From Oscillospiraceae bacterium (GTDB lineage Bacteria > Bacillota > Clostridia > Oscillospirales > Oscillospiraceae): a DNA stretch of 56,526 bases. Position numbers and translations under genes: made by a program. The stretch is from assembly GCA_017624915.1 (NCBI GenBank), contig JAGAMC010000006.1, forward strand, positions 1 to 56,526. The letters run 5' to 3'. The notes beneath the pieces are model-generated. The model had not been told where the DNA came from, did not search any database, and saw only the letters and a list, made by a program, of their open reading frames with translations. Of the stretch, positions 1-56,526 are shown piece by piece (position 1 is the stretch's first letter; every line of letters starts with the position of its first letter).

Positions 1-1347
1 GTTCTGCGCGAGGATCCGTCCTGCTGCTCCAAGTGCGGAAGCAAGAACATTCATCAGGATGAAGATGTGCTGGACACCTGGTTCTCTTCTGCGCTGTGGC
101 CCTTCTCCACGCTGGGCTGGCCTGAGAACAGCGAGGACCTGAAGTATTTCTATCCCACCGACGTGCTGGTTACCGGTTACGACATCATCTTCTTCTGGGT
201 GGCCCGCATGATCTTCTCCGCCTGTGAGCAGATCGGAAAGACTCCCTTCCACACCGTGTTTATCCACGGTCTGGTCCGGGACGACAAGGGTCGCAAGATG
301 TCCAAGTCCCTGGGCAACGGCATCGACCCGCTGGAGATCGCCGAGAAGTACGGCGCGGACGCCCTGCGCTTCAATCTGGTCACCGGCAACAGCCCCGGCA
401 ACGACATGCGCTTCTACACCGAGCGGTGCGAGGCCATGCGCAACTTCGCCAACAAGATCTGGAACGCAAGCCGCTTCCTGATGATGAACCTGACCATCGA
501 CAAGTGCCAGCTTCCCGAGAAGCTGGAGCTGGAGGACAAGTGGATCCTGTCCAAGCTCAACAGCCTGATCCCCGACGTCACCGACAACATGGACAAGTAC
601 GAGCTGGGCGTGGCGGCGCAGAAGGTGTACGACTTCATCTGGGACAGCTACTGCGACTGGTATATCGAGCTGACCAAGTCCCGCCTGCAGGGCGAGGATG
701 AGGACGGCAAGGTCCGTGCCCAGCAGGTGCTGTGCTATGTGCTGACTCAGATCCTCAAGCTGCTGCATCCCTTCATGCCCTTTATCACCGAGGAGATCTG
801 GCAGGCTCTGCCCCACGAGGGCGACTTCCTCATGCTCCAGCAGTGGCCCGAGTACCGCAAGGAGTTGGAGTTTGCCGAGGAGGAGAAGGCGCTGGAGCTG
901 GTCATGGACGCCATCCGTGCCATCCGTACCCGCCGGGCCGAGATGAACGTGCCCCCCTCCAAGAAGGCGCAGCTCACCGTGGCCACCGCTCAGCAGGATG
1001 TGTTTGCCGCCGGTATCCCCTTCCTCAAGCGTCTGGGCTATGCCAGCGACGTGACCATCGTTTCCGCCGACCAGGCCCCCGATGCCGCCGGTCAGGTGGT
1101 CATCGTCACCCACGTGGCTCAGCTGTTCATCCCCCTGGGCGAGCTGGTGGACCTTGCCAAGGAAAAGGCCCGCATTGAGAAGGAACTGAAGAAGAACACC
1201 GACGAGCTGACCAAGCTCAACGCCAAGCTGGCTAACCCCGGCTTTGTGAACAAGGCCCCTGCCAACGTGGTGGAGGCGGAAAAGGAGCGGGCTGCCAAGC
1301 TGGCCGAGCTGGTAGCCAAGCTGAACGAGCAGCTGGCCGGCATGTAA
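1..1347 (+). CDS. valS: Valyl-tRNA synthetase, C-terminal 448 residues (5' end outside window)
   Basis: Class I aminoacyl-tRNA synthetase that charges tRNA-Val with valine in the cytoplasm. The frame is open from base 1, so the gene starts upstream. Visible parts: DVLDTWFSSALWPF near residues 22-35 of the fragment, the class I KMSKS loop (GRKMSKSLGNGIDP, about residues 98-111), the helical anticodon-binding domain (DKWILSKLN onward) and a C-terminal coiled coil rich in Lys/Glu (ELVDLAKEKARIEKELKK), typical of ValRS and absent from IleRS. The stop is TAA at 1345-1347. The next gene follows after 36 bases with its own ribosome site, so they may be cotranscribed. Confidence 0.97.
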   Translation, partial: VLREDPSCCSKCGSKNIHQDEDVLDTWFSSALWPFSTLGWPENSEDLKYFYPTDVLVTGYDIIFFWVARMIFSACEQIGKTPFHTVFIHGLVRDDKGRKMSKSLGNGIDPLEIAEKYGADALRFNLVTGNSPGNDMRFYTERCEAMRNFANKIWNASRFLMMNLTIDKCQLPEKLELEDKWILSKLNSLIPDVTDNMDKYELGVAAQKVYDFIWDSYCDWYIELTKSRLQGEDEDGKVRAQQVLCYVLTQILKLLHPFMPFITEEIWQALPHEGDFLMLQQWPEYRKELEFAEEEKALELVMDAIRAIRTRRAEMNVPPSKKAQLTVATAQQDVFAAGIPFLKRLGYASDVTIVSADQAPDAAGQVVIVTHVAQLFIPLGELVDLAKEKARIEKELKKNTDELTKLNAKLANPGFVNKAPANVVEAEKERAAKLAELVAKLNEQLAGM

Positions 1348-1383
1348 GTGCTGAAACAGACTGCCCAGAACAGGAGGGACGTT

Positions 1384-2406
1384 ATGCCAAAGGTAACCTT
1401 AGGAAAGACCGGCATCACGGCGGAGAAAAACGCCATGGGCTGCCTGCCCATCCAGCGCGCGACAAAGCAGGAGGCAATCTACCTGCTGCGCAAGGCGGTG
1501 GACAACGGCGTGGAGTTTTTCGATACGGCCCGGGCCTACAGCGACAGCGAGGAGAAGATCGGCTGCGCCCTGCACGATATCCGGGACCGGTTCTGGCTGG
1601 CTACCAAGACCCACGCCAAGACCGGGGACGAACTGCGCGAGCATCTGGATACCAGCCTGCGCACCCTTCAGACGGACTATGTTGACCTGTACCAGTTCCA
1701 CAACACCACGCGGTGTATTCGTCCCGGCGACGGAAGCGGACTGTACGAAGCGGTTCTGGAGGCCAAGCAGCAGGGGAAGATCCGCCACATCGGCATCACC
1801 ACCCACCGGCTGGAGGTGGCCAAGGAGGCTGTGGAGTCCGGCCTGTACGAGACGGTGCAGTACCCCTTCAGCTATCTGTCCGGCGAGCGGGACATTGAGC
1901 TTGTGAACCTGTGCCGTGAGGCGAATGTGGGATTCATCGCCATGAAAGGCCTGTCCGGCGGCTTGCTGAACAACTCTGCCGCCGCCTACGCGTGGTTTGC
2001 TCAGTTTGACAACGTGCTGCCCATCTGGGGTATCCAGCGGGAGAGCGAGCTGGACGAATTCTTGTCCTATATCAAGAATCCGCCCGCCCTCACGCCGGAG
2101 CTGCAGGCGGTGGTTCAGGCGGACCGGGAGCAGCTGCAGGGCGAGTTCTGCCGCGGCTGCGGATACTGTATGCCCTGCCCCGTGGGCATTGAGATCAACA
2201 ACTGCGTGCGTATGTCCCTGATGCTGCGCCGCGCGCCCACCGCCGCGTGGACCAACGAGGAGGGGCAGGAGCGCATGAACAAGATCAAGGACTGTCTGAA
2301 CTGCGGACGGTGCAAATCCAGATGCCCCTATGGTCTGGATATCCCCAGAATGCTGCGGGAGAACTATCAGGACTTTTTGGAGGTTCTGGCAGGCAAACCG
2401 GTATAA
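1384..2406 (+). CDS. Aldo/keto reductase with C-terminal 4Fe-4S ferredoxin domain
   Basis: 340 residues. The N-terminal part is an NAD(P)H-type aldo/keto reductase TIM barrel: GKTGI near the start, then FFDTARAYSDSEEKIG with the catalytic Asp and Tyr, and a lysine in LATKTHAKTG. The C-terminus carries two cysteine clusters, CRGCGYCMPCP at about residue 256 and CLNCGRCKSRCP at about residue 304, which would bind 4Fe-4S clusters. This fused layout is common in anaerobic Clostridia; the substrate is unknown. The ATG at 1384 is preceded by AGGAGGG. It sits 36 bases after valS and ends at a strong hairpin terminator. Confidence 0.9.
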   Translation: MPKVTLGKTGITAEKNAMGCLPIQRATKQEAIYLLRKAVDNGVEFFDTARAYSDSEEKIGCALHDIRDRFWLATKTHAKTGDELREHLDTSLRTLQTDYVDLYQFHNTTRCIRPGDGSGLYEAVLEAKQQGKIRHIGITTHRLEVAKEAVESGLYETVQYPFSYLSGERDIELVNLCREANVGFIAMKGLSGGLLNNSAAAYAWFAQFDNVLPIWGIQRESELDEFLSYIKNPPALTPELQAVVQADREQLQGEFCRGCGYCMPCPVGIEINNCVRMSLMLRRAPTAAWTNEEGQERMNKIKDCLNCGRCKSRCPYGLDIPRMLRENYQDFLEVLAGKPV

Positions 2407-2410
2407 AGAA

Positions 2411-2438
2411 AAAGCGCTTCCCGAAAGGGAAGCGCTTT
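2411..2438. terminator. Bidirectional intrinsic terminator
   Basis: Perfect 12-bp stem (AAAGCGCTTCCC, loop GAAA, GGGAAGCGCTTT), T-rich on both sides. It ends the aldo/keto reductase gene on the plus strand and the purine operon on the minus strand, and lies immediately beside the stop codons of both. Confidence 0.9.
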
Positions 2439-2440
2439 TT

Positions 2441-3013
2441 TTATGCTGTTTCGATCACATAGGACAGACGGGGGGTAAGCAGACGGATGTCCTCCAAATA
2501 AGTGCGGACGCATTCATCGATTTGAGTTTTAATTTCCTGATAGACCTTAGAGTCAGGATCGATCAGTTCCAGCATTGCAGCTTCGCCCTGATTGGTATAG
2601 TCGAGCACAAAGAAGGCGATATCCTCAATCTGCTCGAACATTGCCTGAAACAGCTCAAAGCTTTGCTGTGTAACCACGTTGTCCGGATCTGCCTGAGCCA
2701 GAAGCTGCAGGAACTGGTACACATCGCTGGACAGGAAGTCGAGGGTGTGCATGCTGGCATCAAAGGCGGGTACCATGTAGGGATGGATGCCGCTGGAGGC
2801 AATGGCACCATATCTAATCTCGTATCGCGCCAGCTCTTCCGGGCCCGAGAAATTGCCGGCATCACAGGCCAGCCAGTACAGCTCACCCCAGGCGTTGTAG
2901 CTGTGCTGAGCCAGCCTTTGCTGTGCGTCCTGATAGCTGCTGCGGAAATGGAGGGTGGCGGCAAGAAGGAGCACACAAACCGCCAGTGCTGCGAAGAAAC
3001 CTTTTTTAAACAT
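2441..3013 (-). CDS. Membrane-anchored protein of unknown function, last gene of purine operon
   Basis: 190 residues, not recognised. The start MFKKGFFAALAVCVLLLAA is an uncleaved signal anchor or signal peptide (two Lys, then about 16 hydrophobic residues). The rest is soluble, acidic and mostly helical, with many aromatic residues and no catalytic motif that I can name. The ATG at 3013 is chosen because GGAAAGG lies 8 bases upstream; a longer reading frame upstream overlaps purD. It begins 4 bases after the purD stop and ends at the shared terminator, so it should be transcribed with the purine genes. A link to purine metabolism is only positional. Confidence 0.7.
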   Translation of the reverse strand: MFKKGFFAALAVCVLLLAATLHFRSSYQDAQQRLAQHSYNAWGELYWLACDAGNFSGPEELARYEIRYGAIASSGIHPYMVPAFDASMHTLDFLSSDVYQFLQLLAQADPDNVVTQQSFELFQAMFEQIEDIAFFVLDYTNQGEAAMLELIDPDSKVYQEIKTQIDECVRTYLEDIRLLTPRLSYVIETA

Positions 3014-3017
3014 AGTA

Positions 3018-4274
3018 TTATACCTTTCCAATGTCGGTGCGCATGTGCATATCCGTCCAGGAGATGGGCTTTGCTGCCGCATAGGCCTTGGCAATGGCGT
3101 CGGGCAGGTCGGCGCCGGTGGCAGTCACGCCCAGCACGCGGCCGCCGGCGTTGACGATCTCACCCTTGTCGTTAAGCTTGGTGCCCGCGTGGAACACGGT
3201 AGCCTTCTTGCCGGCTTCGTCCAGACCGGAGATGGGGTAGCCGCTCTGATAGGACACGGGGTAGCCGCCGGAGGCCAGCACGATACAGCAGGCGGCGCCG
3301 TCCTTCCATTTGATGTCCACCTTGTCCAGCGTGCTGTTGACGCAGGCCTCAAAAATGTCCATCAGGTCGGTGTCCAGCATGGACAGAATGGGCTGGGTCT
3401 CCGGGTCACCGAAGCGGGCGTTGTATTCCACCACCCGGGGGCCGTCTTTGGTGAGCATGAGACCGAAGTAGATCACGCCCTTGAAGGGACGGCCCTCGGC
3501 CTTCAGGGCGGCCACAGTGGGCTGGAAGATATTCTTCACGCAGAACTCGGCCACCTCAGGGGTGTAGTTGGGGGAGGGGCAGAACGCGCCCATACCGCCG
3601 GTGTTGGGGCCCTTATTGCCGTCGTAGGCCCGCTTGTGGTCCTGACTGGACAGCATGGGGACCAGATGCTCCCCATCGCAGAAGGCCAGCACGGTGACCT
3701 CGGGGCCAACCATGCACTCTTCAATGACCACGGTGGAGCCGGATGCGCCGAACTTTTTGTCCTGCATCATCTCGCGCAGGGCGGTCTCGGCTTCCTCCAC
3801 GGTGGAGGCGACCACAACGCCCTTGCCCAGAGCCAGACCGTCCGCCTTGACCACGATAGGCGCGCCCTGCTCACGGATGTAGGAAAGAGCCTTGTCAAGG
3901 TCGGTAAACGTCTCGTAGCGGGCGGTGGGGATATTGTACTTCTTCATCAGTTCCTTGGAGAATGCCTTGCTGGCCTCAATGATGGCCGCATTGGCCCGGG
4001 GGCCGAAAGCGGGGATGCCCGCGGCCTCCAGTGCATCCACCATGCCCAGGGCAAGGGGGTCGTCCGGGGCCACCATAACGAAATCCATTTTGTTTTCAAC
4101 AGCCCACTTGACCATGCCGTCCACATCGGTGGCCTTGATGGGAACACAGGTGGCCACCTGCGCGATGCCGGCGTTGCCGGGGGCGCAGAACAGCTGGGTG
4201 ACCTTGGGGGACTGGGCCAGCTTCCAGCAGATGGCATGCTCGCGGCCTCCGCCGCCAACGACTAATACTTTCAT
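3018..4274 (-). CDS. purD: Phosphoribosylamine-glycine ligase (GAR synthetase)
   Basis: 418 residues, the normal family length. It joins phosphoribosylamine and glycine using ATP, step 2 of de novo purine synthesis. The N-terminus MKVLVVGGGGREHAICWKL is the PurD signature; ATP-grasp features follow (VVKADGLALGKGVVV around residue 145, GPEVTVLAFCDG, and RFGDPETQ about residue 290). The start at 4274 has a GAGGT ribosome site; the longer open frame upstream overlaps purH and is not used. It is 17 bases downstream of purH in the operon. Confidence 0.96.
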   Translation of the reverse strand: MKVLVVGGGGREHAICWKLAQSPKVTQLFCAPGNAGIAQVATCVPIKATDVDGMVKWAVENKMDFVMVAPDDPLALGMVDALEAAGIPAFGPRANAAIIEASKAFSKELMKKYNIPTARYETFTDLDKALSYIREQGAPIVVKADGLALGKGVVVASTVEEAETALREMMQDKKFGASGSTVVIEECMVGPEVTVLAFCDGEHLVPMLSSQDHKRAYDGNKGPNTGGMGAFCPSPNYTPEVAEFCVKNIFQPTVAALKAEGRPFKGVIYFGLMLTKDGPRVVEYNARFGDPETQPILSMLDTDLMDIFEACVNSTLDKVDIKWKDGAACCIVLASGGYPVSYQSGYPISGLDEAGKKATVFHAGTKLNDKGEIVNAGGRVLGVTATGADLPDAIAKAYAAAKPISWTDMHMRTDIGKV

Positions 4275-4291
4275 ATTTGCTACCTCGCTGA

Positions 4292-5464
4292 TCAGTGGTG
4301 GAACAGTCTGATACCGGTGAAGGCCATGACCATGCCGTACTTGTCGGCGGTGGCGATGACCTGATCGTCGCGGATGGAGCCGCCGGGCTGGGCGATGTAC
4401 TGCACGCCGGACTTGCGGGCGCGCTCCACGTTGTCGCCGAAGGGGAAGAAGGCGTCGGAGCCCACGGTCACGCCGGACATCTTGGCGATCCACTCCTTCT
4501 TCTCGGCCTCGGTCAGGACTTCGGGCTTGACCTTGAAGGTGTTCTGCCACACACCCTCGGCCAGCACGTCGTCGTGCTCGTCGGAGATGTAGATGTCGAT
4601 GGCGTTGTCCCGGTCGGGACGGCGGATGTTGTCCACAAACTGCAGACCCAGCACCTTGGGGTGCTGGCGCAGCCACCAGATGTCGGCCTTGTTGCCGGCA
4701 AGACGGGTGCAGTGGATGCGGCTTTGCTGGCCGGCGCCCACGCCAATGGTCATGCCGTCCTTGACATAGCACACGGAGTTGGACTGGGTGTACTTCAGGG
4801 TGATCAGGGACAGGAGCATATCATTCTTGGCATCCTGAGACAGCTCCTTGTTGGCGGTGACGATGTTCTCCAGCATCTTCTCGTCGATGGCAAGGTCGTT
4901 GTAGCCCTGCTCGAACCAGATGCCGTAGATGTTGCGGCGCTCGATGGGGTCGGGCTCGTAGTCGGGGTCGATCTGCACCACGTTATAGCCGCCCTTGCGC
5001 TTGGTCTTCAGGATCTCCAGCGCCTCGTCGGTATAGCCGGGGGCGATGACGCCGTCGGACACCTCGGCCGCAAGATAACGGGCGGTGTCGGCATCGCAGG
5101 TGTCGGACAGAGCGGCCCAGTCGCCGAAGGAGCACAGACGGTCGGCGCCCCGGGCGCGGATGTAGGCGCAGGCGATGGGGGACAGGTCACCCTCGGGGGC
5201 GAAGAAGATTTTGCGCTCCACGTCGCTCAGGGGCTTGCCCAGGGCGGCACCGGCGGGGGAGACGTGCTTGAAGGAGGCGGCGGCGGGCAGGCCGGTGGAC
5301 TTCTTCAGGGCCTTGACCAGCTGCCAGGAGTTCAGCGCATCCATAAAATTGATGTAGCCGGGCTTGCCGTTGAGCACGGTGATGGGCAGCTCACGGCCCT
5401 CCATATACAGGCGGGCAGGCTTCTGATTGGGGTTACAGCCGTATTTCAGTTCCAGTTCGGTCAT
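4292..5464 (-). CDS. purH: Stand-alone AICAR formyltransferase (PurH C-terminal domain only)
   Basis: 390 residues. It transfers a formyl group from 10-formyl-tetrahydrofolate to AICAR (ZMP), giving FAICAR. It begins with the AICARFT motif ELKYGCNPNQ and has SFKHVSPAGAALG, whose Lys-His are catalytic in this family, then GAGQQSRIHCTRLAG and the C-terminal IRLFHH. These blocks read much like the C-terminal half of eukaryotic ATIC. The N-terminal IMP cyclohydrolase (MGS-like) domain of ordinary bacterial PurH is absent; that step is supplied by the adjacent purO. Start: the ATG at 5464 lies 8 bases from AGGAGG, whereas the ATG at 5470 is only 2 bases from it. Confidence 0.93.
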   Translation of the reverse strand: MTELELKYGCNPNQKPARLYMEGRELPITVLNGKPGYINFMDALNSWQLVKALKKSTGLPAAASFKHVSPAGAALGKPLSDVERKIFFAPEGDLSPIACAYIRARGADRLCSFGDWAALSDTCDADTARYLAAEVSDGVIAPGYTDEALEILKTKRKGGYNVVQIDPDYEPDPIERRNIYGIWFEQGYNDLAIDEKMLENIVTANKELSQDAKNDMLLSLITLKYTQSNSVCYVKDGMTIGVGAGQQSRIHCTRLAGNKADIWWLRQHPKVLGLQFVDNIRRPDRDNAIDIYISDEHDDVLAEGVWQNTFKVKPEVLTEAEKKEWIAKMSGVTVGSDAFFPFGDNVERARKSGVQYIAQPGGSIRDDQVIATADKYGMVMAFTGIRLFHH

Positions 5465-5477
5465 GTCCATATCCTCC

Positions 5478-6185
5478 TTAGTTGTGTTTGTTGATAATAG
5501 CGCTGTCGCGCTGGCCGCTGGCCAGATCGATATACTCCACGTACAGGGATACCTTGTTGTCGGCGTTCAGGTTGGCCCAGAGCTCTTCGGCCAAGGTCTT
5601 GGCATCGGGAGCGGTGACGGCCACCTTGCGGGGCTCACCCTCGAAGGAGGGCAGGGGGTCCAGATTCTCCTGATAGGTGTGGATAAAGTGACCGGTGCCG
5701 GCCACGGGAGCGTCATACTCGTAGAAGAAACGGTGGTTACAGTCGGGGTTTGCGTCGGCGGACTTGAGGATGGACAGGCAGTAGGAGCCGTCCTTGTTCA
5801 CCACGCCGGAGATGCGGGGGGTGTAGTTGGGGGGATCGGGCTCGTAGCAGCGGGTACGCAGGGCCTCGATATAGCTTTTGCCCTCCAGCATAAAGTCACG
5901 GATGGTATCCGTCTGGTCGCCGTTGGTGACCACGGTATCGCCGTTCACCACGCGCACGGGGTGGTAGATAATGAGGGAGGGGTCAACCATCTTGCTCTCG
6001 TCATAGGCACGGGTTCGGATGCCGTCCTCGGTGGTTTCGAAGATGCGGTTGCGGCTGTTTTCGCTGCGGCCCATGATAAAGTAGGCGATGACCGCCTTTT
6101 TATTATCGGCGGAGCGGCCCAGCATGATGCCACGGCCGGGGTAGGCGTGATTGGCAAGGATGTTGCTGAAGTCCAGAAGCTGCAT
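5478..6185 (-). CDS. purO: IMP cyclohydrolase, archaeal-type PurO family
   Basis: 235 residues. It closes the FAICAR ring to IMP, the last step of the pathway. The N-terminus (LANHAYPGRGIMLGRSADNKK), the RNRIFETTEDGIRTRAYD block and IIYHPVR match what I know of the PurO/IMP_cyclohyd family (PF07826), found in archaea and some Clostridia and Bacteroides. It is unrelated to the PurH N-domain. Its position directly before a stand-alone AICARFT supports the call. The ribosome site AAAGGAGA precedes the ATG. It is the first gene after the ZTP riboswitch, and its stop overlaps the purH ribosome site. Confidence 0.88.
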   Translation of the reverse strand: MQLLDFSNILANHAYPGRGIMLGRSADNKKAVIAYFIMGRSENSRNRIFETTEDGIRTRAYDESKMVDPSLIIYHPVRVVNGDTVVTNGDQTDTIRDFMLEGKSYIEALRTRCYEPDPPNYTPRISGVVNKDGSYCLSILKSADANPDCNHRFFYEYDAPVAGTGHFIHTYQENLDPLPSFEGEPRKVAVTAPDAKTLAEELWANLNADNKVSLYVEYIDLASGQRDSAIINKHN

Positions 6186-6205
6186 AATGTTGTTCTCCTT
6201 TCAGT

Positions 6206-6244
6206 TAAAAACAGGCGCACCGATACACAGATGTACGGTGCGCC
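6206..6244 (-). terminator. Terminator of the ZTP riboswitch (expression platform)
   Basis: Minus-strand hairpin with arms at 6236-6244 and 6214-6222 (GGCGCACCG / CGGTGCGCC, extended by TAC/GTA with one bulged base), followed by TGTTTTTAA. The 5' arm begins inside the conserved CTGGGC of the aptamer, so aptamer folding and terminator folding should exclude each other. It lies about 20 bases before the purO start. Confidence 0.85.
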
Positions 6245-6320
6245 CAGACGGTCGGCATTCTTATGCGGTATTCCCTGTGGTCAATTCCACTTCCGTCAGT
6301 CATATCGCACGCGGTTGAAT
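6241..6320 (-). promoter_or_regulatory. ZTP (ZMP/pfl) riboswitch aptamer
   Basis: Minus-strand sequence carries the ZTP core elements in order: ATATGACTGACGG (consensus near CGUGACUGGCG), a GTGG-loop-CCAC hairpin followed by AGGGAA, and the 3' block GCCGACCGTCTGGGC (consensus GCCGNCCGCCUGGGCA). It lies between purN and purO and is followed by an overlapping intrinsic terminator. Established family behaviour is that ZTP or ZMP binding blocks termination, so read-through into purO, purH and purD should rise when folate one-carbon supply limits AICAR formylation. The aptamer call rests on recalled consensus, not a covariance search. Confidence 0.88.
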
Positions 6321-6326
6321 TGTTGA

Positions 6327-6950
6327 TTAAAGTATGCGGACCATGCGGCCCTCCACCTTCAGCCGGCCCTGACAGAACAGGGATACCGCCTGCGGCAGAA
6401 GCTTCCACTCCGCCTGCTCCATGATGCGCCGCTGAAGTACTTCGGGGGTGTCGTCGGGCAGCACCTCCACCGCATTTTGGCTGATGATAGGGCCGCCGTC
6501 GCATTCCTCGCTGACAAAGTGCACGGTGGCACCGGACAGCTTCACCCCGTACTCCAGTGCCTTTTCATGCACGTGCAGGCCGTAGCAGCCCGGGCCGGCG
6601 AAGGAGGGGATCAGGGCGGGGTGCACATTGATGATGGCGTTGGGGAAAGCCTTGACCATCTCCTCGGTGACGATGACCATGAAGCCGGCCAGCACCACAA
6701 GGTCGATGTCCAGATCCCTGAGCTTGTCCACCAGCGCCACCGTCATGGCCTGACTGGAGGGGAACGCCTTGCGGGCGATGACATAGCCGGGGATGCCGGC
6801 CTTTTTGGCGCGCTCCAGCGCGTAGGCATCGGGGGTGGAGGAGATGACAGCGGCAATTTCGCCGCCCACGATCTCGCCCCGGTTTTGAGCGTCGATCAGT
6901 GCCTGCAGGTTGGTTCCGCCGCCGGAGACTAAAACAGCGATCCGCTTCAT
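6327..6950 (-). CDS. purN: Phosphoribosylglycinamide formyltransferase (GAR transformylase)
   Basis: 207 residues. It formylates GAR from 10-formyl-tetrahydrofolate. MKRIAVLVSGGGTNLQAL is the phosphate-binding N-terminus; the catalytic triad is present as N108 and H110 in INVHPALIPSF and D151 in SEECDGGPI. It overlaps purM by 4 bases (ATGA), so translation is probably coupled. It is the last gene before the riboswitch, so the two folate-dependent formyltransferases of the operon lie on either side of the ZTP sensor. Confidence 0.96.
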   Translation of the reverse strand: MKRIAVLVSGGGTNLQALIDAQNRGEIVGGEIAAVISSTPDAYALERAKKAGIPGYVIARKAFPSSQAMTVALVDKLRDLDIDLVVLAGFMVIVTEEMVKAFPNAIINVHPALIPSFAGPGCYGLHVHEKALEYGVKLSGATVHFVSEECDGGPIISQNAVEVLPDDTPEVLQRRIMEQAEWKLLPQAVSLFCQGRLKVEGRMVRIL

Positions 6951-7999
6951 TCCAGGATCACCTTTTCCTCGCCCTTGACGATGGAGCCCATGAGGTAGGC
7001 GTCCACGTCATGCGCCTTGAGGATGTCCAGAGCAGTCTCAGCCTGTGCGGCGGGGACCACCACGCTCATGCCAACGCCCATGTTATAGGTGTTGTACATG
7101 TCGCGCTCGGGGATATTGCCCCACTTTGCGATCATGTCGAAGATGGGCAGCACCTTGACGGCACTCTTGTCGATCTTGGCGCACAGGCCGTCGGGGATGG
7201 AGCGGGGGATATTCTCGTAGAAGCCGCCGCCGGTGATGTGGCTGATGCCCTTCACGTCCACCTTGTCCAGCAGAGCCAGAACAGGCTTTACATAGATCTT
7301 GGTGGGGACCAGCAGAGCCTCGGCAATGGTCTTGCCGTCCAGCTCCTGACGGGGCACATACAGCTCGGGGTTGTTGTTGTCAATGTCGAACACCTTGCGG
7401 CACAGGGAGAAACCGTTGGAGTGGATACCGGTGGAGGGCAGCGCGATGACCACGTCGCCCTCGGCCATGCGGGTGTTGTCAATGATCTTCTTTTTGTCCA
7501 CGATGCCAACGGCGAAGCCGGCCAGATCGTAATCCTCCGCAGGCATCATGCCGGGGTGCTCGGCGGTCTCGCCGCCGATGAGAGCGGCGCCGGACTGCAC
7601 ACAGCCCTCAGCCACGCCGGAGACGATCTCGGCGATCTTCTCGGGGATGTTCTTGCCGCAGGCGATGTAGTCCAGGAAGAACAGGGGCTTTGCGCCCACG
7701 CAGATAATGTCGTTGACGCACATGGCCACGGCGTCCACACCGATGGTGTCGTGCTTATCCATGAGGATGGCCAGCTTGACCTTGGTGCCGCAGCCGTCAG
7801 TGCCGGAGACCAGAACGGGCTCCTCCATGCCGGCGATGGGCAGGCCGAAGCAGCCGCCAAAGCCGCCCACGTCATCCAGACAGCCCTCGTTGCGGGTGCG
7901 GGCGACATGCTTTTTCATCAGCTCAACGGCACGGTAGCCGGCCACGATATCCACGCCGGCAGCGGCATAGCTGGCGGACTGAGAATTCTTGTGATCCAT
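6947..7999 (-). CDS. purM: Phosphoribosylformylglycinamidine cyclo-ligase (AIR synthetase)
   Basis: 350 residues, the family norm. It makes AIR from FGAM with ATP. It carries SYAAAGVDIVAGYRAVELMK at the N-terminus, DGCGTKVKLA, GAALIGGETAEHPGMM and ITGGGFYENIPR, all PurM signatures. The ATG at 7999 has AAAGGAG 9 bases upstream and is preferred to an ATG at 8032. It sits 36 bases after purF. The FGAM synthetase (purL) that should act between purN and purM is not in this window. Confidence 0.96.
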   Translation of the reverse strand: MDHKNSQSASYAAAGVDIVAGYRAVELMKKHVARTRNEGCLDDVGGFGGCFGLPIAGMEEPVLVSGTDGCGTKVKLAILMDKHDTIGVDAVAMCVNDIICVGAKPLFFLDYIACGKNIPEKIAEIVSGVAEGCVQSGAALIGGETAEHPGMMPAEDYDLAGFAVGIVDKKKIIDNTRMAEGDVVIALPSTGIHSNGFSLCRKVFDIDNNNPELYVPRQELDGKTIAEALLVPTKIYVKPVLALLDKVDVKGISHITGGGFYENIPRSIPDGLCAKIDKSAVKVLPIFDMIAKWGNIPERDMYNTYNMGVGMSVVVPAAQAETALDILKAHDVDAYLMGSIVKGEEKVILE

Positions 8000-8035
8000 A
8001 TTCAGCAGCTCCTTTTCACAGGTTGATGTCATTTC

Positions 8036-9457
8036 TTATTCCTGGCCGGACCAACAGTAGGTGCAGACCTTATCACGATCCAGACCGATGGCCTCCAGCA
8101 CGCCGTCCAGAGACTGGTAGCCCAGGGAGTCGAAACCGAATTTTTTGCAGATGGTCTTGAGCATGCACTGACCGCGCTCGGTGCGGGCATCGGCGTATTC
8201 GTCCAGATGCTTCTGGCCCTCGTCTCCCTCCAGCTCCTGCACGGTGGTGCGGGTGAGCAGCTCCATTTCCGACTTGCTGCTGGAGAAGTTCAGGTACTTG
8301 CAGCCGTACATGATGGGCGGGCAGGCCGAGCGCATATGTACTTGCTTGGCGCCCGACTCGTAGAGGAACTCCACCGTCTCCTTAAGCTGAGTGCCCCGGA
8401 CGATGGAGTCGTCCACAAACAGCAGCTTTTTGCCCTGAATGAGCTCGGGGACAGGGTTCTGCTTCATCTTGGCCACCTGACTGCGTACCTTTTGGTTGTT
8501 TGGGGTGAAGGAGCGGGACCAGGTGGGAGTGTATTTGACAAAGGGACGGGCGAAGGGAACATGGCTTTCATTGGCGTAGCCGATGGCGTGGGGGATACCG
8601 GAGTCGGGTACGCCGGCCACAAAGTCCACATCCTGAGCGATGCCCTGTTCCCGGTCCGCTTTGGCCATGATCTCACCATTTTTGTAGCGCATGACTTCCA
8701 CATTCCTGCCCTCGTAATTGGAATTGGGATAGCCGTAGTAGGTCCACAGGAAGGCGCAGATCTTCATCTCCTTGCCGGGAGGGGAGAGCTGCTCAAAGCC
8801 GTCCGCGGTAAGCTTTACGATTTCACGGGGGCCGAGTTCGTAGGCATCCTCATAGCCCAGCTTGTGGTAGGCAAAGGATTCAAAGGATACGCAGCAGCCA
8901 TCCTCCCCCTGACCGATGAGCACAGGCAGGCGCCCTAACTTGTCCCGGGCGGCAATGATGCAATCCGGGGTGAGAATGAGGATGGTAGCAGAACCTTTGA
9001 TCTCGTCCTGAGCATGCAGGATGCCGTCCACCAGATTTTCCTTCTGGTTGATCAGGGCGGCGACCAGTTCGGTGGCATTGACCTTACCGGAGCTCATGGC
9101 CATGAACTGGTGACCGTGGTCGGAGAAGTATTTCTGAACGAGGTCCTCCGCATTGTTGATAATGCCCACGGTGGAAATGGCATACAGTCCTAGATGGGAG
9201 CGTACCAGCAGGGGCTGGGGATCGGTATCACTGATGCAGCCGATGCCGCTGCACCCATGGAATTCGGGCAGATCCTTCTCAAACTTGGTGCGGAAGGGGG
9301 TGTTTTCGATGTTGTGGATCTGACGATGGAACCCGTGCTCGGCGTCGTAGACGATCATGCCGCCTCTGCGGGTGCCCAGATGGGAGTGGTAGTCCACTCC
9401 AAAGAAAATATCAAGGGTCACATCGTGTTTGGCGATGGCCCCAAAGAAACCGCCCAT
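8036..9457 (-). CDS. purF: PurF-like amidophosphoribosyltransferase lacking the catalytic N-terminal cysteine
   Basis: 473 residues. PurF makes phosphoribosylamine from PRPP, the first committed step, normally using glutamine. The PRPP-binding loop is intact (LLFVDDSIVRGTQ, about residue 340) and CYCW-type cysteines (CTYCWSGQE) end the protein. The N-terminus reads MGGFFGAIAKHD, where ordinary PurF has Met then Cys-Gly-x-x-Gly with Cys1 as glutaminase nucleophile; here that position is Gly. The start is firm: AGGAGG lies 5 bases before the ATG and no in-frame upstream cysteine start is seen. It may use free ammonia or work with another glutaminase; that is inference. Confidence 0.85.
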   Translation of the reverse strand: MGGFFGAIAKHDVTLDIFFGVDYHSHLGTRRGGMIVYDAEHGFHRQIHNIENTPFRTKFEKDLPEFHGCSGIGCISDTDPQPLLVRSHLGLYAISTVGIINNAEDLVQKYFSDHGHQFMAMSSGKVNATELVAALINQKENLVDGILHAQDEIKGSATILILTPDCIIAARDKLGRLPVLIGQGEDGCCVSFESFAYHKLGYEDAYELGPREIVKLTADGFEQLSPPGKEMKICAFLWTYYGYPNSNYEGRNVEVMRYKNGEIMAKADREQGIAQDVDFVAGVPDSGIPHAIGYANESHVPFARPFVKYTPTWSRSFTPNNQKVRSQVAKMKQNPVPELIQGKKLLFVDDSIVRGTQLKETVEFLYESGAKQVHMRSACPPIMYGCKYLNFSSSKSEMELLTRTTVQELEGDEGQKHLDEYADARTERGQCMLKTICKKFGFDSLGYQSLDGVLEAIGLDRDKVCTYCWSGQE

Positions 9458-9490
9458 AAGGTCCTCCTGAAAGAAAGATCAGAAAATACA

Positions 9491-9528
9491 GTGCCGGCGC
9501 CGGAGGGAACACTCCCCCCGGTGCCGGA
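9491..9528 (-). terminator. GC-rich hairpin between purC and purF (weak terminator or processing site)
   Basis: A long near-perfect stem (GTGCCGGCGCCGGAGGG against CCCCCCGGTGCCGGAC with a small loop) fills most of the 91-base gap. In the gene direction it is followed only by a weak T-tract (TGTATTTTCT), so partial termination or mRNA stabilisation are both possible. Confidence 0.4.
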
Positions 9529-9548
9529 CAAACATATAATAAGGGAAA

Positions 9549-10235
9549 TCAGGCAAAGAACAGCTTGTTCAGGGTCATGGGGTCGATATACTCGCCGTTC
9601 TTGTACACGCGCATATTGCCGGAGGCCACCTCGTCGATGAGCATGACGCTGCCGTCGGGGGCATAGCCGAACTCGAACTTGATATCGTACAGCTCCATGC
9701 CCTTCTCGGCCAGATCGTCAGCCACGATCTTGGTGATCTTCTGGGTCATATCCTTCAGGTCCTCATACTGCTCGTCGGTCATCACACCGATGGCCACCAG
9801 AGCGTCCTTGGTGATCAGGGGATCGCCCTTGGCGTCGTCCTTCAGGGTGGTCTCCACGTAGGAGGGCAGGTCGGCACCGGACTCGATCAGGTCGCCGTAG
9901 CGGCGGATGAAGGAGCCAACGGCCTTGTTGCGGCAGATGACCTCCAGACCCTTGCCAAAGACCTTGGCGGGCAGGACTTCCATGGTGGTGTTGGCAAGGT
10001 CGGCGCTGACATAATGGGTCTTGATGCCGGCGGCGTTGATCTTTTCAAAGAAGTAGATGGACATGCGCAGGTTCACGTCGCCCACACCCTCAATGGTCAG
10101 GCCTACGGAGTTCTCGCCGGGATCGAACACACCGTCCTTGCCGGTGCAGTCGTCCTTGAATTTGAGCAGGCAGTTGCCGTTGGGCAGAGCGTAGACGTTC
10201 TTGGTCTTGCCGGTGTAAAGCAGTTTGTTTTCCAT
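9549..10235 (-). CDS. purC: SAICAR synthetase
   Basis: 228 residues. It ligates CAIR and aspartate to SAICAR using ATP. The signature [13 protein letters not shown] at the N-terminus, [27 protein letters not shown] and FEFGYAPDG with LIDEV are all present. The ATG at 10235 is 8 bases from GGGAGG; an in-frame ATG at 10277 lacks a good site. It is second in the operon, 38 bases after purE. Confidence 0.96.
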
Positions 10236-10273
10236 GATAAAATCCTCCCAAATAAGAATTGTGTGTTCAAATA

Positions 10274-10771
10274 TCAATTTTCCAGCTCAGCCTGGAGTTT
10301 AGCTTCTTTTTCCGCGATCTGTGCGGCCATCTTTTCCCGGGCGACATCCAGCCGGGCGGCCAGAGCGTCATCGGTGATGGCAAGCATCTGGGCGGCCAGT
10401 ACGGCGGCGTTTTTGGCGCCGTTAATGGCTACGGTGGCAACGGGGATCCCGCTGGGCATCTGGACCGTAGCCAGCAGTGCGTCCAGACCGTCCACGGCAC
10501 CGCCCTTCATGGGGATGCCGATGACAGGCAGGGTGGAGTTTCCGGCGAAAGCGCCGGCCAGATGGGCGGCCATGCCAGCCGCGCAGATGAGCACGCCAAA
10601 GCCGTTGGCACGGGCGTTTTTGGCAAAGTCAGCGGCGGCGGCGGGAGTGCGGTGGGCGCTGAGAATGTGGGCCTCGTAAGGAATGCCGAACTCCTTGAGC
10701 TGTGCGCAGGCGGACTTGACAACGGGCCAGTCGGAATCGGATCCCATGATAACAGCGACTTTCTTACTCAT
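10274..10771 (-). CDS. purE: N5-carboxyaminoimidazole ribonucleotide mutase
   Basis: 165 residues, class I PurE. The motifs GSDSDWPV and ILSAHRTP with a glycine-rich [11 protein letters not shown] are diagnostic. It converts N5-CAIR to CAIR. The partner purK is not seen in this window, so either it is elsewhere or direct carboxylation is used. The ATG follows GGAGG by 5 bases. This is the first enzyme gene of the operon and lies just behind the leader terminator. Confidence 0.95.
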
Positions 10772-10797
10772 ACATACCTCCGGAACATGAAATAAAT

Positions 10798-10829
10798 CAG
10801 GCTGCCCGCAGAGGGGTGCGGACAGCCTG
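10798..10829 (-). terminator. Leader terminator (putative attenuator) of the purine operon
   Basis: 13-bp stem with one G-T pair (CAGGCTGTCCGCA / TGCGGGCAGCCTG, loop CCCCTC) followed by ATTTATTTC on the minus strand. It starts 4 bases after the stop of the leader ORF and ends before the purE ribosome site, the arrangement expected for translation-dependent attenuation. Confidence 0.7.
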
Positions 10830-10833
10830 TGTG

Positions 10834-10905
10834 TTATCTTCCAGTTTTAGACGCATTGAGACCCTTGACAATAAAACAGCATGCATTGAGGTGAAAAACT
10901 GCCAT
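10834..10905 (-). CDS. Leader peptide ORF upstream of purE, 23 residues
   Basis: The ATG at 10905 is preceded by GGAGGAGG at ideal spacing (8 bases). The peptide begins MAVFHLNACCFIVKG and ends LNASKTGR. LNA occurs twice, encoded by direct repeats of CTCAATGC. It lies within the untranslated leader of the pur operon, between a consensus promoter and an intrinsic terminator whose 5' arm would be covered by a ribosome at the leader stop codon. No purine or PRPP riboswitch core was recognised in this leader. Expression is not proven; the strong ribosome site and placement are the evidence. Confidence 0.6.
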   Translation of the reverse strand: MAVFHLNACCFIVKGLNASKTGR

Positions 10906-10937
10906 TTCAAGTGCCTCCTCCATATGATCAGGGTTAT

Positions 10938-10966
10938 ATTTTATCGAAAATAAAAGGATTTTGCAA
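10938..10966 (-). promoter_or_regulatory. Promoter of the purine operon
   Basis: Minus strand: -35 TTGCAA (10961-10966), 17-base spacer, -10 TAAAAT (10938-10943). It predicts a leader of about 155 bases before purE. Confidence 0.7.
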
Positions 10967-11032
10967 GAGGTGTTGGAAAATTCGTAGGCTTGACCAAGGT
11001 GGGGGAGAAAAAGGCGGGGCACATGGTCAAAC

Positions 11033-12121
11033 TTACAGAAGACCCACGGTCTCCAACAGCTGCACCACCTGGTCGGCACGTTTTGTCCACGCTGCCTGCT
11101 CGCCGTAGTTCCGGCGGCGGTCTGCCACCCAGGAGCGGTCCTCCGCCAGGGCCCGCTCACACAGTTCCACAAAGGCCTGCTCGGTATAAGCGCCGTAGAC
11201 CACGTCGGGGAACATCTCCACCTGGTCCGGCCAGAGCATGGAGACAATGGGGGTTCCGGTGGACAGGTACTCGTAAATGCGGCTGGGCACGATGTCGCTG
11301 TACGGCGCATCCTCCCGCAGCAGGTTGATGCACACCTGACTTCTGGCCAGCCAGTCCGGCAGATCCATCAAAGGCTGCGGCCCGGCCAGAATTACATTGG
11401 AGAACCGCCTGAGCCGCTTCAGGTAGGGGTTGTCCCGGTCCACCCGGCCTACCAGCAAAAAGGTCCACTCCGGCTTTTTGGCGGCGGCATAGACCACCGG
11501 GGCCAGATTCAGGTCGGCATAGACGGTGCCGGACCAGCAGAAAATGGGGGTATCAATGTCGGGCAGGAGCCTGTCGGCGTTGTTGCTGCCGTGGGAAAAC
11601 AGGGAGTAGTTTACCCCGTTGGGCAGCAGGGCGATGTTGGCCGAGCAGGGGCTGAGCTGTTCCAGAAGGTCCGGCGAGGCGGCAAAGACCACGTCGGCGG
11701 CGCGGGCAAGACTGCCCTCCCAGTGGTCGGGAAGATCGGCCCAGTCCCGGTCACAGTCGTAGACCAGTGTGTTGTAGGATAGGTGATCCAGCAGATGAAC
11801 ATGGACGGGGGAGGTGGCCCACAGCAGATAGTCCCGCACACGGTGGCGGTCCAGCTGCTTTTGGATGAAGCGGGCCTGACGGCGCTGACCCATGCGGAAC
11901 AGGGGCAGATAGCGCTCGTCCTCCGTTGGGGCGGGGGGCAGGGTATACACGGTTATCTCCGGACGCACACGCCGTCCTGCCTTGCGCCAACTGCGGTCGG
12001 AACGGCCGGAGGCCGGCTCGAAGAACAGTACATGCACGCCCCTCATACGGGTCATGAGGTGCTGCGTGCGGGAGGGGATACTGCGCCACGGCTTACAGGA
12101 CAGACAGACGATCTGTTTCAC
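11033..12121 (-). CDS. Glycosyltransferase family 4-like protein, TuaH type
   Basis: 362 residues, probably cytoplasmic or membrane-associated, acting on cell-surface glycans. Features: LSCKPWRSIPSRTQHLM at the N-terminus, LVYDCDRDWADLPDH (the region where TuaH-like enzymes carry an acidic cluster), LPNGVNYSLFS, FLLVGRVD, and the nucleotide-sugar-binding segment SRIYEYLSTGTPIVSM with the conserved Glu. The start is GTG at 12121 with AAGGAGG 7 bases before it; the much longer open frame upstream has no coding character. Donor and acceptor sugars cannot be told. It is monocistronic and diverges from the PAP2 gene. Confidence 0.85.
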   Translation of the reverse strand: MKQIVCLSCKPWRSIPSRTQHLMTRMRGVHVLFFEPASGRSDRSWRKAGRRVRPEITVYTLPPAPTEDERYLPLFRMGQRRQARFIQKQLDRHRVRDYLLWATSPVHVHLLDHLSYNTLVYDCDRDWADLPDHWEGSLARAADVVFAASPDLLEQLSPCSANIALLPNGVNYSLFSHGSNNADRLLPDIDTPIFCWSGTVYADLNLAPVVYAAAKKPEWTFLLVGRVDRDNPYLKRLRRFSNVILAGPQPLMDLPDWLARSQVCINLLREDAPYSDIVPSRIYEYLSTGTPIVSMLWPDQVEMFPDVVYGAYTEQAFVELCERALAEDRSWVADRRRNYGEQAAWTKRADQVVQLLETVGLL

Positions 12122-12283
12122 GTTATACCCTCCTTCCCGCAAGGCGGCCTGTTTGGCTTGCCTGATGCATAAAATTGGATTATACTCTGAAGTGTAGGCG
12201 CGGCTGCCTAAACTTCTCCTTATAATTATAATAGTCAGGCAATGCGCGGTCAAGAGCGCAGGAGCGATCAAAGGCGGAGGGAC

Positions 12284-12847
12284 GTGAATTTTTTGCTGGG
12301 ATTTCTGAGTGAGGCGGAGGGACCCGTGCTTTTGTGGATACAGGAGCACATTCGCTGTGCAGGATTGGACGCACTTGCGGTGGGATTTACCTCTCTGGGC
12401 AACGGGGGGATGATCTGGATCGCCCTGAGCCTTGTAATGCTGTGCTTCAAACGCACCAGGCGGGCGGGAGTGGCCGGATTGCTTGCACTGGCAGTGGGGT
12501 TTGTGCTGACCAACCTGACAGTCAAGCCGCTGGTGGGCCGCCTCCGTCCGTGGCTGACGGTGGAGGGGCTGAGCGCTCTTGTGGCCGAGCATGATCCGAA
12601 CTCCTTTCCCTCCGGCCATACCTGTGCGGCCTTTGCCGCCGCCTGTGCATGGCGGCCGCACCTGCCCAAATGGTGGGGGAGAGCAGCTCTTGGGGCGGCA
12701 GCACTTATGGGGCTGTCGCGGCTGTATGTAGGGGTGCATTTTCCCACGGATGTGCTGGCGGGTGCGCTGGCGGGCGTGCTGAGCGGATGGCTGGCCCGGC
12801 GGATCTATGAGTATTGCTGCACAAACATGCCCCGGAGAAAGACATAA
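12284..12847 (+). CDS. PAP2-family membrane phosphatase
   Basis: About 187 residues with several membrane segments. All three PAP2 motifs are present: KPLVGRLRP, PSGHT and SRLYVGVHFPTDV, the catalytic and phosphate-binding residues of acid phosphatase/undecaprenyl-pyrophosphatase-like enzymes. It probably dephosphorylates a lipid phosphate outside the membrane. I prefer the GTG at 12284, because the 14 residues before it are highly charged and family members start at the hydrophobic segment; an ATG at 12242 is the alternative. A TATAAT at 12227-12232 could be its -10 element. It ends in a shared terminator. Confidence 0.85.
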   Translation: MNFLLGFLSEAEGPVLLWIQEHIRCAGLDALAVGFTSLGNGGMIWIALSLVMLCFKRTRRAGVAGLLALAVGFVLTNLTVKPLVGRLRPWLTVEGLSALVAEHDPNSFPSGHTCAAFAAACAWRPHLPKWWGRAALGAAALMGLSRLYVGVHFPTDVLAGALAGVLSGWLARRIYEYCCTNMPRRKT

Positions 12848-12882
12848 AAAACTGCCTTGCACTTACTGTGCAAGGCAGTTTT
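12848..12882. terminator. Bidirectional intrinsic terminator
   Basis: 15-bp stem AAAACTGCCTTGCAC / GTGCAAGGCAGTTTT with a 5-base loop, between the convergent PAP2 and PAQR genes. Confidence 0.9.
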
Positions 12883-12883
12883 C

Positions 12884-13600
12884 TTACATAGCGGCTACGA
12901 ACCTGTACATGAAAAGAAAGTGGCAGAAACTGCCCAGCAGGATGAACACATGGAAGATCTCGTGACAGCCGAAACGGGGGTTGTTTCTGCCCGGCCACTT
13001 CAGAGCATACAGCACGCCGCCGATGGAGTAGAACACACCGCCGGTCACAAGCCAGAACATCCCCGCTGCAGGCAGGGCGGAACTCAGAGGTTTCAGTGCG
13101 AACACCGCCAGCCACCCCATGCACAGATACACCCCGGCGGCCAGCCAGCGCGGCGCGGTGATCCACGCCAGAGACAGAAAGATCCCGGCGGCTGCGAACA
13201 GCCACACAGCTGTCAGCAGGGCAGGACCACAGCTGCCTGCCAGCGAAATCAGGCATACGGGGGTGTAGCTGCCCGCAATGAGCAGGCAGATGGTGCAGTG
13301 GTCCAGTTTGCGAAGCAGGCGGCGGCCGGGGACGGGGGTGCGCAGGCAGTGATAAAGGGTGCTGGCGGTATACAGGGCGGTCATGGACAGCCCGTAAATC
13401 GCAAAGGCGGCTGTTTGCTGCGGGCCGCTCGCCCGCAGCAGCAGAAAGAACATGCCCACGGCGGACAGCACAGCACCCAAGCCGTGGGTGATGGCAGACC
13501 AGGGCCGCAGGGCATCGTAGGGATGGCGTCCGCCCCCGGACAGGCGGCGCGGACGTGCGGAGCGGGCGGAGGAGAGGGAAACGGCGGTGACGTGCTGCAT
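12884..13600 (-). CDS. PAQR/hemolysin III family membrane protein
   Basis: 238 residues with about seven membrane segments. It shows the family metal-site motifs: STLYHC (Ser/His), LDHCTICLLIAGSYTP (Asp/His) and HEIFHVFILLGSFCHF (two His). Members have been linked to membrane homeostasis or hemolysin activity; the bacterial role is poorly defined. The ATG at 13600 has AAAGGAG 5 bases upstream and is preferred to ATGs at 13615 and 13642, since AAAGGAG itself overlaps the earlier candidates. Confidence 0.88.
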   Translation of the reverse strand: MQHVTAVSLSSARSARPRRLSGGGRHPYDALRPWSAITHGLGAVLSAVGMFFLLLRASGPQQTAAFAIYGLSMTALYTASTLYHCLRTPVPGRRLLRKLDHCTICLLIAGSYTPVCLISLAGSCGPALLTAVWLFAAAGIFLSLAWITAPRWLAAGVYLCMGWLAVFALKPLSSALPAAGMFWLVTGGVFYSIGGVLYALKWPGRNNPRFGCHEIFHVFILLGSFCHFLFMYRFVAAM

Positions 13601-13744
13601 AGAGGCTCCTTTCATATACGAAGACGGGAACTTACTGCACACAGTATAACCGCTTTTTTGAATTCAATCAATATGCAAAACCACCAAATATAATATTAAA
13701 TATTATTTGATGGAGTGAAAGAAATGGGAAAATAAGCCGATGTG

Positions 13745-13784
13745 CGCAAAAAGAAAGGAACGGACTGCTGACAGTCCGTTCCTT
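13745..13784 (-). terminator. Terminator of the infC-rpmI-rplT operon
   Basis: 12-bp perfect stem AAGGAACGGACT / AGTCCGTTCCTT (13755-13784) followed on the minus strand by TTCTTTTT. Confidence 0.9.
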
Positions 13785-13802
13785 GTAAAAAATATGAAGA
13801 AA

Positions 13803-14159
13803 TCAGGCCAGGGCCTTCTTGGCGGTCTCCACCAGCTGGGTGAAGGCGGCCTTGTCGTTGACGGCCAGCTCAGCCAGCATCTTGCGGTTGATGGCGATGC
13901 CGGCCTTCTTCAGACCGTTCATAAAGCTGGAATAGTTCATGCCGTTCATCTTGCAGCCGGCATTGATGCGGGTGATCCACAGCTGACGGAAGTCGCGCTT
14001 CTTCAGCTTGCGGCCGGTGTAGGCGTAGGTCAGAGACTTCATGACCGCCTGGTTGGCCATCTTGTAGTGCTTGGACTTGGAGCCCCAGTAGCCCTTGGCC
14101 AGCTTCAGGATCTTGTTTCTTCTCTTGCGCGTCATCATCGCGCCCTTAACTCTTGCCAT
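13803..14159 (-). CDS. rplT: 50S ribosomal protein L20
   Basis: 118 residues, full length. [20 protein letters not shown] and the basic N-terminus are the L20 signature; L20 binds 23S rRNA early in 50S assembly and in many bacteria represses its own operon. It is the last gene in the conserved order infC-rpmI-rplT, 20 bases after rpmI. Confidence 0.98.
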
Positions 14160-14179
14160 TGTTGTCTACCTCCCTTTCC

Positions 14180-14383
14180 TTATTTGTACAGGATCAAGCG
14201 CTTGATTGCTGCCTCGTTGGTCTTGTCAGCGTAGGCAGTACCGCGCAGGTGGCGCTTGAGCTTGGTGGTCTTGCCGTGGCCGTTCAGCAGGTGACGCTTC
14301 TTGGTCATGGCGCGCTTGACTTTGCCGGATTTGGTGAGGGAGAAGCGCTTCTTGGCGCCGCTATGAGTTTTGATCTTCGGCAT
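14180..14383 (-). CDS. rpmI: 50S ribosomal protein L35
   Basis: 67 residues. MPKIKTHSGAKKRFSLT and the C-terminal GTAYADKTNE are typical of L35, a small basic protein of the large subunit. It lies between infC and rplT with short gaps. Confidence 0.98.
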   Translation of the reverse strand: MPKIKTHSGAKKRFSLTKSGKVKRAMTKKRHLLNGHGKTTKLKRHLRGTAYADKTNEAAIKRLILYK

Positions 14384-14401
14384 AACAGAAATCTCCTTTT
14401 C

Positions 14402-14932
14402 TTATTTCTTGGTCTCTTTTGCAGATTTGGGGGACAGGAAGATGGACATATGCCGACCTTCCAGTTTGGGTGCCTTGTCCAGAGAGGCGACCTCGGCACA
14501 GTCCTCGGCGAATTTGACCAGCAGGCCCTGACCGATGTCGGTGTGGGCCATCTCACGGCCGCGGAAGCGGACTGTTACCTTGACGCGGTTTCCCTCGCTG
14601 AGGAACTTCTGCGCACTGCGCAGCTTCACATTGAAGTCGTTGACGTCAATGCTGGGGGACATGCGGACCTCTTTGATCTCCACCACGCGCTGGTTCTTGC
14701 GGGCTTCCTTCTCGCGCTTGGTCTGCTCGAAGCGGAACTTGCCGTAGTCCATGACCTTGCAGACAGGGGGGACGGCATTGGGAGAGATCTTGACCAGATC
14801 CAGTCCCTGCTCTTCGGCCAGCTTCAGGGCGTCCTGCGCGGACATGATGCCCAGCTGCTCGCCGGTCTCGGAGATCAGGCGGACCTCGCTGTCACGGATG
14901 TCTTCGTTGATCTGATGACCTGTGTTAGCGAT
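14402..14932 (-). CDS. infC: Translation initiation factor IF-3, ATC start codon
   Basis: 176 residues. It binds the 30S subunit, monitors start-codon pairing and prevents premature joining of 50S. Motifs: INEDIRDSEVRLI, SPNAVPPVCKVMDYGKFR, and EIKEVRMSPSID with VKVTVRFRGRE. No ATG, GTG or TTG fits: the ATC at 14932 lies 9 bases from GGAGG and gives I-A-N-T-G-H-Q, the normal family start. infC is known for rare start codons that IF-3 itself discriminates against, so autoregulation is likely. It is the first gene of the operon, behind a leader with a terminator. Confidence 0.93.
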   Translation of the reverse strand: MANTGHQINEDIRDSEVRLISETGEQLGIMSAQDALKLAEEQGLDLVKISPNAVPPVCKVMDYGKFRFEQTKREKEARKNQRVVEIKEVRMSPSIDVNDFNVKLRSAQKFLSEGNRVKVTVRFRGREMAHTDIGQGLLVKFAEDCAEVASLDKAPKLEGRHMSIFLSPKSAKETKK

Positions 14933-14950
14933 GGGAAAGCACCTCCAAAC

Positions 14951-14987
14951 AAAAAAATAAGTGCGGCAGCCGAAACGGCACCCGCAC
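14951..14987 (-). terminator. Leader terminator (attenuator) upstream of infC
   Basis: Minus-strand stem GTGCGGGTGCCG / CGGCTGCCGCAC with a 2-base internal loop, followed by TTATTTTTTTG, immediately before the infC ribosome site. A second small hairpin (CGCCG...CGGCG) lies just upstream. Position is like the L20-controlled leader terminators known in Bacillus, but the sequence match to that leader was not tested. Confidence 0.7.
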
Positions 14988-15094
14988 ACATCGAAAACAA
15001 CGCCGAAAATTCCGGCGAAATCGTTCCATGTTGACCCTTGAGCCTGCGGCCTGGGGTGAGGACGGGGACCGTTCCTGCTTTGTTTTGCTTTGAC

Positions 15095-15123
15095 AGTATA
15101 ACAGCAACAGGGCCGCTTGTCAA
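15095..15123 (-). promoter_or_regulatory. Promoter of infC-rpmI-rplT
   Basis: Minus strand: consensus -35 TTGACA (15118-15123), 17-base spacer, -10 TATACT (15095-15100). The predicted leader to infC is about 155 bases. Confidence 0.85.
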
Positions 15124-15134
15124 CAGTAAATTTG

Positions 15135-15173
15135 AAAAATAAACTGCAGCCGGAGGGAGGACCCTCCGGCTGC
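15135..15173 (-). terminator. Terminator of lysC
   Basis: 12-bp perfect stem GCAGCCGGAGGG / CCCTCCGGCTGC (15146-15173) followed on the minus strand by AGTTTATTTTTC. Confidence 0.9.
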
Positions 15174-15183
15174 GGATGTTATG

Positions 15184-16407
15184 TCAGTTGCTGGCAAATT
15201 CGCTGAAGAAGCGGTCGTGGATAGCCTGGACGGCGCGCTCGGCGTCGCGCTCATCCACCAGAACAGACACCTTGATCTCGCTGGTGGAGATCATGTGGAT
15301 GTTGATGCTGGCGGAGAACAGGGCCTCGAACATCTTGCAGGCCACGCCGGAGTTGTTGGCCATACCGGCGCCCACGATGGAGATCTTGGCCACCTGGTCG
15401 GTGACTTCCAGAGACTTGAAGCCGATCACGTCCTGATTGGCTTCCATGACCTGTTTGGCCTTTTCCATGTCGTCCTGAGAGACGGTGAAGCTGATGTCCT
15501 TGCTCTCTTCGCGGCCGATGGACTGAAGGATGATATCTACATTGACCTTTTCCTTGGCCAGCAGGGAGAAGATCTTAAAGGCGATGCCGGGCTGGTCGGC
15601 CAGACCCACCAGAGCAATACGGGCTACGTTTTTATCCTTGGCTACGCCGCTGACATGAGTTTTTTCCATGGTTTTGACAACCTCCTTGACTTTTGTTCCG
15701 GGATTTCCGCTCAGACTGGACAGAACTTCCATATTGACGTTGTACCGCTTTGCCATTTCAACGGAGCGGTTGTGGAGCACCTGAGCACCCAGACTTGCAA
15801 GCTCCAGCATCTCATCGAAGGTGATCTCATCCAGCTTCTTGGCACCGGTGACGTGGCGGGGATCGGCGGTGTAGACGCCGTCCACATCGGTGTAGATCTG
15901 ACACAGGTCGGCGTGGAGCGCCGCGGCCAGAGCCACAGCAGAAGTATCGGAGCCGCCGCGGCCCAGAGTAGTGATGTCGTCATACTTGTTGATGCCCTGG
16001 AAGCCGGTGACCAGCACGATCTTTTTCTTGTCCAGCTCCTTCTGGATGCGCTCGGCCCGCACGCGTTTGATGCGAGCGGCGCTGTAGTTGGAGTCGGTGA
16101 GCATACCGGCCTGCCAGCCGGTGAGGGAGACGGCCTGATAGCCCATTGCCTCAATGGCCATGGCGCACAGGGATACGGAGATCTGCTCGCCGGTGGACAG
16201 CAGCATATCCATCTCGCGCTTGGAGGCCTTGGGATTGATCTCTTTTGCCTTGGCGATCAGGTCGTCGGTGGTGTCGCCCTGGGCGGACAGCACGACCACC
16301 ACGTCGTTGCCCTGCTTATAGGTGTCGGTAATGATGCGCGCTACGTTCTGTACACGCGCGGTGTCGGCAACGGAGGAGCCGCCGAATTTCTGCACGATAA
16401 GAGCCAT
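15184..16407 (-). CDS. lysC: Aspartate kinase with two ACT domains
   Basis: 407 residues. It phosphorylates aspartate, the first step to lysine, threonine and methionine. The start MALIVQKFGGSSVAD carries the kinase KFGGSS motif; LLSTGEQIS, TTLGRGGSDTSAVALA and YTDVDGVYTADPR complete the catalytic domain. Two C-terminal ACT domains (from about residue 265) should bind an amino-acid effector. AGGAGG lies 9 bases before the ATG. It is the third gene of a set ACT protein-hom-lysC, 34 bases after hom, and ends at a strong terminator. Confidence 0.96.
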   Translation of the reverse strand: MALIVQKFGGSSVADTARVQNVARIITDTYKQGNDVVVVLSAQGDTTDDLIAKAKEINPKASKREMDMLLSTGEQISVSLCAMAIEAMGYQAVSLTGWQAGMLTDSNYSAARIKRVRAERIQKELDKKKIVLVTGFQGINKYDDITTLGRGGSDTSAVALAAALHADLCQIYTDVDGVYTADPRHVTGAKKLDEITFDEMLELASLGAQVLHNRSVEMAKRYNVNMEVLSSLSGNPGTKVKEVVKTMEKTHVSGVAKDKNVARIALVGLADQPGIAFKIFSLLAKEKVNVDIILQSIGREESKDISFTVSQDDMEKAKQVMEANQDVIGFKSLEVTDQVAKISIVGAGMANNSGVACKMFEALFSASINIHMISTSEIKVSVLVDERDAERAVQAIHDRFFSEFASN

Positions 16408-16441
16408 TTGGAATTACCTCCTGAAATGAAGTTGGGGCCGG

Positions 16442-17653
16442 TCAGGCCAGCACACGGATCACCGACTGCACGTCCAGCGCAGCCAGCTTTTCGTTCAGCT
16501 GGGCCAGAGTCATGGACTCGGTGAGGAAGGCGATCTCCTGAGCGGGAGCGCCGCCCCGGGCAAGGGGCATGATCTCGCCGAAGGCGGCGCGGGCGGCATC
16601 CATGGAGCCCACGGCGCGCACATACCAGCGGAAGGTCAGCACCTCGGGAGACTGGAACAGGGATCTGTCACAGGCGGCCCACTCGTTGCGCTTGCGGGTG
16701 GTGACGTCCTTGGCGATGTCGATGATATCGCCCACAACAGCGCTGGCGGTGGGCAGCTTGCCCGCGCCCCGGCCGTAGAACATCACGTCGCCCACGGCGT
16801 TTCCGGTGGCAGAGATGGCGTTGAATACGTCTTCCACGCCGGCCAGAGGATTTTCACTGCTGACCAGATGGGGGGCCACATAGGCGCACACCTTGCCGCC
16901 CTCCATGCGCAGGGCGCGGCCCAGCAGCTTGATCTTATAGCCGCAGGAGTTGGCGTAGTCCACATCGGCCAGAGTGATAGCGGTGATGCCCTGGGTGGGG
17001 ACCTGATCGGGATAGATGTGGCGGCCGAAGCACAGGGCGGCCAGAATACAGATCTTGCGGCAGGCATCGTGTCCCTCAATGTCGGCGGAGGGATCGCGCT
17101 CGGCGTAGCCGTTGTCCTGCGCCTCTTTCAGAGCCTGCTCGAAGGACAGGCCCGCCCGGATCATGCGGGTGAGGATGTAGTTGGTGGTTCCGTTCAGGAT
17201 GCCACGCACCTCGGACAGCTCGTTGCCGGCAAGGCAGTTGGTCAGGGGGCGCAGCACGGGGATGCCGCCGCCTACGCTTGCCTCGAAGAGGTAGCTCACG
17301 CCCTTTTCCACAGCCAGCTGCAGCAGGTCATAGCCGTGGGTGGCTACCAGCTCCTTGTTGGAGGAGACCACGCTTTTGCCGGCCTTCAGGGCGCGGGTGG
17401 TAAAGTCCAGAGCCACAGTGGCGCCGCCGATGGTCTCCACCACCACGTCCACCTCGGGGTCGCTTTCAATGACGGAAAAGTCCTTTACGAAGCAGTCCTT
17501 GTAGGGACTGTCGGGGAAGTCACGCACATCCAGAATATACTTCAGACGCACGGCTTTCCCGGTGCGCTGCTCGATCAGCGCGCTGTTCATGGTCAGGACC
17601 TCGGCAACGCCGGAGCCCACAGTGCCAAAACCCAAAATCGCAACATTCACCAT
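16442..17653 (-). CDS. hom: Homoserine dehydrogenase
   Basis: 403 residues. It reduces aspartate semialdehyde to homoserine. The Rossmann motif VAILGFGTVGSGVAEVL is at the N-terminus; GGGIPVLRPL, LNGTTNYILTRM and AERDPSADIEGHDACRK are the catalytic signatures. The C-terminus (about residues 345-403) is ACT-like, shorter than some, and may mediate threonine feedback. The ribosome site is weak (GGTGAAAATCAA before ATG). Product homoserine also feeds metA near the right end of the window. Confidence 0.96.
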   Translation of the reverse strand: MVNVAILGFGTVGSGVAEVLTMNSALIEQRTGKAVRLKYILDVRDFPDSPYKDCFVKDFSVIESDPEVDVVVETIGGATVALDFTTRALKAGKSVVSSNKELVATHGYDLLQLAVEKGVSYLFEASVGGGIPVLRPLTNCLAGNELSEVRGILNGTTNYILTRMIRAGLSFEQALKEAQDNGYAERDPSADIEGHDACRKICILAALCFGRHIYPDQVPTQGITAITLADVDYANSCGYKIKLLGRALRMEGGKVCAYVAPHLVSSENPLAGVEDVFNAISATGNAVGDVMFYGRGAGKLPTASAVVGDIIDIAKDVTTRKRNEWAACDRSLFQSPEVLTFRWYVRAVGSMDAARAAFGEIMPLARGGAPAQEIAFLTESMTLAQLNEKLAALDVQSVIRVLA

Positions 17654-17698
17654 TTGATTTTCACCTCATAATCATCGTCTGCCCGGAAGCCCGGACAT

Positions 17699-18139
17699 TT
17701 ATCCTGCGAGAATTTCACATTTTAAAACGCTGGGGAACGCCCGCACATCGTCCAGCAGGCGGTCCAGAGTCAGGTCCAGAGCCGAAGTCTCTGCCGAAGC
17801 GGTGACCACCGCGCAGCCGCTGGACGGGATGGACTGGTTGATGGTCAGGATATTGCTGCCGCAGCCGGAGAATACGTTCAGCACCCCGGACAGGGCGCCC
17901 GGTTCATCCTTGAGAAGGATCTGGAAGGTGACGATACGCCCGTGGAGCATATCCTGAAAGGGACGCACGGCATCCTTATACTTGTAATAGGCGCTGCGGC
18001 TGATGCCGGCTGCCCGGGCCGCGCCATTGATGGTGCTCTCCGCGCCGGTCTCCAGCAGGCTTTTTGCCTGTGCCACCTTGCGGAAGATCTCGGGCATGGC
18101 GTCTGCTTCTACGATAAAATATTTGGGAACGCTGCTCAC
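17699..18139 (-). CDS. ACT domain-containing regulatory protein (UPF0735/PheB-like)
   Basis: 146 residues, the usual size for the UPF0735 family. YFIVEADAMPEIFRKVAQAK opens the protein; ISRSAYYKYKDAVRPF looks like a helix-turn-helix-like segment, and the C-terminal half is an ACT domain (IVTFQILLKDEPGALSGVL). Such proteins sit beside hom and are thought to sense an amino acid; the exact role is unproven. The GTG at 18139 is 8 bases from GGAGG and fixes the start; the ATG at 18154 overlaps that site. Confidence 0.87.
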   Translation of the reverse strand: MSSVPKYFIVEADAMPEIFRKVAQAKSLLETGAESTINGAARAAGISRSAYYKYKDAVRPFQDMLHGRIVTFQILLKDEPGALSGVLNVFSGCGSNILTINQSIPSSGCAVVTASAETSALDLTLDRLLDDVRAFPSVLKCEILAG

Positions 18140-18209
18140 AGCCCATCCCTCCATTCTATGTCACTGTGTTGTCCGCGGTGCGGAAGCATTTGTTTTTCTG
18201 CCGCGGTCT

Positions 18210-18238
18210 ATTTTAGCACATCAAAGTAAAGGATGCAA
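18210..18238 (-). promoter_or_regulatory. Promoter of the ACT-hom-lysC operon
   Basis: Minus strand: -35 TTGCAT (18233-18238), 17-base spacer, -10 TAAAAT (18210-18215). Confidence 0.7.
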
Positions 18239-18309
18239 CAGGGTAAATAAAAAGAAGAACACAATTTTTTGTGTGGGAAGCAGCGGTTTGTGTACGTTTT
18301 CCACAATGG

Positions 18310-18348
18310 GGTGGAAAACAGGAAAGGCGGCGCGTGTGCGCCGCCTTT
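18310..18348 (-). terminator. Terminator of the class A PBP gene
   Basis: Perfect 11-bp stem AAAGGCGGCGC, loop GTGT, GCGCCGCCTTT (18323-18348), followed on the minus strand by CCTGTTTTCC. Confidence 0.85.
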
Positions 18349-18354
18349 CAAAAG

Positions 18355-20925
18355 TCAGTTTCGGGCGGGGACAAAGGGCTCGCTGTCATCGGGGAGGGGG
18401 AGGGGTTCACTGCCCGAATCGCTGGGAGTGTCCGGTACGACCGGCTCGTCCGGGGGAGTGGGGTCCACAACGTTGCCGGGCCAGTTGGGGTCGTCCGAAT
18501 CGATCAGACCGCCGGGCAGGTCCGGAGTCTCGGGGGGCAGCTGCGGAGCGGTGGTGTGGACGGTGCACGTACCCTGAGCCTGGATATAGGACAGCGTATA
18601 TTTTTCGTCCGCAGCCACGGCAGAGCCTACAGGCTGCCGGCTGTGATCCAGCAGATTGACCGTCATGCGGCTGCTGTCGGGGCAGTAGGGGCCCGCGGGA
18701 TGGTACAGACCGGTCTGCTCGCCATCGGCATTGAGGATGGGGCAGTCTTTGCACACGGTCACGGTGGCCGCTTCGCTGTGGCAGGTGCAGTAGGTGGTGG
18801 GTGCGTCATCACGCAGGATGGTCATTTTACCCACCCGGCTGCCTCTGACATCGCTACGGCAGGCGTCTGTGGGGAGAAGACCGCTGTCCATGCAGTATTC
18901 GGTGCTTACCAGATCGTTGAGGGTGAAGAAATCCTTGTCCCGCAGACCCTGATGCACCCGGGACATGACTCGGCTGAAGGTGATGGCTGCGGGGTTTTTG
19001 CCGCTGCTGCGCACCCGCTCGGGGGACTCGTAGCCGGTCCAGACCACGGCGGTGTAGTAAGGCGTATAGCCGGCGAACCAGCGGTCGTGGTCGCTGGTGG
19101 ACGAGCCGGTCTTACCCGCCACGTGCATGCCGTTTACCTTTGCTTCGTAACCGGTGCCCGAGGCGACGACATTCTGCAGCATGGTGTTCATATAATAAGC
19201 TGTGGAGTCCTTGACAGCCACCTCACTGGTGGTCTTGTTCTCCAAAATGACCTGCTTGTTTGCGTCCAGAACCTTGGTGTAGGTGCGGGAGGGGGTATAG
19301 ACGCCCTGATTGGGGAATACGGCAAAGGCCTCGGCCATGTCGCGGGTGTTCACGCCCTTGGTCAGTCCGCCCATGGACAGGGGGGCGCGGTCAAGGTCAC
19401 TGGAGAACTTGCCGTTGACCTCAATGCCCTCCACAAGATCGATCTTGAAATTCTCCTCCACAAACTTGAAGCTGGCGGCGGGAGTCACCAGATCGGTCAG
19501 CACCCGGAAGGCCACGGTGTTGGTGGAGTGGGTCAGACCCTCATAAATGGTGGTAAGACCGGCATATTTGGCGTTGCCCGAGTTGACGGGGTAGGGGTTG
19601 CTGCCATTGAGCTCGTAGGGATAGTCATCGATAATGGTAACGGGAGTGATCAGGCCCATATCCAGTGCCGGTGCGTAAACAGACAGGGGCTTGAAAGACG
19701 AGCCGGGCTGCCGGGCGGCGGCGGTGGCGTTGTTGCGCCAGCGGTTGCCCGTCTTTTCGCCTACCTGACCGGCCATGGCCACCACGTCGCCCGTCTCGTT
19801 GTCGATCACGGTGATGGCGGACTGCAGCTGCTGACCGCTGCTGGAGGGGTAAGGGAAGTTGTCGGTATTTTCATAAATGTCGTTGACGATGGCCTGAATG
19901 TCGGGGTCAACACAGGTGTAGATGGACAGACCGCCCGAGAGGACCATATCGTAGGCTACGCTGTATTCCACACCGAGGGTCTTGGCCAGATCGTTGGTCA
20001 CGTCGGTGATGACCTGCTCCTCGTACCAGGAGTAGATGTCGGGGTTTTCGTCGTTGGTGGGGTTCTCCACCGCCTTGGAGGTGAAGACCAGCTCCTGCGC
20101 CTTGGCTTGCTCGTACTCCTCCTTGGTGAGGTAACCCTGATCCCACATGCACCACAGCACCAGATCCTTGCGCTTGGCGTTGTTCTCCGGATTGGTGTAC
20201 GGATCGTACAGGGAGGGGTTATTGGTAATGGAGATCAGGCTGGCACACTCAGCCACAGTCAGTTCACTCAGGTGCTTGCCGAAGTACTTATAGGAGGCGG
20301 TGTACACGCCGTCACAGTTGCGGCCCAGATAGATATAGTTCAGATACCACTCCAAAGTGGTGTTTTTGTCGTAATTTTTGGTAAACTCCAGCGCGCGGAA
20401 AATCTCCACCACCTTGCGTTTGACGGTGGTGTCGTTATAGGTGGTGATGTTCTTGATCAGCTGCTGGGTGATGGTGGAACCACCCTGAATGTCCTGACCG
20501 GTGAACATGAGCAGGATGGCCTTGGCCGTGCGCTTCCAGTCCACACCCGAGTGAGTCCAGAACCGCTGGTCCTCGATAGCCACGGTGGCGTTGATCAGGT
20601 CCTCGGGAATGTCCTCAAATTTGACCCAGATGCGGTTTTCGTCCCCGTGGAGGGCGCGCAGCTCATGCTCCTGCCCCTGGTCGTCCACATAGTACAGCAT
20701 GGAGTTCAGGCCGGTGTGGAAATTGTCCAGATCCAGCGGGGTCATGGGCATAATGACCGTTTTGATATAAACGGCTCCGAAACAGGCCAGCAGCGCACCG
20801 GTGGTGATGGCCACCAGCAGCAGGGTGCCGATGGACCACAGGGCCATGCGCACCGGGGAACGGCGGCGTCTTCGTCTGGGGCGGCGCTGGCCGGACTGTG
20901 TGGAAGTGTGAGTTGTATCAGACAT
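18355..20925 (-). CDS. Class A penicillin-binding protein (PBP1A type)
   Basis: 856 residues. It polymerises and crosslinks peptidoglycan outside the membrane. Order: short basic cytoplasmic tail (RRPRRRRRRSPVR), one membrane segment (about residues 26-50), glycosyltransferase domain with VAIEDQRFWTHSGVD and GGSTITQQLIKN, then transpeptidase with the SxxK motif in ARQPGSSFKPLS, the STN motif in THSTNTVAF and KTG in HVAGKTGSSTS. The C-terminus is an unusual cysteine-rich piece (TYCTCHSEA, VCKDCPI) followed by a Pro/Asp/Glu-rich tail. The ATG at 20925 has GGGAGG 5 bases upstream. It is monocistronic. Confidence 0.95.
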   Translation of the reverse strand: MSDTTHTSTQSGQRRPRRRRRRSPVRMALWSIGTLLLVAITTGALLACFGAVYIKTVIMPMTPLDLDNFHTGLNSMLYYVDDQGQEHELRALHGDENRIWVKFEDIPEDLINATVAIEDQRFWTHSGVDWKRTAKAILLMFTGQDIQGGSTITQQLIKNITTYNDTTVKRKVVEIFRALEFTKNYDKNTTLEWYLNYIYLGRNCDGVYTASYKYFGKHLSELTVAECASLISITNNPSLYDPYTNPENNAKRKDLVLWCMWDQGYLTKEEYEQAKAQELVFTSKAVENPTNDENPDIYSWYEEQVITDVTNDLAKTLGVEYSVAYDMVLSGGLSIYTCVDPDIQAIVNDIYENTDNFPYPSSSGQQLQSAITVIDNETGDVVAMAGQVGEKTGNRWRNNATAAARQPGSSFKPLSVYAPALDMGLITPVTIIDDYPYELNGSNPYPVNSGNAKYAGLTTIYEGLTHSTNTVAFRVLTDLVTPAASFKFVEENFKIDLVEGIEVNGKFSSDLDRAPLSMGGLTKGVNTRDMAEAFAVFPNQGVYTPSRTYTKVLDANKQVILENKTTSEVAVKDSTAYYMNTMLQNVVASGTGYEAKVNGMHVAGKTGSSTSDHDRWFAGYTPYYTAVVWTGYESPERVRSSGKNPAAITFSRVMSRVHQGLRDKDFFTLNDLVSTEYCMDSGLLPTDACRSDVRGSRVGKMTILRDDAPTTYCTCHSEAATVTVCKDCPILNADGEQTGLYHPAGPYCPDSSRMTVNLLDHSRQPVGSAVAADEKYTLSYIQAQGTCTVHTTAPQLPPETPDLPGGLIDSDDPNWPGNVVDPTPPDEPVVPDTPSDSGSEPLPLPDDSEPFVPARN

Positions 20926-20994
20926 AGGAACCTCCCATGAAGAGTGTTGAAAACAAAGAACTTGCTGATTGAGTGCACAAAAAAACACTACATT

Positions 20995-21022
20995 ATTATA
21001 TCATAAAAACCATGTTTGTCCA
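20995..21022 (-). promoter_or_regulatory. Promoter of the class A PBP gene
   Basis: Minus strand: -35 TGGACA (21017-21022), 16-base spacer, -10 TATAAT (20995-21000). Confidence 0.65.
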
Positions 21023-21081
21023 CCCCTGCTTTCCAAGTTCTGGATATTTGGGCCGGGGATAAATTTTGGCAGGGGTTTCTA

Positions 21082-21110
21082 TTGCTTTTTTCTTCTGCAC
21101 AGGGTAAAAT
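21082..21110 (+). promoter_or_regulatory. Promoter of the DUF1292 gene
   Basis: -35 TTGCTT (21082-21087), 17-base spacer, -10 TAAAAT (21105-21110). Confidence 0.65.
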
Positions 21111-21145
21111 AAAAGCACAAAGCAAAAAGCAGGAGGTGCTCGACT

Positions 21146-21457
21146 ATGAGCGAAGAGTTCGGCCCTGATTTCATTACCGTGACCGACGAGGACGGCAACG
21201 AATTTGAACTGGAGCATCTGGACACCCTGGAGTACAACGGACAGATCTACATGGCCTTTTTTCCCGCGGTTGAGGGGGAGGAAGGCGAGGACGGCCAGGT
21301 GGTTGACGTGGACCCGGATGACGAGGAATACGGCATGGTCATCATGAAGGTGATCGAGGAGAACGGCGAGGAACTGTTCTCCACACTGGACAGCGAAGAG
21401 GAAGAAGTCGAGGTCTATGAGAAGTTCATGGAGCGGCTCTTCGCGGATGAGGAGTAA
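21146..21457 (+). CDS. DUF1292 (UPF0473, YrzB-like) small acidic protein
   Basis: 103 residues, very acidic (about one third Asp/Glu). FITVTDEDGNEFELEHLD and YGMVIMKVIEENGEE fit the DUF1292 family found next to ruvX or alaS in Firmicutes. The function is unknown. AGGAGG lies 9 bases before the ATG. It stands alone here, directly upstream of the probable 6S RNA. Confidence 0.88.
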   Translation: MSEEFGPDFITVTDEDGNEFELEHLDTLEYNGQIYMAFFPAVEGEEGEDGQVVDVDPDDEEYGMVIMKVIEENGEELFSTLDSEEEEVEVYEKFMERLFADEE

Positions 21458-21495
21458 GCAGCGGGGCATTGCCGCGTTGACTTATAGAAAGAGAG

Positions 21496-21706
21496 ATTTC
21501 CTGCTCGGTGCGTGATGGGCTCTTTTAAACCCACATTTTTTAAACGGGACGCCCCCTCACGGCGTGGCTTGCAGGCCTCCCGGCCCCTTCGAGGTCAGCC
21601 GGACGTTGGAAGCAGTAAAGCGCGGTGGAGGCGACCCACCTGCCGAACGTGCAGGTTTTAAACGGGTCCACACGGCCAGGGCGGGGTTTCCAAGCAGGCG
21701 ATAGAA
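21496..21706 (+). ncRNA. ssrS: 6S RNA (probable)
   Basis: The 354-base gap between two small genes holds a structured RNA, not a reading frame. It has a terminal stem (TTTCCTGCT against AGCAGG..GAA), a 5' half GTGCGTGATGGGCTC with TTTTAAACCCACA and GGGACGCC, and a 3' half GGCGACCCACCTGC with GTGCAGGTTTTAAACGGGTCC. These blocks match my memory of clostridial 6S RNA: a long duplex with a central bubble that mimics an open promoter and binds RNA polymerase. A possible -10 (TATAGA, 21484-21489) precedes it and a strong terminator follows. Exact ends are uncertain. Confidence 0.72.
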
Positions 21707-21737
21707 GCCGCAGCGTCAGCTGCGGCTTCCTTTTTTT
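21704..21737 (+). terminator. Terminator of the 6S-like RNA
   Basis: Perfect 11-bp stem GAAGCCGCAGC, loop GTCA, GCTGCGGCTTC, followed by C and seven T. Confidence 0.93.
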
Positions 21738-21811
21738 GATACAACACCGCATAAGGCGCGGCAGCTCGGGTCAAACTAAGGCCGGATCACTGTAAAGAGG
21801 AGGGATTCTGA

Positions 21812-22024
21812 GTGATCATGGATAGAATTGCCCTGACGCTGCTGATCATCGGCGGTCTGAACTGGGGCAGTGTGGGCCTGTTCGGTTTTGATCTGGTGGC
21901 CTTCGCCTTTGGGGGTTCAGCCGCGCTGCTCAGCCGCGCGGTCTATACTCTGGTAGGCCTGTCAGCGGTTTGGTGTATCACCCTGCTGTTCCGGGATCGG
22001 GATGTGGTGGAGCACCACGCCTGA
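21812..22024 (+). CDS. DUF378 small membrane protein (YuzA-like)
   Basis: 70 residues, two membrane segments. ALTLLIIGGLNWGSVGLFGFDLV is split here into LLIIGGLNWGSVGLFGFD, the DUF378 signature, followed by a second hydrophobic segment ending in FRDRD. The function is unknown. The GTG at 21812 lies 8 bases from GAGGAGG and is preferred to the ATG two codons later. It is followed by a terminator. Confidence 0.85.
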   Translation: MIMDRIALTLLIIGGLNWGSVGLFGFDLVAFAFGGSAALLSRAVYTLVGLSAVWCITLLFRDRDVVEHHA

Positions 22025-22046
22025 CAAACGTACAGACACCTGCTCA

Positions 22047-22078
22047 AAAGCCCTCGCCCTTTGGGGTGAGGGCTTTTG
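22047..22078 (+). terminator. Terminator of the DUF378 gene
   Basis: Stem AAAAGCCCTC / GAGGGCTTTT with a small inner GCCC/GGGG helix; the T-run is short (TTTT). Confidence 0.75.
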
Positions 22079-22097
22079 ACTGGGGCAAAAAACACGG

Positions 22098-22126
22098 TTG
22101 AGTCCCTGACTTATTTTTGGTATAAT
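22098..22126 (+). promoter_or_regulatory. Promoter of the nhaC-like gene
   Basis: -35 TTGAGT (22098-22103), 17-base spacer, perfect -10 TATAAT (22121-22126). Confidence 0.75.
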
Positions 22127-22178
22127 AACAGTACAAGCACAAAAGACCGGAAAATACATACATAATGAGGTGTCTTTT

Positions 22179-23519
22179 ATGTCCGAACTGACCGAAAAGA
22201 AAAAATACGGTGCCATCGCGTTTTTGCCCCTGGGCGTGTTTCTGCTGCTCTATGTGGGCTGCGGACTGACCTTTACCTTCATGGGGGTGGAGGAGCCTTT
22301 CTCCTTCTTCCCCCGCCACGTGGCTCTGCTGGCCGGCATCGGCGTGGCCATGCTCATCGATCCCAGACGGAAGATGAGCGAAAAGCTGGATATCCTGTGT
22401 GAGAACGCAGGCAATCCCGGGGTCATGATGATTGGACTTATTTATCTTCTGGCCGGCGGATTTCAGGGTGCGGCCGCCGCTATGGGCGGCAAGGACTCTG
22501 TGGTGGCGCTGGGTCTGAGCGTGATCCCCGCGGCTCTGCTTGTGCCCGGCGTATTTATTATGAGCTGCTTTATTTCCACCGCCATCGGTACCTCCATGGG
22601 CACCATTGCCGCCATGGGCCCCATCGCGGTGGGAATTGCCGGACAGGCCGGGCTCAATATGCCCCTGACCTGCGCGGCGGTCATCGGCGGTGCCTATTTC
22701 GGTGACAACCTGTCCATGATCTCGGATACCACCATCTCCGCCGCCAAGGGCTGCGGCTCGGAGATGAAGGATAAATTCAAGACCAACTTCTTCATCGCTG
22801 CCCCCGCCGCACTGGTGGCTTGCATCCTGTTCGGCCTTATGGGCGGCGCGGGCCAGATCGATAAATCCGCCCTGAGCTACAGCCTGATCCAGATCATCCC
22901 CTATGCGGTGGTGCTCATCACCGCCCTTATGGGCTTCAACGTGGTGGGCGTGCTGCTGGTGGGCATCCTCATGACCGGCATCATCGGCATGGGACAGGGG
23001 ACCATTACCGGCTTTGAGTGGGTCCAGGCCATCGGCAGCGGCATGAGCGACATGTTCTCCATCACCATCGTGGCCATCCTCATCTCCGGTATTATCGGAC
23101 TGATCCGGGAATACGGCGGAGTGGACTGGCTGGTGGAAAAGATCACCGGCCGCATCAAGGACCGCAAGGGCGCCGAGTACGGTATCGGCCTGTTGGCGGG
23201 TACGCTGGCAGCGGCTCTGGTGAACAACACCATCGGCATCATTATCTCCGCCCCCATTGCCAAGGAGATCGGTGCCAAGTACAATATCGCGCCCAAACGC
23301 CTTGCCAGCCTGATCGATATTTTTGCCTGTGCGTTCCTGTCTCTCATGCCCCACGACGGCGGCATGCTCATGATCCAGGGCTTTACCCAGGCGGCCACCG
23401 GGACGGCCGTTTCTCCGCTGGCGGTCATGGGCTGCTCCTTCTATACCTTCGCCCTGCTGCTCGCCACCTGCGCCACCATCCAGTTTGGTTTGCTGCGCAC
23501 CAAGCAGGAAAAAGAATAA
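22179..23519 (+). CDS. nhaC: Na+/H+ antiporter, NhaC family
   Basis: 446 residues, about 11-12 membrane segments. Motifs: FISTAIGTSMGTIAAMGPIA with the conserved TS..T block, GGAYFGDNLSMISDTT, the classic NhaC motif, and VNNTIGIIISAPIA. It should exchange sodium for protons across the membrane; some relatives carry amino or organic acids. The ATG at 22179 has GAGGTG 6 bases upstream; an in-frame GTG at 22170 overlaps that site. It has its own promoter and terminator. Confidence 0.9.
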   Translation: MSELTEKKKYGAIAFLPLGVFLLLYVGCGLTFTFMGVEEPFSFFPRHVALLAGIGVAMLIDPRRKMSEKLDILCENAGNPGVMMIGLIYLLAGGFQGAAAAMGGKDSVVALGLSVIPAALLVPGVFIMSCFISTAIGTSMGTIAAMGPIAVGIAGQAGLNMPLTCAAVIGGAYFGDNLSMISDTTISAAKGCGSEMKDKFKTNFFIAAPAALVACILFGLMGGAGQIDKSALSYSLIQIIPYAVVLITALMGFNVVGVLLVGILMTGIIGMGQGTITGFEWVQAIGSGMSDMFSITIVAILISGIIGLIREYGGVDWLVEKITGRIKDRKGAEYGIGLLAGTLAAALVNNTIGIIISAPIAKEIGAKYNIAPKRLASLIDIFACAFLSLMPHDGGMLMIQGFTQAATGTAVSPLAVMGCSFYTFALLLATCATIQFGLLRTKQEKE

Positions 23520-23529
23520 ATACATCCGG

Positions 23530-23560
23530 GAGCCTGCCGCAACGCGGCAGGCTCTTTTTT
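23530..23560 (+). terminator. Terminator of the nhaC-like gene
   Basis: Perfect 11-bp stem GAGCCTGCCGC, loop AAC, GCGGCAGGCTC, followed by six T. Confidence 0.95.
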
Positions 23561-23571
23561 GTCGGAAAGGG

Positions 23572-23599
23572 TTGACTGGGGCGGAAGATGGGGTAAAAT
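23572..23599 (+). promoter_or_regulatory. Promoter of the copper operon
   Basis: -35 TTGACT (23572-23577), 16-base spacer, -10 TAAAAT (23594-23599). It is directly followed by the CsoR-type operator. Confidence 0.75.
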
Positions 23600-23602
23600 A
23601 TA

Positions 23603-23626
23603 GATACCCCACCCGTGGGGGGTATC
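23603..23626 (+). promoter_or_regulatory. CsoR-type operator
   Basis: Inverted repeat GATACCCC ... GGGGTATC with a C/G-rich centre (ACCCGTGG), placed at the expected transcription start. It matches the known form of CsoR sites (TACCC..GGGTA arms). The csoR gene is in the same operon, so copper should lift repression. Confidence 0.85.
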
Positions 23627-23650
23627 TATGCCGAGGAAGTGAGCTACAGC

Positions 23651-26215
23651 ATGAAACAGAAATTTGATATTACAGGCATGACCTGTTCGGCCTGCTCGGC
23701 CCATGTGGAAAAGGCGGTCAGCGGCCTGCCCGGAATGAGGCAGGCGGCGGTCAGTCTGCTGACCAACAGCATGACAGCGGAGTTTGATGAGACGGTGCTG
23801 TCTGCCAATGATATTATCAACGCGGTGATGGAAAGCGGTTACGGCGCATCGCTGCATGACGCAGCACCCGAAAAGCGCACAGGCGAAAAGCGGGAAAATG
23901 TCATAGAAGAGGAACTTGCCGGGATGAAACGAAGACTGGTCTGGTCCTTCGTGTTCCTGATCCCCCTGTTCTATATTGCCATGGGGCATATGATGGGCGC
24001 GCCGCTTCCTTCGTTCCTCACGGGACTTGAAAACGCGGTGGCCTTTGGTCTGACCCAGCTGCTGCTTACCCTGCCCATCATGTATATCAATGACAAATAC
24101 TATAAGGTAGGCTTTAAAACGCTGTTTCATCGTGCCCCCAACATGGACAGTCTGATCGCAGTCGGCTCATCGGCGGCGGTGGTTTACAGTGTTTTCGCCA
24201 TCTACCGCATGGGCCAGGGCCTGGGGCATGGGGACATGGAGCTGGTGGAGCAGTACCACATGGACCTCTATTTTGAGTCTGCGGGTATGATCCTTGCCCT
24301 CATCACCCTTGGAAAGTTCCTTGAAACACGCTCCAAGGGCAAGACGTCTCAGGCCATCACCCGGCTGATGGACCTGACCCCAAAGACTGCCGCTGTGCTG
24401 CGGGATGGGACGCAGGTGGAGATCCCGGTCGAGCAGGTTCAGGTAGGGGACCGGGTGGTAGTGCGGCCCGGACAGGCCATCCCTGTGGACGGCGTTATCG
24501 TGGAGGGCAGCTCCGCTGTGGATGAGTCGGCCCTTACCGGCGAGTCCCTGCCTGTAGACAAGTCTGTGGGGGACAAGGTGGCGGCCGCATCCATCAACAG
24601 GTCCGGTTCCTTTGTTTTTGAAGCACTGCGCGTGGGGGAGGATACCACCCTTGCCCAGATGATCCGTCTGGTGGAGGAGGCCTCCGCCTCCAAGGCGCCC
24701 ATTGCAAAGCTTGCTGACCGGGTGGCCGGGGTGTTCGTCCCCGTGGTCATGTGCATTGCCGCGGTCACCGCGGTGGTGTGGCTGGCAGTCAGCGGCGGCG
24801 ACGTGACCCGGGCGCTCACTGCCGGTGTGGCGGTGCTGGTCATCTCCTGCCCCTGTGCGCTGGGCCTTGCCACCCCCGTGGCCATTATGGTGGGCACGGG
24901 CAAGGGTGCGGAAAACGGCATTCTGATCAAATCGGCGCAGGGTCTGGAGACGCTGCACAGCATTGACACCGTGGTTCTGGACAAGACGGGCACCCTTACT
25001 CAGGGCAAGCCTGTGGTCACCGACATTATCCCCGGCAGGGACACGGACGAGGACGGCCTGCTGTTTCTGGCTGCCTGTCTGGAGGCGCCCTCTGAACATC
25101 CTCTTGCCGCCGCCATTGTGGAAAAGAGTGCCCAGCGCGGTATTGCCCCTGCCAAGGTGAAGGCGTTTGAGGCCGTTCACGGCAGGGGAGTCAGGGCACT
25201 GATCGGCAACAGGCTCTGTATGGGCGGAAACCGTGCCATGATGGAGCAGGCCGGGATCGACCTTGGCGCCTTCCTGCAGTTGGAGCAGGAGCTGGCGCAG
25301 CAGGGGAAAACGCCCCTTTACTTTGCCCATGAAAACCGCGTGATGGGGCTGATCGCCGTGGCCGACACCCTGAAGCCCACCAGCACAAGTGCGGTGGAGG
25401 CCTTCCGGAATCTGGGACTGGAGGTGGTCATGCTTACGGGTGACAACAGACGCACCGCGCAGGCCGTCGCAGACCGGCTGGGTGTGGACCAGGTGATTGC
25501 CCAGGTGCTGCCTCAGGACAAGCAGGGGGTCATCGCCCGCCTGCAGGAACAGGGCAGAAAGGTGGCCATGATCGGCGACGGCATCAACGACGCCCCCGCC
25601 CTGGCCTGCGCCGATGTGGGTCTTGCCATCGGGGCGGGAACGGATGTGGCCATTGAGAGTGCGGACATCGTGCTGATGAAGTCCGACCTGCTGGACGCGG
25701 CGGCGGCGGTGGAGCTGTCCCGGGCCACCATCCGCAATATCAGACAGAACCTGTTCTGGGCGTTTTTCTATAACTCCATCGGCATCCCGCTGGCGGCAGG
25801 GGTCTTTTACCCTGTGCTGGGCTGGCAGCTCAGCCCCATGTTCGGCGCGGCGGCCATGAGCCTGAGCTCGGTGTGCGTGGTGTCCAACGCCCTGCGCCTG
25901 CGCCTTTTTAAAAGCCGCTTCAAACGGGATATATCCGCCGCGCAGCCGGAGTGCTCCGATGCGTGCCCGGTTATCACAGAAGAAAGACAAGGAGGAACAA
26001 AGACAATGAAAAAGACCATGATCATCGAGGGTATGATGTGTACCCACTGTACCGGCCGGGTAGAGAAGGCGCTGGCTGACCTGAACGGCGTGTCTGCCGT
26101 GGAGATGAGTCTGGAGGGCAAGTCCGCCACCGTCACCCTGTCCGCCGAGGTGTCCGATCAGATGCTCACCGACACGGTGACACAGGCCGGCTATGAAGTG
26201 GTGAGCATCAAATGA
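23651..26215 (+). CDS. copA: Cu+-exporting P-type ATPase fused in frame to a C-terminal CopZ-like domain
   Basis: 854 residues. N-terminal heavy-metal domain with [12 protein letters not shown], eight membrane segments, CPC metal site ([13 protein letters not shown], about residue 399), phosphorylated Asp in DKTGTLT (about residue 444), hinge [13 protein letters not shown], then FYNSIG and [16 protein letters not shown], the residues that mark Cu+ ATPases. After the last membrane helix the frame runs on without a stop through a short linker into a second metal-binding domain, [12 protein letters not shown] (about residue 797). The ATG at 23651 follows GAGGAAG. Its stop overlaps csoR by 4 bases. 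Confidence 0.93.
26006..26215 (+). CDS. copZ: Possible separately initiated copper chaperone CopZ (internal start within copA)
   Basis: An ATG at 26006, in the copA frame, is preceded by AAGGAGG at 10 bases, a strong ribosome site inside a coding region. Translation from it would give a 69-residue protein [20 protein letters not shown]... with the CxxC copper-binding motif, exactly the size and layout of a free CopZ. The same residues also form the C-terminal domain of the long CopA product. Whether both are made is untested. Confidence 0.6.
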
Positions 26216-26475
26216 AAGCCGATCATGAACAGATCGTCCGCCTTCTGAAGACGGCCAGAGGGCAGATCGACGGCATCTTGAAGATGGTGGAGGAGGACCG
26301 CTACTGTCTGGATGTCTCCAACCAGCTTATGGCAGCCCAGTCCATTCTGAAAAAGGCCAACCACGCCGTGCTGCGGGCTCACATGGACTGCTGTGTGCGC
26401 CAGGCGGTGGCCAGCGGCGAACCGGAAGCCAAGCTGGATGAACTGATCGGTCTGCTGGACAAGCTGAGTAACTGA
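26212..26475 (+). CDS. csoR: Copper-sensing transcriptional repressor
   Basis: 87 residues. The CsoR ligand set is present with correct spacing: C32 in RYCLDV, H57 and C61 in RAHMDCC (as C36-H61-C65 in the M. tuberculosis protein), and the N-terminal [21 protein letters not shown] helix. Cu+ binding releases it from DNA. It overlaps copA by 4 bases (ATGA). The operator lies at the operon start, so it is autoregulated. Confidence 0.94.
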
Positions 26476-26480
26476 CACAT

Positions 26481-26530
26481 AGACCGCCCTGCTTTTGGCA
26501 AAGATAAGCCAAAAGGAGGGCGGTCTTTTT
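26481..26530 (+). terminator. Hairpin terminator that contains the ribosome site of the next gene
   Basis: Long stem AGACCGCCC..CTTTTGGC against GCCAAAAG..GGGCGGTCT with one mismatch bulge, followed by TTTTT. The 3' arm includes AAAAGGAGGG, the only ribosome site for the TTG-start gene at 26529. It could stop transcription after csoR or hide the ribosome site. Confidence 0.75.
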
Positions 26531-26885
26531 GCATTCATCCAAATGGAAATACGCGCTGGCCGGGGGTGCGGCCGGTCTGGCAAACGGCTTTTTCGGCGGT
26601 GGCGGCGGCTCGGTGCTGGTGCCGGTGCTCACCCGTCTGTGCGGTATGGAGCAGCGGCGCGCCTTTGCCACTTCGGTGGCGGTGATCTTGCCCCTGTGTG
26701 TTCTGTCTGTGGTCATTTATTTCATGCGGGGCGGACTGGACCTGACGGCGGCATGGCCCTACCTTGTGGGGGGCACTGTGGGCGGCTGGCTGGGCGGACG
26801 GCTTTTTAAGGGTGTGCGGGTGGATTGGCTGCGCCGGGGCTTTGGCCTGCTGCTTATCTACGGGGGAGTGAGGTATCTGGTATGA
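26529..26885 (+). CDS. Half-size TauE/SafE (TSUP) family membrane protein, first half
   Basis: 118 residues, about four membrane segments. It carries GLANGFFGGGGGSVLVPVL, the glycine-rich TSUP repeat motif. Normal TauE/SafE transporters are about 250 residues with two such repeats; this is one. The start is TTG at 26529, 8 bases from GGAGGG; no ATG or GTG fits. It overlaps the next half-gene by 4 bases. Family members move sulfur-containing anions or are of unknown substrate; location in a copper operon suggests a related metal or thiol role, which is inference. Confidence 0.8.
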   Translation: MHSSKWKYALAGGAAGLANGFFGGGGGSVLVPVLTRLCGMEQRRAFATSVAVILPLCVLSVVIYFMRGGLDLTAAWPYLVGGTVGGWLGGRLFKGVRVDWLRRGFGLLLIYGGVRYLV

Positions 26886-27247
26886 GCGGATGGCTGCTGC
26901 CCATGGCGGCGGGACTGATCACCGGGGTGCTGTCCGGTTTTGGCATCGGAGGCGGTACGCTGCTGCTGCTTTATATGACGGCGGTGGCGGGACTTGACCA
27001 GCATCTGGCTCAGGGTATCAATCTTTTGTACTTTCTGCCTGCCGGACTGACCGCCCTGCCCGCCCATGTGAAAAACGGGTATATCCAGAAAGAGGCCCTG
27101 CTGCCGGCCATTGTCTCCGGCCTGGTCTGTGCCGCCATAGCGGCGTGGGTGGCCACCGCTATGGATACGCACATACTGCGCCGGTGTTTCGGAGCGTTTC
27201 TTGCGCTGGTCGGGCTGTGGGAACTGATGGGAAAAAGAAAAACGTGA
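26882..27247 (+). CDS. Half-size TauE/SafE (TSUP) family membrane protein, second half
   Basis: 121 residues, about four membrane segments, with the second repeat motif GLITGVLSGFGIGGGTLLLLY. Its ATG overlaps the stop of the upstream half (ATGA), so equal production and assembly as a heterodimer is likely. GAGG lies 8 bases before the ATG. The pair ends at a terminator, closing the copper operon. Confidence 0.82.
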   Translation: MSGWLLPMAAGLITGVLSGFGIGGGTLLLLYMTAVAGLDQHLAQGINLLYFLPAGLTALPAHVKNGYIQKEALLPAIVSGLVCAAIAAWVATAMDTHILRRCFGAFLALVGLWELMGKRKT

Positions 27248-27270
27248 GCCGTTTATCAGCTCACGTTTTT
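27241..27270. terminator. Bidirectional terminator
   Basis: Stem AACGTGAGC / GCTCACGTT followed by TTT, between the convergent TSUP and flavodoxin/ferredoxin genes; it overlaps the end of the TSUP reading frame. Confidence 0.75.
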
Positions 27271-27277
27271 GTGTATC

Positions 27278-28108
27278 TTACAGGAAGATCTTGCTTTCGG
27301 CGGGACGGGCGTATACATCCTCCAACTCGTGCTGGTGGTAGAGATAGCCCTCATCATCGTAGTATTTGGCACCCTTGGGGCAGCGCTTGACGCAGGCGCA
27401 GCACTTGATGCAGATGCCGGTGACGGACGCCACATTCTGGGGGTCGATGGAACCCATGGTGCAGATGCGGGCGCACAGGCCGCAGTTGATGCATTTGTCC
27501 GTATCGGTCTTGGGCTTGACCTTGAGGATGTTGATGGGGGTGCCGTTGCGGTCCCGGGGGGTATAGTAGGGACGGATGGGGTCCTCGCCTTCCACGGCGA
27601 CCGGCTGGGCGGGAACGGCGCTGAGAGATAGAATTTTATCCGCCGCCTGCTCACCCAGCTGCGCGGCAAGGGACATGTCCGCGGTGTCAGGGCGGCCGGC
27701 GCCCAGCGTGACAGAGAAGGAATGCTCGCCCACAAAGGCACCGCCGGCCACAGGGTGCAGACCGTTGCTGTGCATGATGTTGCGCAGTTCCATCAGGCCG
27801 TCGTCAAAGTTGCGGTTGCCGTAAGTGACCACGGGAATGGCAAGGGCACCGTTGCCGGTGATCTTGCCGGTCAGATAGGGCAGCAGTACGTTGGGCACGC
27901 GGCCGGCGTATACCGGGGTGCCGATGACCACAAGGTCGGTGGGGGCAAAGGCCAGCTCCTGCTCCCGGACTTTGGGCAGGCTGAAGTCGTAGTCTTTGCA
28001 TTCACAGCCCAGCTTGGCCGCGGCGGCCTTGGCAACCTGCTGAACGGTCTTTTTCGTGTTTCCGGTGCCGGTGAAATACACGGCCCAGACCTGAGAGATT
28101 TTTTCCAT
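27278..28108 (-). CDS. Flavodoxin-ferredoxin fusion protein (EFR1 type)
   Basis: 276 residues. The N-terminal flavodoxin fold begins with VWAVYFTGTGNTKKTV, the FMN phosphate loop, and contains VIGTPVYAGRVPN. The C-terminal part has two 4Fe-4S motifs, CINCGLCARIC (about residue 206) and CIKCCACVKRCP (about residue 230). It should be a cytoplasmic electron carrier in an anaerobe; partners are unknown. The ATG at 28108 is 8 bases from GGGAGG; the ATG two codons earlier is too close. Confidence 0.9.
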   Translation of the reverse strand: MEKISQVWAVYFTGTGNTKKTVQQVAKAAAAKLGCECKDYDFSLPKVREQELAFAPTDLVVIGTPVYAGRVPNVLLPYLTGKITGNGALAIPVVTYGNRNFDDGLMELRNIMHSNGLHPVAGGAFVGEHSFSVTLGAGRPDTADMSLAAQLGEQAADKILSLSAVPAQPVAVEGEDPIRPYYTPRDRNGTPINILKVKPKTDTDKCINCGLCARICTMGSIDPQNVASVTGICIKCCACVKRCPKGAKYYDDEGYLYHQHELEDVYARPAESKIFL

Positions 28109-28171
28109 ATCCATTTCCTCCCAATTATATGTTATGGGCGGCGGGTCGGCGCTTATGCCGCCGCGTTCTGC

Positions 28172-28594
28172 CTATTTCTTCTGCATGCGCTGGAAGTCCA
28201 GATATCCCTCCAGGATTAAACTGGCCGCCACCGCGTCCACGTTCTTCTTGCGTTTTTTCGCGTTTTTGCCCGCTTCAAACAAAATGCGGTGGGCATCCAC
28301 CGTGGTGCGCCGCTCATCCCACAGCACGGGGGTCATGCCGCTGGCCTGTTCCACCGCGGCGGCAAACTCACGGTACAGCTGGGCCCGGGGGCCTTCCGTC
28401 CCGTCCATATTTCGGGGAAAGCCCATGACCAGCTGTTCCACACGATTTTCCCGGATGAGCCTGACAAGTTCGTCCAGAACCACCTCGGCCTTGCGGCTGT
28501 GGATGGTGGTCGCGGTGCCGGCAAGAAAGCCCGTGGGGTCAGAGATGGCAACACCGGTATGGGCGTCGCCGTAGTCGATGGCCATGACTACCAT
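28172..28594 (-). CDS. ruvX: Putative pre-16S rRNA nuclease / Holliday junction resolvase-like YqgF
   Basis: 140 residues. RNase H-like fold: AIDYGDAHTGVAISDP at the N-terminus with the catalytic Asp, LVMGFPRNMDGTEGPRA, WDERRTT and the C-terminal KKRKKNVDAVAASLILEGYL with the last Asp. YqgF processes the 5' end of 16S rRNA in E. coli. The ATG at 28594 lies 7 bases from GGGAGG; the ATG two codons upstream is too close. It precedes the EFR1 gene by 63 bases. Confidence 0.94.
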   Translation of the reverse strand: MVVMAIDYGDAHTGVAISDPTGFLAGTATTIHSRKAEVVLDELVRLIRENRVEQLVMGFPRNMDGTEGPRAQLYREFAAAVEQASGMTPVLWDERRTTVDAHRILFEAGKNAKKRKKNVDAVAASLILEGYLDFQRMQKK

Positions 28595-28630
28595 ATACAT
28601 ACCTCCCGGAGTTGAGATCGTTCGGTCAAT

Positions 28631-28659
28631 ATTATATAATGCTCCGCCGCGGCTTGCAA
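28631..28659 (-). promoter_or_regulatory. Promoter of ruvX
   Basis: Minus strand: -35 TTGCAA (28654-28659), 17-base spacer, perfect -10 TATAAT (28631-28636). Confidence 0.75.
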
Positions 28660-28691
28660 GCAGGAAAGAATATGAGTTTTTGTTTTTGGTG

Positions 28692-28720
28692 TTGCAAAAT
28701 AAAAAAACTTCTGCTAAAAT
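28692..28720 (+). promoter_or_regulatory. Promoter of the membrane protein gene at 28837
   Basis: -35 TTGCAA (28692-28697), 17-base spacer, -10 TAAAAT (28715-28720). It diverges from the ruvX promoter; the transcript has a leader of about 110 bases in which I see no known motif. Confidence 0.7.
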
Positions 28721-28836
28721 GTAAATCAGTGGCGTTGTGACTGTTTTTCAGCCTGTGGAGGACAGAGCCGGAAAGACCACATTATCTTGTAGTCTGCACT
28801 CCGACTGAGCCACATTTGTGAACAAGGGGAATCGTC

Positions 28837-29622
28837 ATGGATAACAAGAAGGAACTGGAGAGAAGAAAACAGGAGGACATTGCTCTCAACCGGGCCCTGT
28901 TGTGGTTTGGTGCGGCAATGGTGCTGGAGTTTTTGCTTCTGCTCGTCTATAAATATTATGTGAATTTCGAGACTGAGGCCGGTGCCATCAAGCTGGCCAT
29001 GGCCCTGACCACTGTGCTCAAGGTCACCTGTGCCCTCGGATTCCTGGGTGGAGCGGCCATGGCCGTTCTGTGCTGGAAGCGCATGAAGGCCGCCGGGGAG
29101 CTTCCCTTCGTGACCATGCTGGTCAGCGTGTGTCTGCTGGCTGTGGGCGGCGGTTCCGGTCTGATCGTGCTCTACTATGCTGCTGCGGTCCAGCTGCTTT
29201 ACATCATGGTGCCCGCCGGTGCGGTGCTGGCGCTGGTGTACTACCTGTACCAGAAGGACTTTTTCCTGTCCGGCGTGGGCGTTGGCGTTGGCCTTCTGGG
29301 CCTGTGGCTGGTACGCAGAGGTGCCGCTCACCCCATTCTGGTCAAGGTCTGTGTGGTGGCCGGCGCGGTGTTCCTGCTGACCCTGATGCTGTTGGCTTTC
29401 AAGCTGAAAAAGGATCATGGGACACTGGAACTCAAGGGTAAGCGGTACAGCATCCTGCCCGCCCAGAGCAACTTTATGCTGGTGGCTCTGTCCTGTCAGA
29501 TCAGCCTGCTGGCTATGCTGGCCGGTCTGCTGCTGGGCAGCACCGTGGCTTTCTACCTGCTGTTTGTGCTGGTGGCCTGGCTGTTCGTCCTGCTGGTGTA
29601 CTACACCGTCAAAATGATGTGA
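28837..29622 (+). CDS. Multi-spanning membrane protein of unknown function
   Basis: 261 residues, not recognised. After a charged cytoplasmic start (MDNKKELERRKQEDIALNR) there are about seven or eight hydrophobic segments, e.g. LLWFGAAMVLEFLLLLVY and FLSGVGVGVGLLGLWLV, with short Lys/Arg-rich loops (FKLKKDHGTLELKGKRY). No catalytic or transport motif was identified. AAGGGG lies 7 bases before the ATG. It is a single-gene unit with its own promoter and terminator. Confidence 0.8.
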   Translation: MDNKKELERRKQEDIALNRALLWFGAAMVLEFLLLLVYKYYVNFETEAGAIKLAMALTTVLKVTCALGFLGGAAMAVLCWKRMKAAGELPFVTMLVSVCLLAVGGGSGLIVLYYAAAVQLLYIMVPAGAVLALVYYLYQKDFFLSGVGVGVGLLGLWLVRRGAAHPILVKVCVVAGAVFLLTLMLLAFKLKKDHGTLELKGKRYSILPAQSNFMLVALSCQISLLAMLAGLLLGSTVAFYLLFVLVAWLFVLLVYYTVKMM

Positions 29623-29632
29623 TAGAAAAGAT

Positions 29633-29668
29633 AAAACAATGCGCTGCGGAACGCAGCGCATTGTTTTT
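29633..29668 (+). terminator. Terminator of the 28837 gene
   Basis: 16-bp stem AAAACAATGCGCTGCG / CGCAGCGCATTGTTTT with a 3-base loop, then T. Confidence 0.93.
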
Positions 29669-29680
29669 GTTTGTACAGAA

Positions 29681-29716
29681 CAAAAAGAAAACGGGACATC
29701 CTTTCGGATGTCCCGT
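29681..29716 (-). terminator. Terminator of tRNA-Leu
   Basis: 11-bp stem ACGGGACATCC / GGATGTCCCGT (29691-29716) with loop GAAA, followed on the minus strand by TTTCTTTTTG. The stem begins at the tRNA CCA end. Confidence 0.9.
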
Positions 29717-29802
29717 GGTGCGCGAGGCGGGAGTCGAACCCGCACGCCCTTGCGAGCACTGGCACCTGAAGCCAGCGAGTCTACCAATTCCACCACTCGC
29801 GC
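29716..29802 (-). tRNA. tRNA-Leu (anticodon CAG)
   Basis: Minus strand cloverleaf: acceptor GCGCGAG / CTCGCGC, D-arm TGGTGGAATTGGTAGAC, anticodon stem CTGGC / GCCAG with loop TTCAGGT (anticodon CAG), a long variable arm (TGCTCGCAAGGGCG) typical of class II tRNA-Leu, and T-arm GCGGGTTCGACTCCCGC. The discriminator base is A and the CCA end is encoded. The rest of 29623-29975 holds only the two terminators flanking it and the one ending the mutase gene. Confidence 0.97.
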
Positions 29803-29904
29803 ATTTGGCAGTGGAGCGCTGTTGCTCAGCGCAAGATGTATATTACCACAGGGTATCCTGGATGTCAACAGCTTTTTAGCGAAAAAACGAAAAATTTTTC
29901 GCCG

Positions 29905-29955
29905 GGCCGAACAGGGAGAAAATCAGCCCCCACAGCGGTTTGCGCTGTGGGGGCT
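29905..29955 (-). terminator. Terminator of the phosphohexomutase gene
   Basis: 13-bp stem AGCCCCCACAGCG / CGCTGTGGGGGCT (29925-29955) followed on the minus strand by GATTTTCTCC. Confidence 0.85.
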
Positions 29956-29975
29956 TGCATATTGTTCGGGGAGGA

Positions 29976-31478
29976 TCAGCCCACAAAGGCGGCCAGCTTT
30001 CCGGTGTCCAGTCCTTCGCAGGACAGCAGGAAGGGAGCCAGCTCTTTGGCGATGGTCATCACGCCGCCGGGCACATCGGACTCGATGTTCAGGGGCAGCA
30101 GGGGATCATGCAGGCTCATGCGCAGCAGGAACCAGCCGTTGCCGTGGTCGGCGTCCAGGTTGACGCGCACGCCCTCATAGTTGTTGGGAGCGATGGACCA
30201 GCCGGGCTGCTTGGCGGCGTACTCCTGCAGGCCGTCCAGCACGCTTTGACCGTAGGTCTTGAAGTCCTCGGGGATGATGTTCAGACGCAGCTCCTTGCTC
30301 TCGGCAGGCTCAGCCAGATCGGCGATGAGGGACTCCAGCGTGTAGCCCTCCTTCTTGCCCCGGGCCAGCTCGATGAGCAGCTTGGTCACCAGATAGGCGC
30401 CGTCGTCCAGGAAGTAGTTCTCCTTCAGGGCACCATGGCCGGAGGTCTCGATGGCCAGCTGGCTGTCCTGACCGGCGTTGTTCAGGCGGATGGACTCGTT
30501 GATGACGTTGCGGTAGCCGCGCTTGAAGCGGTGGTGGACACCGCCGTGCTTTGCGATAAAGGCGGCAAGGCCGGTGGAAGTGATGGAGTCGGTGACGATG
30601 GTGGTGCCGGGATGCTCCCGCAGCAGGATAACGGCCAGCATGGCAATGATGCGGTTGCGGTTGAGCTCGGAACCGTCAGACAGCACCGCGCCGGCGCGGT
30701 CCACGTCGGTGTCGAAGATGATGCCCAGATCAGCCTTGTTGGCGGACACGGCGCTCATGATCGCCTCCATGGCGGCGGCGTCCTCGGGGTTGGGGATGTG
30801 GTTGGGGAAGGAGCCGTCGGGGTCCAGGAACTGGCTACCGGTGGTGTCTGCACCCAGGGGCTGCAGAACCTTTTCCACATAGAAGCCGCCGGCGCCGTTG
30901 CCGGCGTCCACGACCACCTTGAAGCCGTCCAGAGGCCGCTGCTCGCCGGTGGCGGAGCGGACCTTGTTTACCAGAATGGCGGCGTAGTCATCCATAAACG
31001 CGCCCCCGGTCACGGCGGCGGGGGTCAGACCGGTGGTCTCGTTCCCGGCGGCAAAGGCCAGAATGGCGGCGATGTCCTGCTTTTCCAGACCGCCGTCCTT
31101 GGTGAAGAACTTAAAGCCGTTGCGGTTGAAGGGCAGGTGGCTGGCGGTGATCATAACGGAGGCGTCAAAAGGCTTTTCGCCGGAGACGGTGCTCATGAAC
31201 ATGGCGGGGGTGGAGGCCATGCCGATGTCGGTGACCTGGATGCCCTGCTGTGCCATGGCGGTGCACAGCCAGCCGGCCAGAGTGGGGCCGGACAGACGGG
31301 AGTCCCGGCCTACAGACACGCGCAGTTCATCCCGGCCCAGCCGCTGACGCAGCCACAGGGCAAAGCCGCGGCCGATGTTGCGGCAGACCGCCTCGGTCAG
31401 ATTGACGTTCTGGCCCTCGATGCCCTCAAGAGCCACGCCGCGAATGTCGCTTCCGTTTTGCAGTTTCTTATAATCCAT
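29976..31478 (-). CDS. Phosphomannomutase/phosphoglucomutase
   Basis: 500 residues, alpha-D-phosphohexomutase superfamily; it moves phosphate between C1 and C6 of glucose or mannose. The active-site serine lies in MITASHLPFNRNGFKF, the metal loop is DTDVDRAGAV (Asp residues kept), and the sugar loop is ETSGHGALKEN. The start MDYKKLQNGSDIRGVA at 31478 has GAGGGG 11 bases upstream; the longer upstream frame is non-coding. Its product would feed glycan or nucleotide-sugar synthesis. Gluco- or manno-specificity cannot be told by eye. Confidence 0.9.
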   Translation of the reverse strand: MDYKKLQNGSDIRGVALEGIEGQNVNLTEAVCRNIGRGFALWLRQRLGRDELRVSVGRDSRLSGPTLAGWLCTAMAQQGIQVTDIGMASTPAMFMSTVSGEKPFDASVMITASHLPFNRNGFKFFTKDGGLEKQDIAAILAFAAGNETTGLTPAAVTGGAFMDDYAAILVNKVRSATGEQRPLDGFKVVVDAGNGAGGFYVEKVLQPLGADTTGSQFLDPDGSFPNHIPNPEDAAAMEAIMSAVSANKADLGIIFDTDVDRAGAVLSDGSELNRNRIIAMLAVILLREHPGTTIVTDSITSTGLAAFIAKHGGVHHRFKRGYRNVINESIRLNNAGQDSQLAIETSGHGALKENYFLDDGAYLVTKLLIELARGKKEGYTLESLIADLAEPAESKELRLNIIPEDFKTYGQSVLDGLQEYAAKQPGWSIAPNNYEGVRVNLDADHGNGWFLLRMSLHDPLLPLNIESDVPGGVMTIAKELAPFLLSCEGLDTGKLAAFVG

Positions 31479-31605
31479 TATGTATATCCCCTCGCAGACG
31501 TAAAATGTGGTTTCAGCTTCTCGTATCATATCACGAACCGGGCGCAAACGCAACTGCCGCAGGGGAAAAGAATACATCGCAAAGCAATAAAATTTGTGCG
31601 GAGAC

Positions 31606-31634
31606 TTGAAAGAAGGGGCGCTTTGCGGTATGAT
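31606..31634 (+). promoter_or_regulatory. Promoter of the FGGY kinase gene
   Basis: -35 TTGAAA (31606-31611), 17-base spacer, -10 TATGAT (31629-31634). Confidence 0.7.
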
Positions 31635-31665
31635 TGTTTCAAACGAACCTTTGGGGGGATACAAG

Positions 31666-33132
31666 ATGTATTACATTGGCGTAGACCTTGGCAGCACTAA
31701 TATTAAGGTGGCCATTTACACCGGCGATATGAAGCTGGTGGACCGGCAGAGCTATCCTGTTGAATATATCCGGGAAAACGGTTTTGTGGAGTTTGACGCA
31801 GAGCTGTACTGCGCAAATATCATGAAGCTCATCGCCTCCATGGTGCAGTCCAATGGGGTGGCGGCCGACCAGGTGTCCCAAATCACCTTCACCGGTCAGG
31901 CGGAATCGTTGGTGGTGGTGGATCAGCAGGGGAAGACCCTGATGAACGCCATTTCCTGGATGGACGAGCGCAGCGTGAAGGAGTGTCAGGTCCTGGAGGG
32001 GCAGTTCTCCCATGAGGAGATCGAGGCGGTCACCGGTCAGATGGCGGTGCTGCCCACCTGGCCCGCAACCAAGATCCTGTGGCTGAAGAACAATGCGCCC
32101 GAGATTTACGAAAATGCCGGTACATACATGATGCTCAAGGACTTTGTGGTCTATCGCATGACCGGAAAGAAGCTGGCCGACTGCTCCATTGCCACCTTCA
32201 CGTTCTACTTTGACATCTATGAGAAGAAGTACTGGCAGAAGATGCTGGATGCCATCGGTGTGTCCGAGAGCCAGCTGCCCCCTCTGGTGGAGCCGTGCAC
32301 CATCGCCGGCCCGCTGACCCAGCAGGCGGCCCAGACCATGGGCCTTGCCCAGAGTGTCCGGGTCAATGTGGGCACGCTGGACCACTTCACCGGTATGATC
32401 GGCACCGGCAACGTTGCGCTGGGAGGTATGACCCTGTCCACCGGAACGGTCATGGCGCTGACCACCATGGCGGCCGAGCCCGCCCCCCGGGACAGCGGTA
32501 TCGCCATGCACTACGGCTTTATCCCCGACACCCACATCATGCTGCCTGTGGCCGAGTCCGGCGGCGTTTCGCTGGAGTGGTTCCGCCGCACCTGCATGGG
32601 CGACATTACATACGACATGATGAACGAGGAACTGGCCAAGCGCGAACTGCCCAACGGCCTGCTGTTCCTGCCCTATCTGGTGGGCACCAACTCCCCCGAG
32701 TTTGACGCCGACGCATCGGGCACGTTCTTCGGCCTGCGGCAGGAGAACGACGTGTATGACATGGCCTGTGCGGTCATGGAGGGTGTTGCCTTCATGCTGC
32801 GCAAGAACTGTGACCACATTCGCAGCAAGGGCACCCGGATCTCCCACATCATTGCCACTGGCGGCGGCTCCAAGAGCCCCATCTGGTGCCAGCTGCAGGC
32901 GGACATCACCGGCCTGCCTGTGGTGATCCCCGCGGAGAAAGAGGCTGCGTGTCTGGGCTGCGCCATCATCGGCGCGGTGTGCGACGGCGTGTTCGCCGAT
33001 TATCAGCAGGCGGCGGAGCAGTGCATCCGCTTTGAAAAGCGCTTTGAGCCCGTCAATGCGCAGCGGTTTGAGGACAAGTATAAGAAATACTGCGCCCTCT
33101 ACGAGGCTATGCTGACGGTTACCCGCATGTAA
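31666..33132 (+). CDS. FGGY-family carbohydrate kinase (xylulokinase-like)
   Basis: 488 residues. It should phosphorylate a pentulose, glycerol-like or related sugar with ATP. YYIGVDLGSTNIKVAIYTGD is the first phosphate loop; SWMDERS, VGTLDHFTGMIGTGN and the C-terminal HIIATGGGSKSPIWCQLQAD are family motifs. The ATG at 31666 has a weak G-rich ribosome site; the frame upstream is untranslated. The next gene is glycoside-hydrolase-like, so they may share a sugar pathway. The substrate is not deducible here. Confidence 0.9.
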   Translation: MYYIGVDLGSTNIKVAIYTGDMKLVDRQSYPVEYIRENGFVEFDAELYCANIMKLIASMVQSNGVAADQVSQITFTGQAESLVVVDQQGKTLMNAISWMDERSVKECQVLEGQFSHEEIEAVTGQMAVLPTWPATKILWLKNNAPEIYENAGTYMMLKDFVVYRMTGKKLADCSIATFTFYFDIYEKKYWQKMLDAIGVSESQLPPLVEPCTIAGPLTQQAAQTMGLAQSVRVNVGTLDHFTGMIGTGNVALGGMTLSTGTVMALTTMAAEPAPRDSGIAMHYGFIPDTHIMLPVAESGGVSLEWFRRTCMGDITYDMMNEELAKRELPNGLLFLPYLVGTNSPEFDADASGTFFGLRQENDVYDMACAVMEGVAFMLRKNCDHIRSKGTRISHIIATGGGSKSPIWCQLQADITGLPVVIPAEKEAACLGCAIIGAVCDGVFADYQQAAEQCIRFEKRFEPVNAQRFEDKYKKYCALYEAMLTVTRM

Positions 33133-33203
33133 GAAAAGGTCGAACGGCAGGATGTTTTCCATGCACATTGGGCCATTTTCGTTGAAAAAAGGTATGGAAT
33201 AGT

Positions 33204-33232
33204 TTGTTCCCGGGGGGAGCAAGTATTATAAT
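33204..33232 (+). promoter_or_regulatory. Promoter of the glycoside-hydrolase-like gene
   Basis: -35 TTGTTC (33204-33209), 17-base spacer, perfect -10 TATAAT (33227-33232). Confidence 0.65.
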
Positions 33233-33286
33233 TACGCTGTTATTTATACCAAGCGGAACTTTTAATATGAAAGGAAGATGATCCAT

Positions 33287-35308
33287 ATGTCCAACTTTAT
33301 CCCTACTCCCGCGTATTATGACAGAATGCCTGTGGATATTTCTTTCGTGTTCAAGAACGAAAGACCTGCCGGCAAGCACGGCTTCATGAAGGCTCAGGGC
33401 GACAACTTCTACTTTGAAGACGGCACTCTGGCCAAGTTCTGGGGCGTTATGTTCAACGGCGGTGCCAACTTCCCCGAGCATGACTATGCCAAGAAGGTCG
33501 CCCGCCGTCTGGCCATGGCCGGCGTGAACATCGTTCGTATCCACCAGCTGGATGCCGAGTGGTGCGTGCCCAACATCTATCAGATGTATGCCGGCCCCCG
33601 CGTGCAGAACACCCGTGACCTGTGCGAGGAGTCCTTTGACCGTCTGGACTACCTGATCCACTGCCTGAAGGAAGAGGGTATCTACCTGACCATCGACATG
33701 GTCACCTACCGCAAGTTCAAGACCGGCGACGGCGTCAAGCACGCCGAGCTGCTGGGTGATGCCGCCCGCTTCTACTCCATGTATGACCGGACCATGGTCG
33801 ACCTGCAGAAGGAATACATGGACAAGATGTGGAACCACTACAACCCCTATACCAAGCTGTGCTACAAGGACGATCCCGCCTTCGTCATGTGCACCATCTG
33901 CAACGAGAACAACCTGTTCTACGACAGCAGCGTGCGCAAGAACTTCGTGCGCATCCCCTACTATGACAACATGTTCCGCGACCTGTTCGCCGAGTGGCTG
34001 AAGGAAAAGGGTATCGAGTACGACGCCTACGGCTGCGACCTGTTCGCCATGGACGAGACCATGACCCAGTTCAAGCTGGAGCTGAGCGAGAAGTACTACA
34101 ACGAGATGATGGGCCACATGAAGTCCATCGGCGTGAAGATCCCCTGTGTGGTCACCAACTGGCTGCATACCAATGCTGAGGTGTACCTCAGCCGCCTGAG
34201 CGACTACACCGACATGCACAAGTACGTCTCCGACTGGCACTGGGCCGAGCACGAGAAGGTCAGCTACCACAAGCCCATCACCACCGGCGAGCCTCAGTTG
34301 GGCAATATGGCCCGCGTGAAGCTCCACGGCAAGCCCGTGTTCTTCTCCGAGTGGGATATGACCTGGCCCAACTCCTACCGTGCCACTGCCGTACCTCATT
34401 TTGCAGCCATCGCCTGCCTGCAGAACTGGTCCGGTATGACCGTGCATACTTATTCCTACACCAACTTCCTGGACCGCATCGATACCCTGGGCAAGGAGAG
34501 CGTCTCCGACAGCGTCGGCAACGTGGCCTACCGTGACGGTTACTTCTCCGTCTGGAACGACCCCGCCAAGTTCGGTCTGTTCTATCACGCTGCCCTCATG
34601 CTGCGCCGCGGCGACGTGCAGCCCGCCAAGAAGGTCTACGGCGCCAAGATCTCCCAGCTGCCCAAGCTGAACTATCAGGCTTTCACCTCTCTGGTGGAGC
34701 GCAGCCAGATCCACACCATTCTGGATGACAGTGATCTGACCGGTATCGACGAGGTCATCATGGACAGCGATGTCATCCCCCGCGAGAAGGCCAACCGCAT
34801 CGAGGCCGATACCGGCGAGCTGTGGCGCAACCCTGTTCGCTCCATCGGTGTGGTTGACTCCCCCCGCACCAAGATCGCTTACGGTCTGCTGGGCCGCTTC
34901 GCCGGTGAGGATACCCGCCGCCGCGAGAATCTGAATCTGGCTATCGAGATGAACGACTTCACCGTGGACTGCTACACCGATTTCGGTGTTGTGGCTCTGT
35001 CCTCTCTGAACGATGATCCCATCTGCGAGTCCGAGCACATGCTCATGTCCACCATTGGCCGCGCCCGCAACAGCGGCGCCCAGTTCGACGGTGAGAAGAT
35101 GATCGACGTGGGCCACGCTCCCATCATGTCCGAGGTCATCGAGGCCGACATCACCATCCGCACCAAGCACGACAACCTGCAGATCTGGGCTGTCAATGCT
35201 GATGGCTTCTTCATCGGCAGCCTGCCCAAGACCTACGAGGATGGCTGCCTGAAGTTCCACACCGGCATGCACTACCCCGCTCAGTACTATATCATCACCA
35301 AGGAGTAA
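33287..35308 (+). CDS. Glycoside hydrolase-like protein (clan GH-A type), unknown substrate
   Basis: 673 residues, no signal peptide, so cytoplasmic. A TIM-barrel start (KFWGVMFNGGANFPEHDYAK, then GVNIVRIHQLDAEW) is followed by the two Glu expected in clan GH-A: N206-E207 in TICNENNLFY as acid/base and E355 in VFFSEWDMTWPN as nucleophile. A beta-rich C-terminal region follows. The codon use is strongly biased to C-ending codons such as AAC, GAC, ATC, much more than its neighbours, which suggests very high expression. The ATG at 33287 has GGAAG upstream; an ATG at 33278 overlaps it. Confidence 0.82.
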   Translation: MSNFIPTPAYYDRMPVDISFVFKNERPAGKHGFMKAQGDNFYFEDGTLAKFWGVMFNGGANFPEHDYAKKVARRLAMAGVNIVRIHQLDAEWCVPNIYQMYAGPRVQNTRDLCEESFDRLDYLIHCLKEEGIYLTIDMVTYRKFKTGDGVKHAELLGDAARFYSMYDRTMVDLQKEYMDKMWNHYNPYTKLCYKDDPAFVMCTICNENNLFYDSSVRKNFVRIPYYDNMFRDLFAEWLKEKGIEYDAYGCDLFAMDETMTQFKLELSEKYYNEMMGHMKSIGVKIPCVVTNWLHTNAEVYLSRLSDYTDMHKYVSDWHWAEHEKVSYHKPITTGEPQLGNMARVKLHGKPVFFSEWDMTWPNSYRATAVPHFAAIACLQNWSGMTVHTYSYTNFLDRIDTLGKESVSDSVGNVAYRDGYFSVWNDPAKFGLFYHAALMLRRGDVQPAKKVYGAKISQLPKLNYQAFTSLVERSQIHTILDDSDLTGIDEVIMDSDVIPREKANRIEADTGELWRNPVRSIGVVDSPRTKIAYGLLGRFAGEDTRRRENLNLAIEMNDFTVDCYTDFGVVALSSLNDDPICESEHMLMSTIGRARNSGAQFDGEKMIDVGHAPIMSEVIEADITIRTKHDNLQIWAVNADGFFIGSLPKTYEDGCLKFHTGMHYPAQYYIITKE

Positions 35309-35333
35309 GACCGGCGGGTCTGCTGTAATTGAA

Positions 35334-35370
35334 AAGGAAGCCGACAGCTTGCTGTCGGCTTCCTTTTTGT
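35334..35370 (+). terminator. Terminator of the glycoside-hydrolase-like gene
   Basis: 13- to 15-bp stem AAGGAAGCCGACAGC / GCTGTCGGCTTCCTT followed by TTT. Confidence 0.92.
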
Positions 35371-35377
35371 ATAAAGA

Positions 35378-35448
35378 AAACCACCACTTCAGTTCTACGG
35401 GTGGTCCTGACTTTGCCAGTCACATGCACCCCGCTTCCGCCGTAGAAT
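35378..35448 (+). repeat. Nested inverted repeats upstream of feoA (possible mobile-element end)
   Basis: ACCACC..GGTGGT forms one hairpin (35382-35405). An alternative nested fold uses TTCTACGG (35391-35398) with CCGTAGAA (35441-35448), GGTG with CACC and GACT with AGTC. The ACCACC/GGTGGT hairpin resembles ends of IS200/IS605-type elements, but no transposase is present. It may equally be a leader structure for feoAB. Confidence 0.35.
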
Positions 35449-35509
35449 GATGTGCTGACCTGCCGCCATTATGGGGCGGGGAGAGGCTTTTGGAAGGGAG
35501 TGGCGGCAT

Positions 35510-35755
35510 ATGGAACTGCCATTGGGCGCGCTTGCTCTGGGCGAGCACGCATATATCAGCCGCGTGGCCGGGAGGGCGGACATGGACTGTCGGCTGGCAG
35601 AACTGGGCTTCCTGCCCGGAACGCGGGTACATTGTGAACTGATCAGCCCCGCCGGGGACCCGGCGGCCTACCGGGTGCGTGGGGCGCTTATCGCTCTGCG
35701 GCGCAGGGATGCGGACACGGTGTGGGTGACGGGCCGCGGGGAGGAGCGAACATGA
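35510..35755 (+). CDS. feoA: FeoA-like ferrous iron transport protein A
   Basis: 81 residues, an SH3-like domain. ELPLGALALGEHAYISRV then CRLAELGFLPGTRVHCEL and ALRRRDADTVWV follow the FeoA pattern. It is a small cytoplasmic partner that modulates FeoB. The ATG at 35510 has AGGGAG 9 bases before it. It overlaps feoB by 4 bases (ATGA). Confidence 0.9.
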   Translation: MELPLGALALGEHAYISRVAGRADMDCRLAELGFLPGTRVHCELISPAGDPAAYRVRGALIALRRRDADTVWVTGRGEERT

Positions 35756-37596
35756 AAAAGGAACTGCAGGTGGAGCGTCCCGGCCCGGAGGGGCGTATCA
35801 TCGCCTTTGCGGGCAACCCCAATGTGGGCAAATCCACCCTGTTTAACGCTTTGACGGGCATGCGCCAGCATACAGGAAACTGGCCCGGCAAAACGGTGGC
35901 GGTGGCTCAGGGACAGTGCGTCCATAAGGGCAGGCGGTTTTTGCTGGTGGATCTGCCGGGGACCTATTCCCTCAGCGCACACTCGGCGGAGGAGGAGATC
36001 GCCCGGGATTTTCTTGCCGGAGGACAGGCGGACGCGGCTGTGGTGGTGTGTGATGCCACCTGTCTGGAGCGAAGCCTGATTTTTGCCATTCAAGTTATGG
36101 AGCAGGTGGAGCGGGTTGTGCTGTGTGTTAATCTGATGGATGAGGCACAAAGCCATGGTATCCATGTGGATCTGCAGTCGCTGTCCCGACAGCTGGGCGT
36201 GCCTGTGATAGGGGCGTCGGCCGGCCGGGGAGAGGGGCTGGAGGAACTGATGGACGCGGTGGAGCGCATCTCGCACCCTGAAAGCCGGCAAAGCCGGACC
36301 AGGCAGGAACACAGCCCGGCTCAGCGGGCGGCCCTTGCCGAACGGTGTGCGGCTATGGCGGTCACCAGACAGCGGCAGGATCCGCTGTCCGGACAGCGCA
36401 GGATGGACCGTCTGCTTACCTCCCGGTTTACCGGCATCCCGGTGATGCTGGCTCTGCTGGGAGTGGTGCTGTGGATCACCATTGCCGGGGCCAATGTGCC
36501 CTCTCAACTGCTGTCGGAGCTTCTGTTCGGGGCAGGGGAGTGGCTGCGGGTGGGGATGATTTTTCTGGGTGTGCCGGATAGCGCGGTGGCCATGCTGGTG
36601 GACGGCGTGTACCGGGTGCTGGCCTGGGTGGTCAGTGTGATGCTGCCGCCCATGGCGATTTTCTTTCCGCTATTTACATTGTTGGAGGATCTGGGCTACC
36701 TGCCCAGAGTGGCCTTTGTGCTGGATCATGCATTTCATAAGGCGGGCGCCTGCGGCAAGCAGTCGCTGACCATGACCATGGGCTTTGGCTGCAATGCCTG
36801 CGGGGTCACCGGCTGCCGCATTATCGACTCGCCACGGGAGCGGCTCATCGCCATCGTGACCAATTCCCTTGTGCCCTGTAACGGACGGTTTCCAACTTTG
36901 ATCGCCCTGATCTCGGTGTTTTTTGCGGGCAGCTCTCTGCAGGCGGCACTTCTTCTGCTGTTGGTTCTGATGTTGGGTGTAGGCATGACGCTGGGGGTGT
37001 CACGGCTGTTGTCTGCAACGGTGCTGCGGGGTCTGCCATCCTCCTTTGCGCTGGAGCTTCCGCCCTATCGGAAACCCCGGGTTGGGCAGGTGATCGTGCG
37101 CTCTGTGCTGGACCGTACCCTGTTCGTTCTGGGGCGCGCGGTGGTGGTGGCAGCGCCGGCAGGACTGATCATCTGGCTGAGTGCCAATGTGCAGGTGGCC
37201 GATGCCACGGTGCTGGAACATATCATAGAATTTCTTGACCCGCTGGGCCGGCTTATGGGCATGGATGGAGTGATCCTCATGGCTTTTGTGCTGGGCTGGC
37301 CGGCCAATGAGATCGTGGTGCCCATCATGCTCATGGCTTATCTGTCTCAGGGAACGCTGGTGGAAATGGGCGACGCCCAAAGTCTTAGCCAGCTGCTGAT
37401 ACAGCAGGGGTGGACCCCGCTGACGGGGGTGTGCACCATGCTGTTTTCTATGTTTCACTGGCCATGCTCCACCACCTGCCTGACCATCGCAAAGGAGACG
37501 GCCAGCGTCAAATGGACGGCCCTTGCAGTGGTGGTACCTACCGTTGTGGGCGTGGTGGTGTGCACACTGACTGCGGCAGTGGGCAGACTGCTGTGA
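35752..37596 (+). CDS. feoB: Ferrous iron transporter FeoB
   Basis: 614 residues, at the short end for FeoB. The N-terminal G-domain has FAGNPNVGKSTLFNALTG (G1), LLVDLPGTYSLS (G3) and NLMDEA (G4, FeoB form). The membrane part holds two Gate-type repeats, with FGCNACGVTGCRI and LVPCNGRFPTLIA, including the conserved cysteines, and the second CSTTCLTIAKET. It moves Fe2+ across the inner membrane. It is translationally coupled to feoA; no Fur box was recognised. Confidence 0.94.
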   Translation: MKKELQVERPGPEGRIIAFAGNPNVGKSTLFNALTGMRQHTGNWPGKTVAVAQGQCVHKGRRFLLVDLPGTYSLSAHSAEEEIARDFLAGGQADAAVVVCDATCLERSLIFAIQVMEQVERVVLCVNLMDEAQSHGIHVDLQSLSRQLGVPVIGASAGRGEGLEELMDAVERISHPESRQSRTRQEHSPAQRAALAERCAAMAVTRQRQDPLSGQRRMDRLLTSRFTGIPVMLALLGVVLWITIAGANVPSQLLSELLFGAGEWLRVGMIFLGVPDSAVAMLVDGVYRVLAWVVSVMLPPMAIFFPLFTLLEDLGYLPRVAFVLDHAFHKAGACGKQSLTMTMGFGCNACGVTGCRIIDSPRERLIAIVTNSLVPCNGRFPTLIALISVFFAGSSLQAALLLLLVLMLGVGMTLGVSRLLSATVLRGLPSSFALELPPYRKPRVGQVIVRSVLDRTLFVLGRAVVVAAPAGLIIWLSANVQVADATVLEHIIEFLDPLGRLMGMDGVILMAFVLGWPANEIVVPIMLMAYLSQGTLVEMGDAQSLSQLLIQQGWTPLTGVCTMLFSMFHWPCSTTCLTIAKETASVKWTALAVVVPTVVGVVVCTLTAAVGRLL

Positions 37597-37767
37597 TTGA
37601 CAAAAAGGCCAAAGAAAACTTGAGAATGAAGCTGCCATGACAAAAATGCAGTACTGTCCCGGGGGCGGGTGGCTTTCGGTATGTATTGCCGGCATGCGGT
37701 TTTCGGAAGTGATCGGGGTTATCGTGCTTGGCTGTGATTTGTGAATTACACTATGTTTTTATAGGAA

Positions 37768-37801
37768 AAAACACCGGCAGGCTATTAGCTGCCGGTGTTT
37801 T
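37768..37801. terminator. Bidirectional terminator
   Basis: 12-bp stem AAACACCGGCAG / CTGCCGGTGTTT with an 8-base loop, A-rich before and T after. It lies between feoB and the convergent LysR gene. In the rest of the gap 37597-37838 I see nothing firm. Confidence 0.88.
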
Positions 37802-37838
37802 GGCTGCTGCAAGGCATTGTGCAAAATGGCACGTTCTT

Positions 37839-38705
37839 TTACGTCAGGTTTGCAAAATACTCGATCAGGAAATCTAAAAACGTCTGTCTTAATCTGCCGG
37901 GATTCCTGTGACTGTTCCAAAACACATAGGTTGTTCGTGTTTTTTCCGGAATGGTAGGTATGAACCGGACTTTGTCATTTATAATGCCGCGCCAGGAAAG
38001 TTCCGGGCCCATGGTGACCGCCATGCCCGCTGCAACAAATTTTGTCATACAGTGCAGGTCTCCGCAAATCATGGAGATCTTTGGTTCAAACCCGGATTGT
38101 TCGCATAAATGAACTGTATGGCTCCATAAGCTGTTATTCTTATCCAGCAATGCAAATTCTTCATTTTTCAGATCTTCAAAATGAACATGGCCTTTTTGTG
38201 CCACAGGATGGTTGGCCGCAACCATTAAATGAAGCTTTTCTGTTATCAAGCAAGTGCCATTGCTGTACTGGTCACTGGGTGGAGTACAGGAAATACACAA
38301 ATCATAATCATATGGACTGTTTTGCTCCTCCGCATGAAAGATTCTGAAACTGACGCCCGGATACTTTTTTCGAAACTCCACGATACAGTCTACAATCGTA
38401 CCTCTGTGTTGCTGCACCAACAATATCAATTCGCCACACAGCAGGCCGTCCTCGTAATTCAGATTCTGCACAGCCATGTCCAACTCGGCGATGGAACGAG
38501 TGACAGAATTCAGGAACGTTTCGCCATCCTTTGTAAGGGTTAGCCTGTTCCTGTGCCGATTAAACAGCGGTTTTCCAAGCTCCTTTTCCAGCCGCGAAAT
38601 TGTCTGTGACATTGCAGGCTGGGGAATCATGTGGTATTGTGCGGCTCTTGAGATGTTTAACATTCTGGCTACAGTTAAAAAATAACGCAATTGCAAAAGT
38701 TCCAT
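37839..38705 (-). CDS. LysR-family transcriptional regulator
   Basis: 288 residues. The N-terminal winged helix-turn-helix MELLQLRYFLTVARMLNIS and QPAMSQTISRLEKELGKPLF is characteristic; the rest is the effector-binding domain. GGAGG lies 9 bases before the ATG at 38705. It diverges from the permease at 38821 across 115 bases, so it probably controls that gene in response to its substrate. The base composition is visibly lower in GC than the flanks, as is the permease start, hinting at transfer as a unit. Confidence 0.93.
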   Translation of the reverse strand: MELLQLRYFLTVARMLNISRAAQYHMIPQPAMSQTISRLEKELGKPLFNRHRNRLTLTKDGETFLNSVTRSIAELDMAVQNLNYEDGLLCGELILLVQQHRGTIVDCIVEFRKKYPGVSFRIFHAEEQNSPYDYDLCISCTPPSDQYSNGTCLITEKLHLMVAANHPVAQKGHVHFEDLKNEEFALLDKNNSLWSHTVHLCEQSGFEPKISMICGDLHCMTKFVAAGMAVTMGPELSWRGIINDKVRFIPTIPEKTRTTYVFWNSHRNPGRLRQTFLDFLIEYFANLT

Positions 38706-38768
38706 ATAAACACGCCTCCAAGCATACATTGCAAAATATATTATACATACAAAATCATATATTTTTCA

Positions 38769-38791
38769 ATATTTATTATGGTCGCTATAAT
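38769..38791 (+). promoter_or_regulatory. Promoter of the permease, LysR-controlled region
   Basis: -10 TATAAT (38786-38791) with a weak -35 TTTTCA about 17 bases upstream. The intergenic region is very AT-rich and holds an interrupted ATATAT palindrome that may bind the LysR protein; the weak -35 fits an activated promoter. Confidence 0.5.
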
Positions 38792-38820
38792 CAGTTTGTC
38801 AATAATTGGAGGTATATTGT

Positions 38821-40068
38821 ATGGATTTGTTTTCTTTGCTCGTTTTATGTGTTACGCTTGTGGTCGCGTTTATCTTTAAGATAAACAGCGGGTTGATCGC
38901 AATTGCTGTTTCGCTGGTTCTGTCCTGGATCGCCGGGATCCCCGGCAGCTTCCTGCTGTCTTCCTTCAACAACTCCTTGTTTTTGATGTTGCTGGGCGTT
39001 ATGTATTTGTTCAGCATCGCCCAGGAAAACAGGACACTGGAACTTCTTGCCAAAAAGACCTTTGCACTGTGCCGCGGTCAGGAACGGGTACTGCCCATCG
39101 TGCTGTTTCTCCTCTCAGCAGTGATCTCCGCTCTCGGCCCCGGCCTTATTTCGGTCACTGCGCTTGTAAGTGTTCTGCTCGTTGCCCTCGCAAAAGAAAT
39201 GAATACGCCTGCCATCCGCCTGATCCCGTTTGGTATGATGGGCGCTTTCTCCGGCGGACTTTCCCCGATCACACCCAGCGGAATTGTGGCGGTTAATGTG
39301 TCCGGTGAGAATGGTATTACAGGAGTTGGGGGACCGGTCGCCTGGAAGATGTTTTTGACTTGCGTCATCTATGCAGCGATCCTCTACATTTTCGTGTTCA
39401 AGTGGCACAAACATAAACCGGCAGGTATCGCCGCACAGAACTCCGCCGAGGCCGACGTGGAAAGATTTTCCGCAAAACAGGTTATGACCCTTGTGGGTAT
39501 TGTGGCCGTTGCGCTGATTTCCTGCATATTCGGTATCAACGTAGGCCTGATTTCCTTCGCTGTCGCTGTCGTATTGACTTTGCTGAACGCTGCAGATGAG
39601 GGCGCGGCGCTGAAAAAAGTTCCCTGGAACACTCTTGTGATGATCACCGGAGTGGGGATCCTGATCTCCCTTGTGACCGAACTGGGTGGCATTGACCTGC
39701 TTTCTTCCGCACTTTCCAAGCTGTCCACCGAGAAAACCGCAACGGCTGTAATGGCGCTGCTGAGCGGTGTTATGTCCTGGGTCTCCTCGGCATCCGGTGT
39801 GGTTATGCCCACCCTCATTCCTACTGTGCCTGATATGGTCGCATCGGTTTCCGGAACCAATGCCGTGGCACTCGTGACCAGCATTTCCATTGGCGCCAAT
39901 ATGGCTGCAATCAGCCCTCTGTCCAGCTGCGGCGCGCTTATGCTGGCTGCCTATTCTTCCAGTGACGTTACCGCCGCCGAAAGAAACAAGATGTTCCTGC
40001 AGCTGTTCATTTTGTCCGCCTGTGCAGTTGCTTTGTCCGGTATTTTGGCGTTGATCGGTATGTATTGA
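38821..40068 (+). CDS. Permease of the SLC13/MatC-like dicarboxylate carrier type
   Basis: 415 residues with about eleven membrane segments. GLIAIAVSLVLSWIAGIPG, GPGLISVTALVSVLLVALAKE, GGLSPITPSGIVAVN and the C-terminal repeat-like SIGANMAAISPLSSCGAL resemble the MatC/ion-transporter superfamily, which takes up C4-dicarboxylates or malonate. GGAGG lies 8 bases before the ATG at 38821. It pairs with the divergent LysR regulator. The specific substrate is inferred from family only. Confidence 0.8.
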   Translation: MDLFSLLVLCVTLVVAFIFKINSGLIAIAVSLVLSWIAGIPGSFLLSSFNNSLFLMLLGVMYLFSIAQENRTLELLAKKTFALCRGQERVLPIVLFLLSAVISALGPGLISVTALVSVLLVALAKEMNTPAIRLIPFGMMGAFSGGLSPITPSGIVAVNVSGENGITGVGGPVAWKMFLTCVIYAAILYIFVFKWHKHKPAGIAAQNSAEADVERFSAKQVMTLVGIVAVALISCIFGINVGLISFAVAVVLTLLNAADEGAALKKVPWNTLVMITGVGILISLVTELGGIDLLSSALSKLSTEKTATAVMALLSGVMSWVSSASGVVMPTLIPTVPDMVASVSGTNAVALVTSISIGANMAAISPLSSCGALMLAAYSSSDVTAAERNKMFLQLFILSACAVALSGILALIGMY

Positions 40069-40129
40069 TCAGCCTCCCGGCAATAAAAGAATCGGGAAGG
40101 GTGAGAATGCCCGCCTCCGTGATAAGTTG

Positions 40130-40183
40130 ACCCCTATTTGTCAGATGGTAGCATGATACGCTGTCTGACAAATGGGGGTTTTC
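40130..40183 (+). terminator. Terminator downstream of the permease
   Basis: 16-bp stem ACCCCTATTTGTCAGA / TCTGACAAATGGGGGT with one G-T pair and an 18-base loop, followed by TTTTC. Confidence 0.7.
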
Positions 40184-40289
40184 TTATGCGGAAGTGATTT
40201 GCGACAAAGATCCTGCTGAAGGATTCAAAGAGCCTGTCATAAATTTAAAGCAGATCGATGGGATCGGATATGGAGAACGAATTTGTTAA
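40152..40289 (+). pseudogene. Possible C-terminal gene remnant, 45 codons
   Basis: After a TAG at 40149 the frame is open to a TAA at 40287-40289. It reads as protein-like sequence (KWGFSYAEVICDKDPAEGF then KQIDGIGYGERIC) but has no start codon or ribosome site, and its beginning overlaps the terminator stem. I do not recognise the family. It may be the tail of a lost gene from the low-GC LysR/permease segment. Confidence 0.3.
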
Positions 40290-40299
40290 GAATTTAAAA

Positions 40300-40328
40300 T
40301 TGACAAACGTTCGGATAAAGGGGAAAAT
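40300..40328 (+). promoter_or_regulatory. Promoter of the LMW phosphatase-sirtuin pair
   Basis: -35 TTGACA (40300-40305), 17-base spacer, -10 GAAAAT (40323-40328). Confidence 0.6.
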
Positions 40329-40351
40329 AGAGGAGTAGGAGGTGGCGAGTG

Positions 40352-40819
40352 ATGAGGAGAATTTTATTCATCTGCCACGGCAATATCTGCCGCAGCACCA
40401 TGGCGGAATTTGTAATGAAACATCTGGTCAGGCAGCGGGGAGCAGAGGGCGAGTTCTATATTGATTCAGCTGCCACCTCCACGGAGGAACTGGGGAACGG
40501 CGTCCATCCCGGCTCCCGGCGCAAGCTGGCGCAGATGGGCATCCCCTGCGGGGAGCACCGGGCTCGGCAGCTGCGCAGGGATGAATACGACCGGTTTGAC
40601 CTGTTTATTGGCATGGACAGCGCCAACCTGCGCAATATGCAGCGCATGCTGGGAGGCGACCCGGAGGGGAAGATCCACGGCCTTTTGGAGTATGCCGGGC
40701 GAAGCGGACAGAGCATTGCCGACCCGTGGTATACCGGGAACTTTGACGAGACCTTTGATGATGTGATGGACGGGTGCACAGGTCTTCTGGAGCACCTGGC
40801 AAGGGAGAAAGGGAAATGA
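40352..40819 (+). CDS. Low-molecular-weight protein tyrosine phosphatase
   Basis: 155 residues. The catalytic loop FICHGNICRSTMAEF gives C8 and R14 of the CX5R motif, and the general-acid Asp is in IADPWYTGNFD. It removes phosphate from phosphotyrosine (in some species phosphoarginine) in the cytoplasm. The ATG at 40352 lies 9 bases from AGGAGG; a GTG just before it is possible. It overlaps the sirtuin gene by 4 bases. Confidence 0.93.
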   Translation: MRRILFICHGNICRSTMAEFVMKHLVRQRGAEGEFYIDSAATSTEELGNGVHPGSRRKLAQMGIPCGEHRARQLRRDEYDRFDLFIGMDSANLRNMQRMLGGDPEGKIHGLLEYAGRSGQSIADPWYTGNFDETFDDVMDGCTGLLEHLAREKGK

Positions 40820-41541
40820 CCGAAGCACTGAAGACCCTGCAGCAATGGGTGGATGAGAGCCAAAAAATCGTCTTTTTCGGGGGTGCCGGGGTCAGTACGG
40901 AGTCGGGGATCAAGGACTTTCGCAGTGAGGACGGACTGTATAACCAGAAGTACCGCTGGCCGGTGGAGCAGATCCTCAGCCGCACCTTTTTCGACCGAAT
41001 GCCGGAGGAATTTTACCGGTTTTACCGGGACAGGATGCTGTGTCCCGATGCCCGGCCCAATGCCGCCCACAAAAAGCTGGCCCGGCTGGAGCGGGCGGGC
41101 AAGCTGCTCAGTGTGGTCACTCAGAATATTGACGGACTGCATCAGGCGGCGGGCAGCAGGCGGGTATGGGAGCTGCACGGCAGCGTCCTGCGCAACTACT
41201 GTATGCGGTGCGGAGCAACCTGTACCGTGCAGGACATTCTGAACAGCACGGATGTGCCCCGCTGCAGCTGCGGCGGGATGTTTAAGCCCGATGTGGTACT
41301 TTATGAAGAACAGCTGGATAGCGACACGGTGCAGGGAGCGGTCCGGGACATCAGCGCCGCGGACCTGCTGATCATTGGCGGCACATCGCTGGCGGTCTAT
41401 CCCGCTGCGGGACTGGTGAACTACTATACCGGCAGCCGGCTGGTACTGATCAATAAGACGCCCACTCCCTACGACAGCCGCGCGGACCTGCTCATTGCCG
41501 AACCCATCGGTCAGGTCATGGAGCAGCTGCAAGTCAGATAA
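40816..41541 (+). CDS. cobB: NAD-dependent deacylase, Sir2 family
   Basis: 241 residues. It removes acyl groups from lysine using NAD. FFGGAGVSTESGIKDFRS is the NAD motif, TQNIDGLH and ELHGSVLRNYC hold the catalytic His, and the zinc site is CMRCGATC with CSCGG. LLIIGGTSLAVYPAAGL closes the Rossmann fold. It is coupled to the phosphatase gene through ATGA overlap, so both regulators of protein modification are co-expressed. Confidence 0.93.
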   Translation: MTEALKTLQQWVDESQKIVFFGGAGVSTESGIKDFRSEDGLYNQKYRWPVEQILSRTFFDRMPEEFYRFYRDRMLCPDARPNAAHKKLARLERAGKLLSVVTQNIDGLHQAAGSRRVWELHGSVLRNYCMRCGATCTVQDILNSTDVPRCSCGGMFKPDVVLYEEQLDSDTVQGAVRDISAADLLIIGGTSLAVYPAAGLVNYYTGSRLVLINKTPTPYDSRADLLIAEPIGQVMEQLQVR

Positions 41542-41545
41542 ACGG

Positions 41546-41575
41546 TGCAGCCCCCGGAAATATCCGGGGGTTGCA
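41546..41575 (+). terminator. Terminator after the sirtuin gene
   Basis: 12-bp stem TGCAGCCCCCGG / CCGGGGGTTGCA; the T-run is weak (TTTGT). Confidence 0.65.
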
Positions 41576-41599
41576 TTTGTGTAAAGGATGGCGTATAAT
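41571..41599 (+). promoter_or_regulatory. Promoter of the FMN riboswitch-ribU unit
   Basis: -35 TTGCAT (41571-41576), 17-base spacer, perfect -10 TATAAT (41594-41599). Confidence 0.75.
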
Positions 41600-41620
41600 A
41601 AGCAGGACAACTGAATCGAA

Positions 41621-41741
41621 TGTCTTCAGGGCGGGGTGAGAGTCCCCACTGGCGGTACAGTCCGCGACCGGGCGCACAGGTGCGCCCGCTGACCCGGTGC
41701 AACTCCGGGACCAACGGTATAGTCCGGATGGAAGAAGATGT
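41621..41741 (+). promoter_or_regulatory. FMN riboswitch
   Basis: Conserved RFN blocks in order: TTCAGGGCGGGGTGAGAGTC, CCCACTGGCGGTA, AGTCCGCGA, CCGGTGCAACTCCGGGACC, AACGGTATAGTCCGGATG and GAAGAAGA. FMN binding should reduce expression of the riboflavin transporter downstream. Between the aptamer and the start lies a second set of pairings (CATTTCG near 41791 with CGAAATG near 41814, right before the ribosome site AAGGAG), which fits control of translation initiation. Confidence 0.96.
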
Positions 41742-41834
41742 GTGTTACAAACTATGCGCACCTCCTCACGAGTTTTAACACCTGGAAGGCATTTCGTCTT
41801 CTGGGTGTCCAAACGAAATGAAGGAGTGTTTTTT

Positions 41835-42509
41835 ATGTCTCAAAACAGGAGCCAAAACTGGCTCAATGCCCGCACCATGGTCACTCTGGCCATGCTGACC
41901 GCTGTGGCGTGGGTCGTCACCTACCTGTGCAAGGCCATCCCCAGCGTCATCGGTTTTCTGGATTTTGAATTCAAAAGCGTAGTGATCTGTATCGGCGGCT
42001 TTACCCTCGGTCCCGCCGCCGCCGTGATCCTGTCTGTCCTTGTGCCGGTGGTAGAGTTTTTTACCTACAGCGGTACGGGACCCTATGGCCTTATAATGAA
42101 CATTGCGGCCACGGCAAGTTTTTGCTGTCCGGCCTGCTATATCTACAAGCGCAGACACACTATGAACGGTGCGGTGGTCGGCCTTGCGGTAGGTACGGTG
42201 ACTTTGACAGTGGTGATGGTGCTGTGGAACTATCTGATTACCCCCCTGTATCAGGGCACGCCCCGTGAGGTCATCGCGGGCATGCTGCTGCCTGTGTTCC
42301 TGCCCTTTAACCTGACTAAGGGAGGCCTGAATATGGGGGCCACCCTGCTGCTCTACAAGCCGGTGGTCACCGCCCTGCGGCGGGCGGGGCTGGTGCCCCC
42401 TTCCAAAGCCGGGCAGGGCAAAAAGTTCAGCGGCGGCTTCGTGCTGTTTGCGCTGGCGCTGCTCATCACCTTCGTGCTGTTTGCGCTGGTGCTGCTGGAG
42501 ATCATCTGA
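41835..42509 (+). CDS. ribU: Riboflavin ECF transporter, substrate-binding S component
   Basis: 224 residues, six membrane segments. It begins MSQNRSQNWLNARTMVTLAM; the hydrophobic blocks with FLDFEFKSVVICIGGFTLGP and GPYGLIMNIAATASFC match RibU. It binds riboflavin and works with a shared energising module (EcfAA'T) encoded elsewhere. AAGGAG lies upstream of the ATG. The FMN riboswitch in front confirms the vitamin. Confidence 0.93.
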   Translation: MSQNRSQNWLNARTMVTLAMLTAVAWVVTYLCKAIPSVIGFLDFEFKSVVICIGGFTLGPAAAVILSVLVPVVEFFTYSGTGPYGLIMNIAATASFCCPACYIYKRRHTMNGAVVGLAVGTVTLTVVMVLWNYLITPLYQGTPREVIAGMLLPVFLPFNLTKGGLNMGATLLLYKPVVTALRRAGLVPPSKAGQGKKFSGGFVLFALALLITFVLFALVLLEII

Positions 42510-42528
42510 TAAACAAGGAGTGGTCGCA

Positions 42529-43359
42529 ATGGCCGGAACCCTCTACCTCGTGCCTACCCCCATCGGCAATCTGGGTGATATCTCTCCCAGAATGGCAGAT
42601 ACCATGGCGCAGGCGGACTTTATCGCCGCCGAGGATACCCGGGTGTCCCTGAAGCTGCTCAATCATCTGGGTCTGAAAAAGCCTATGATCTCCTACTACC
42701 GCCATAACACGCAGGCGGGCGGTCAGGCAGTGCTGGAGCGTCTGCTGGCGGGAGAGAGCTGTGCTCTGGTCACCGATGCCGGCACGCCCGCCATCTCCGA
42801 TCCCGGACAGGAATTGGTGGCCCTGTGCGCACAGCACGGTGTGGATGTGGTGGCCATTCCCGGGCCCTGCGCCCTTGTTACCGCCCTGGCGGTGTCGGGA
42901 CAGCCCACTGACCGGTTTACTTTTGAGGGCTTTTTGCCCATGAACAAGAAAAACCGCCGAACCCATCTGGACAGCCTGAAGGGTGAGGAGCGCACCATGG
43001 TCTTTTACGAGGCGCCCCACAAACTGACGGCTACGCTGGAGGACCTGTGTCAGACCTTTGGAGCCGAGCGCCCCCTGTCCGTGTGCAGGGAACTGTCCAA
43101 ACTGCACGAAGAGGTGCGGCGGACCACACTTGGAGAGGCTCTGACGTGGTATCAGGCCAACCAGCCCAAGGGCGAGTTTGTACTGGTGGTGCGGGGCGCG
43201 GAACCTGTGCAGGAGCAGGAGGCCACCCTTGAGGACGGACTTGTCCGGGTGGAACAGCTGCGCGCCGGGGGAGCGTCCCTGAAGGATGCGGTCAAACAGG
43301 CGGCCAGAGAGCTGAGCCTTTCCAAAAACGAGCTTTACGATCTTGCACTGGACAGATAA
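42529..43359 (+). CDS. rsmI: 16S rRNA (cytidine-1402 2'-O) methyltransferase
   Basis: 276 residues. MAGTLYLVPTPIGNLGDIS is the family N-terminus; AAEDTRVSLKLLNHLG, LVTDAGTPAISDPGQELV, the SAM-binding region AIPGPCALVTALAVSG and FEGFLPMNKKNRR follow. It methylates the decoding centre of 16S rRNA. It starts 19 bases after ribU with AAGGAG, so it may share the FMN-controlled transcript. Confidence 0.96.
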   Translation: MAGTLYLVPTPIGNLGDISPRMADTMAQADFIAAEDTRVSLKLLNHLGLKKPMISYYRHNTQAGGQAVLERLLAGESCALVTDAGTPAISDPGQELVALCAQHGVDVVAIPGPCALVTALAVSGQPTDRFTFEGFLPMNKKNRRTHLDSLKGEERTMVFYEAPHKLTATLEDLCQTFGAERPLSVCRELSKLHEEVRRTTLGEALTWYQANQPKGEFVLVVRGAEPVQEQEATLEDGLVRVEQLRAGGASLKDAVKQAARELSLSKNELYDLALDR

Positions 43360-43361
43360 TA

Positions 43362-43393
43362 AAAAGCGCATTGGCATTTGCCAATGCGCTTTT
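43362..43393. terminator. Bidirectional terminator
   Basis: 14-bp perfect stem AAAAGCGCATTGGC / GCCAATGCGCTTTT with loop ATTT, between rsmI and the convergent AbrB-like gene. Confidence 0.93.
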
Positions 43394-43406
43394 GCTTGTG
43401 GGTGGA

Positions 43407-43652
43407 TTACAGGTCCTTGTGCAGCAGCTTGATGCAGTTGACGCACACGTTTTTGCCCTTGAAGGACACCACATCCTTGGCGTCGTCGCAGAAAATACAG
43501 GCGGGCTGATACTTGCGCAGGACGATGGTGGAACCATCCACATAAATCTCCAGCGCATCCTTGGGGGCGATGTCTAGTGTGTGCCGCAGCTCGATGGGCA
43601 GAACGATGCGGCCTAATTCATCCACTTTTCTGACAATGCCGGTCGACTTCAT
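43407..43652 (-). CDS. AbrB/SpoVT-like transition-state regulator with C-terminal zinc-ribbon cysteines
   Basis: 81 residues. The swapped-hairpin DNA-binding domain MKSTGIVRKVDELGRIVLP and AKDALEIYVDGSTIVLRKY is typical of AbrB. The short C-terminus has CIFCDD and CVNC, a probable zinc-binding pair, rather than the AbrB multimerisation helix. It likely represses stationary-phase or spore genes. The ATG at 43652 is 8 bases from AAAGGAA. Spore maturation genes begin just across the divergent intergenic region. Confidence 0.9.
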   Translation of the reverse strand: MKSTGIVRKVDELGRIVLPIELRHTLDIAPKDALEIYVDGSTIVLRKYQPACIFCDDAKDVVSFKGKNVCVNCIKLLHKDL

Positions 43653-43700
43653 TCGGATCATTCCTTTCTGTGTTTGGCGGGAAATACATACTTCACTTTT

Positions 43701-43728
43701 ATTATATCTTTCCATTTCTGGATGTCAA
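43701..43728 (-). promoter_or_regulatory. Promoter of the AbrB-like gene
   Basis: Minus strand: -35 TTGACA (43723-43728), 16-base spacer, -10 TATAAT (43701-43706). Confidence 0.75.
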
Positions 43729-43868
43729 CGGGAAAAATTGAAAATTTTGTAAAATCTGCAAATAAATTCTTGGGAAATGTAAAAATATGGAAGAATCTGG
43801 GAGGGTGGACGGCATGTTTCAACGGCATGGCCCATATAACTGTGGCAGAAGGGGTGATGGGTGTGACC

Positions 43869-44444
43869 ATGTCGGTGATCTGGACGGGGATGGTAGTGAT
43901 ATCCGTGCTGTGCGGACTTGCCACAGGGCGCGGGGCTCAGGTGGCCGCAGCGGCGGTGGAAGGCGCGGGCGCGGCGGTGGAGTTATGTGTGTCCATCGGA
44001 GGGATGCTGTGCCTGTGGACGGGGGTGATGGAGGTCATGCGCCGGTCGGGACTGGCAGATAAGCTTTCCCGGCTGCTGCGGCCTGTACTGCGCAGGCTGT
44101 ATCCGTCCATGGCACATGACAAGGCGGTGATGGACAGCATCGCGGCCAATGTATCAGCCAATCTGCTCGGGCTGAGCAACGCGGCTACCCCGCTGGGGCT
44201 GGAGGCGGCCCGGCGCATGGGGAAAAACAGCGGCGGAGTGGCCAATGACGCCCTGTGCATGCTGGTGGTGTGCAATACCGCTTCCATCCAACTGATCCCC
44301 ACCACGGTAGCCACGGTGCGGGCGGCTGCGGGCTGCGGGACACCCTTTGACATACTGCCTGCGGTCTGGCTGGCTTCGGCCATCTCGGTGGGAGTGGGCA
44401 TTACGGCGGCGAAGCTGTGTGCCCGGCTGTGGAGGGGACGATGA
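43869..44444 (+). CDS. spmA: Spore maturation protein A
   Basis: About 191 residues, membrane protein of the nucleoside-recognition (Gate) family. MSVIWTGMVVISVLCGLATG aligns with the start of B. subtilis SpmA; SANLLGLSNAATPLGLEAA and LVVCNTASIQLIPTTVATVR are SpmA/SpmB motifs. SpmA and SpmB are needed for dehydration of the spore core. Start uncertain: the ATG at 43869 best matches the family, with GTG at 43863 or ATG at 43857 possible. It overlaps spmB by one base. Confidence 0.88.
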   Translation: MSVIWTGMVVISVLCGLATGRGAQVAAAAVEGAGAAVELCVSIGGMLCLWTGVMEVMRRSGLADKLSRLLRPVLRRLYPSMAHDKAVMDSIAANVSANLLGLSNAATPLGLEAARRMGKNSGGVANDALCMLVVCNTASIQLIPTTVATVRAAAGCGTPFDILPAVWLASAISVGVGITAAKLCARLWRGR

Positions 44445-44965
44445 TGGATCTTTTTTTCACCATGCTCATACCCATGATCCTTGCGGTGGTGGCCTTGTAT
44501 GCCATGGGGCGGCGGGTGGATGTGTATGCCGCACTGGTACAGGGGGCGGGGGACGGGCTTGGAACTTTGCTGCGCATCGTCCCCTCGCTGATCGGTCTGC
44601 TCACAGCGGTGTATATGCTGCGGGCATCCGGGGCGCTGGAGCTTGCGGCGCAGTGGTTTGCTCCTGTGCTGAACAGACTGGGCATCCCGCCCGAGACGGT
44701 GGCGCTTTTACTGGTGCGCCCGGTGAGCGGCAGTGCGGCACTTGGAGTCGGCTCGGAACTGATCGCAGCTTACGGCCCGGACTCCTATATCGGGCGGGTG
44801 GCCGCCGTCATGCTGGGGTCAACGGAGACAACATTTTATACCATTGCCGTCTATTTTGGCGCGGTGGGCATCACCCGTACCCGTTATGCGGTGCCCGCAG
44901 CCCTGTGTGCGGATCTGGCAGGATTTATGGCGGCGGCATGGGCGGTCAGAATATGTTTCGGTTGA
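44444..44965 (+). CDS. spmB: Spore maturation protein B
   Basis: 173 residues, close to the 178 of B. subtilis SpmB. MDLFFTMLIPMILAVVALYA, IVPSLIGLLTAVYMLRASG, LVRPVSGSAALG and GSTETTFYTIAVYFGAVGI are diagnostic. It is a membrane protein acting with SpmA in spore core dehydration. The ATG at 44444 is 8 bases from GGAGG and shares its first base with the spmA stop; an ATG at 44441 is an alternative. It shows that the organism can probably sporulate. Confidence 0.92.
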   Translation: MDLFFTMLIPMILAVVALYAMGRRVDVYAALVQGAGDGLGTLLRIVPSLIGLLTAVYMLRASGALELAAQWFAPVLNRLGIPPETVALLLVRPVSGSAALGVGSELIAAYGPDSYIGRVAAVMLGSTETTFYTIAVYFGAVGITRTRYAVPAALCADLAGFMAAAWAVRICFG

Positions 44966-44990
44966 CATTGGACGGAAGTTGTACTATGAT
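44962..44990 (+). promoter_or_regulatory. Promoter of the nnrD gene cluster
   Basis: -35 TTGACA (44962-44967, overlapping the spmB stop), 17-base spacer, -10 TATGAT (44985-44990). Confidence 0.75.
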
Positions 44991-45010
44991 AAATTAAAAG
45001 GGGGAGTGCG

Positions 45011-45853
45011 GTGTACGTGGAAGTGACCAAAGACACCTTCTGCCTGCCCCGACGGCGGCGGGAGACCCATAAGGGCGACTTCGGCCGGGTATATATTATG
45101 GCGGGCAGCGTGGGCTATACCGGTGCTGCGGTCTTTGCCGCCAATGCCGCGGTACGTACCGGCTCCGGCCTTGTGTATCTTGGCGTGCCCCGGGAGATCT
45201 GGAGTGTGGCGGCAGTCAAGTGTGACGAGGCCATGCCCCATCCCCTGCCTGAGGATGCAGGTGAGCTTCTGGCCCGGATGTCGGCCTGCGATGGGGTGCT
45301 CATTGGACCCGGTCTGGGCCGGGAGGAACACACCGGCGAATTGGTCCGCACCCTCGTTTCCCGGCTGGATGTGCCGCTGGTGCTGGATGCCGACGGACTC
45401 AATGCCGTTGCGGACTGCCGGCAGCTGCTGGCCGGTCGAACTGCACCCACGATCCTGACACCCCACGAGGGGGAGTTTGCACGACTGACGGGTGCGGAAC
45501 TGCCGGTAAAGGATCGGGTGCAGGCTGCGGCAGACTTTGCCGCGGCGTGCCGGTGCGTGCTGGTTCTGAAAGGACACCGCACCGTGACCGCCGCGCCGGA
45601 TGGGCGGGTGTGGGTGAACACCAGCGGAAATCCCGGCATGGCAAAGGGCGGAAGCGGCGACGTGCTGGCGGGGATGATCCTGTCGCTGTTGGGTCAGGGA
45701 TTTTCTGCAGCTGAAAGCGCGGCCATGGCCGTGTGGCTTCACGGCAGGGCGGGGGATCTGTGCGCCGAAAAACTGGGCGAGTATGCCATGCGGCCCACCG
45801 ATATGCTGGACTGCCTGCCCCGGGCGCTCATGGAACTGGAGAGCGCTGAATAA
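45011..45853 (+). CDS. nnrD: ADP-dependent (S)-NAD(P)H-hydrate dehydratase
   Basis: 280 residues. It repairs hydrated NAD(P)H. HKGDFGRVYIMAGSVGYTGAA opens the ribokinase-like fold; VLDADGLNAV, LTPHEGEFARL and the catalytic NPGMAKGGSGDVLAGMI are family motifs. The epimerase domain (NnrE) that is fused in many bacteria is absent here and not seen nearby. The start is GTG at 45011 behind GGGGGAG. It leads a run of genes with short gaps ending in alr. Confidence 0.93.
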   Translation: MYVEVTKDTFCLPRRRRETHKGDFGRVYIMAGSVGYTGAAVFAANAAVRTGSGLVYLGVPREIWSVAAVKCDEAMPHPLPEDAGELLARMSACDGVLIGPGLGREEHTGELVRTLVSRLDVPLVLDADGLNAVADCRQLLAGRTAPTILTPHEGEFARLTGAELPVKDRVQAAADFAAACRCVLVLKGHRTVTAAPDGRVWVNTSGNPGMAKGGSGDVLAGMILSLLGQGFSAAESAAMAVWLHGRAGDLCAEKLGEYAMRPTDMLDCLPRALMELESAE

Positions 45854-45874
45854 TCATCGTTGGAGGATGGAACT

Positions 45875-46468
45875 GTGCGCAGATCAAGGGTGATATGCGT
45901 ACTGATGATAACGCTCCTGCTGACCGCCTGCGGCCCGGTGGGAGAGGAACATGGACCGCTGGAGCAGGCTCTTGCCCTTCGCGGTGAATATCTGGCTTCC
46001 GAGGGCTGTACAGCCGAGATGGAAGTGACGGCAGACTACGGACAGAGGGTCTATACCTATACGGTGGCTGTGACCGTGTTCGGCGGACAGACGACACTGC
46101 GGGTCATTGCTCCGGAAGAGGTGGCCGGCTTTACCGCCCGTTTGGACGGAACACAGGGCAGTATCGAGTATGACTCAGCGGTGCTGGAGACCGGGGAACT
46201 GTCCCCTGACGGACTGACCCCACTGTCCGCGGTGCCCGCCCTGCTGGAGGCGGCCCGGTCCGGCTTTATTGGCGGTTGTACCCGGGAGATGCTGGGGGAA
46301 AGAACGGCCCTGCGAGTGCAGTGTCATGATCCGGCGGCGGAGCCGGGAACCGGGCGGGAGACTACCCTGTGGTTTGATGCAGACAGCCATGTGCTGCTGC
46401 GGGGAGAAATCTCGCTGGACGGTCGCCGTGTTATAACCTGTGAGTTTTTAGAATTTATTCTGAGTTGA
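45875..46468 (+). CDS. Putative lipoprotein of unknown function
   Basis: 197 residues. The N-terminus MRRSRVICVLMITLLLTACG is a lipoprotein signal with lipobox LTAC, so the mature protein should be anchored outside the membrane through its cysteine. The rest is beta-rich (YTYTVAVTVFGGQTTLRVI) and resembles outer-leaflet LolA/sporulation-type lipoproteins in general shape, but I do not recognise a family. GTG at 45875 has GGAGG 8 bases upstream. It sits between nnrD and alr. Confidence 0.78.
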   Translation: MRRSRVICVLMITLLLTACGPVGEEHGPLEQALALRGEYLASEGCTAEMEVTADYGQRVYTYTVAVTVFGGQTTLRVIAPEEVAGFTARLDGTQGSIEYDSAVLETGELSPDGLTPLSAVPALLEAARSGFIGGCTREMLGERTALRVQCHDPAAEPGTGRETTLWFDADSHVLLRGEISLDGRRVITCEFLEFILS

Positions 46469-46499
46469 CCAAGACATACAGAAGAGAGAAGGCTGTTTG

Positions 46500-47627
46500 A
46501 TGGAATTGGAACGTACGCGCACATGGGCGCAGATATCGCTGTCTGCGCTGGAGCATAACTACCGGACGCTGAGGGCCTGTCTGCATGAGAATTGCCGCTT
46601 TTTGGGAGTGGTAAAGCGGGATGCATACGGTCATGGCGCGGTGAAAGTCGCCCAAAAGCTGAAACAGCTGGGCTGCGAGATGCTGGCGGTGGCCTGTCTG
46701 GACGAGGCCGTTGCCCTGCGCCGGGCCGGTATTTCCGCACCCATTCTCATTCTGGGCGTGACCCAGCCGGAATTTGCCCGGCAGGTGGTGGAGTACGATA
46801 TTACTCAGACCGTGTTTACCCGGGAACTGGCCTGTGCTCTGTCCCGTGCGGCCGATGAACTTGGAAAGACTGCACGGGTGCACATCAAGCTGGACACCGG
46901 TATGAGCCGCGTGGGTGTTCTGGCACACGATGCAAGCCGGGCGGCGGAAGAGGTGGCTGAACTGTGTGCCTTGCCCCGTCTGGAGCACGAAGGGATCTTT
47001 ACCCACTTTGCCGATGCAGACGGGAGCGAGGAGTATACCATGCTCCAGTTCACCCGGTTTTTGGATACAGTGGAGCGGCTGGAAAAAAATTACGGTATCA
47101 CGTTTAAAATTCGCCATTGCGCCAACAGTGCAGCTGCGTTACAATATCCCTGTACCCATCTGGATATGGTGCGTCCGGGCATTGCTTTGTACGGTCATTA
47201 TCCGGCATCCTCCTGTATTGGTCTGGACGGACCGGGTCTGGAACCGGTGATGTCGGTGTATACCCGGGTCGCCGCGGTGCGCGACCTGCCGAAGGGTGCG
47301 CCTGTAAGCTACGGCTGCACCCGCACCGTGGACAGGGATACCCGCGTTGCCGTGCTGCCTATCGGGTATGGAGACGGGCTTTTGCGCCAATTGTCCGACC
47401 GGTTTTGGGTGGACATCGGCGGCAGGCGCGCGCCCATACTTGGAAGGATCTGCATGGATATGTGCATGGTGGATGTGACCGATTTGCCCCAGGTAGATGC
47501 AGGGGACGTGGCCGTGGTGTTCGGCGGGGATAAACCGCTGGAGGATGCGGCTGAACTGGTTGGGACTATTTCGAACGAACTGCTGTGCAACGTGTCCATG
47601 AGAGTGCCCCGGATCTACGTGGACTGA
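46500..47627 (+). CDS. alr: Alanine racemase
   Basis: 375 residues. It interconverts L- and D-alanine for peptidoglycan using PLP. The PLP lysine is K39 in GVVKRDAYGHG (usually VKANAYGHG, so two neighbours vary). KLDTGMSRVG, CANSAAALQYP, VRPGIALYGHYP and the second catalytic Tyr in VSYGCTRT follow, and LGRICMDMCMVDVT ends the C-domain. The ribosome site is GAGAAGG before the ATG at 46500. It precedes mazF, as alr precedes the ndoAI-ndoA pair in Bacillus. Confidence 0.95.
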   Translation: MELERTRTWAQISLSALEHNYRTLRACLHENCRFLGVVKRDAYGHGAVKVAQKLKQLGCEMLAVACLDEAVALRRAGISAPILILGVTQPEFARQVVEYDITQTVFTRELACALSRAADELGKTARVHIKLDTGMSRVGVLAHDASRAAEEVAELCALPRLEHEGIFTHFADADGSEEYTMLQFTRFLDTVERLEKNYGITFKIRHCANSAAALQYPCTHLDMVRPGIALYGHYPASSCIGLDGPGLEPVMSVYTRVAAVRDLPKGAPVSYGCTRTVDRDTRVAVLPIGYGDGLLRQLSDRFWVDIGGRRAPILGRICMDMCMVDVTDLPQVDAGDVAVVFGGDKPLEDAAELVGTISNELLCNVSMRVPRIYVD

Positions 47628-47817
47628 ACAGACCCGCTGATGACCGCATAGAATGAAGCGGAGCAGCGGGACAGCACCGTTCCGCCGCCGGGCGTGGGCG
47701 GCTGCGGAAAATTTTTTCGCAGGTATAAACCCGGCCGCCTCGTGGGAAAATCATAGTACAGCGTTACATAGGACATCTGTGGTAACGCCTACTATTTTCC
47801 GGCGGAGTGTGAATTTT

Positions 47818-48183
47818 GTGGATAACAGTGTGAAACGGGGCGATATTTTTTACGCCGATCTCAGCCCGGTGGTGGGCAGCGAGCAGGGGGGCGTGCGTCC
47901 GGTGCTCATCGTACAGAATGACACCGGAAACCGTCACAGTCCCACTGTCATTGCCGCGGCCATTACCTCGCAGACCGGCAAGGCACGGCTCCCCACCCAT
48001 ATTTCCCTTGCGGCCATGAGTTATGGGCTGCCGAAGGATTCGGTCATCCTTCTGGAACAGATCCGCACCCTGGACAAACGCCGTCTGCGGGAGCATATGG
48101 GCAAGGTGGATGAGACCGTTATGAAGCAGGTGGACGGCGCCATTGCAGTCAGCTTTGGCCTGCATCCGGAAACCATGATCTAA
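47818..48183 (+). CDS. mazF: MazF/PemK-family mRNA endonuclease (NdoA-like)
   Basis: 121 residues. [44 protein letters not shown] and [13 protein letters not shown] are the conserved blocks of the NdoA/EndoA branch of MazF toxins, which cut mRNA at short sites. I prefer the GTG at 47818 (GGCGGAG upstream). In Bacillus the antitoxin ndoAI lies between alr and ndoA; here the 190 bases between them contain no antitoxin-like frame. It may be regulated differently or its antitoxin may be elsewhere. Confidence 0.88.
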
Positions 48184-48232
48184 ATCAGGGGACGCCCCTA
48201 TGGGCGTCCCCCGGCCAAAAGGTGTACTTAAG

Positions 48233-48787
48233 ATGAAGCGTAAAAAGAACCTCGTTGTGCGTGCGGCGGCTGTGGCACTGGCATGTCTTTGCCTGACGGC
48301 GGGCGTGGTGCTGGCGGCCGGCGGTGAGGGAACACAAGCCGATCCGCTCATTACCCTGAGCTATCTGACCCAGACCGCTATTCCTGCCGTTTTGGATCAG
48401 GTGGAGGGGAAGGTGCAGGCCTATCAGCAGGAGCTGGTGGACCGGCTGGACGAGGCTATCCAGGGCTATACCACAAAGATGGACGAGGCGCTGTCTCAGC
48501 TGGATACGGGCGACCAGCACGCAGCCAGCTATCAGGTGGTAACTCTGAAAAAGGACCAGCAGCTGAAGATGGAAATCGGCTGCGAGGTCATGCTGCGTAT
48601 CGGAACGGCCCAGTGCGTATCTGCGTCCAGTCCCGGCCTGATCAATACTACCACGGGAAGCACCCTGAACAACGGCGGGGCGCTGGAGACCAACCATCTG
48701 TACATGGCCACCATTACGGGCCGTGCAGTCAAGGCCACCGCCAACACCACAAAGGTGTTGGTGCGGGGCGGTTATACCGTAGAATAA
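48233..48787 (+). CDS. Exported protein of unknown function
   Basis: 184 residues. A signal peptide is clear: MKRKKNLVVRAAAVALACLC then LTAGVVLAAG, cleavage likely after VLAA. Then ADPLITLSYLTQTAIPAVL and a probable coiled coil (EGKVQAYQQELVDRLDEAIQ), and a Thr/Gly/Asn-rich C-terminus (GLINTTTGSTLNNGGALE). I have seen similar layouts in sporulating Clostridia but cannot name a family. AAGGTG lies 8 bases before the ATG. A GC-rich hairpin (48187-48210) lies between mazF and this gene. Confidence 0.78.
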   Translation: MKRKKNLVVRAAAVALACLCLTAGVVLAAGGEGTQADPLITLSYLTQTAIPAVLDQVEGKVQAYQQELVDRLDEAIQGYTTKMDEALSQLDTGDQHAASYQVVTLKKDQQLKMEIGCEVMLRIGTAQCVSASSPGLINTTTGSTLNNGGALETNHLYMATITGRAVKATANTTKVLVRGGYTVE

Positions 48788-48822
48788 AAAACAAGCTGCG
48801 CATAGGCGCAGCTTGTTTTTTA
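48786..48822. terminator. Bidirectional terminator
   Basis: 15-bp stem AAAAACAAGCTGCGC / GCGCAGCTTGTTTTT with loop ATAG, between the convergent exported-protein and 54-residue-protein genes. Confidence 0.93.
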
Positions 48823-48984
48823 TTCCAAAAGCTCCCACTGAAAATTTTCCAGCTTCAGCCTGCTGCCCACAGTGGTCCCCTCGGGCAGCAGGAACATGGT
48901 GATGGAGTGGGGCTGGCCCTCGTCGCTTACCAGATCGGCGTAATCGCCGTTGACAGCCAAAACAGTATAAAATATCGCGTCCAT
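48820..48984 (-). CDS. Small protein of 54 residues coupled to the radical SAM gene
   Basis: Starts MDAIFYTVLAVNGDYADLVS, continues SITMFLLPEGTTVGSRLKLE and ends FQWELLE. The ATG at 48984 shares one base with the stop of the radical SAM gene (TGATG), so translation is probably by re-initiation. The short beta-rich layout (DxADLV, LLPEG, VGxxL) resembles DUF3006-type small proteins; that is a guess from pattern. The stop is next to the terminator. It is too short for most gene callers to weigh, but codon use matches its neighbours. Confidence 0.7.
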   Translation of the reverse strand: MDAIFYTVLAVNGDYADLVSDEGQPHSITMFLLPEGTTVGSRLKLENFQWELLE

Positions 48985-49604
48985 CACGAATCAATAAAGC
49001 TACGCACCCGCAGGGTGACGCCCAGATCGGCGGCGATCCTGCGGCACAGGTCGATCTCCTCGGCGGTCTTGTCCTTGTCCACGATGGTCATGACCACGTT
49101 GGGGACATATTTGGCGGACTCGCGGGCGAAGTCCAGCATGGCCTGATAGGCGGCCTCGCCCTGAACGGGGTGGCACAGAGCCACATAGTCGGCGGCGTTG
49201 GTGGAGTTCAGGGAGATGGAAAGGGTGTCGATGCGGCCCTCCAGTTCCGGGCACACGCTGCGGCCGTTGATCAGGTTGGCGTGGCCGTTGGTATTGATGC
49301 GGACGGGGGGGAGCTTGTCTGCAAAGCGGGCCTTCAGCTCATCCACCAGCCACAGCAGGTCGTCCAGCCGGTAGGTGGGCTCGCCGTAGCCGCAGAAGAC
49401 GATCTCCCGGTAGGAGCACACGTCCCGGCCAAGGAAGCTGGCCAGCGCCTCGTCCCGGGTGGGCTCACGCTCCAGCCACAGAGAGTCCTCGGTGTAGATG
49501 GAGCCCTCCGCCTTTCCGTGGCGCAGGCAAAATTCGCAGTTGCAGTTGCACTTGTTGGTCAGGTTGACATAAAGCGCACCCTCGTATTCGTAAGTAATGG
49601 TCAT
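48984..49604 (-). CDS. TatD-associated radical SAM protein
   Basis: 206 residues. The radical SAM cluster is CNCNCEFCLRHG (C-x3-C-x2-C) in VNLTNKCNCNCEFC; EIVFCGYGEPTYRLDDLLW and INTNGHANLINGR are the following core strands. The family is known for lying beside tatD, as here (14 bases downstream of it), and its reaction is not established. It lacks the long C-terminal regions of larger radical SAM enzymes. Confidence 0.92.
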   Translation of the reverse strand: MTITYEYEGALYVNLTNKCNCNCEFCLRHGKAEGSIYTEDSLWLEREPTRDEALASFLGRDVCSYREIVFCGYGEPTYRLDDLLWLVDELKARFADKLPPVRINTNGHANLINGRSVCPELEGRIDTLSISLNSTNAADYVALCHPVQGEAAYQAMLDFARESAKYVPNVVMTIVDKDKTAEEIDLCRRIAADLGVTLRVRSFIDS

Positions 49605-49618
49605 GTGAAGTGCTCCTT

Positions 49619-50386
49619 TCAGCGGGGAATATTGAAAAAGCGCCTGCCGTTTTCGGTGGTGATACGGGCGGCCTCTTCGGGGGTGATGCCTTTGAGCTCA
49701 GCGATCTTCTCGCTGACGAACCGGACATAGCCGGAGTCGTTGCGCTTGCCCCGGAAGGGCTCAGGAGTGAGGTAGGGGGAATCGGTCTCGATCATAATGC
49801 GGTCCATGGGCAGCCAACGGATGACCTCCAGCGCCTTGCGGGCGTTCTTGAAGGTGATGACCCCGGTGAAGGACAGCATCCAGCCCATCTTTACCAGCAC
49901 CTTGGCGTCTTCGATGCTTCCGGCGTAGCAGTGGTATACGCCCTGCACGTCCTTGAACTGACGCACGATGTCCAGCGTGTCCTTGTGGGCGTCCCGGTTG
50001 TGGACGATGACAGGCAGCCCGGTCTGGCGGGCCAGCTCCATCTGCCGGGTAAAGACCTCTTTCTGCAGGTCGGCCGGGGCATTGTCTTTCCAGTAGTAGT
50101 CAAGGCCGATCTCGCCGATGGCCTTGACTTTTTCGTGGGCGGACAGCTTGCGCAGACCCTCCTCCACTTCATCGGACCAGGTGTGGCAGTCGGAGGGGTG
50201 GACGCCCACGGCGGCATAGACGTGGGGGAATTTCTCTGCCAGGGCCACCGCACCCATGGAGGATTCCAGCGTGCAGCCGGGGTTGATGATGAGTTCCACG
50301 CCTTTTTCCGGCATGGAGGCGATCAGCTGATCCCGGTCCTCGTCATACAGTTCAGAGCCGTAATGGGCGTGGGTGTCAAAATACAT
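49619..50386 (-). CDS. tatD: TatD-family metal-dependent hydrolase/DNase
   Basis: 255 residues. Metal ligands: FDTHAHY at the N-terminus, GVHPSD, AIGEIGLDYYW, VIVHNRDAH, YHCYAG and METDSPYLTPEP with the final Asp (in IMIETDSPYL). TatD proteins are Mg-dependent 3'-5' nucleases. The ATG at 50386 has AAAGGAT upstream; the longer frame upstream is not used. It is the first gene of a three-gene unit. Confidence 0.94.
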   Translation of the reverse strand: MYFDTHAHYGSELYDEDRDQLIASMPEKGVELIINPGCTLESSMGAVALAEKFPHVYAAVGVHPSDCHTWSDEVEEGLRKLSAHEKVKAIGEIGLDYYWKDNAPADLQKEVFTRQMELARQTGLPVIVHNRDAHKDTLDIVRQFKDVQGVYHCYAGSIEDAKVLVKMGWMLSFTGVITFKNARKALEVIRWLPMDRIMIETDSPYLTPEPFRGKRNDSGYVRFVSEKIAELKGITPEEAARITTENGRRFFNIPR

Positions 50387-50506
50387 ACGGTCAGATCCTT
50401 TGATGTGTGATGGTGCGCGGGCTGTGCCGGCCCGTGAACAAGGACAGTATAGCAAACCCAACTGCGGATTGCAAGACAGAGCGGGAGATGTTTCGGTGAA
50501 AGCCTC

Positions 50507-50536
50507 TTGACAGTTGAGCGATCATTCAACTACAAT
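50507..50536 (+). promoter_or_regulatory. Promoter of the arsR-CDF operon
   Basis: -35 TTGACA (50507-50512), 18-base spacer, -10 TACAAT (50531-50536). The spacer is exactly filled by the first operator. Confidence 0.8.
50513..50530 (+). promoter_or_regulatory. ArsR/SmtB-type operator 1
   Basis: GTTGA-N8-TCAAC perfect half-sites, lying between the -35 and -10 elements, so bound repressor would block polymerase. Confidence 0.8.
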
Positions 50537-50543
50537 CAAAACA

Positions 50544-50561
50544 GTTGAATAAGCACTCAAC
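50544..50561 (+). promoter_or_regulatory. ArsR/SmtB-type operator 2
   Basis: A second GTTGA-N8-TCAAC, 31 bases downstream of the first (about three helical turns), placed between the start of transcription and the arsR ribosome site. Confidence 0.8.
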
Positions 50562-50577
50562 TGAGAGGAGCGGGAGT

Positions 50578-50961
50578 ATGCCGAAAAACGAGTTTACCTG
50601 TGACTGCGGCTGTGTTGACCAACGGCTGGTGGAGCAGACTCTGGCACAAATGCCGGGGCCGGAGATGTTTGACGCGCTGGCTGTTTTTTTCAAGATCATG
50701 GGAGACACAACCAGATGCAAACTGATTTTTGCGCTGCGGAATAATGAGATGTGTGTATGCGATCTGGCCAATGTGGTGTCCATGAGCAAATCGTCCGTTT
50801 CACACCAGCTGAGCAAAATGAGACGGTACGGTGTCGTCAAATGCAGGCGGGATGGGAAAGAGGTCTACTACTCTCTGGATGACAGGCATGTGGACGAGAT
50901 CTTTGCCATTACAATGAAGCATATAAAGCACATCGGCTGCGGAGGGGAATATGAAAACTGA
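50578..50961 (+). CDS. ArsR/SmtB-family metal-sensing repressor
   Basis: 127 residues. N-terminal CDCGCVDQ gives extra cysteine ligands as in CadC-type sensors; the winged helix has FKIMGDTTRCKLIFAL, MCVCDLANVV (the alpha3 CxC site) and KSSVSHQLSKMRR. Metal binding should release DNA. GAGGAG lies 7 bases before the ATG at 50578. It overlaps the exporter gene by 11 bases. The Cys-rich sites suggest Cd/Pb/Zn, by family analogy. Confidence 0.93.
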   Translation: MPKNEFTCDCGCVDQRLVEQTLAQMPGPEMFDALAVFFKIMGDTTRCKLIFALRNNEMCVCDLANVVSMSKSSVSHQLSKMRRYGVVKCRRDGKEVYYSLDDRHVDEIFAITMKHIKHIGCGGEYEN

Positions 50962-51850
50962 ACGCAATATCCTCACGGCGTTTATCCTGAATCTGGCGTT
51001 TTCTGTTTTTGAATTTGTGGGCGGCACCCTTACGGGCAGCGTAGCTGTTGTTTCCGATGCGATCCATGACATGGGTGACGCGGCGAGCATTGGATGCGCC
51101 TGGTTTTTGGAGCGCAGAAGCAGACGGCAGCCCGATGACACCCACACATACGGCTACGGACGCTATTCGGCTCTGGGCAGTGCTGTTATCACGCTGATGC
51201 TGCTGCTCAGCTCCTCGGCTGTTATTTATAACGCTGTGAACCGCATTTTTCATCCTGTGGAGATACACTATGACGGTATGATCCTCATGGCGGTGATCGG
51301 TACAGCAGTCAACTTTGCCGCCGCGTGGTTTACAAGGGGAGGGGACTCCCTGAACGAGAAGGCTGTCAGCCTGCATATGCTGGAGGATGTGCTGGGCTGG
51401 CTGGTGGTGCTGGCGGGAGCGGTGATCATGCGTTTTACGGATATTTCCCTGATCGATCCGCTTATGTCCATTGGGGTAGCTGTATTTATTTTGGTCAGTG
51501 CGGTGAAAAACCTGACAGAGATCGTGGATCTGTTTCTGGAAAAGACGCCTGAGGGGGTCAGTGTGGCCCGAATCAAAGAGCACCTGTGCAGCATGGAAGA
51601 AATTCTGGACGTACATCATATTCATGTCTGGAGCAGAGACGGGCACAGCAGCTGTGCCACCATGCATATCGTCACGGATGAAGACCCGGTGAGTGTGAAA
51701 AGAAAAGTCCGGGCGGAATTGAGTGAACACGGGATCGGACACGTGACGCTGGAACTGGAAACGGGAACGGAACAGTGCGGCGAAGAGTGCTGCTCTGTGC
51801 AGCTGTCAAGAGGCGGTCATCATCACCACCATCACCATCATCACGGATAA
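50951..51850 (+). CDS. Cation diffusion facilitator (CzcD/ZitB-like) with nine-histidine tail
   Basis: 299 residues, six membrane segments. Metal sites: SDAIHDMGDAASIG in helix 2 (HxxxD) and LHMLEDVLGW in helix 5 (HxxxD), and a cytoplasmic domain with ILDVHHIHVWSRDGH. It exports Zn2+ or similar ions in exchange for protons. The C-terminus adds CGEECCSVQ and then GGHHHHHHHHHG, a natural metal-binding tail of nine His. It overlaps arsR, so it is the regulated target. Confidence 0.93.
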   Translation: MKTERNILTAFILNLAFSVFEFVGGTLTGSVAVVSDAIHDMGDAASIGCAWFLERRSRRQPDDTHTYGYGRYSALGSAVITLMLLLSSSAVIYNAVNRIFHPVEIHYDGMILMAVIGTAVNFAAAWFTRGGDSLNEKAVSLHMLEDVLGWLVVLAGAVIMRFTDISLIDPLMSIGVAVFILVSAVKNLTEIVDLFLEKTPEGVSVARIKEHLCSMEEILDVHHIHVWSRDGHSSCATMHIVTDEDPVSVKRKVRAELSEHGIGHVTLELETGTEQCGEECCSVQLSRGGHHHHHHHHHG

Positions 51851-51993
51851 ATGCGAGGCGTCTTGATAAGGTGATTTTATATGGCTGCGGAAAAATGGAA
51901 AACATTTCAGCGGGAAAAAGCTTGATGAAAAAGGAATGTCTGCAGTAAACTATAATATGGTGTAAAAGGAACGGTGATGTAACCGTTCTGTAA

Positions 51994-52021
51994 TTACATA
52001 CTTTGCGTGAACTGGTATAAT
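51994..52021 (+). promoter_or_regulatory. Promoter of the VanW-protein gene
   Basis: -35 TTACAT (51994-51999), 16-base spacer, -10 TATAAT (52016-52021). Upstream, GAACGGT/ACCGTTC near 51968-51987 forms a short hairpin that may end the efflux operon; nothing else is seen in 51851-52083. Confidence 0.55.
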
Positions 52022-52083
52022 GACAGGCATAATGACTGTGGGACCCGCACGGCGTGGCGGGCGGTCCGCGGGAGGGGATCTGC

Positions 52084-53967
52084 ATGGAAGAAAACCTGAC
52101 TGCGCAGCAGGGCGCAGGGAAAAATAAAAAAAGGATCCTGTTGGCGGCGGCCTGCACCGCGGGAGCGATCCTGCTGATATATCTGGCTCTGTGCGTCTAC
52201 GTGGGTGCGACCCGGACGGTCCTGCCCGGGGTCGGAGTGGATGAACTGGATCTGGGCGGACTGACACAGGAACAGGCGTCCCACGCGGTACAGCAGTGGG
52301 CGGCTCAGCGGTATGACGGTGTGACGTATACCCTGCGGTGCGGCGGAAGCAGCGCACAGCTGTCCGGTAAACACGTGATGGTGGATGATGCTGTTATTGC
52401 CCGGAATGCCTACATGGTGGGCCGCGGCGAGCCGTTTCTCAAGCGGGGAGCGGTGATCCTTGCCCACATTTTCGGCGGGCGCACAAGTATTCCCGCCCGG
52501 CCGGGGCTGGATTCGGAAGGAGTCCGTGCCTTTGAACTGGCCATGGAGCAGCTGGGCCGGGCGGAAAACACGCCCCTGATCGAAACGGTGTGGTCTGTGG
52601 AAAACTACGTGCTGGTGGTGACCCGGGGGGTCACCGGCCGCACGGTGGAGGAGGAACAGGCTCGGGCGGAGCTGGCCCTGAGCATGACGCAGCCCGGCGA
52701 TCAGACGGTGGAAGTGTCTGTAATCAATGTTTTGCCGCAGCCTGTGGATTTCAAACAGATCCATGCACAACTCTATGCCGAAGCAAAAGATTCCTTCGTG
52801 GATGAGGAGAAGTACGAGGCTATGCCTCATGTGGTGGGCATCGATTTTGATGCCGAACTGGCGGCACGGGAGTTTGAGTCCCTTGCCGAGGGAGAAACCA
52901 TGACTGTGGAACTGACGGTGACCATGCCGGAGCTGACACAGGAGAAGCTGCACCGTATGCTGTTCCGGGATGTGCTGGGTGAGTGCACCACCAGCATCAG
53001 CGGAACGGAGAATCGGCTGAACAATGTGATCGTGGCGGCCAAGGCCATTGATGGTGTGGTGCTGATGCCGGGAGAGGTGTTTTCTTATAACGACACCCTT
53101 GGTCCCCGCACCACTGCGCAGGGCTATCGGCCTGCCCCTGCCTATATCGGCGGCAAGACGGTGGATGATATTGGCGGCGGTATCTGTCAGGATTCCTCCA
53201 CGCTGTATCTGGCCACCCTGCGCGCCAATCTGGAAATCGTAGAGCGGGTAAACCATATGTACGCCGTGGGCTATGTGCCGGACGGACTGGACGCCACGGT
53301 GGCCTATAACGCCATTGATTTCCGGTTCCGCAACGATACGCAGTATCCCATCTGTATTGACGCCAGGGTGAATGGGCGCAAGATCACAGTTAAGATCCTG
53401 GGCACAAAAGAGCAGGCGTTTACTGTGAAAATGGTGACCCAGACTCTGTCCACCACGCCCTATCAGGTGATCTATAAACCGGATCATACGGTGCCTGTCG
53501 GGAAAACGGTGGTGGATACCACGGCCTACACCGGCCGCAAGGTGCAGGCATATCGCTGTGTCTACGATGCAAACGGCGCGCTGGTCAGCAAGACGCTGGA
53601 GAGCACCAACAACTACCGCCACCGGGATAAGGTGATCCTGTATAACCCGGCTGATGCGGCCGGGTTGGGACTGGTGGACAAAGAGGGAAATGTGCACAGC
53701 ACCGTGCTGCCCGTCGTTCCCGAACCCACGCCCGAACCCGAAGTTCCTGAGCCTGTCACCCCCGCGCCTGAACCTGCGCCCGAACCCGAACCGACGCCCG
53801 AACCCGAACCCGAACCCGAACCGACTCCCGAGCCTGAACAGGGGCAGGAAACTGCAGGACCGGAGCCCGGAACAGAGTCAGAACAGGAACAGACACCCCG
53901 GCCTCTGCCGGAGCAGGATCCGGAAGAGGTTCAACCTGAAAATTCCGAGGGAGAGACAGCTGCATGA
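52084..53967 (+). CDS. VanW-family cell-wall-associated protein with Pro/Glu-rich tail
   Basis: 627 residues. One N-terminal membrane anchor (RILLAAACTAGAILLIYLAL), two peptidoglycan-binding-like domains (GVGVDELDLGGLTQEQASHA is the first), then the VanW domain with VLMPGEVFSYNDTLGPRT, GGGICQDSSTLYLATLRA and RFRNDTQYPICI, and a G5-like beta region. The last 70 residues are Pro/Glu repeats (PEPEPTPEPEPEPEP). Members sit in clusters for envelope or spore functions; the role is not defined. GAGGGG lies 7 bases before the ATG. It overlaps the next gene by 4 bases. Confidence 0.88.
   Translation: MEENLTAQQGAGKNKKRILLAAACTAGAILLIYLALCVYVGATRTVLPGVGVDELDLGGLTQEQASHAVQQWAAQRYDGVTYTLRCGGSSAQLSGKHVMVDDAVIARNAYMVGRGEPFLKRGAVILAHIFGGRTSIPARPGLDSEGVRAFELAMEQLGRAENTPLIETVWSVENYVLVVTRGVTGRTVEEEQARAELALSMTQPGDQTVEVSVINVLPQPVDFKQIHAQLYAEAKDSFVDEEKYEAMPHVVGIDFDAELAAREFESLAEGETMTVELTVTMPELTQEKLHRMLFRDVLGECTTSISGTENRLNNVIVAAKAIDGVVLMPGEVFSYNDTLGPRTTAQGYRPAPAYIGGKTVDDIGGGICQDSSTLYLATLRANLEIVERVNHMYAVGYVPDGLDATVAYNAIDFRFRNDTQYPICIDARVNGRKITVKILGTKEQAFTVKMVTQTLSTTPYQVIYKPDHTVPVGKTVVDTTAYTGRKVQAYRCVYDANGALVSKTLESTNNYRHRDKVILYNPADAAGLGLVDKEGNVHSTVLPVVPEPTPEPEVPEPVTPAPEPAPEPEPTPEPEPEPEPTPEPEQGQETAGPEPGTESEQEQTPRPLPEQDPEEVQPENSEGETAA
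53720..53841 (+). repeat. Hexanucleotide repeat coding for Pro-Glu
   Basis: Imperfect tandem copies of CCCGAA/CCGACG and CCTGAG units within the 3' end of the VanW gene, all in frame. Such repeats can change length by slippage without breaking the frame. Confidence 0.8.
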
Positions 53968-54647
53968 TGTTTCAAGGCTTTTCACCCCGGGCGGTGGAGT
54001 TTTTATGGCAGGTGCGGTTTAACAATGAGCGCAGTTGGTTTGAGGCCCATAAGCAGGAGTATCTCGACCTGATCCAGAAGCCGCTGCGCGATCTTGCGGT
54101 ACAGGTACAGGAAGAGGTCAATCGCCGCCATCCGAAGGCCCAGCTGAATCTGCACGTGTCCCGCATCTACCGCGATGCCCGCCGGCTCCATGGCAAGGGC
54201 CCATATAAGGACCATATGTGGATCGTTTTGCACAGACCGGCAGAAAGCGCGGGGGCAACGGCGCCTGCCTTTTATTTCGAGATCGCGCCGGAGTATTACA
54301 GCATCGGCATGGGCTACTATTCGGCGACGCCCATGACAATGGCCAAGCTGCGCGCCCGCATGGACCGCGACCCTGCGCCTATGGAGAAGCTGGCCCGCCG
54401 CCTGCGCCGACAGAAGGAATATGTGCTGGAAGGCGAAATGTACCGAAGACCCAAGGGAACGAAGGGCGAACTGCTTGATCCGTGGTATAACCGCAAAAAT
54501 ATTGCCCTGAGCTGGGACAGGCCCTGTGAAGGCAGCCTGTTTACCCCCGAACTGGCGAATGAGATCGTGGCCGGTGTGGACTTTTTGATGCCGTATTACG
54601 AATATTTTGCCACTCTGGATGCGGATCCGGAACCCCTGACCCCTTAA
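53964..54647 (+). CDS. DUF2461 family protein
   Basis: 227 residues. FLWQVRFNNERSWFEAHKQEY near the N-terminus is the family signature (FLxxLxxNNxRxWFxxHK); HVSRIYRDARRLHGKGPYKDH follows. The function is unknown; such proteins are cytoplasmic. It overlaps the VanW gene by ATGA and has GAGGGAG upstream, so it is translated with it. It ends before a terminator. Confidence 0.9.
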   Translation: MMFQGFSPRAVEFLWQVRFNNERSWFEAHKQEYLDLIQKPLRDLAVQVQEEVNRRHPKAQLNLHVSRIYRDARRLHGKGPYKDHMWIVLHRPAESAGATAPAFYFEIAPEYYSIGMGYYSATPMTMAKLRARMDRDPAPMEKLARRLRRQKEYVLEGEMYRRPKGTKGELLDPWYNRKNIALSWDRPCEGSLFTPELANEIVAGVDFLMPYYEYFATLDADPEPLTP

Positions 54648-54658
54648 AATGAATTTTT

Positions 54659-54697
54659 GAAACAGCTCTTATGCAAAACTGCGTGAGAGCTGTTTTT
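54659..54697 (+). terminator. Terminator of the VanW-DUF2461 unit
   Basis: Stem AACAGCTCT / AGAGCTGTT with a 16-base loop followed by TTTTTG. Confidence 0.85.
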
Positions 54698-54759
54698 GCC
54701 TCTGTTGAGGAAGAAAACTGCGGCACGGAAAAATATTTTAAAAATTTCCACAAAAAGTA

Positions 54760-54788
54760 TTGACAATTCGGGATGCCTGTGGTACATT
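54760..54788 (+). promoter_or_regulatory. Promoter of the structured RNA
   Basis: -35 TTGACA (54760-54765), 17-base spacer, -10 TACATT (54783-54788). Start of transcription near 54795. Confidence 0.8.
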
Positions 54789-54794
54789 ATAGCC

Positions 54795-55230
54795 AGAAAG
54801 GGTGAGTCCAATGTACTAAATAGCTACCCTGAAAGGATGCTGAAGGCAGACGCACAAAAGCAGCGAAAATCGGCAAGATGAAATTTAACACGTCAAAAAA
54901 TGCAAAACAGTTTCGGAAACACGGCACATTTTAAATATAAGCGAAAGCGTTTTGGAATGTGAAGAGTAAAACCTGCCGAGATCAGCATCCGGAAACACGC
55001 AAAGCCAACTGATCGCAAAAGAAGGATAAACCAACGCGATGCCTCTGCTGGAGGTTGATGTACCCAAGAGGGTGACATGATATTAGGTTGTGTGTTTTTG
55101 ATCCGGAACTGCAGACAAGGGCTTTGACGTGAATCTGTAGAAAGTGAGGTAAACAATTGATGTTAGATAATAAGAATGAACAGAAATGACCCTCTATCGT
55201 ATTACGGAACGATAGAGGGTCATTTCTTTG
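54795..55230 (+). ncRNA. Large structured non-coding RNA, family not identified
   Basis: The 645-base gap between DUF2461 and metA has no credible reading frame but holds a promoter, a 19-bp terminator and many paired segments: GGATGCTGA (54835-54843) with TCAGCATCC (54982-54990); nested inside, TCGGCA (54870-54875) with TGCCGA (54974-54979) and CACATT (54925-54930) with AATGTG (54956-54961); then CCTC/GAGG near 55042-55054, ATGT-ACCC / GGGTG-ACAT (55058-55077), and CTGCAGA (55109-55115) with TCTGTAG (55134-55140). It lacks the marks of tmRNA, RNase P RNA, SRP RNA and group II introns. It may belong to a known clostridial orphan class such as raiA RNA; I could not confirm that. Confidence 0.7.
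55182..55230 (+). terminator. Terminator of the structured RNA
   Basis: 19-bp perfect stem AGAAATGACCCTCTATCGT / ACGATAGAGGGTCATTTCT with an 8-base loop, followed by TTG. The T-run is short but the stem is exceptional. Confidence 0.88.
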
Positions 55231-55239
55231 TTATACAAT

Positions 55240-55281
55240 TATATAATATACAAAGCAACAGCGGGCACGGGGCCCGCTGTT
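55240..55281 (-). terminator. Terminator of metA
   Basis: 10-bp stem AACAGCGGGC / GCCCGCTGTT (55257-55281) followed on the minus strand by GCTTTGTATATT, a weak T-tract. Confidence 0.65.
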
Positions 55282-55292
55282 TTGGTTTTTGG

Positions 55293-56210
55293 TTATTCCA
55301 GTGTTCTTAAATCGTATGGGGTGGTCTGGTAGACATAGTAGTTCAGCCAGTTGGAGTAGAACAGCTGAGCTGCGGAGCGCCATTTTACCTCGGGGGGGTT
55401 GGCGGGGTCGTCGTTGGGGAAATAATTATCGGGCACCTGGATATCCAGACCCTTGTTCACATCACGAAAATACTCGTTGGCCAGAGTACCGGCGTCGTAC
55501 TCGGGGTGGCCGGTGATAAAGAAACGGCGGTTGTCTTCACTCTTGACGGCGAACACGCCGGCCTGCTCGGATACGGCCAGCAGTTCCAGCTCGGGCTGGG
55601 CCAGAATATCCTCTGCACGGTTTTCGGTATAGCGGGAGTGGGGAACAAAAAACTCGTCATCAAAGCCGCGGAACAGAGGAGACTGGACCTTTACGGCTTT
55701 GTGGGGGAATACGCCGAACAGTTTTTTGGCCAGTGAATACTTGGGGATGCCGTAATGGTAGTAGAGGCCTGCCTGAGCGCCCCAGCAGATGTGCAGGGTG
55801 GAATGGACGTGGGTCTTGGTCCACTCCATGATCTGACACAGCTCCTCCCAGTAATCCACATCGGCAAAATCCAAATTTTCCACCGGCGCGCCGGTGATGA
55901 TCATACCGTCATATTTCTTGTCCTTGATCTGGCCGAAAGTGGTGTAGAAGGAAGACAGGTGGTCAGCATCGGTGTTGTGAGATACATGGCTGGCGGTCTG
56001 CAGCAGCTCCACTTGTACCTGCAGCGGGGAGTTGGACAGCTTGCGCAGCAGCTGGGTCTCGGTAACGATCTTCGTGGGCATCAGATTCAGGATCAGCACA
56101 TTCAGCGGACGGATGTCCTGATGCATGGCACGAAATTCGGTCATAACGAATATGTTTTCACTCTCCAGCACCGCGCGGGCCGGGAGAGAATCGGGAATAC
56201 GGATAGGCAC
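55293..56210 (-). CDS. metAA: Homoserine O-acetyltransferase of the MetA family
   Basis: 305 residues. It activates homoserine for methionine synthesis. The catalytic Cys is C142 in [16 protein letters not shown], and [16 protein letters not shown] is the family N-region; the Glu-His of the triad lie in FITGHPEYD. Residue 111 is Glu (GAPVE), which in characterised MetA enzymes marks acetyl-CoA rather than succinyl-CoA as donor. The start is GTG at 56210, 7 bases from AGGAGG. No SAM riboswitch or T-box was found upstream in 56211-56371. Confidence 0.93.
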
Positions 56211-56371
56211 GTGGGCACCTCCTGAACAATATATATAATGTATATCCGAGCCATCAATAGATTAGCACAGTTTTGTGTCCGGCGCAATAGCCATTTCTGC
56301 GGCCGTTTGTGCGCCACTGACGGACAAACAGGGACCTCCGAAAAAAGTTGCGAAAAAACTGAAAAAAGGTG

Positions 56372-56401
56372 TTGACAAAGGGGTATGGGAGGTGGTAATA
56401 T
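56372..56401 (+). promoter_or_regulatory. Strong promoter reading out of the window, rRNA-operon-like
   Basis: -35 TTGACA (56372-56377), 18-base spacer, -10 TAATAT (56396-56401), preceded by an A-rich tract (GAAAAAACTGAAAAAAGG) like an UP element. The 125 bases after it are G-rich, non-coding and lack a ribosome site near the end, as in rRNA leaders of this group. No gene is visible before the window ends. Confidence 0.55.
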
Positions 56402-56526
56402 AAGCGAGCGCCTGAGCGAGGGGCGAAAACGGGCGGGGCCGGGAAACGGGCCTGAGCGTTAGAGCCGCAAGGGAAAGGGCGTATACCGCAGGAGGCTGTT
56501 GAGACCTGAAATCAAAGAAATTTGAA

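Follow-up and report, generated by a model that had tools for sequence, protein, structure and literature searches.

The raiA RNA (RF03072), which is the ModT of C. difficile, is a folded clostridial RNA, and the lambda bar minigenes titrate translation by way of peptidyl-tRNA drop-off and initiation complexes. For Bacilli there are reports that an RNA can be protected at a distance by a ribosome-binding site at its 5' end (review PMC3997798, excerpt). The two-codon minigene of axe-txe has been reported to increase expression in cis, possibly via mRNA stability (PMC8708949, excerpt). Leaderless communication peptides (LCP/SIP) are mostly 8-10 residues long and are encoded, without a leader, by tiny ORFs with a ribosome-binding site; their further traits are high hydrophobicity, specificity among related species and an adjacent receptor of the RopB type (PMC10518010, excerpt). 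The fthC and ilvB motifs combine leader-peptide uORFs with stems, the stop codon often lying in a stem in the case of fthC, and control a fixed downstream gene (PMC11109978, excerpt).

The locus analyzed here occupies positions 54760-55232 of a 56,526-nt stretch of DNA (the window; features are on the forward strand unless stated otherwise) and combines a promoter-like site with a folded RNA that ends in a 19-bp terminator with covarying pairs. A sequence-only reading had described it as a large structured RNA without a reading frame, having its own promoter and terminator. The promoter-like site (54760-54788) comprises a -35 element TTGACA, a 17-nt spacer and a -10 element TACATT preceded by TG, with 10/12 matches. 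Two sites of promoter type were observed within 901 bases, where chance predicts 1.6, so that the site is weak taken alone; it is supported by the same layout in homologues. The terminator of that reading is confirmed. The palindrome-like sequence TTTRTAYA was noticed upstream of the promoter, or of its -35 element, at 27 of 52 sites outside the genus (e.g. L171, L176, L185 and L194) versus 1 of 49 genus sites, presumed genus members having been removed from the former set beforehand by a short sequence filter; it is possibly the site of a regulator.

The intrinsic terminator (55182-55227) is a 19-bp hairpin followed by a T-run. Within the genus, two-sided changes occur at 11 of its 19 pairs; across families they occur at all 17 modelled pairs of alignment A6, which holds 61 rows chosen from the loci recovered by RNA model and DNA pattern (see below), L207, L223-L226 and some near-duplicates having been excluded beforehand. 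In this alignment 96.6% of the terminator cells are paired versus 31-51% when the structure is slid, a figure favoured by the derivation of the structure from A6 itself. Rfam 15 yields no match at gathering score, either at the locus or in 20 related loci. Lowering the threshold to E = 10 gave ten matches at the locus, all far under the gathering scores; nine of them involve the terminator hairpin, and the tenth falls upstream of the promoter. The earlier exclusion of tmRNA and RNase P holds, the genome's own copies being located at C48 and C16, respectively; SRP RNA and group II introns were covered by the Rfam scans. A raiA-type RNA, proposed at the same time, finds no backing in the Rfam scans of the window, which contain no RF03072 match; a raiA search of the whole genome also gave none, but its controls gave none either, so that this search says little by itself. 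Since no family reaches its gathering score and covariation is present, the locus may fairly be read as belonging to an undescribed RNA class. Rfam does identify an FMN riboswitch (41618-41743), a 6S RNA (21495-21691) and, on the reverse strand, a ZTP riboswitch (6235-6313) in the window. At 50545-51850, a small gene resembling a regulator, judged by its translation, precedes one that ends in a run of histidines; the two are possibly a metal-efflux pair. At 56372-56526, a TTGACA-like promoter precedes a G+C-rich sequence that runs to the end of the contig, with no Rfam match.

Homologues were collected by several routes. DNA queries matched 59 of the 61 genomes of the genus, the own genome included, at one place each (the misses being G029 and G042), and 2 of 38 genomes of the order outside the genus, giving a set of 61 loci in which sequence similarity is found at both ends and the middle drifts. 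A DNA pattern recovered at least 117 stretches in named genomes, the matches listed including Lawsonibacter, Flavonifractor, Pseudoflavonifractor, Oscillibacter, Ruminococcus, Ruminiclostridium and Faecousia. Six loci (L082, L092, L111, L118, L121 and L179) in which the frame stays open for more than 20 codons were taken as ordinary genes and removed from later counts. An RNA model built from the second reading frame (ORF2) and the terminator, which does not demand the frame, matched 48 of 295 genomes in a sample of the order, some of them weakly, and 18 of 291 in a sample of the class, the own genome being included in both; four weak loci of the class sample (L223-L226) lack ORF2 and are not members, which leaves 13 others. 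A second RNA model matched 4 of 398 genomes in a sample of the phylum, including the own genome. Spread beyond Clostridia was rejected, the 397 other genomes of this sample yielding just three weak matches; weak matches are lost in the large-scale searches, which used stricter filters. In no fewer than 20 genomes of this family the RNA model found no match, and the gene is thus patchy. Several loci hold more than one copy: five in L174, three in L075 and L109, and two in L066, L151, L182 and L192. Neighbouring copies differ in the tails of ORF2 and in the middle; the five copies of L174, between 4770 and 7605, read MLDIKNNQ, MLDIKNSR, MLDNKNSQ, MLDNKNHQ and MLDNKKNQ. A phage element was considered and dismissed, the best phage matches (staphylococcal phages) having E 0.09 and the sole match on a viral contig being L179, an ordinary gene. 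A plasmid element was rejected likewise, with one record of note, an 860-kb replicon of Vescimonas fastidiosa, which carries a member.

The statement that the locus holds no reading frame has to be withdrawn, as two micro-ORFs, each preceded by a Shine-Dalgarno sequence, are conserved in frame. The first (ORF1) belongs to a module at 54797-54819, in which the Shine-Dalgarno sequence AAAGGGTGAG is followed by ATG-TAC-TAA, Met-Tyr-stop (54811-54819), close to a 5' end that is predicted solely from the promoter. Typical members carry, near the 5' end, a Shine-Dalgarno sequence, CC(A/C/G), ATG, one or two codons and a stop. The peptides found at 115 sites, with a pattern that required the stop and with a few ORF1s counted twice for neighbouring copies, are MYR (23), MY (19), MYK (14), MW (11), MKR (9), MF (8), MYS (5) and others. 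When sites were anchored without requiring the stop, it followed after one or two codons in 112 of 114, versus 9/114 and 0/114 in the other two frames. The anchor is absent at 33 of the 147 sites selected by the ORF2 motif, and some of these visibly have no ATG at that place, so that ORF1 is not obligatory. The distant members L212, L213 and L220 have similar ribosome-binding regions before ORF1 and ORF2 (AAGAAAG-A/C-GAGG), as if by duplication or through a shared binding factor.

The second micro-ORF (ORF2, 55160-55189) encodes MLDNKNEQK and is conserved in frame; its Shine-Dalgarno region (GAAAGTGAGG, 55140-55149) is strongly conserved, and an in-frame TTG at 55157 could serve as an alternative start. 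The consensus is M-L-D-x-K-S-E-Q-K, where x is N, I, T, L, F or P, and the peptide, short, charged and hydrophilic, has 7-11 residues, mostly 9, its frame ending inside the terminator. Among the 147 sites, which are distinct in a 60-nt core yet related rather than independent, and in which the invariance of the ORF2 core is partly imposed by the patterns used to pick them, an in-frame stop at codon 8-12 is found in 142 and exactly 9 codons precede the stop in 129; of the five exceptions three run off the contig (L061, L105 and L156) and two have lost the stop (L154 and L207). The RNA model gave 98 matches in 56 loci, of which 67 remain after removal of 30 antisense matches, due to the palindromic terminator, and one duplicate; 62 of these 67 same-strand matches contain an ORF of 7-11 codons with a stop, the failures being L207 and the four weakest, L223-L226. 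The leucine codon varies between TTA, CTA, TTG and CTG, GTG and TTG occur as alternative starts, and some members have one extra codon after the start (MKLDNK, MTLDIK, MTLDTK, MKLDLK). Divergent members such as MNTDFKSNRK and the branch LSEPKNEQK / LAEPKSEEN are still in frame. The synonymous share of one-base codon changes in alignment A6 is 0.36 in frame versus 0.15 and 0.13 in the shifted frames, and over codons 2-5 it is 0.51 versus 0.01 and 0.06, the columns being blurred since the script read a preceding ATG as codon 1 in some rows. The stop codon (55187-55189) lies in the 5' arm of the terminator stem; it is UGA in 93 cases, UAA in 42 and UAG in 7, and the partner bases change along with it. 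Conservation of the last ORF2 codons is confounded with that of the stem. A decoy of a real gene start was rejected, the combination of Shine-Dalgarno sequence and ORF2 occurring once in the own genome. The ORF2 residues are kept, unlike those of ORF1, which suggests that selection acts on the peptide or on the nascent chain.

As for the fold, the sequence 54787-55230, terminator included, beats 100 of 100 shuffles (z -6.4), and for 54790-55175, which leaves the terminator out, none of 100 shuffles was as good (z -2.7). The long-range pairing of 9 bp described earlier is borne out: it joins 54835-54843 to 54982-54990 and encloses an inner helix formed by GGCAG (54845-54849) and CTGCC (54973-54977), and a helix of 7-9 bp is kept at its position in 6 of 6 sequences (the own one and five hand-picked close homologues), with compensating changes. 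Its core is GGATGC/GCATCC here and AGATGCG/CGCATCT, CGATGC/GCATCG or CGATAC/GTATCG in close relatives; one of the six sequences has a rival pairing of equal length that includes G-U pairs. Hairpin H1 (55042-55054, CCUC-UGCUG-GAGG) occurs in 55 of 58 genus loci versus 2.7% of shuffles. Hairpin H2 (55061-55074, UACCC-AAGA-GGGUG) has different stem sequences in relatives with the pairing kept (GCCGU/ACGGC, GUCGU/AUGAC, ACCGC/GCGGU) and reaches a score of at least 4 in 46 of 55 sequences versus 24% of mononucleotide shuffles. Two results speak against a large conserved fold. The consensus fold of 38 genus sequences retains the terminator alone (the CCUC hairpin being one column out of register in this alignment), and at the sites with a recognised ORF1 the middle measures 99-545 nt in 49 cases within the genus and 12-649 nt in 63 others. 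Within the genus it is poor in U (16%). Since it shrinks to 12-14 nt at four sites outside the genus, the folded middle is an elaboration, supported within the genus, and not the core. Across families, conservation falls on the two tiny reading frames and on the terminator rather than on the fold, and a purely noncoding structured RNA no longer describes the locus.

The gene neighbourhood was assessed on proteins hand-picked without a fixed rule from 74 downstream and 79 upstream mechanical ORFs, leaving out ORFs overlapping the RNA, near-duplicates and doubtful ORFs. No neighbour recurs: the commonest Pfam family accounts for 3 of the 58 downstream and 3 of the 66 upstream proteins scanned. 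In the window, judging by the translations, the gene upstream seems to encode a DUF2461 protein and the one downstream, which has the opposite orientation, a homoserine O-succinyltransferase; among the neighbours of relatives these two families were found in 2/66 upstream and 2/58 downstream, respectively. The ORF that follows the RNA has the opposite orientation in 47 of 74 cases, or 82 of 116 when the first genus loci are added. An attenuator of a fixed downstream gene was rejected, because neighbours do not recur and downstream genes are mostly convergent, and for the same reasons the product probably acts in trans. An adjacent receptor of the RopB/RRNPP type was not found to recur, no family exceeding the above 3/58 and 3/66 neighbours. 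TPR repeats, which RopB/RRNPP-type receptors also carry, occur in 2 of the 66 upstream neighbours.

Our tentative explanation is a stand-alone micro-mRNA. Ribosomes on ORF1 would form a dock shielding the 5' end against a 5' exonuclease, as in two-codon minigenes and Stab-SD leaders; this would account for ORF1 keeping nothing beyond its start, shortness and stop. ORF2 would be translated into a short unprocessed peptide working in trans, as an intracellular ligand or an exported signal, which would explain the conservation of its residues and not of those of ORF1, and the overlap of stop codon and terminator may link the point where translation ends to that where the transcript ends. The scheme as a whole stays short of probable; it is by judgement that we place a free peptide ahead of nascent-chain arrest and of a pure sRNA. 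Doubtful, if possible, is the wider proposal of a Clostridia-wide gene, its copies sometimes tandem and diversified, whose sole conserved product would be a precursor-free peptide of ~9 residues made from a bicistronic micro-mRNA, flanked by a start-stop ribosome dock on one side and a stop codon embedded in the terminator on the other, and which would represent a new smallest type of protein-coding gene.

A rather unlikely reading is that of a ribosome-arrest or translation-sensing RNA, in which the nascent M-L-D-x-K would hold the ribosome at the base of the terminator and set RNA lifetime or termination in cis. It would accommodate the stop codon in the stem with its covarying partners, the first five residues as the best-kept ones, and the nine codons before the stop in 129/147 sites, but no downstream gene recurs that could be controlled, a ribosome at the ORF2 stop would open the terminator, and short-tailed members place the stem 3-6 nt nearer. 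Unlikely, too, is a trans-acting regulatory sRNA in which the variable middle is functional and the micro-ORFs are generic modules for ribosome protection of the 5' and 3' ends: the middle is indeed folded with compensating changes and poor in U within the genus and differs among tandem copies, but its reduction to 12-14 nt at four sites speaks against it, and the conserved ORF2 residues and synonymous change would be left unexplained. A minigene titrating translation in the manner of lambda bar would fit two- or three-codon ORFs with strong Shine-Dalgarno sequences and is quite improbable, given that some members have no ORF1 and that ORF2 residues are conserved past need. A CsrA sponge, suggested by a purine-rich RNA with two ribosome-binding sites and GGA motifs seen by eye, is scarcely credible, as CsrA was not found in the own genome by a search that matched 3 of 14 control genomes.

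Genes so small are easily missed by annotation and resemble noncoding RNA. With a conserved nine-codon frame, synonymous change and a covarying stop, the minimum size of a real gene becomes directly testable, in gut bacteria, and the case cautions that "orphan RNAs" with a fold could in fact be micro-mRNAs.

As to novelty, peptide and DNA strings of the family are absent from the 5.39 million open-licence papers searched, in which the minigene and microprotein wording also retrieved no matching paper. The terms Flavonifractor, Oscillo-, Ruminococc- and Faecalibacterium do not occur in the main texts of three RNA surveys (PMC8040213, PMC11109978 and PMC8632094).

Compared with the known systems, the likeness to raiA is that of a folded clostridial RNA, but there is no Rfam match here and the architecture differs from the raiA layout. 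The uORFs of fthC and ilvB, as excerpted from PMC11109978, share the short ORF with stems, and that of fthC the stop in a stem, but here no downstream gene recurs. Leaderless communication peptides agree with ORF2 in length (7-11, mostly 9), whereas the ORF2 peptide is charged, found across Clostridia and without a recurring neighbour (PMC10518010, excerpt). As in two-codon minigenes and Stab-SD leaders, a strong Shine-Dalgarno sequence and a start-stop ORF with variable residues lie near the predicted 5' end, an arrangement found at 112 of 114 anchored sites, and ORF1 fits the reports of stabilisers in that its residues vary and its shortness is constant; unlike here, where the sole later ORF has 7-11 codons, those elements precede a main protein gene (PMC8708949 and PMC3997798, excerpts). 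Since its strings are in no paper searched and the known kinds differ from it, we file the locus, as judged from its sequence, as a new family whose nearest kinds are the minigenes and Stab-SD leaders and the leaderless peptides.
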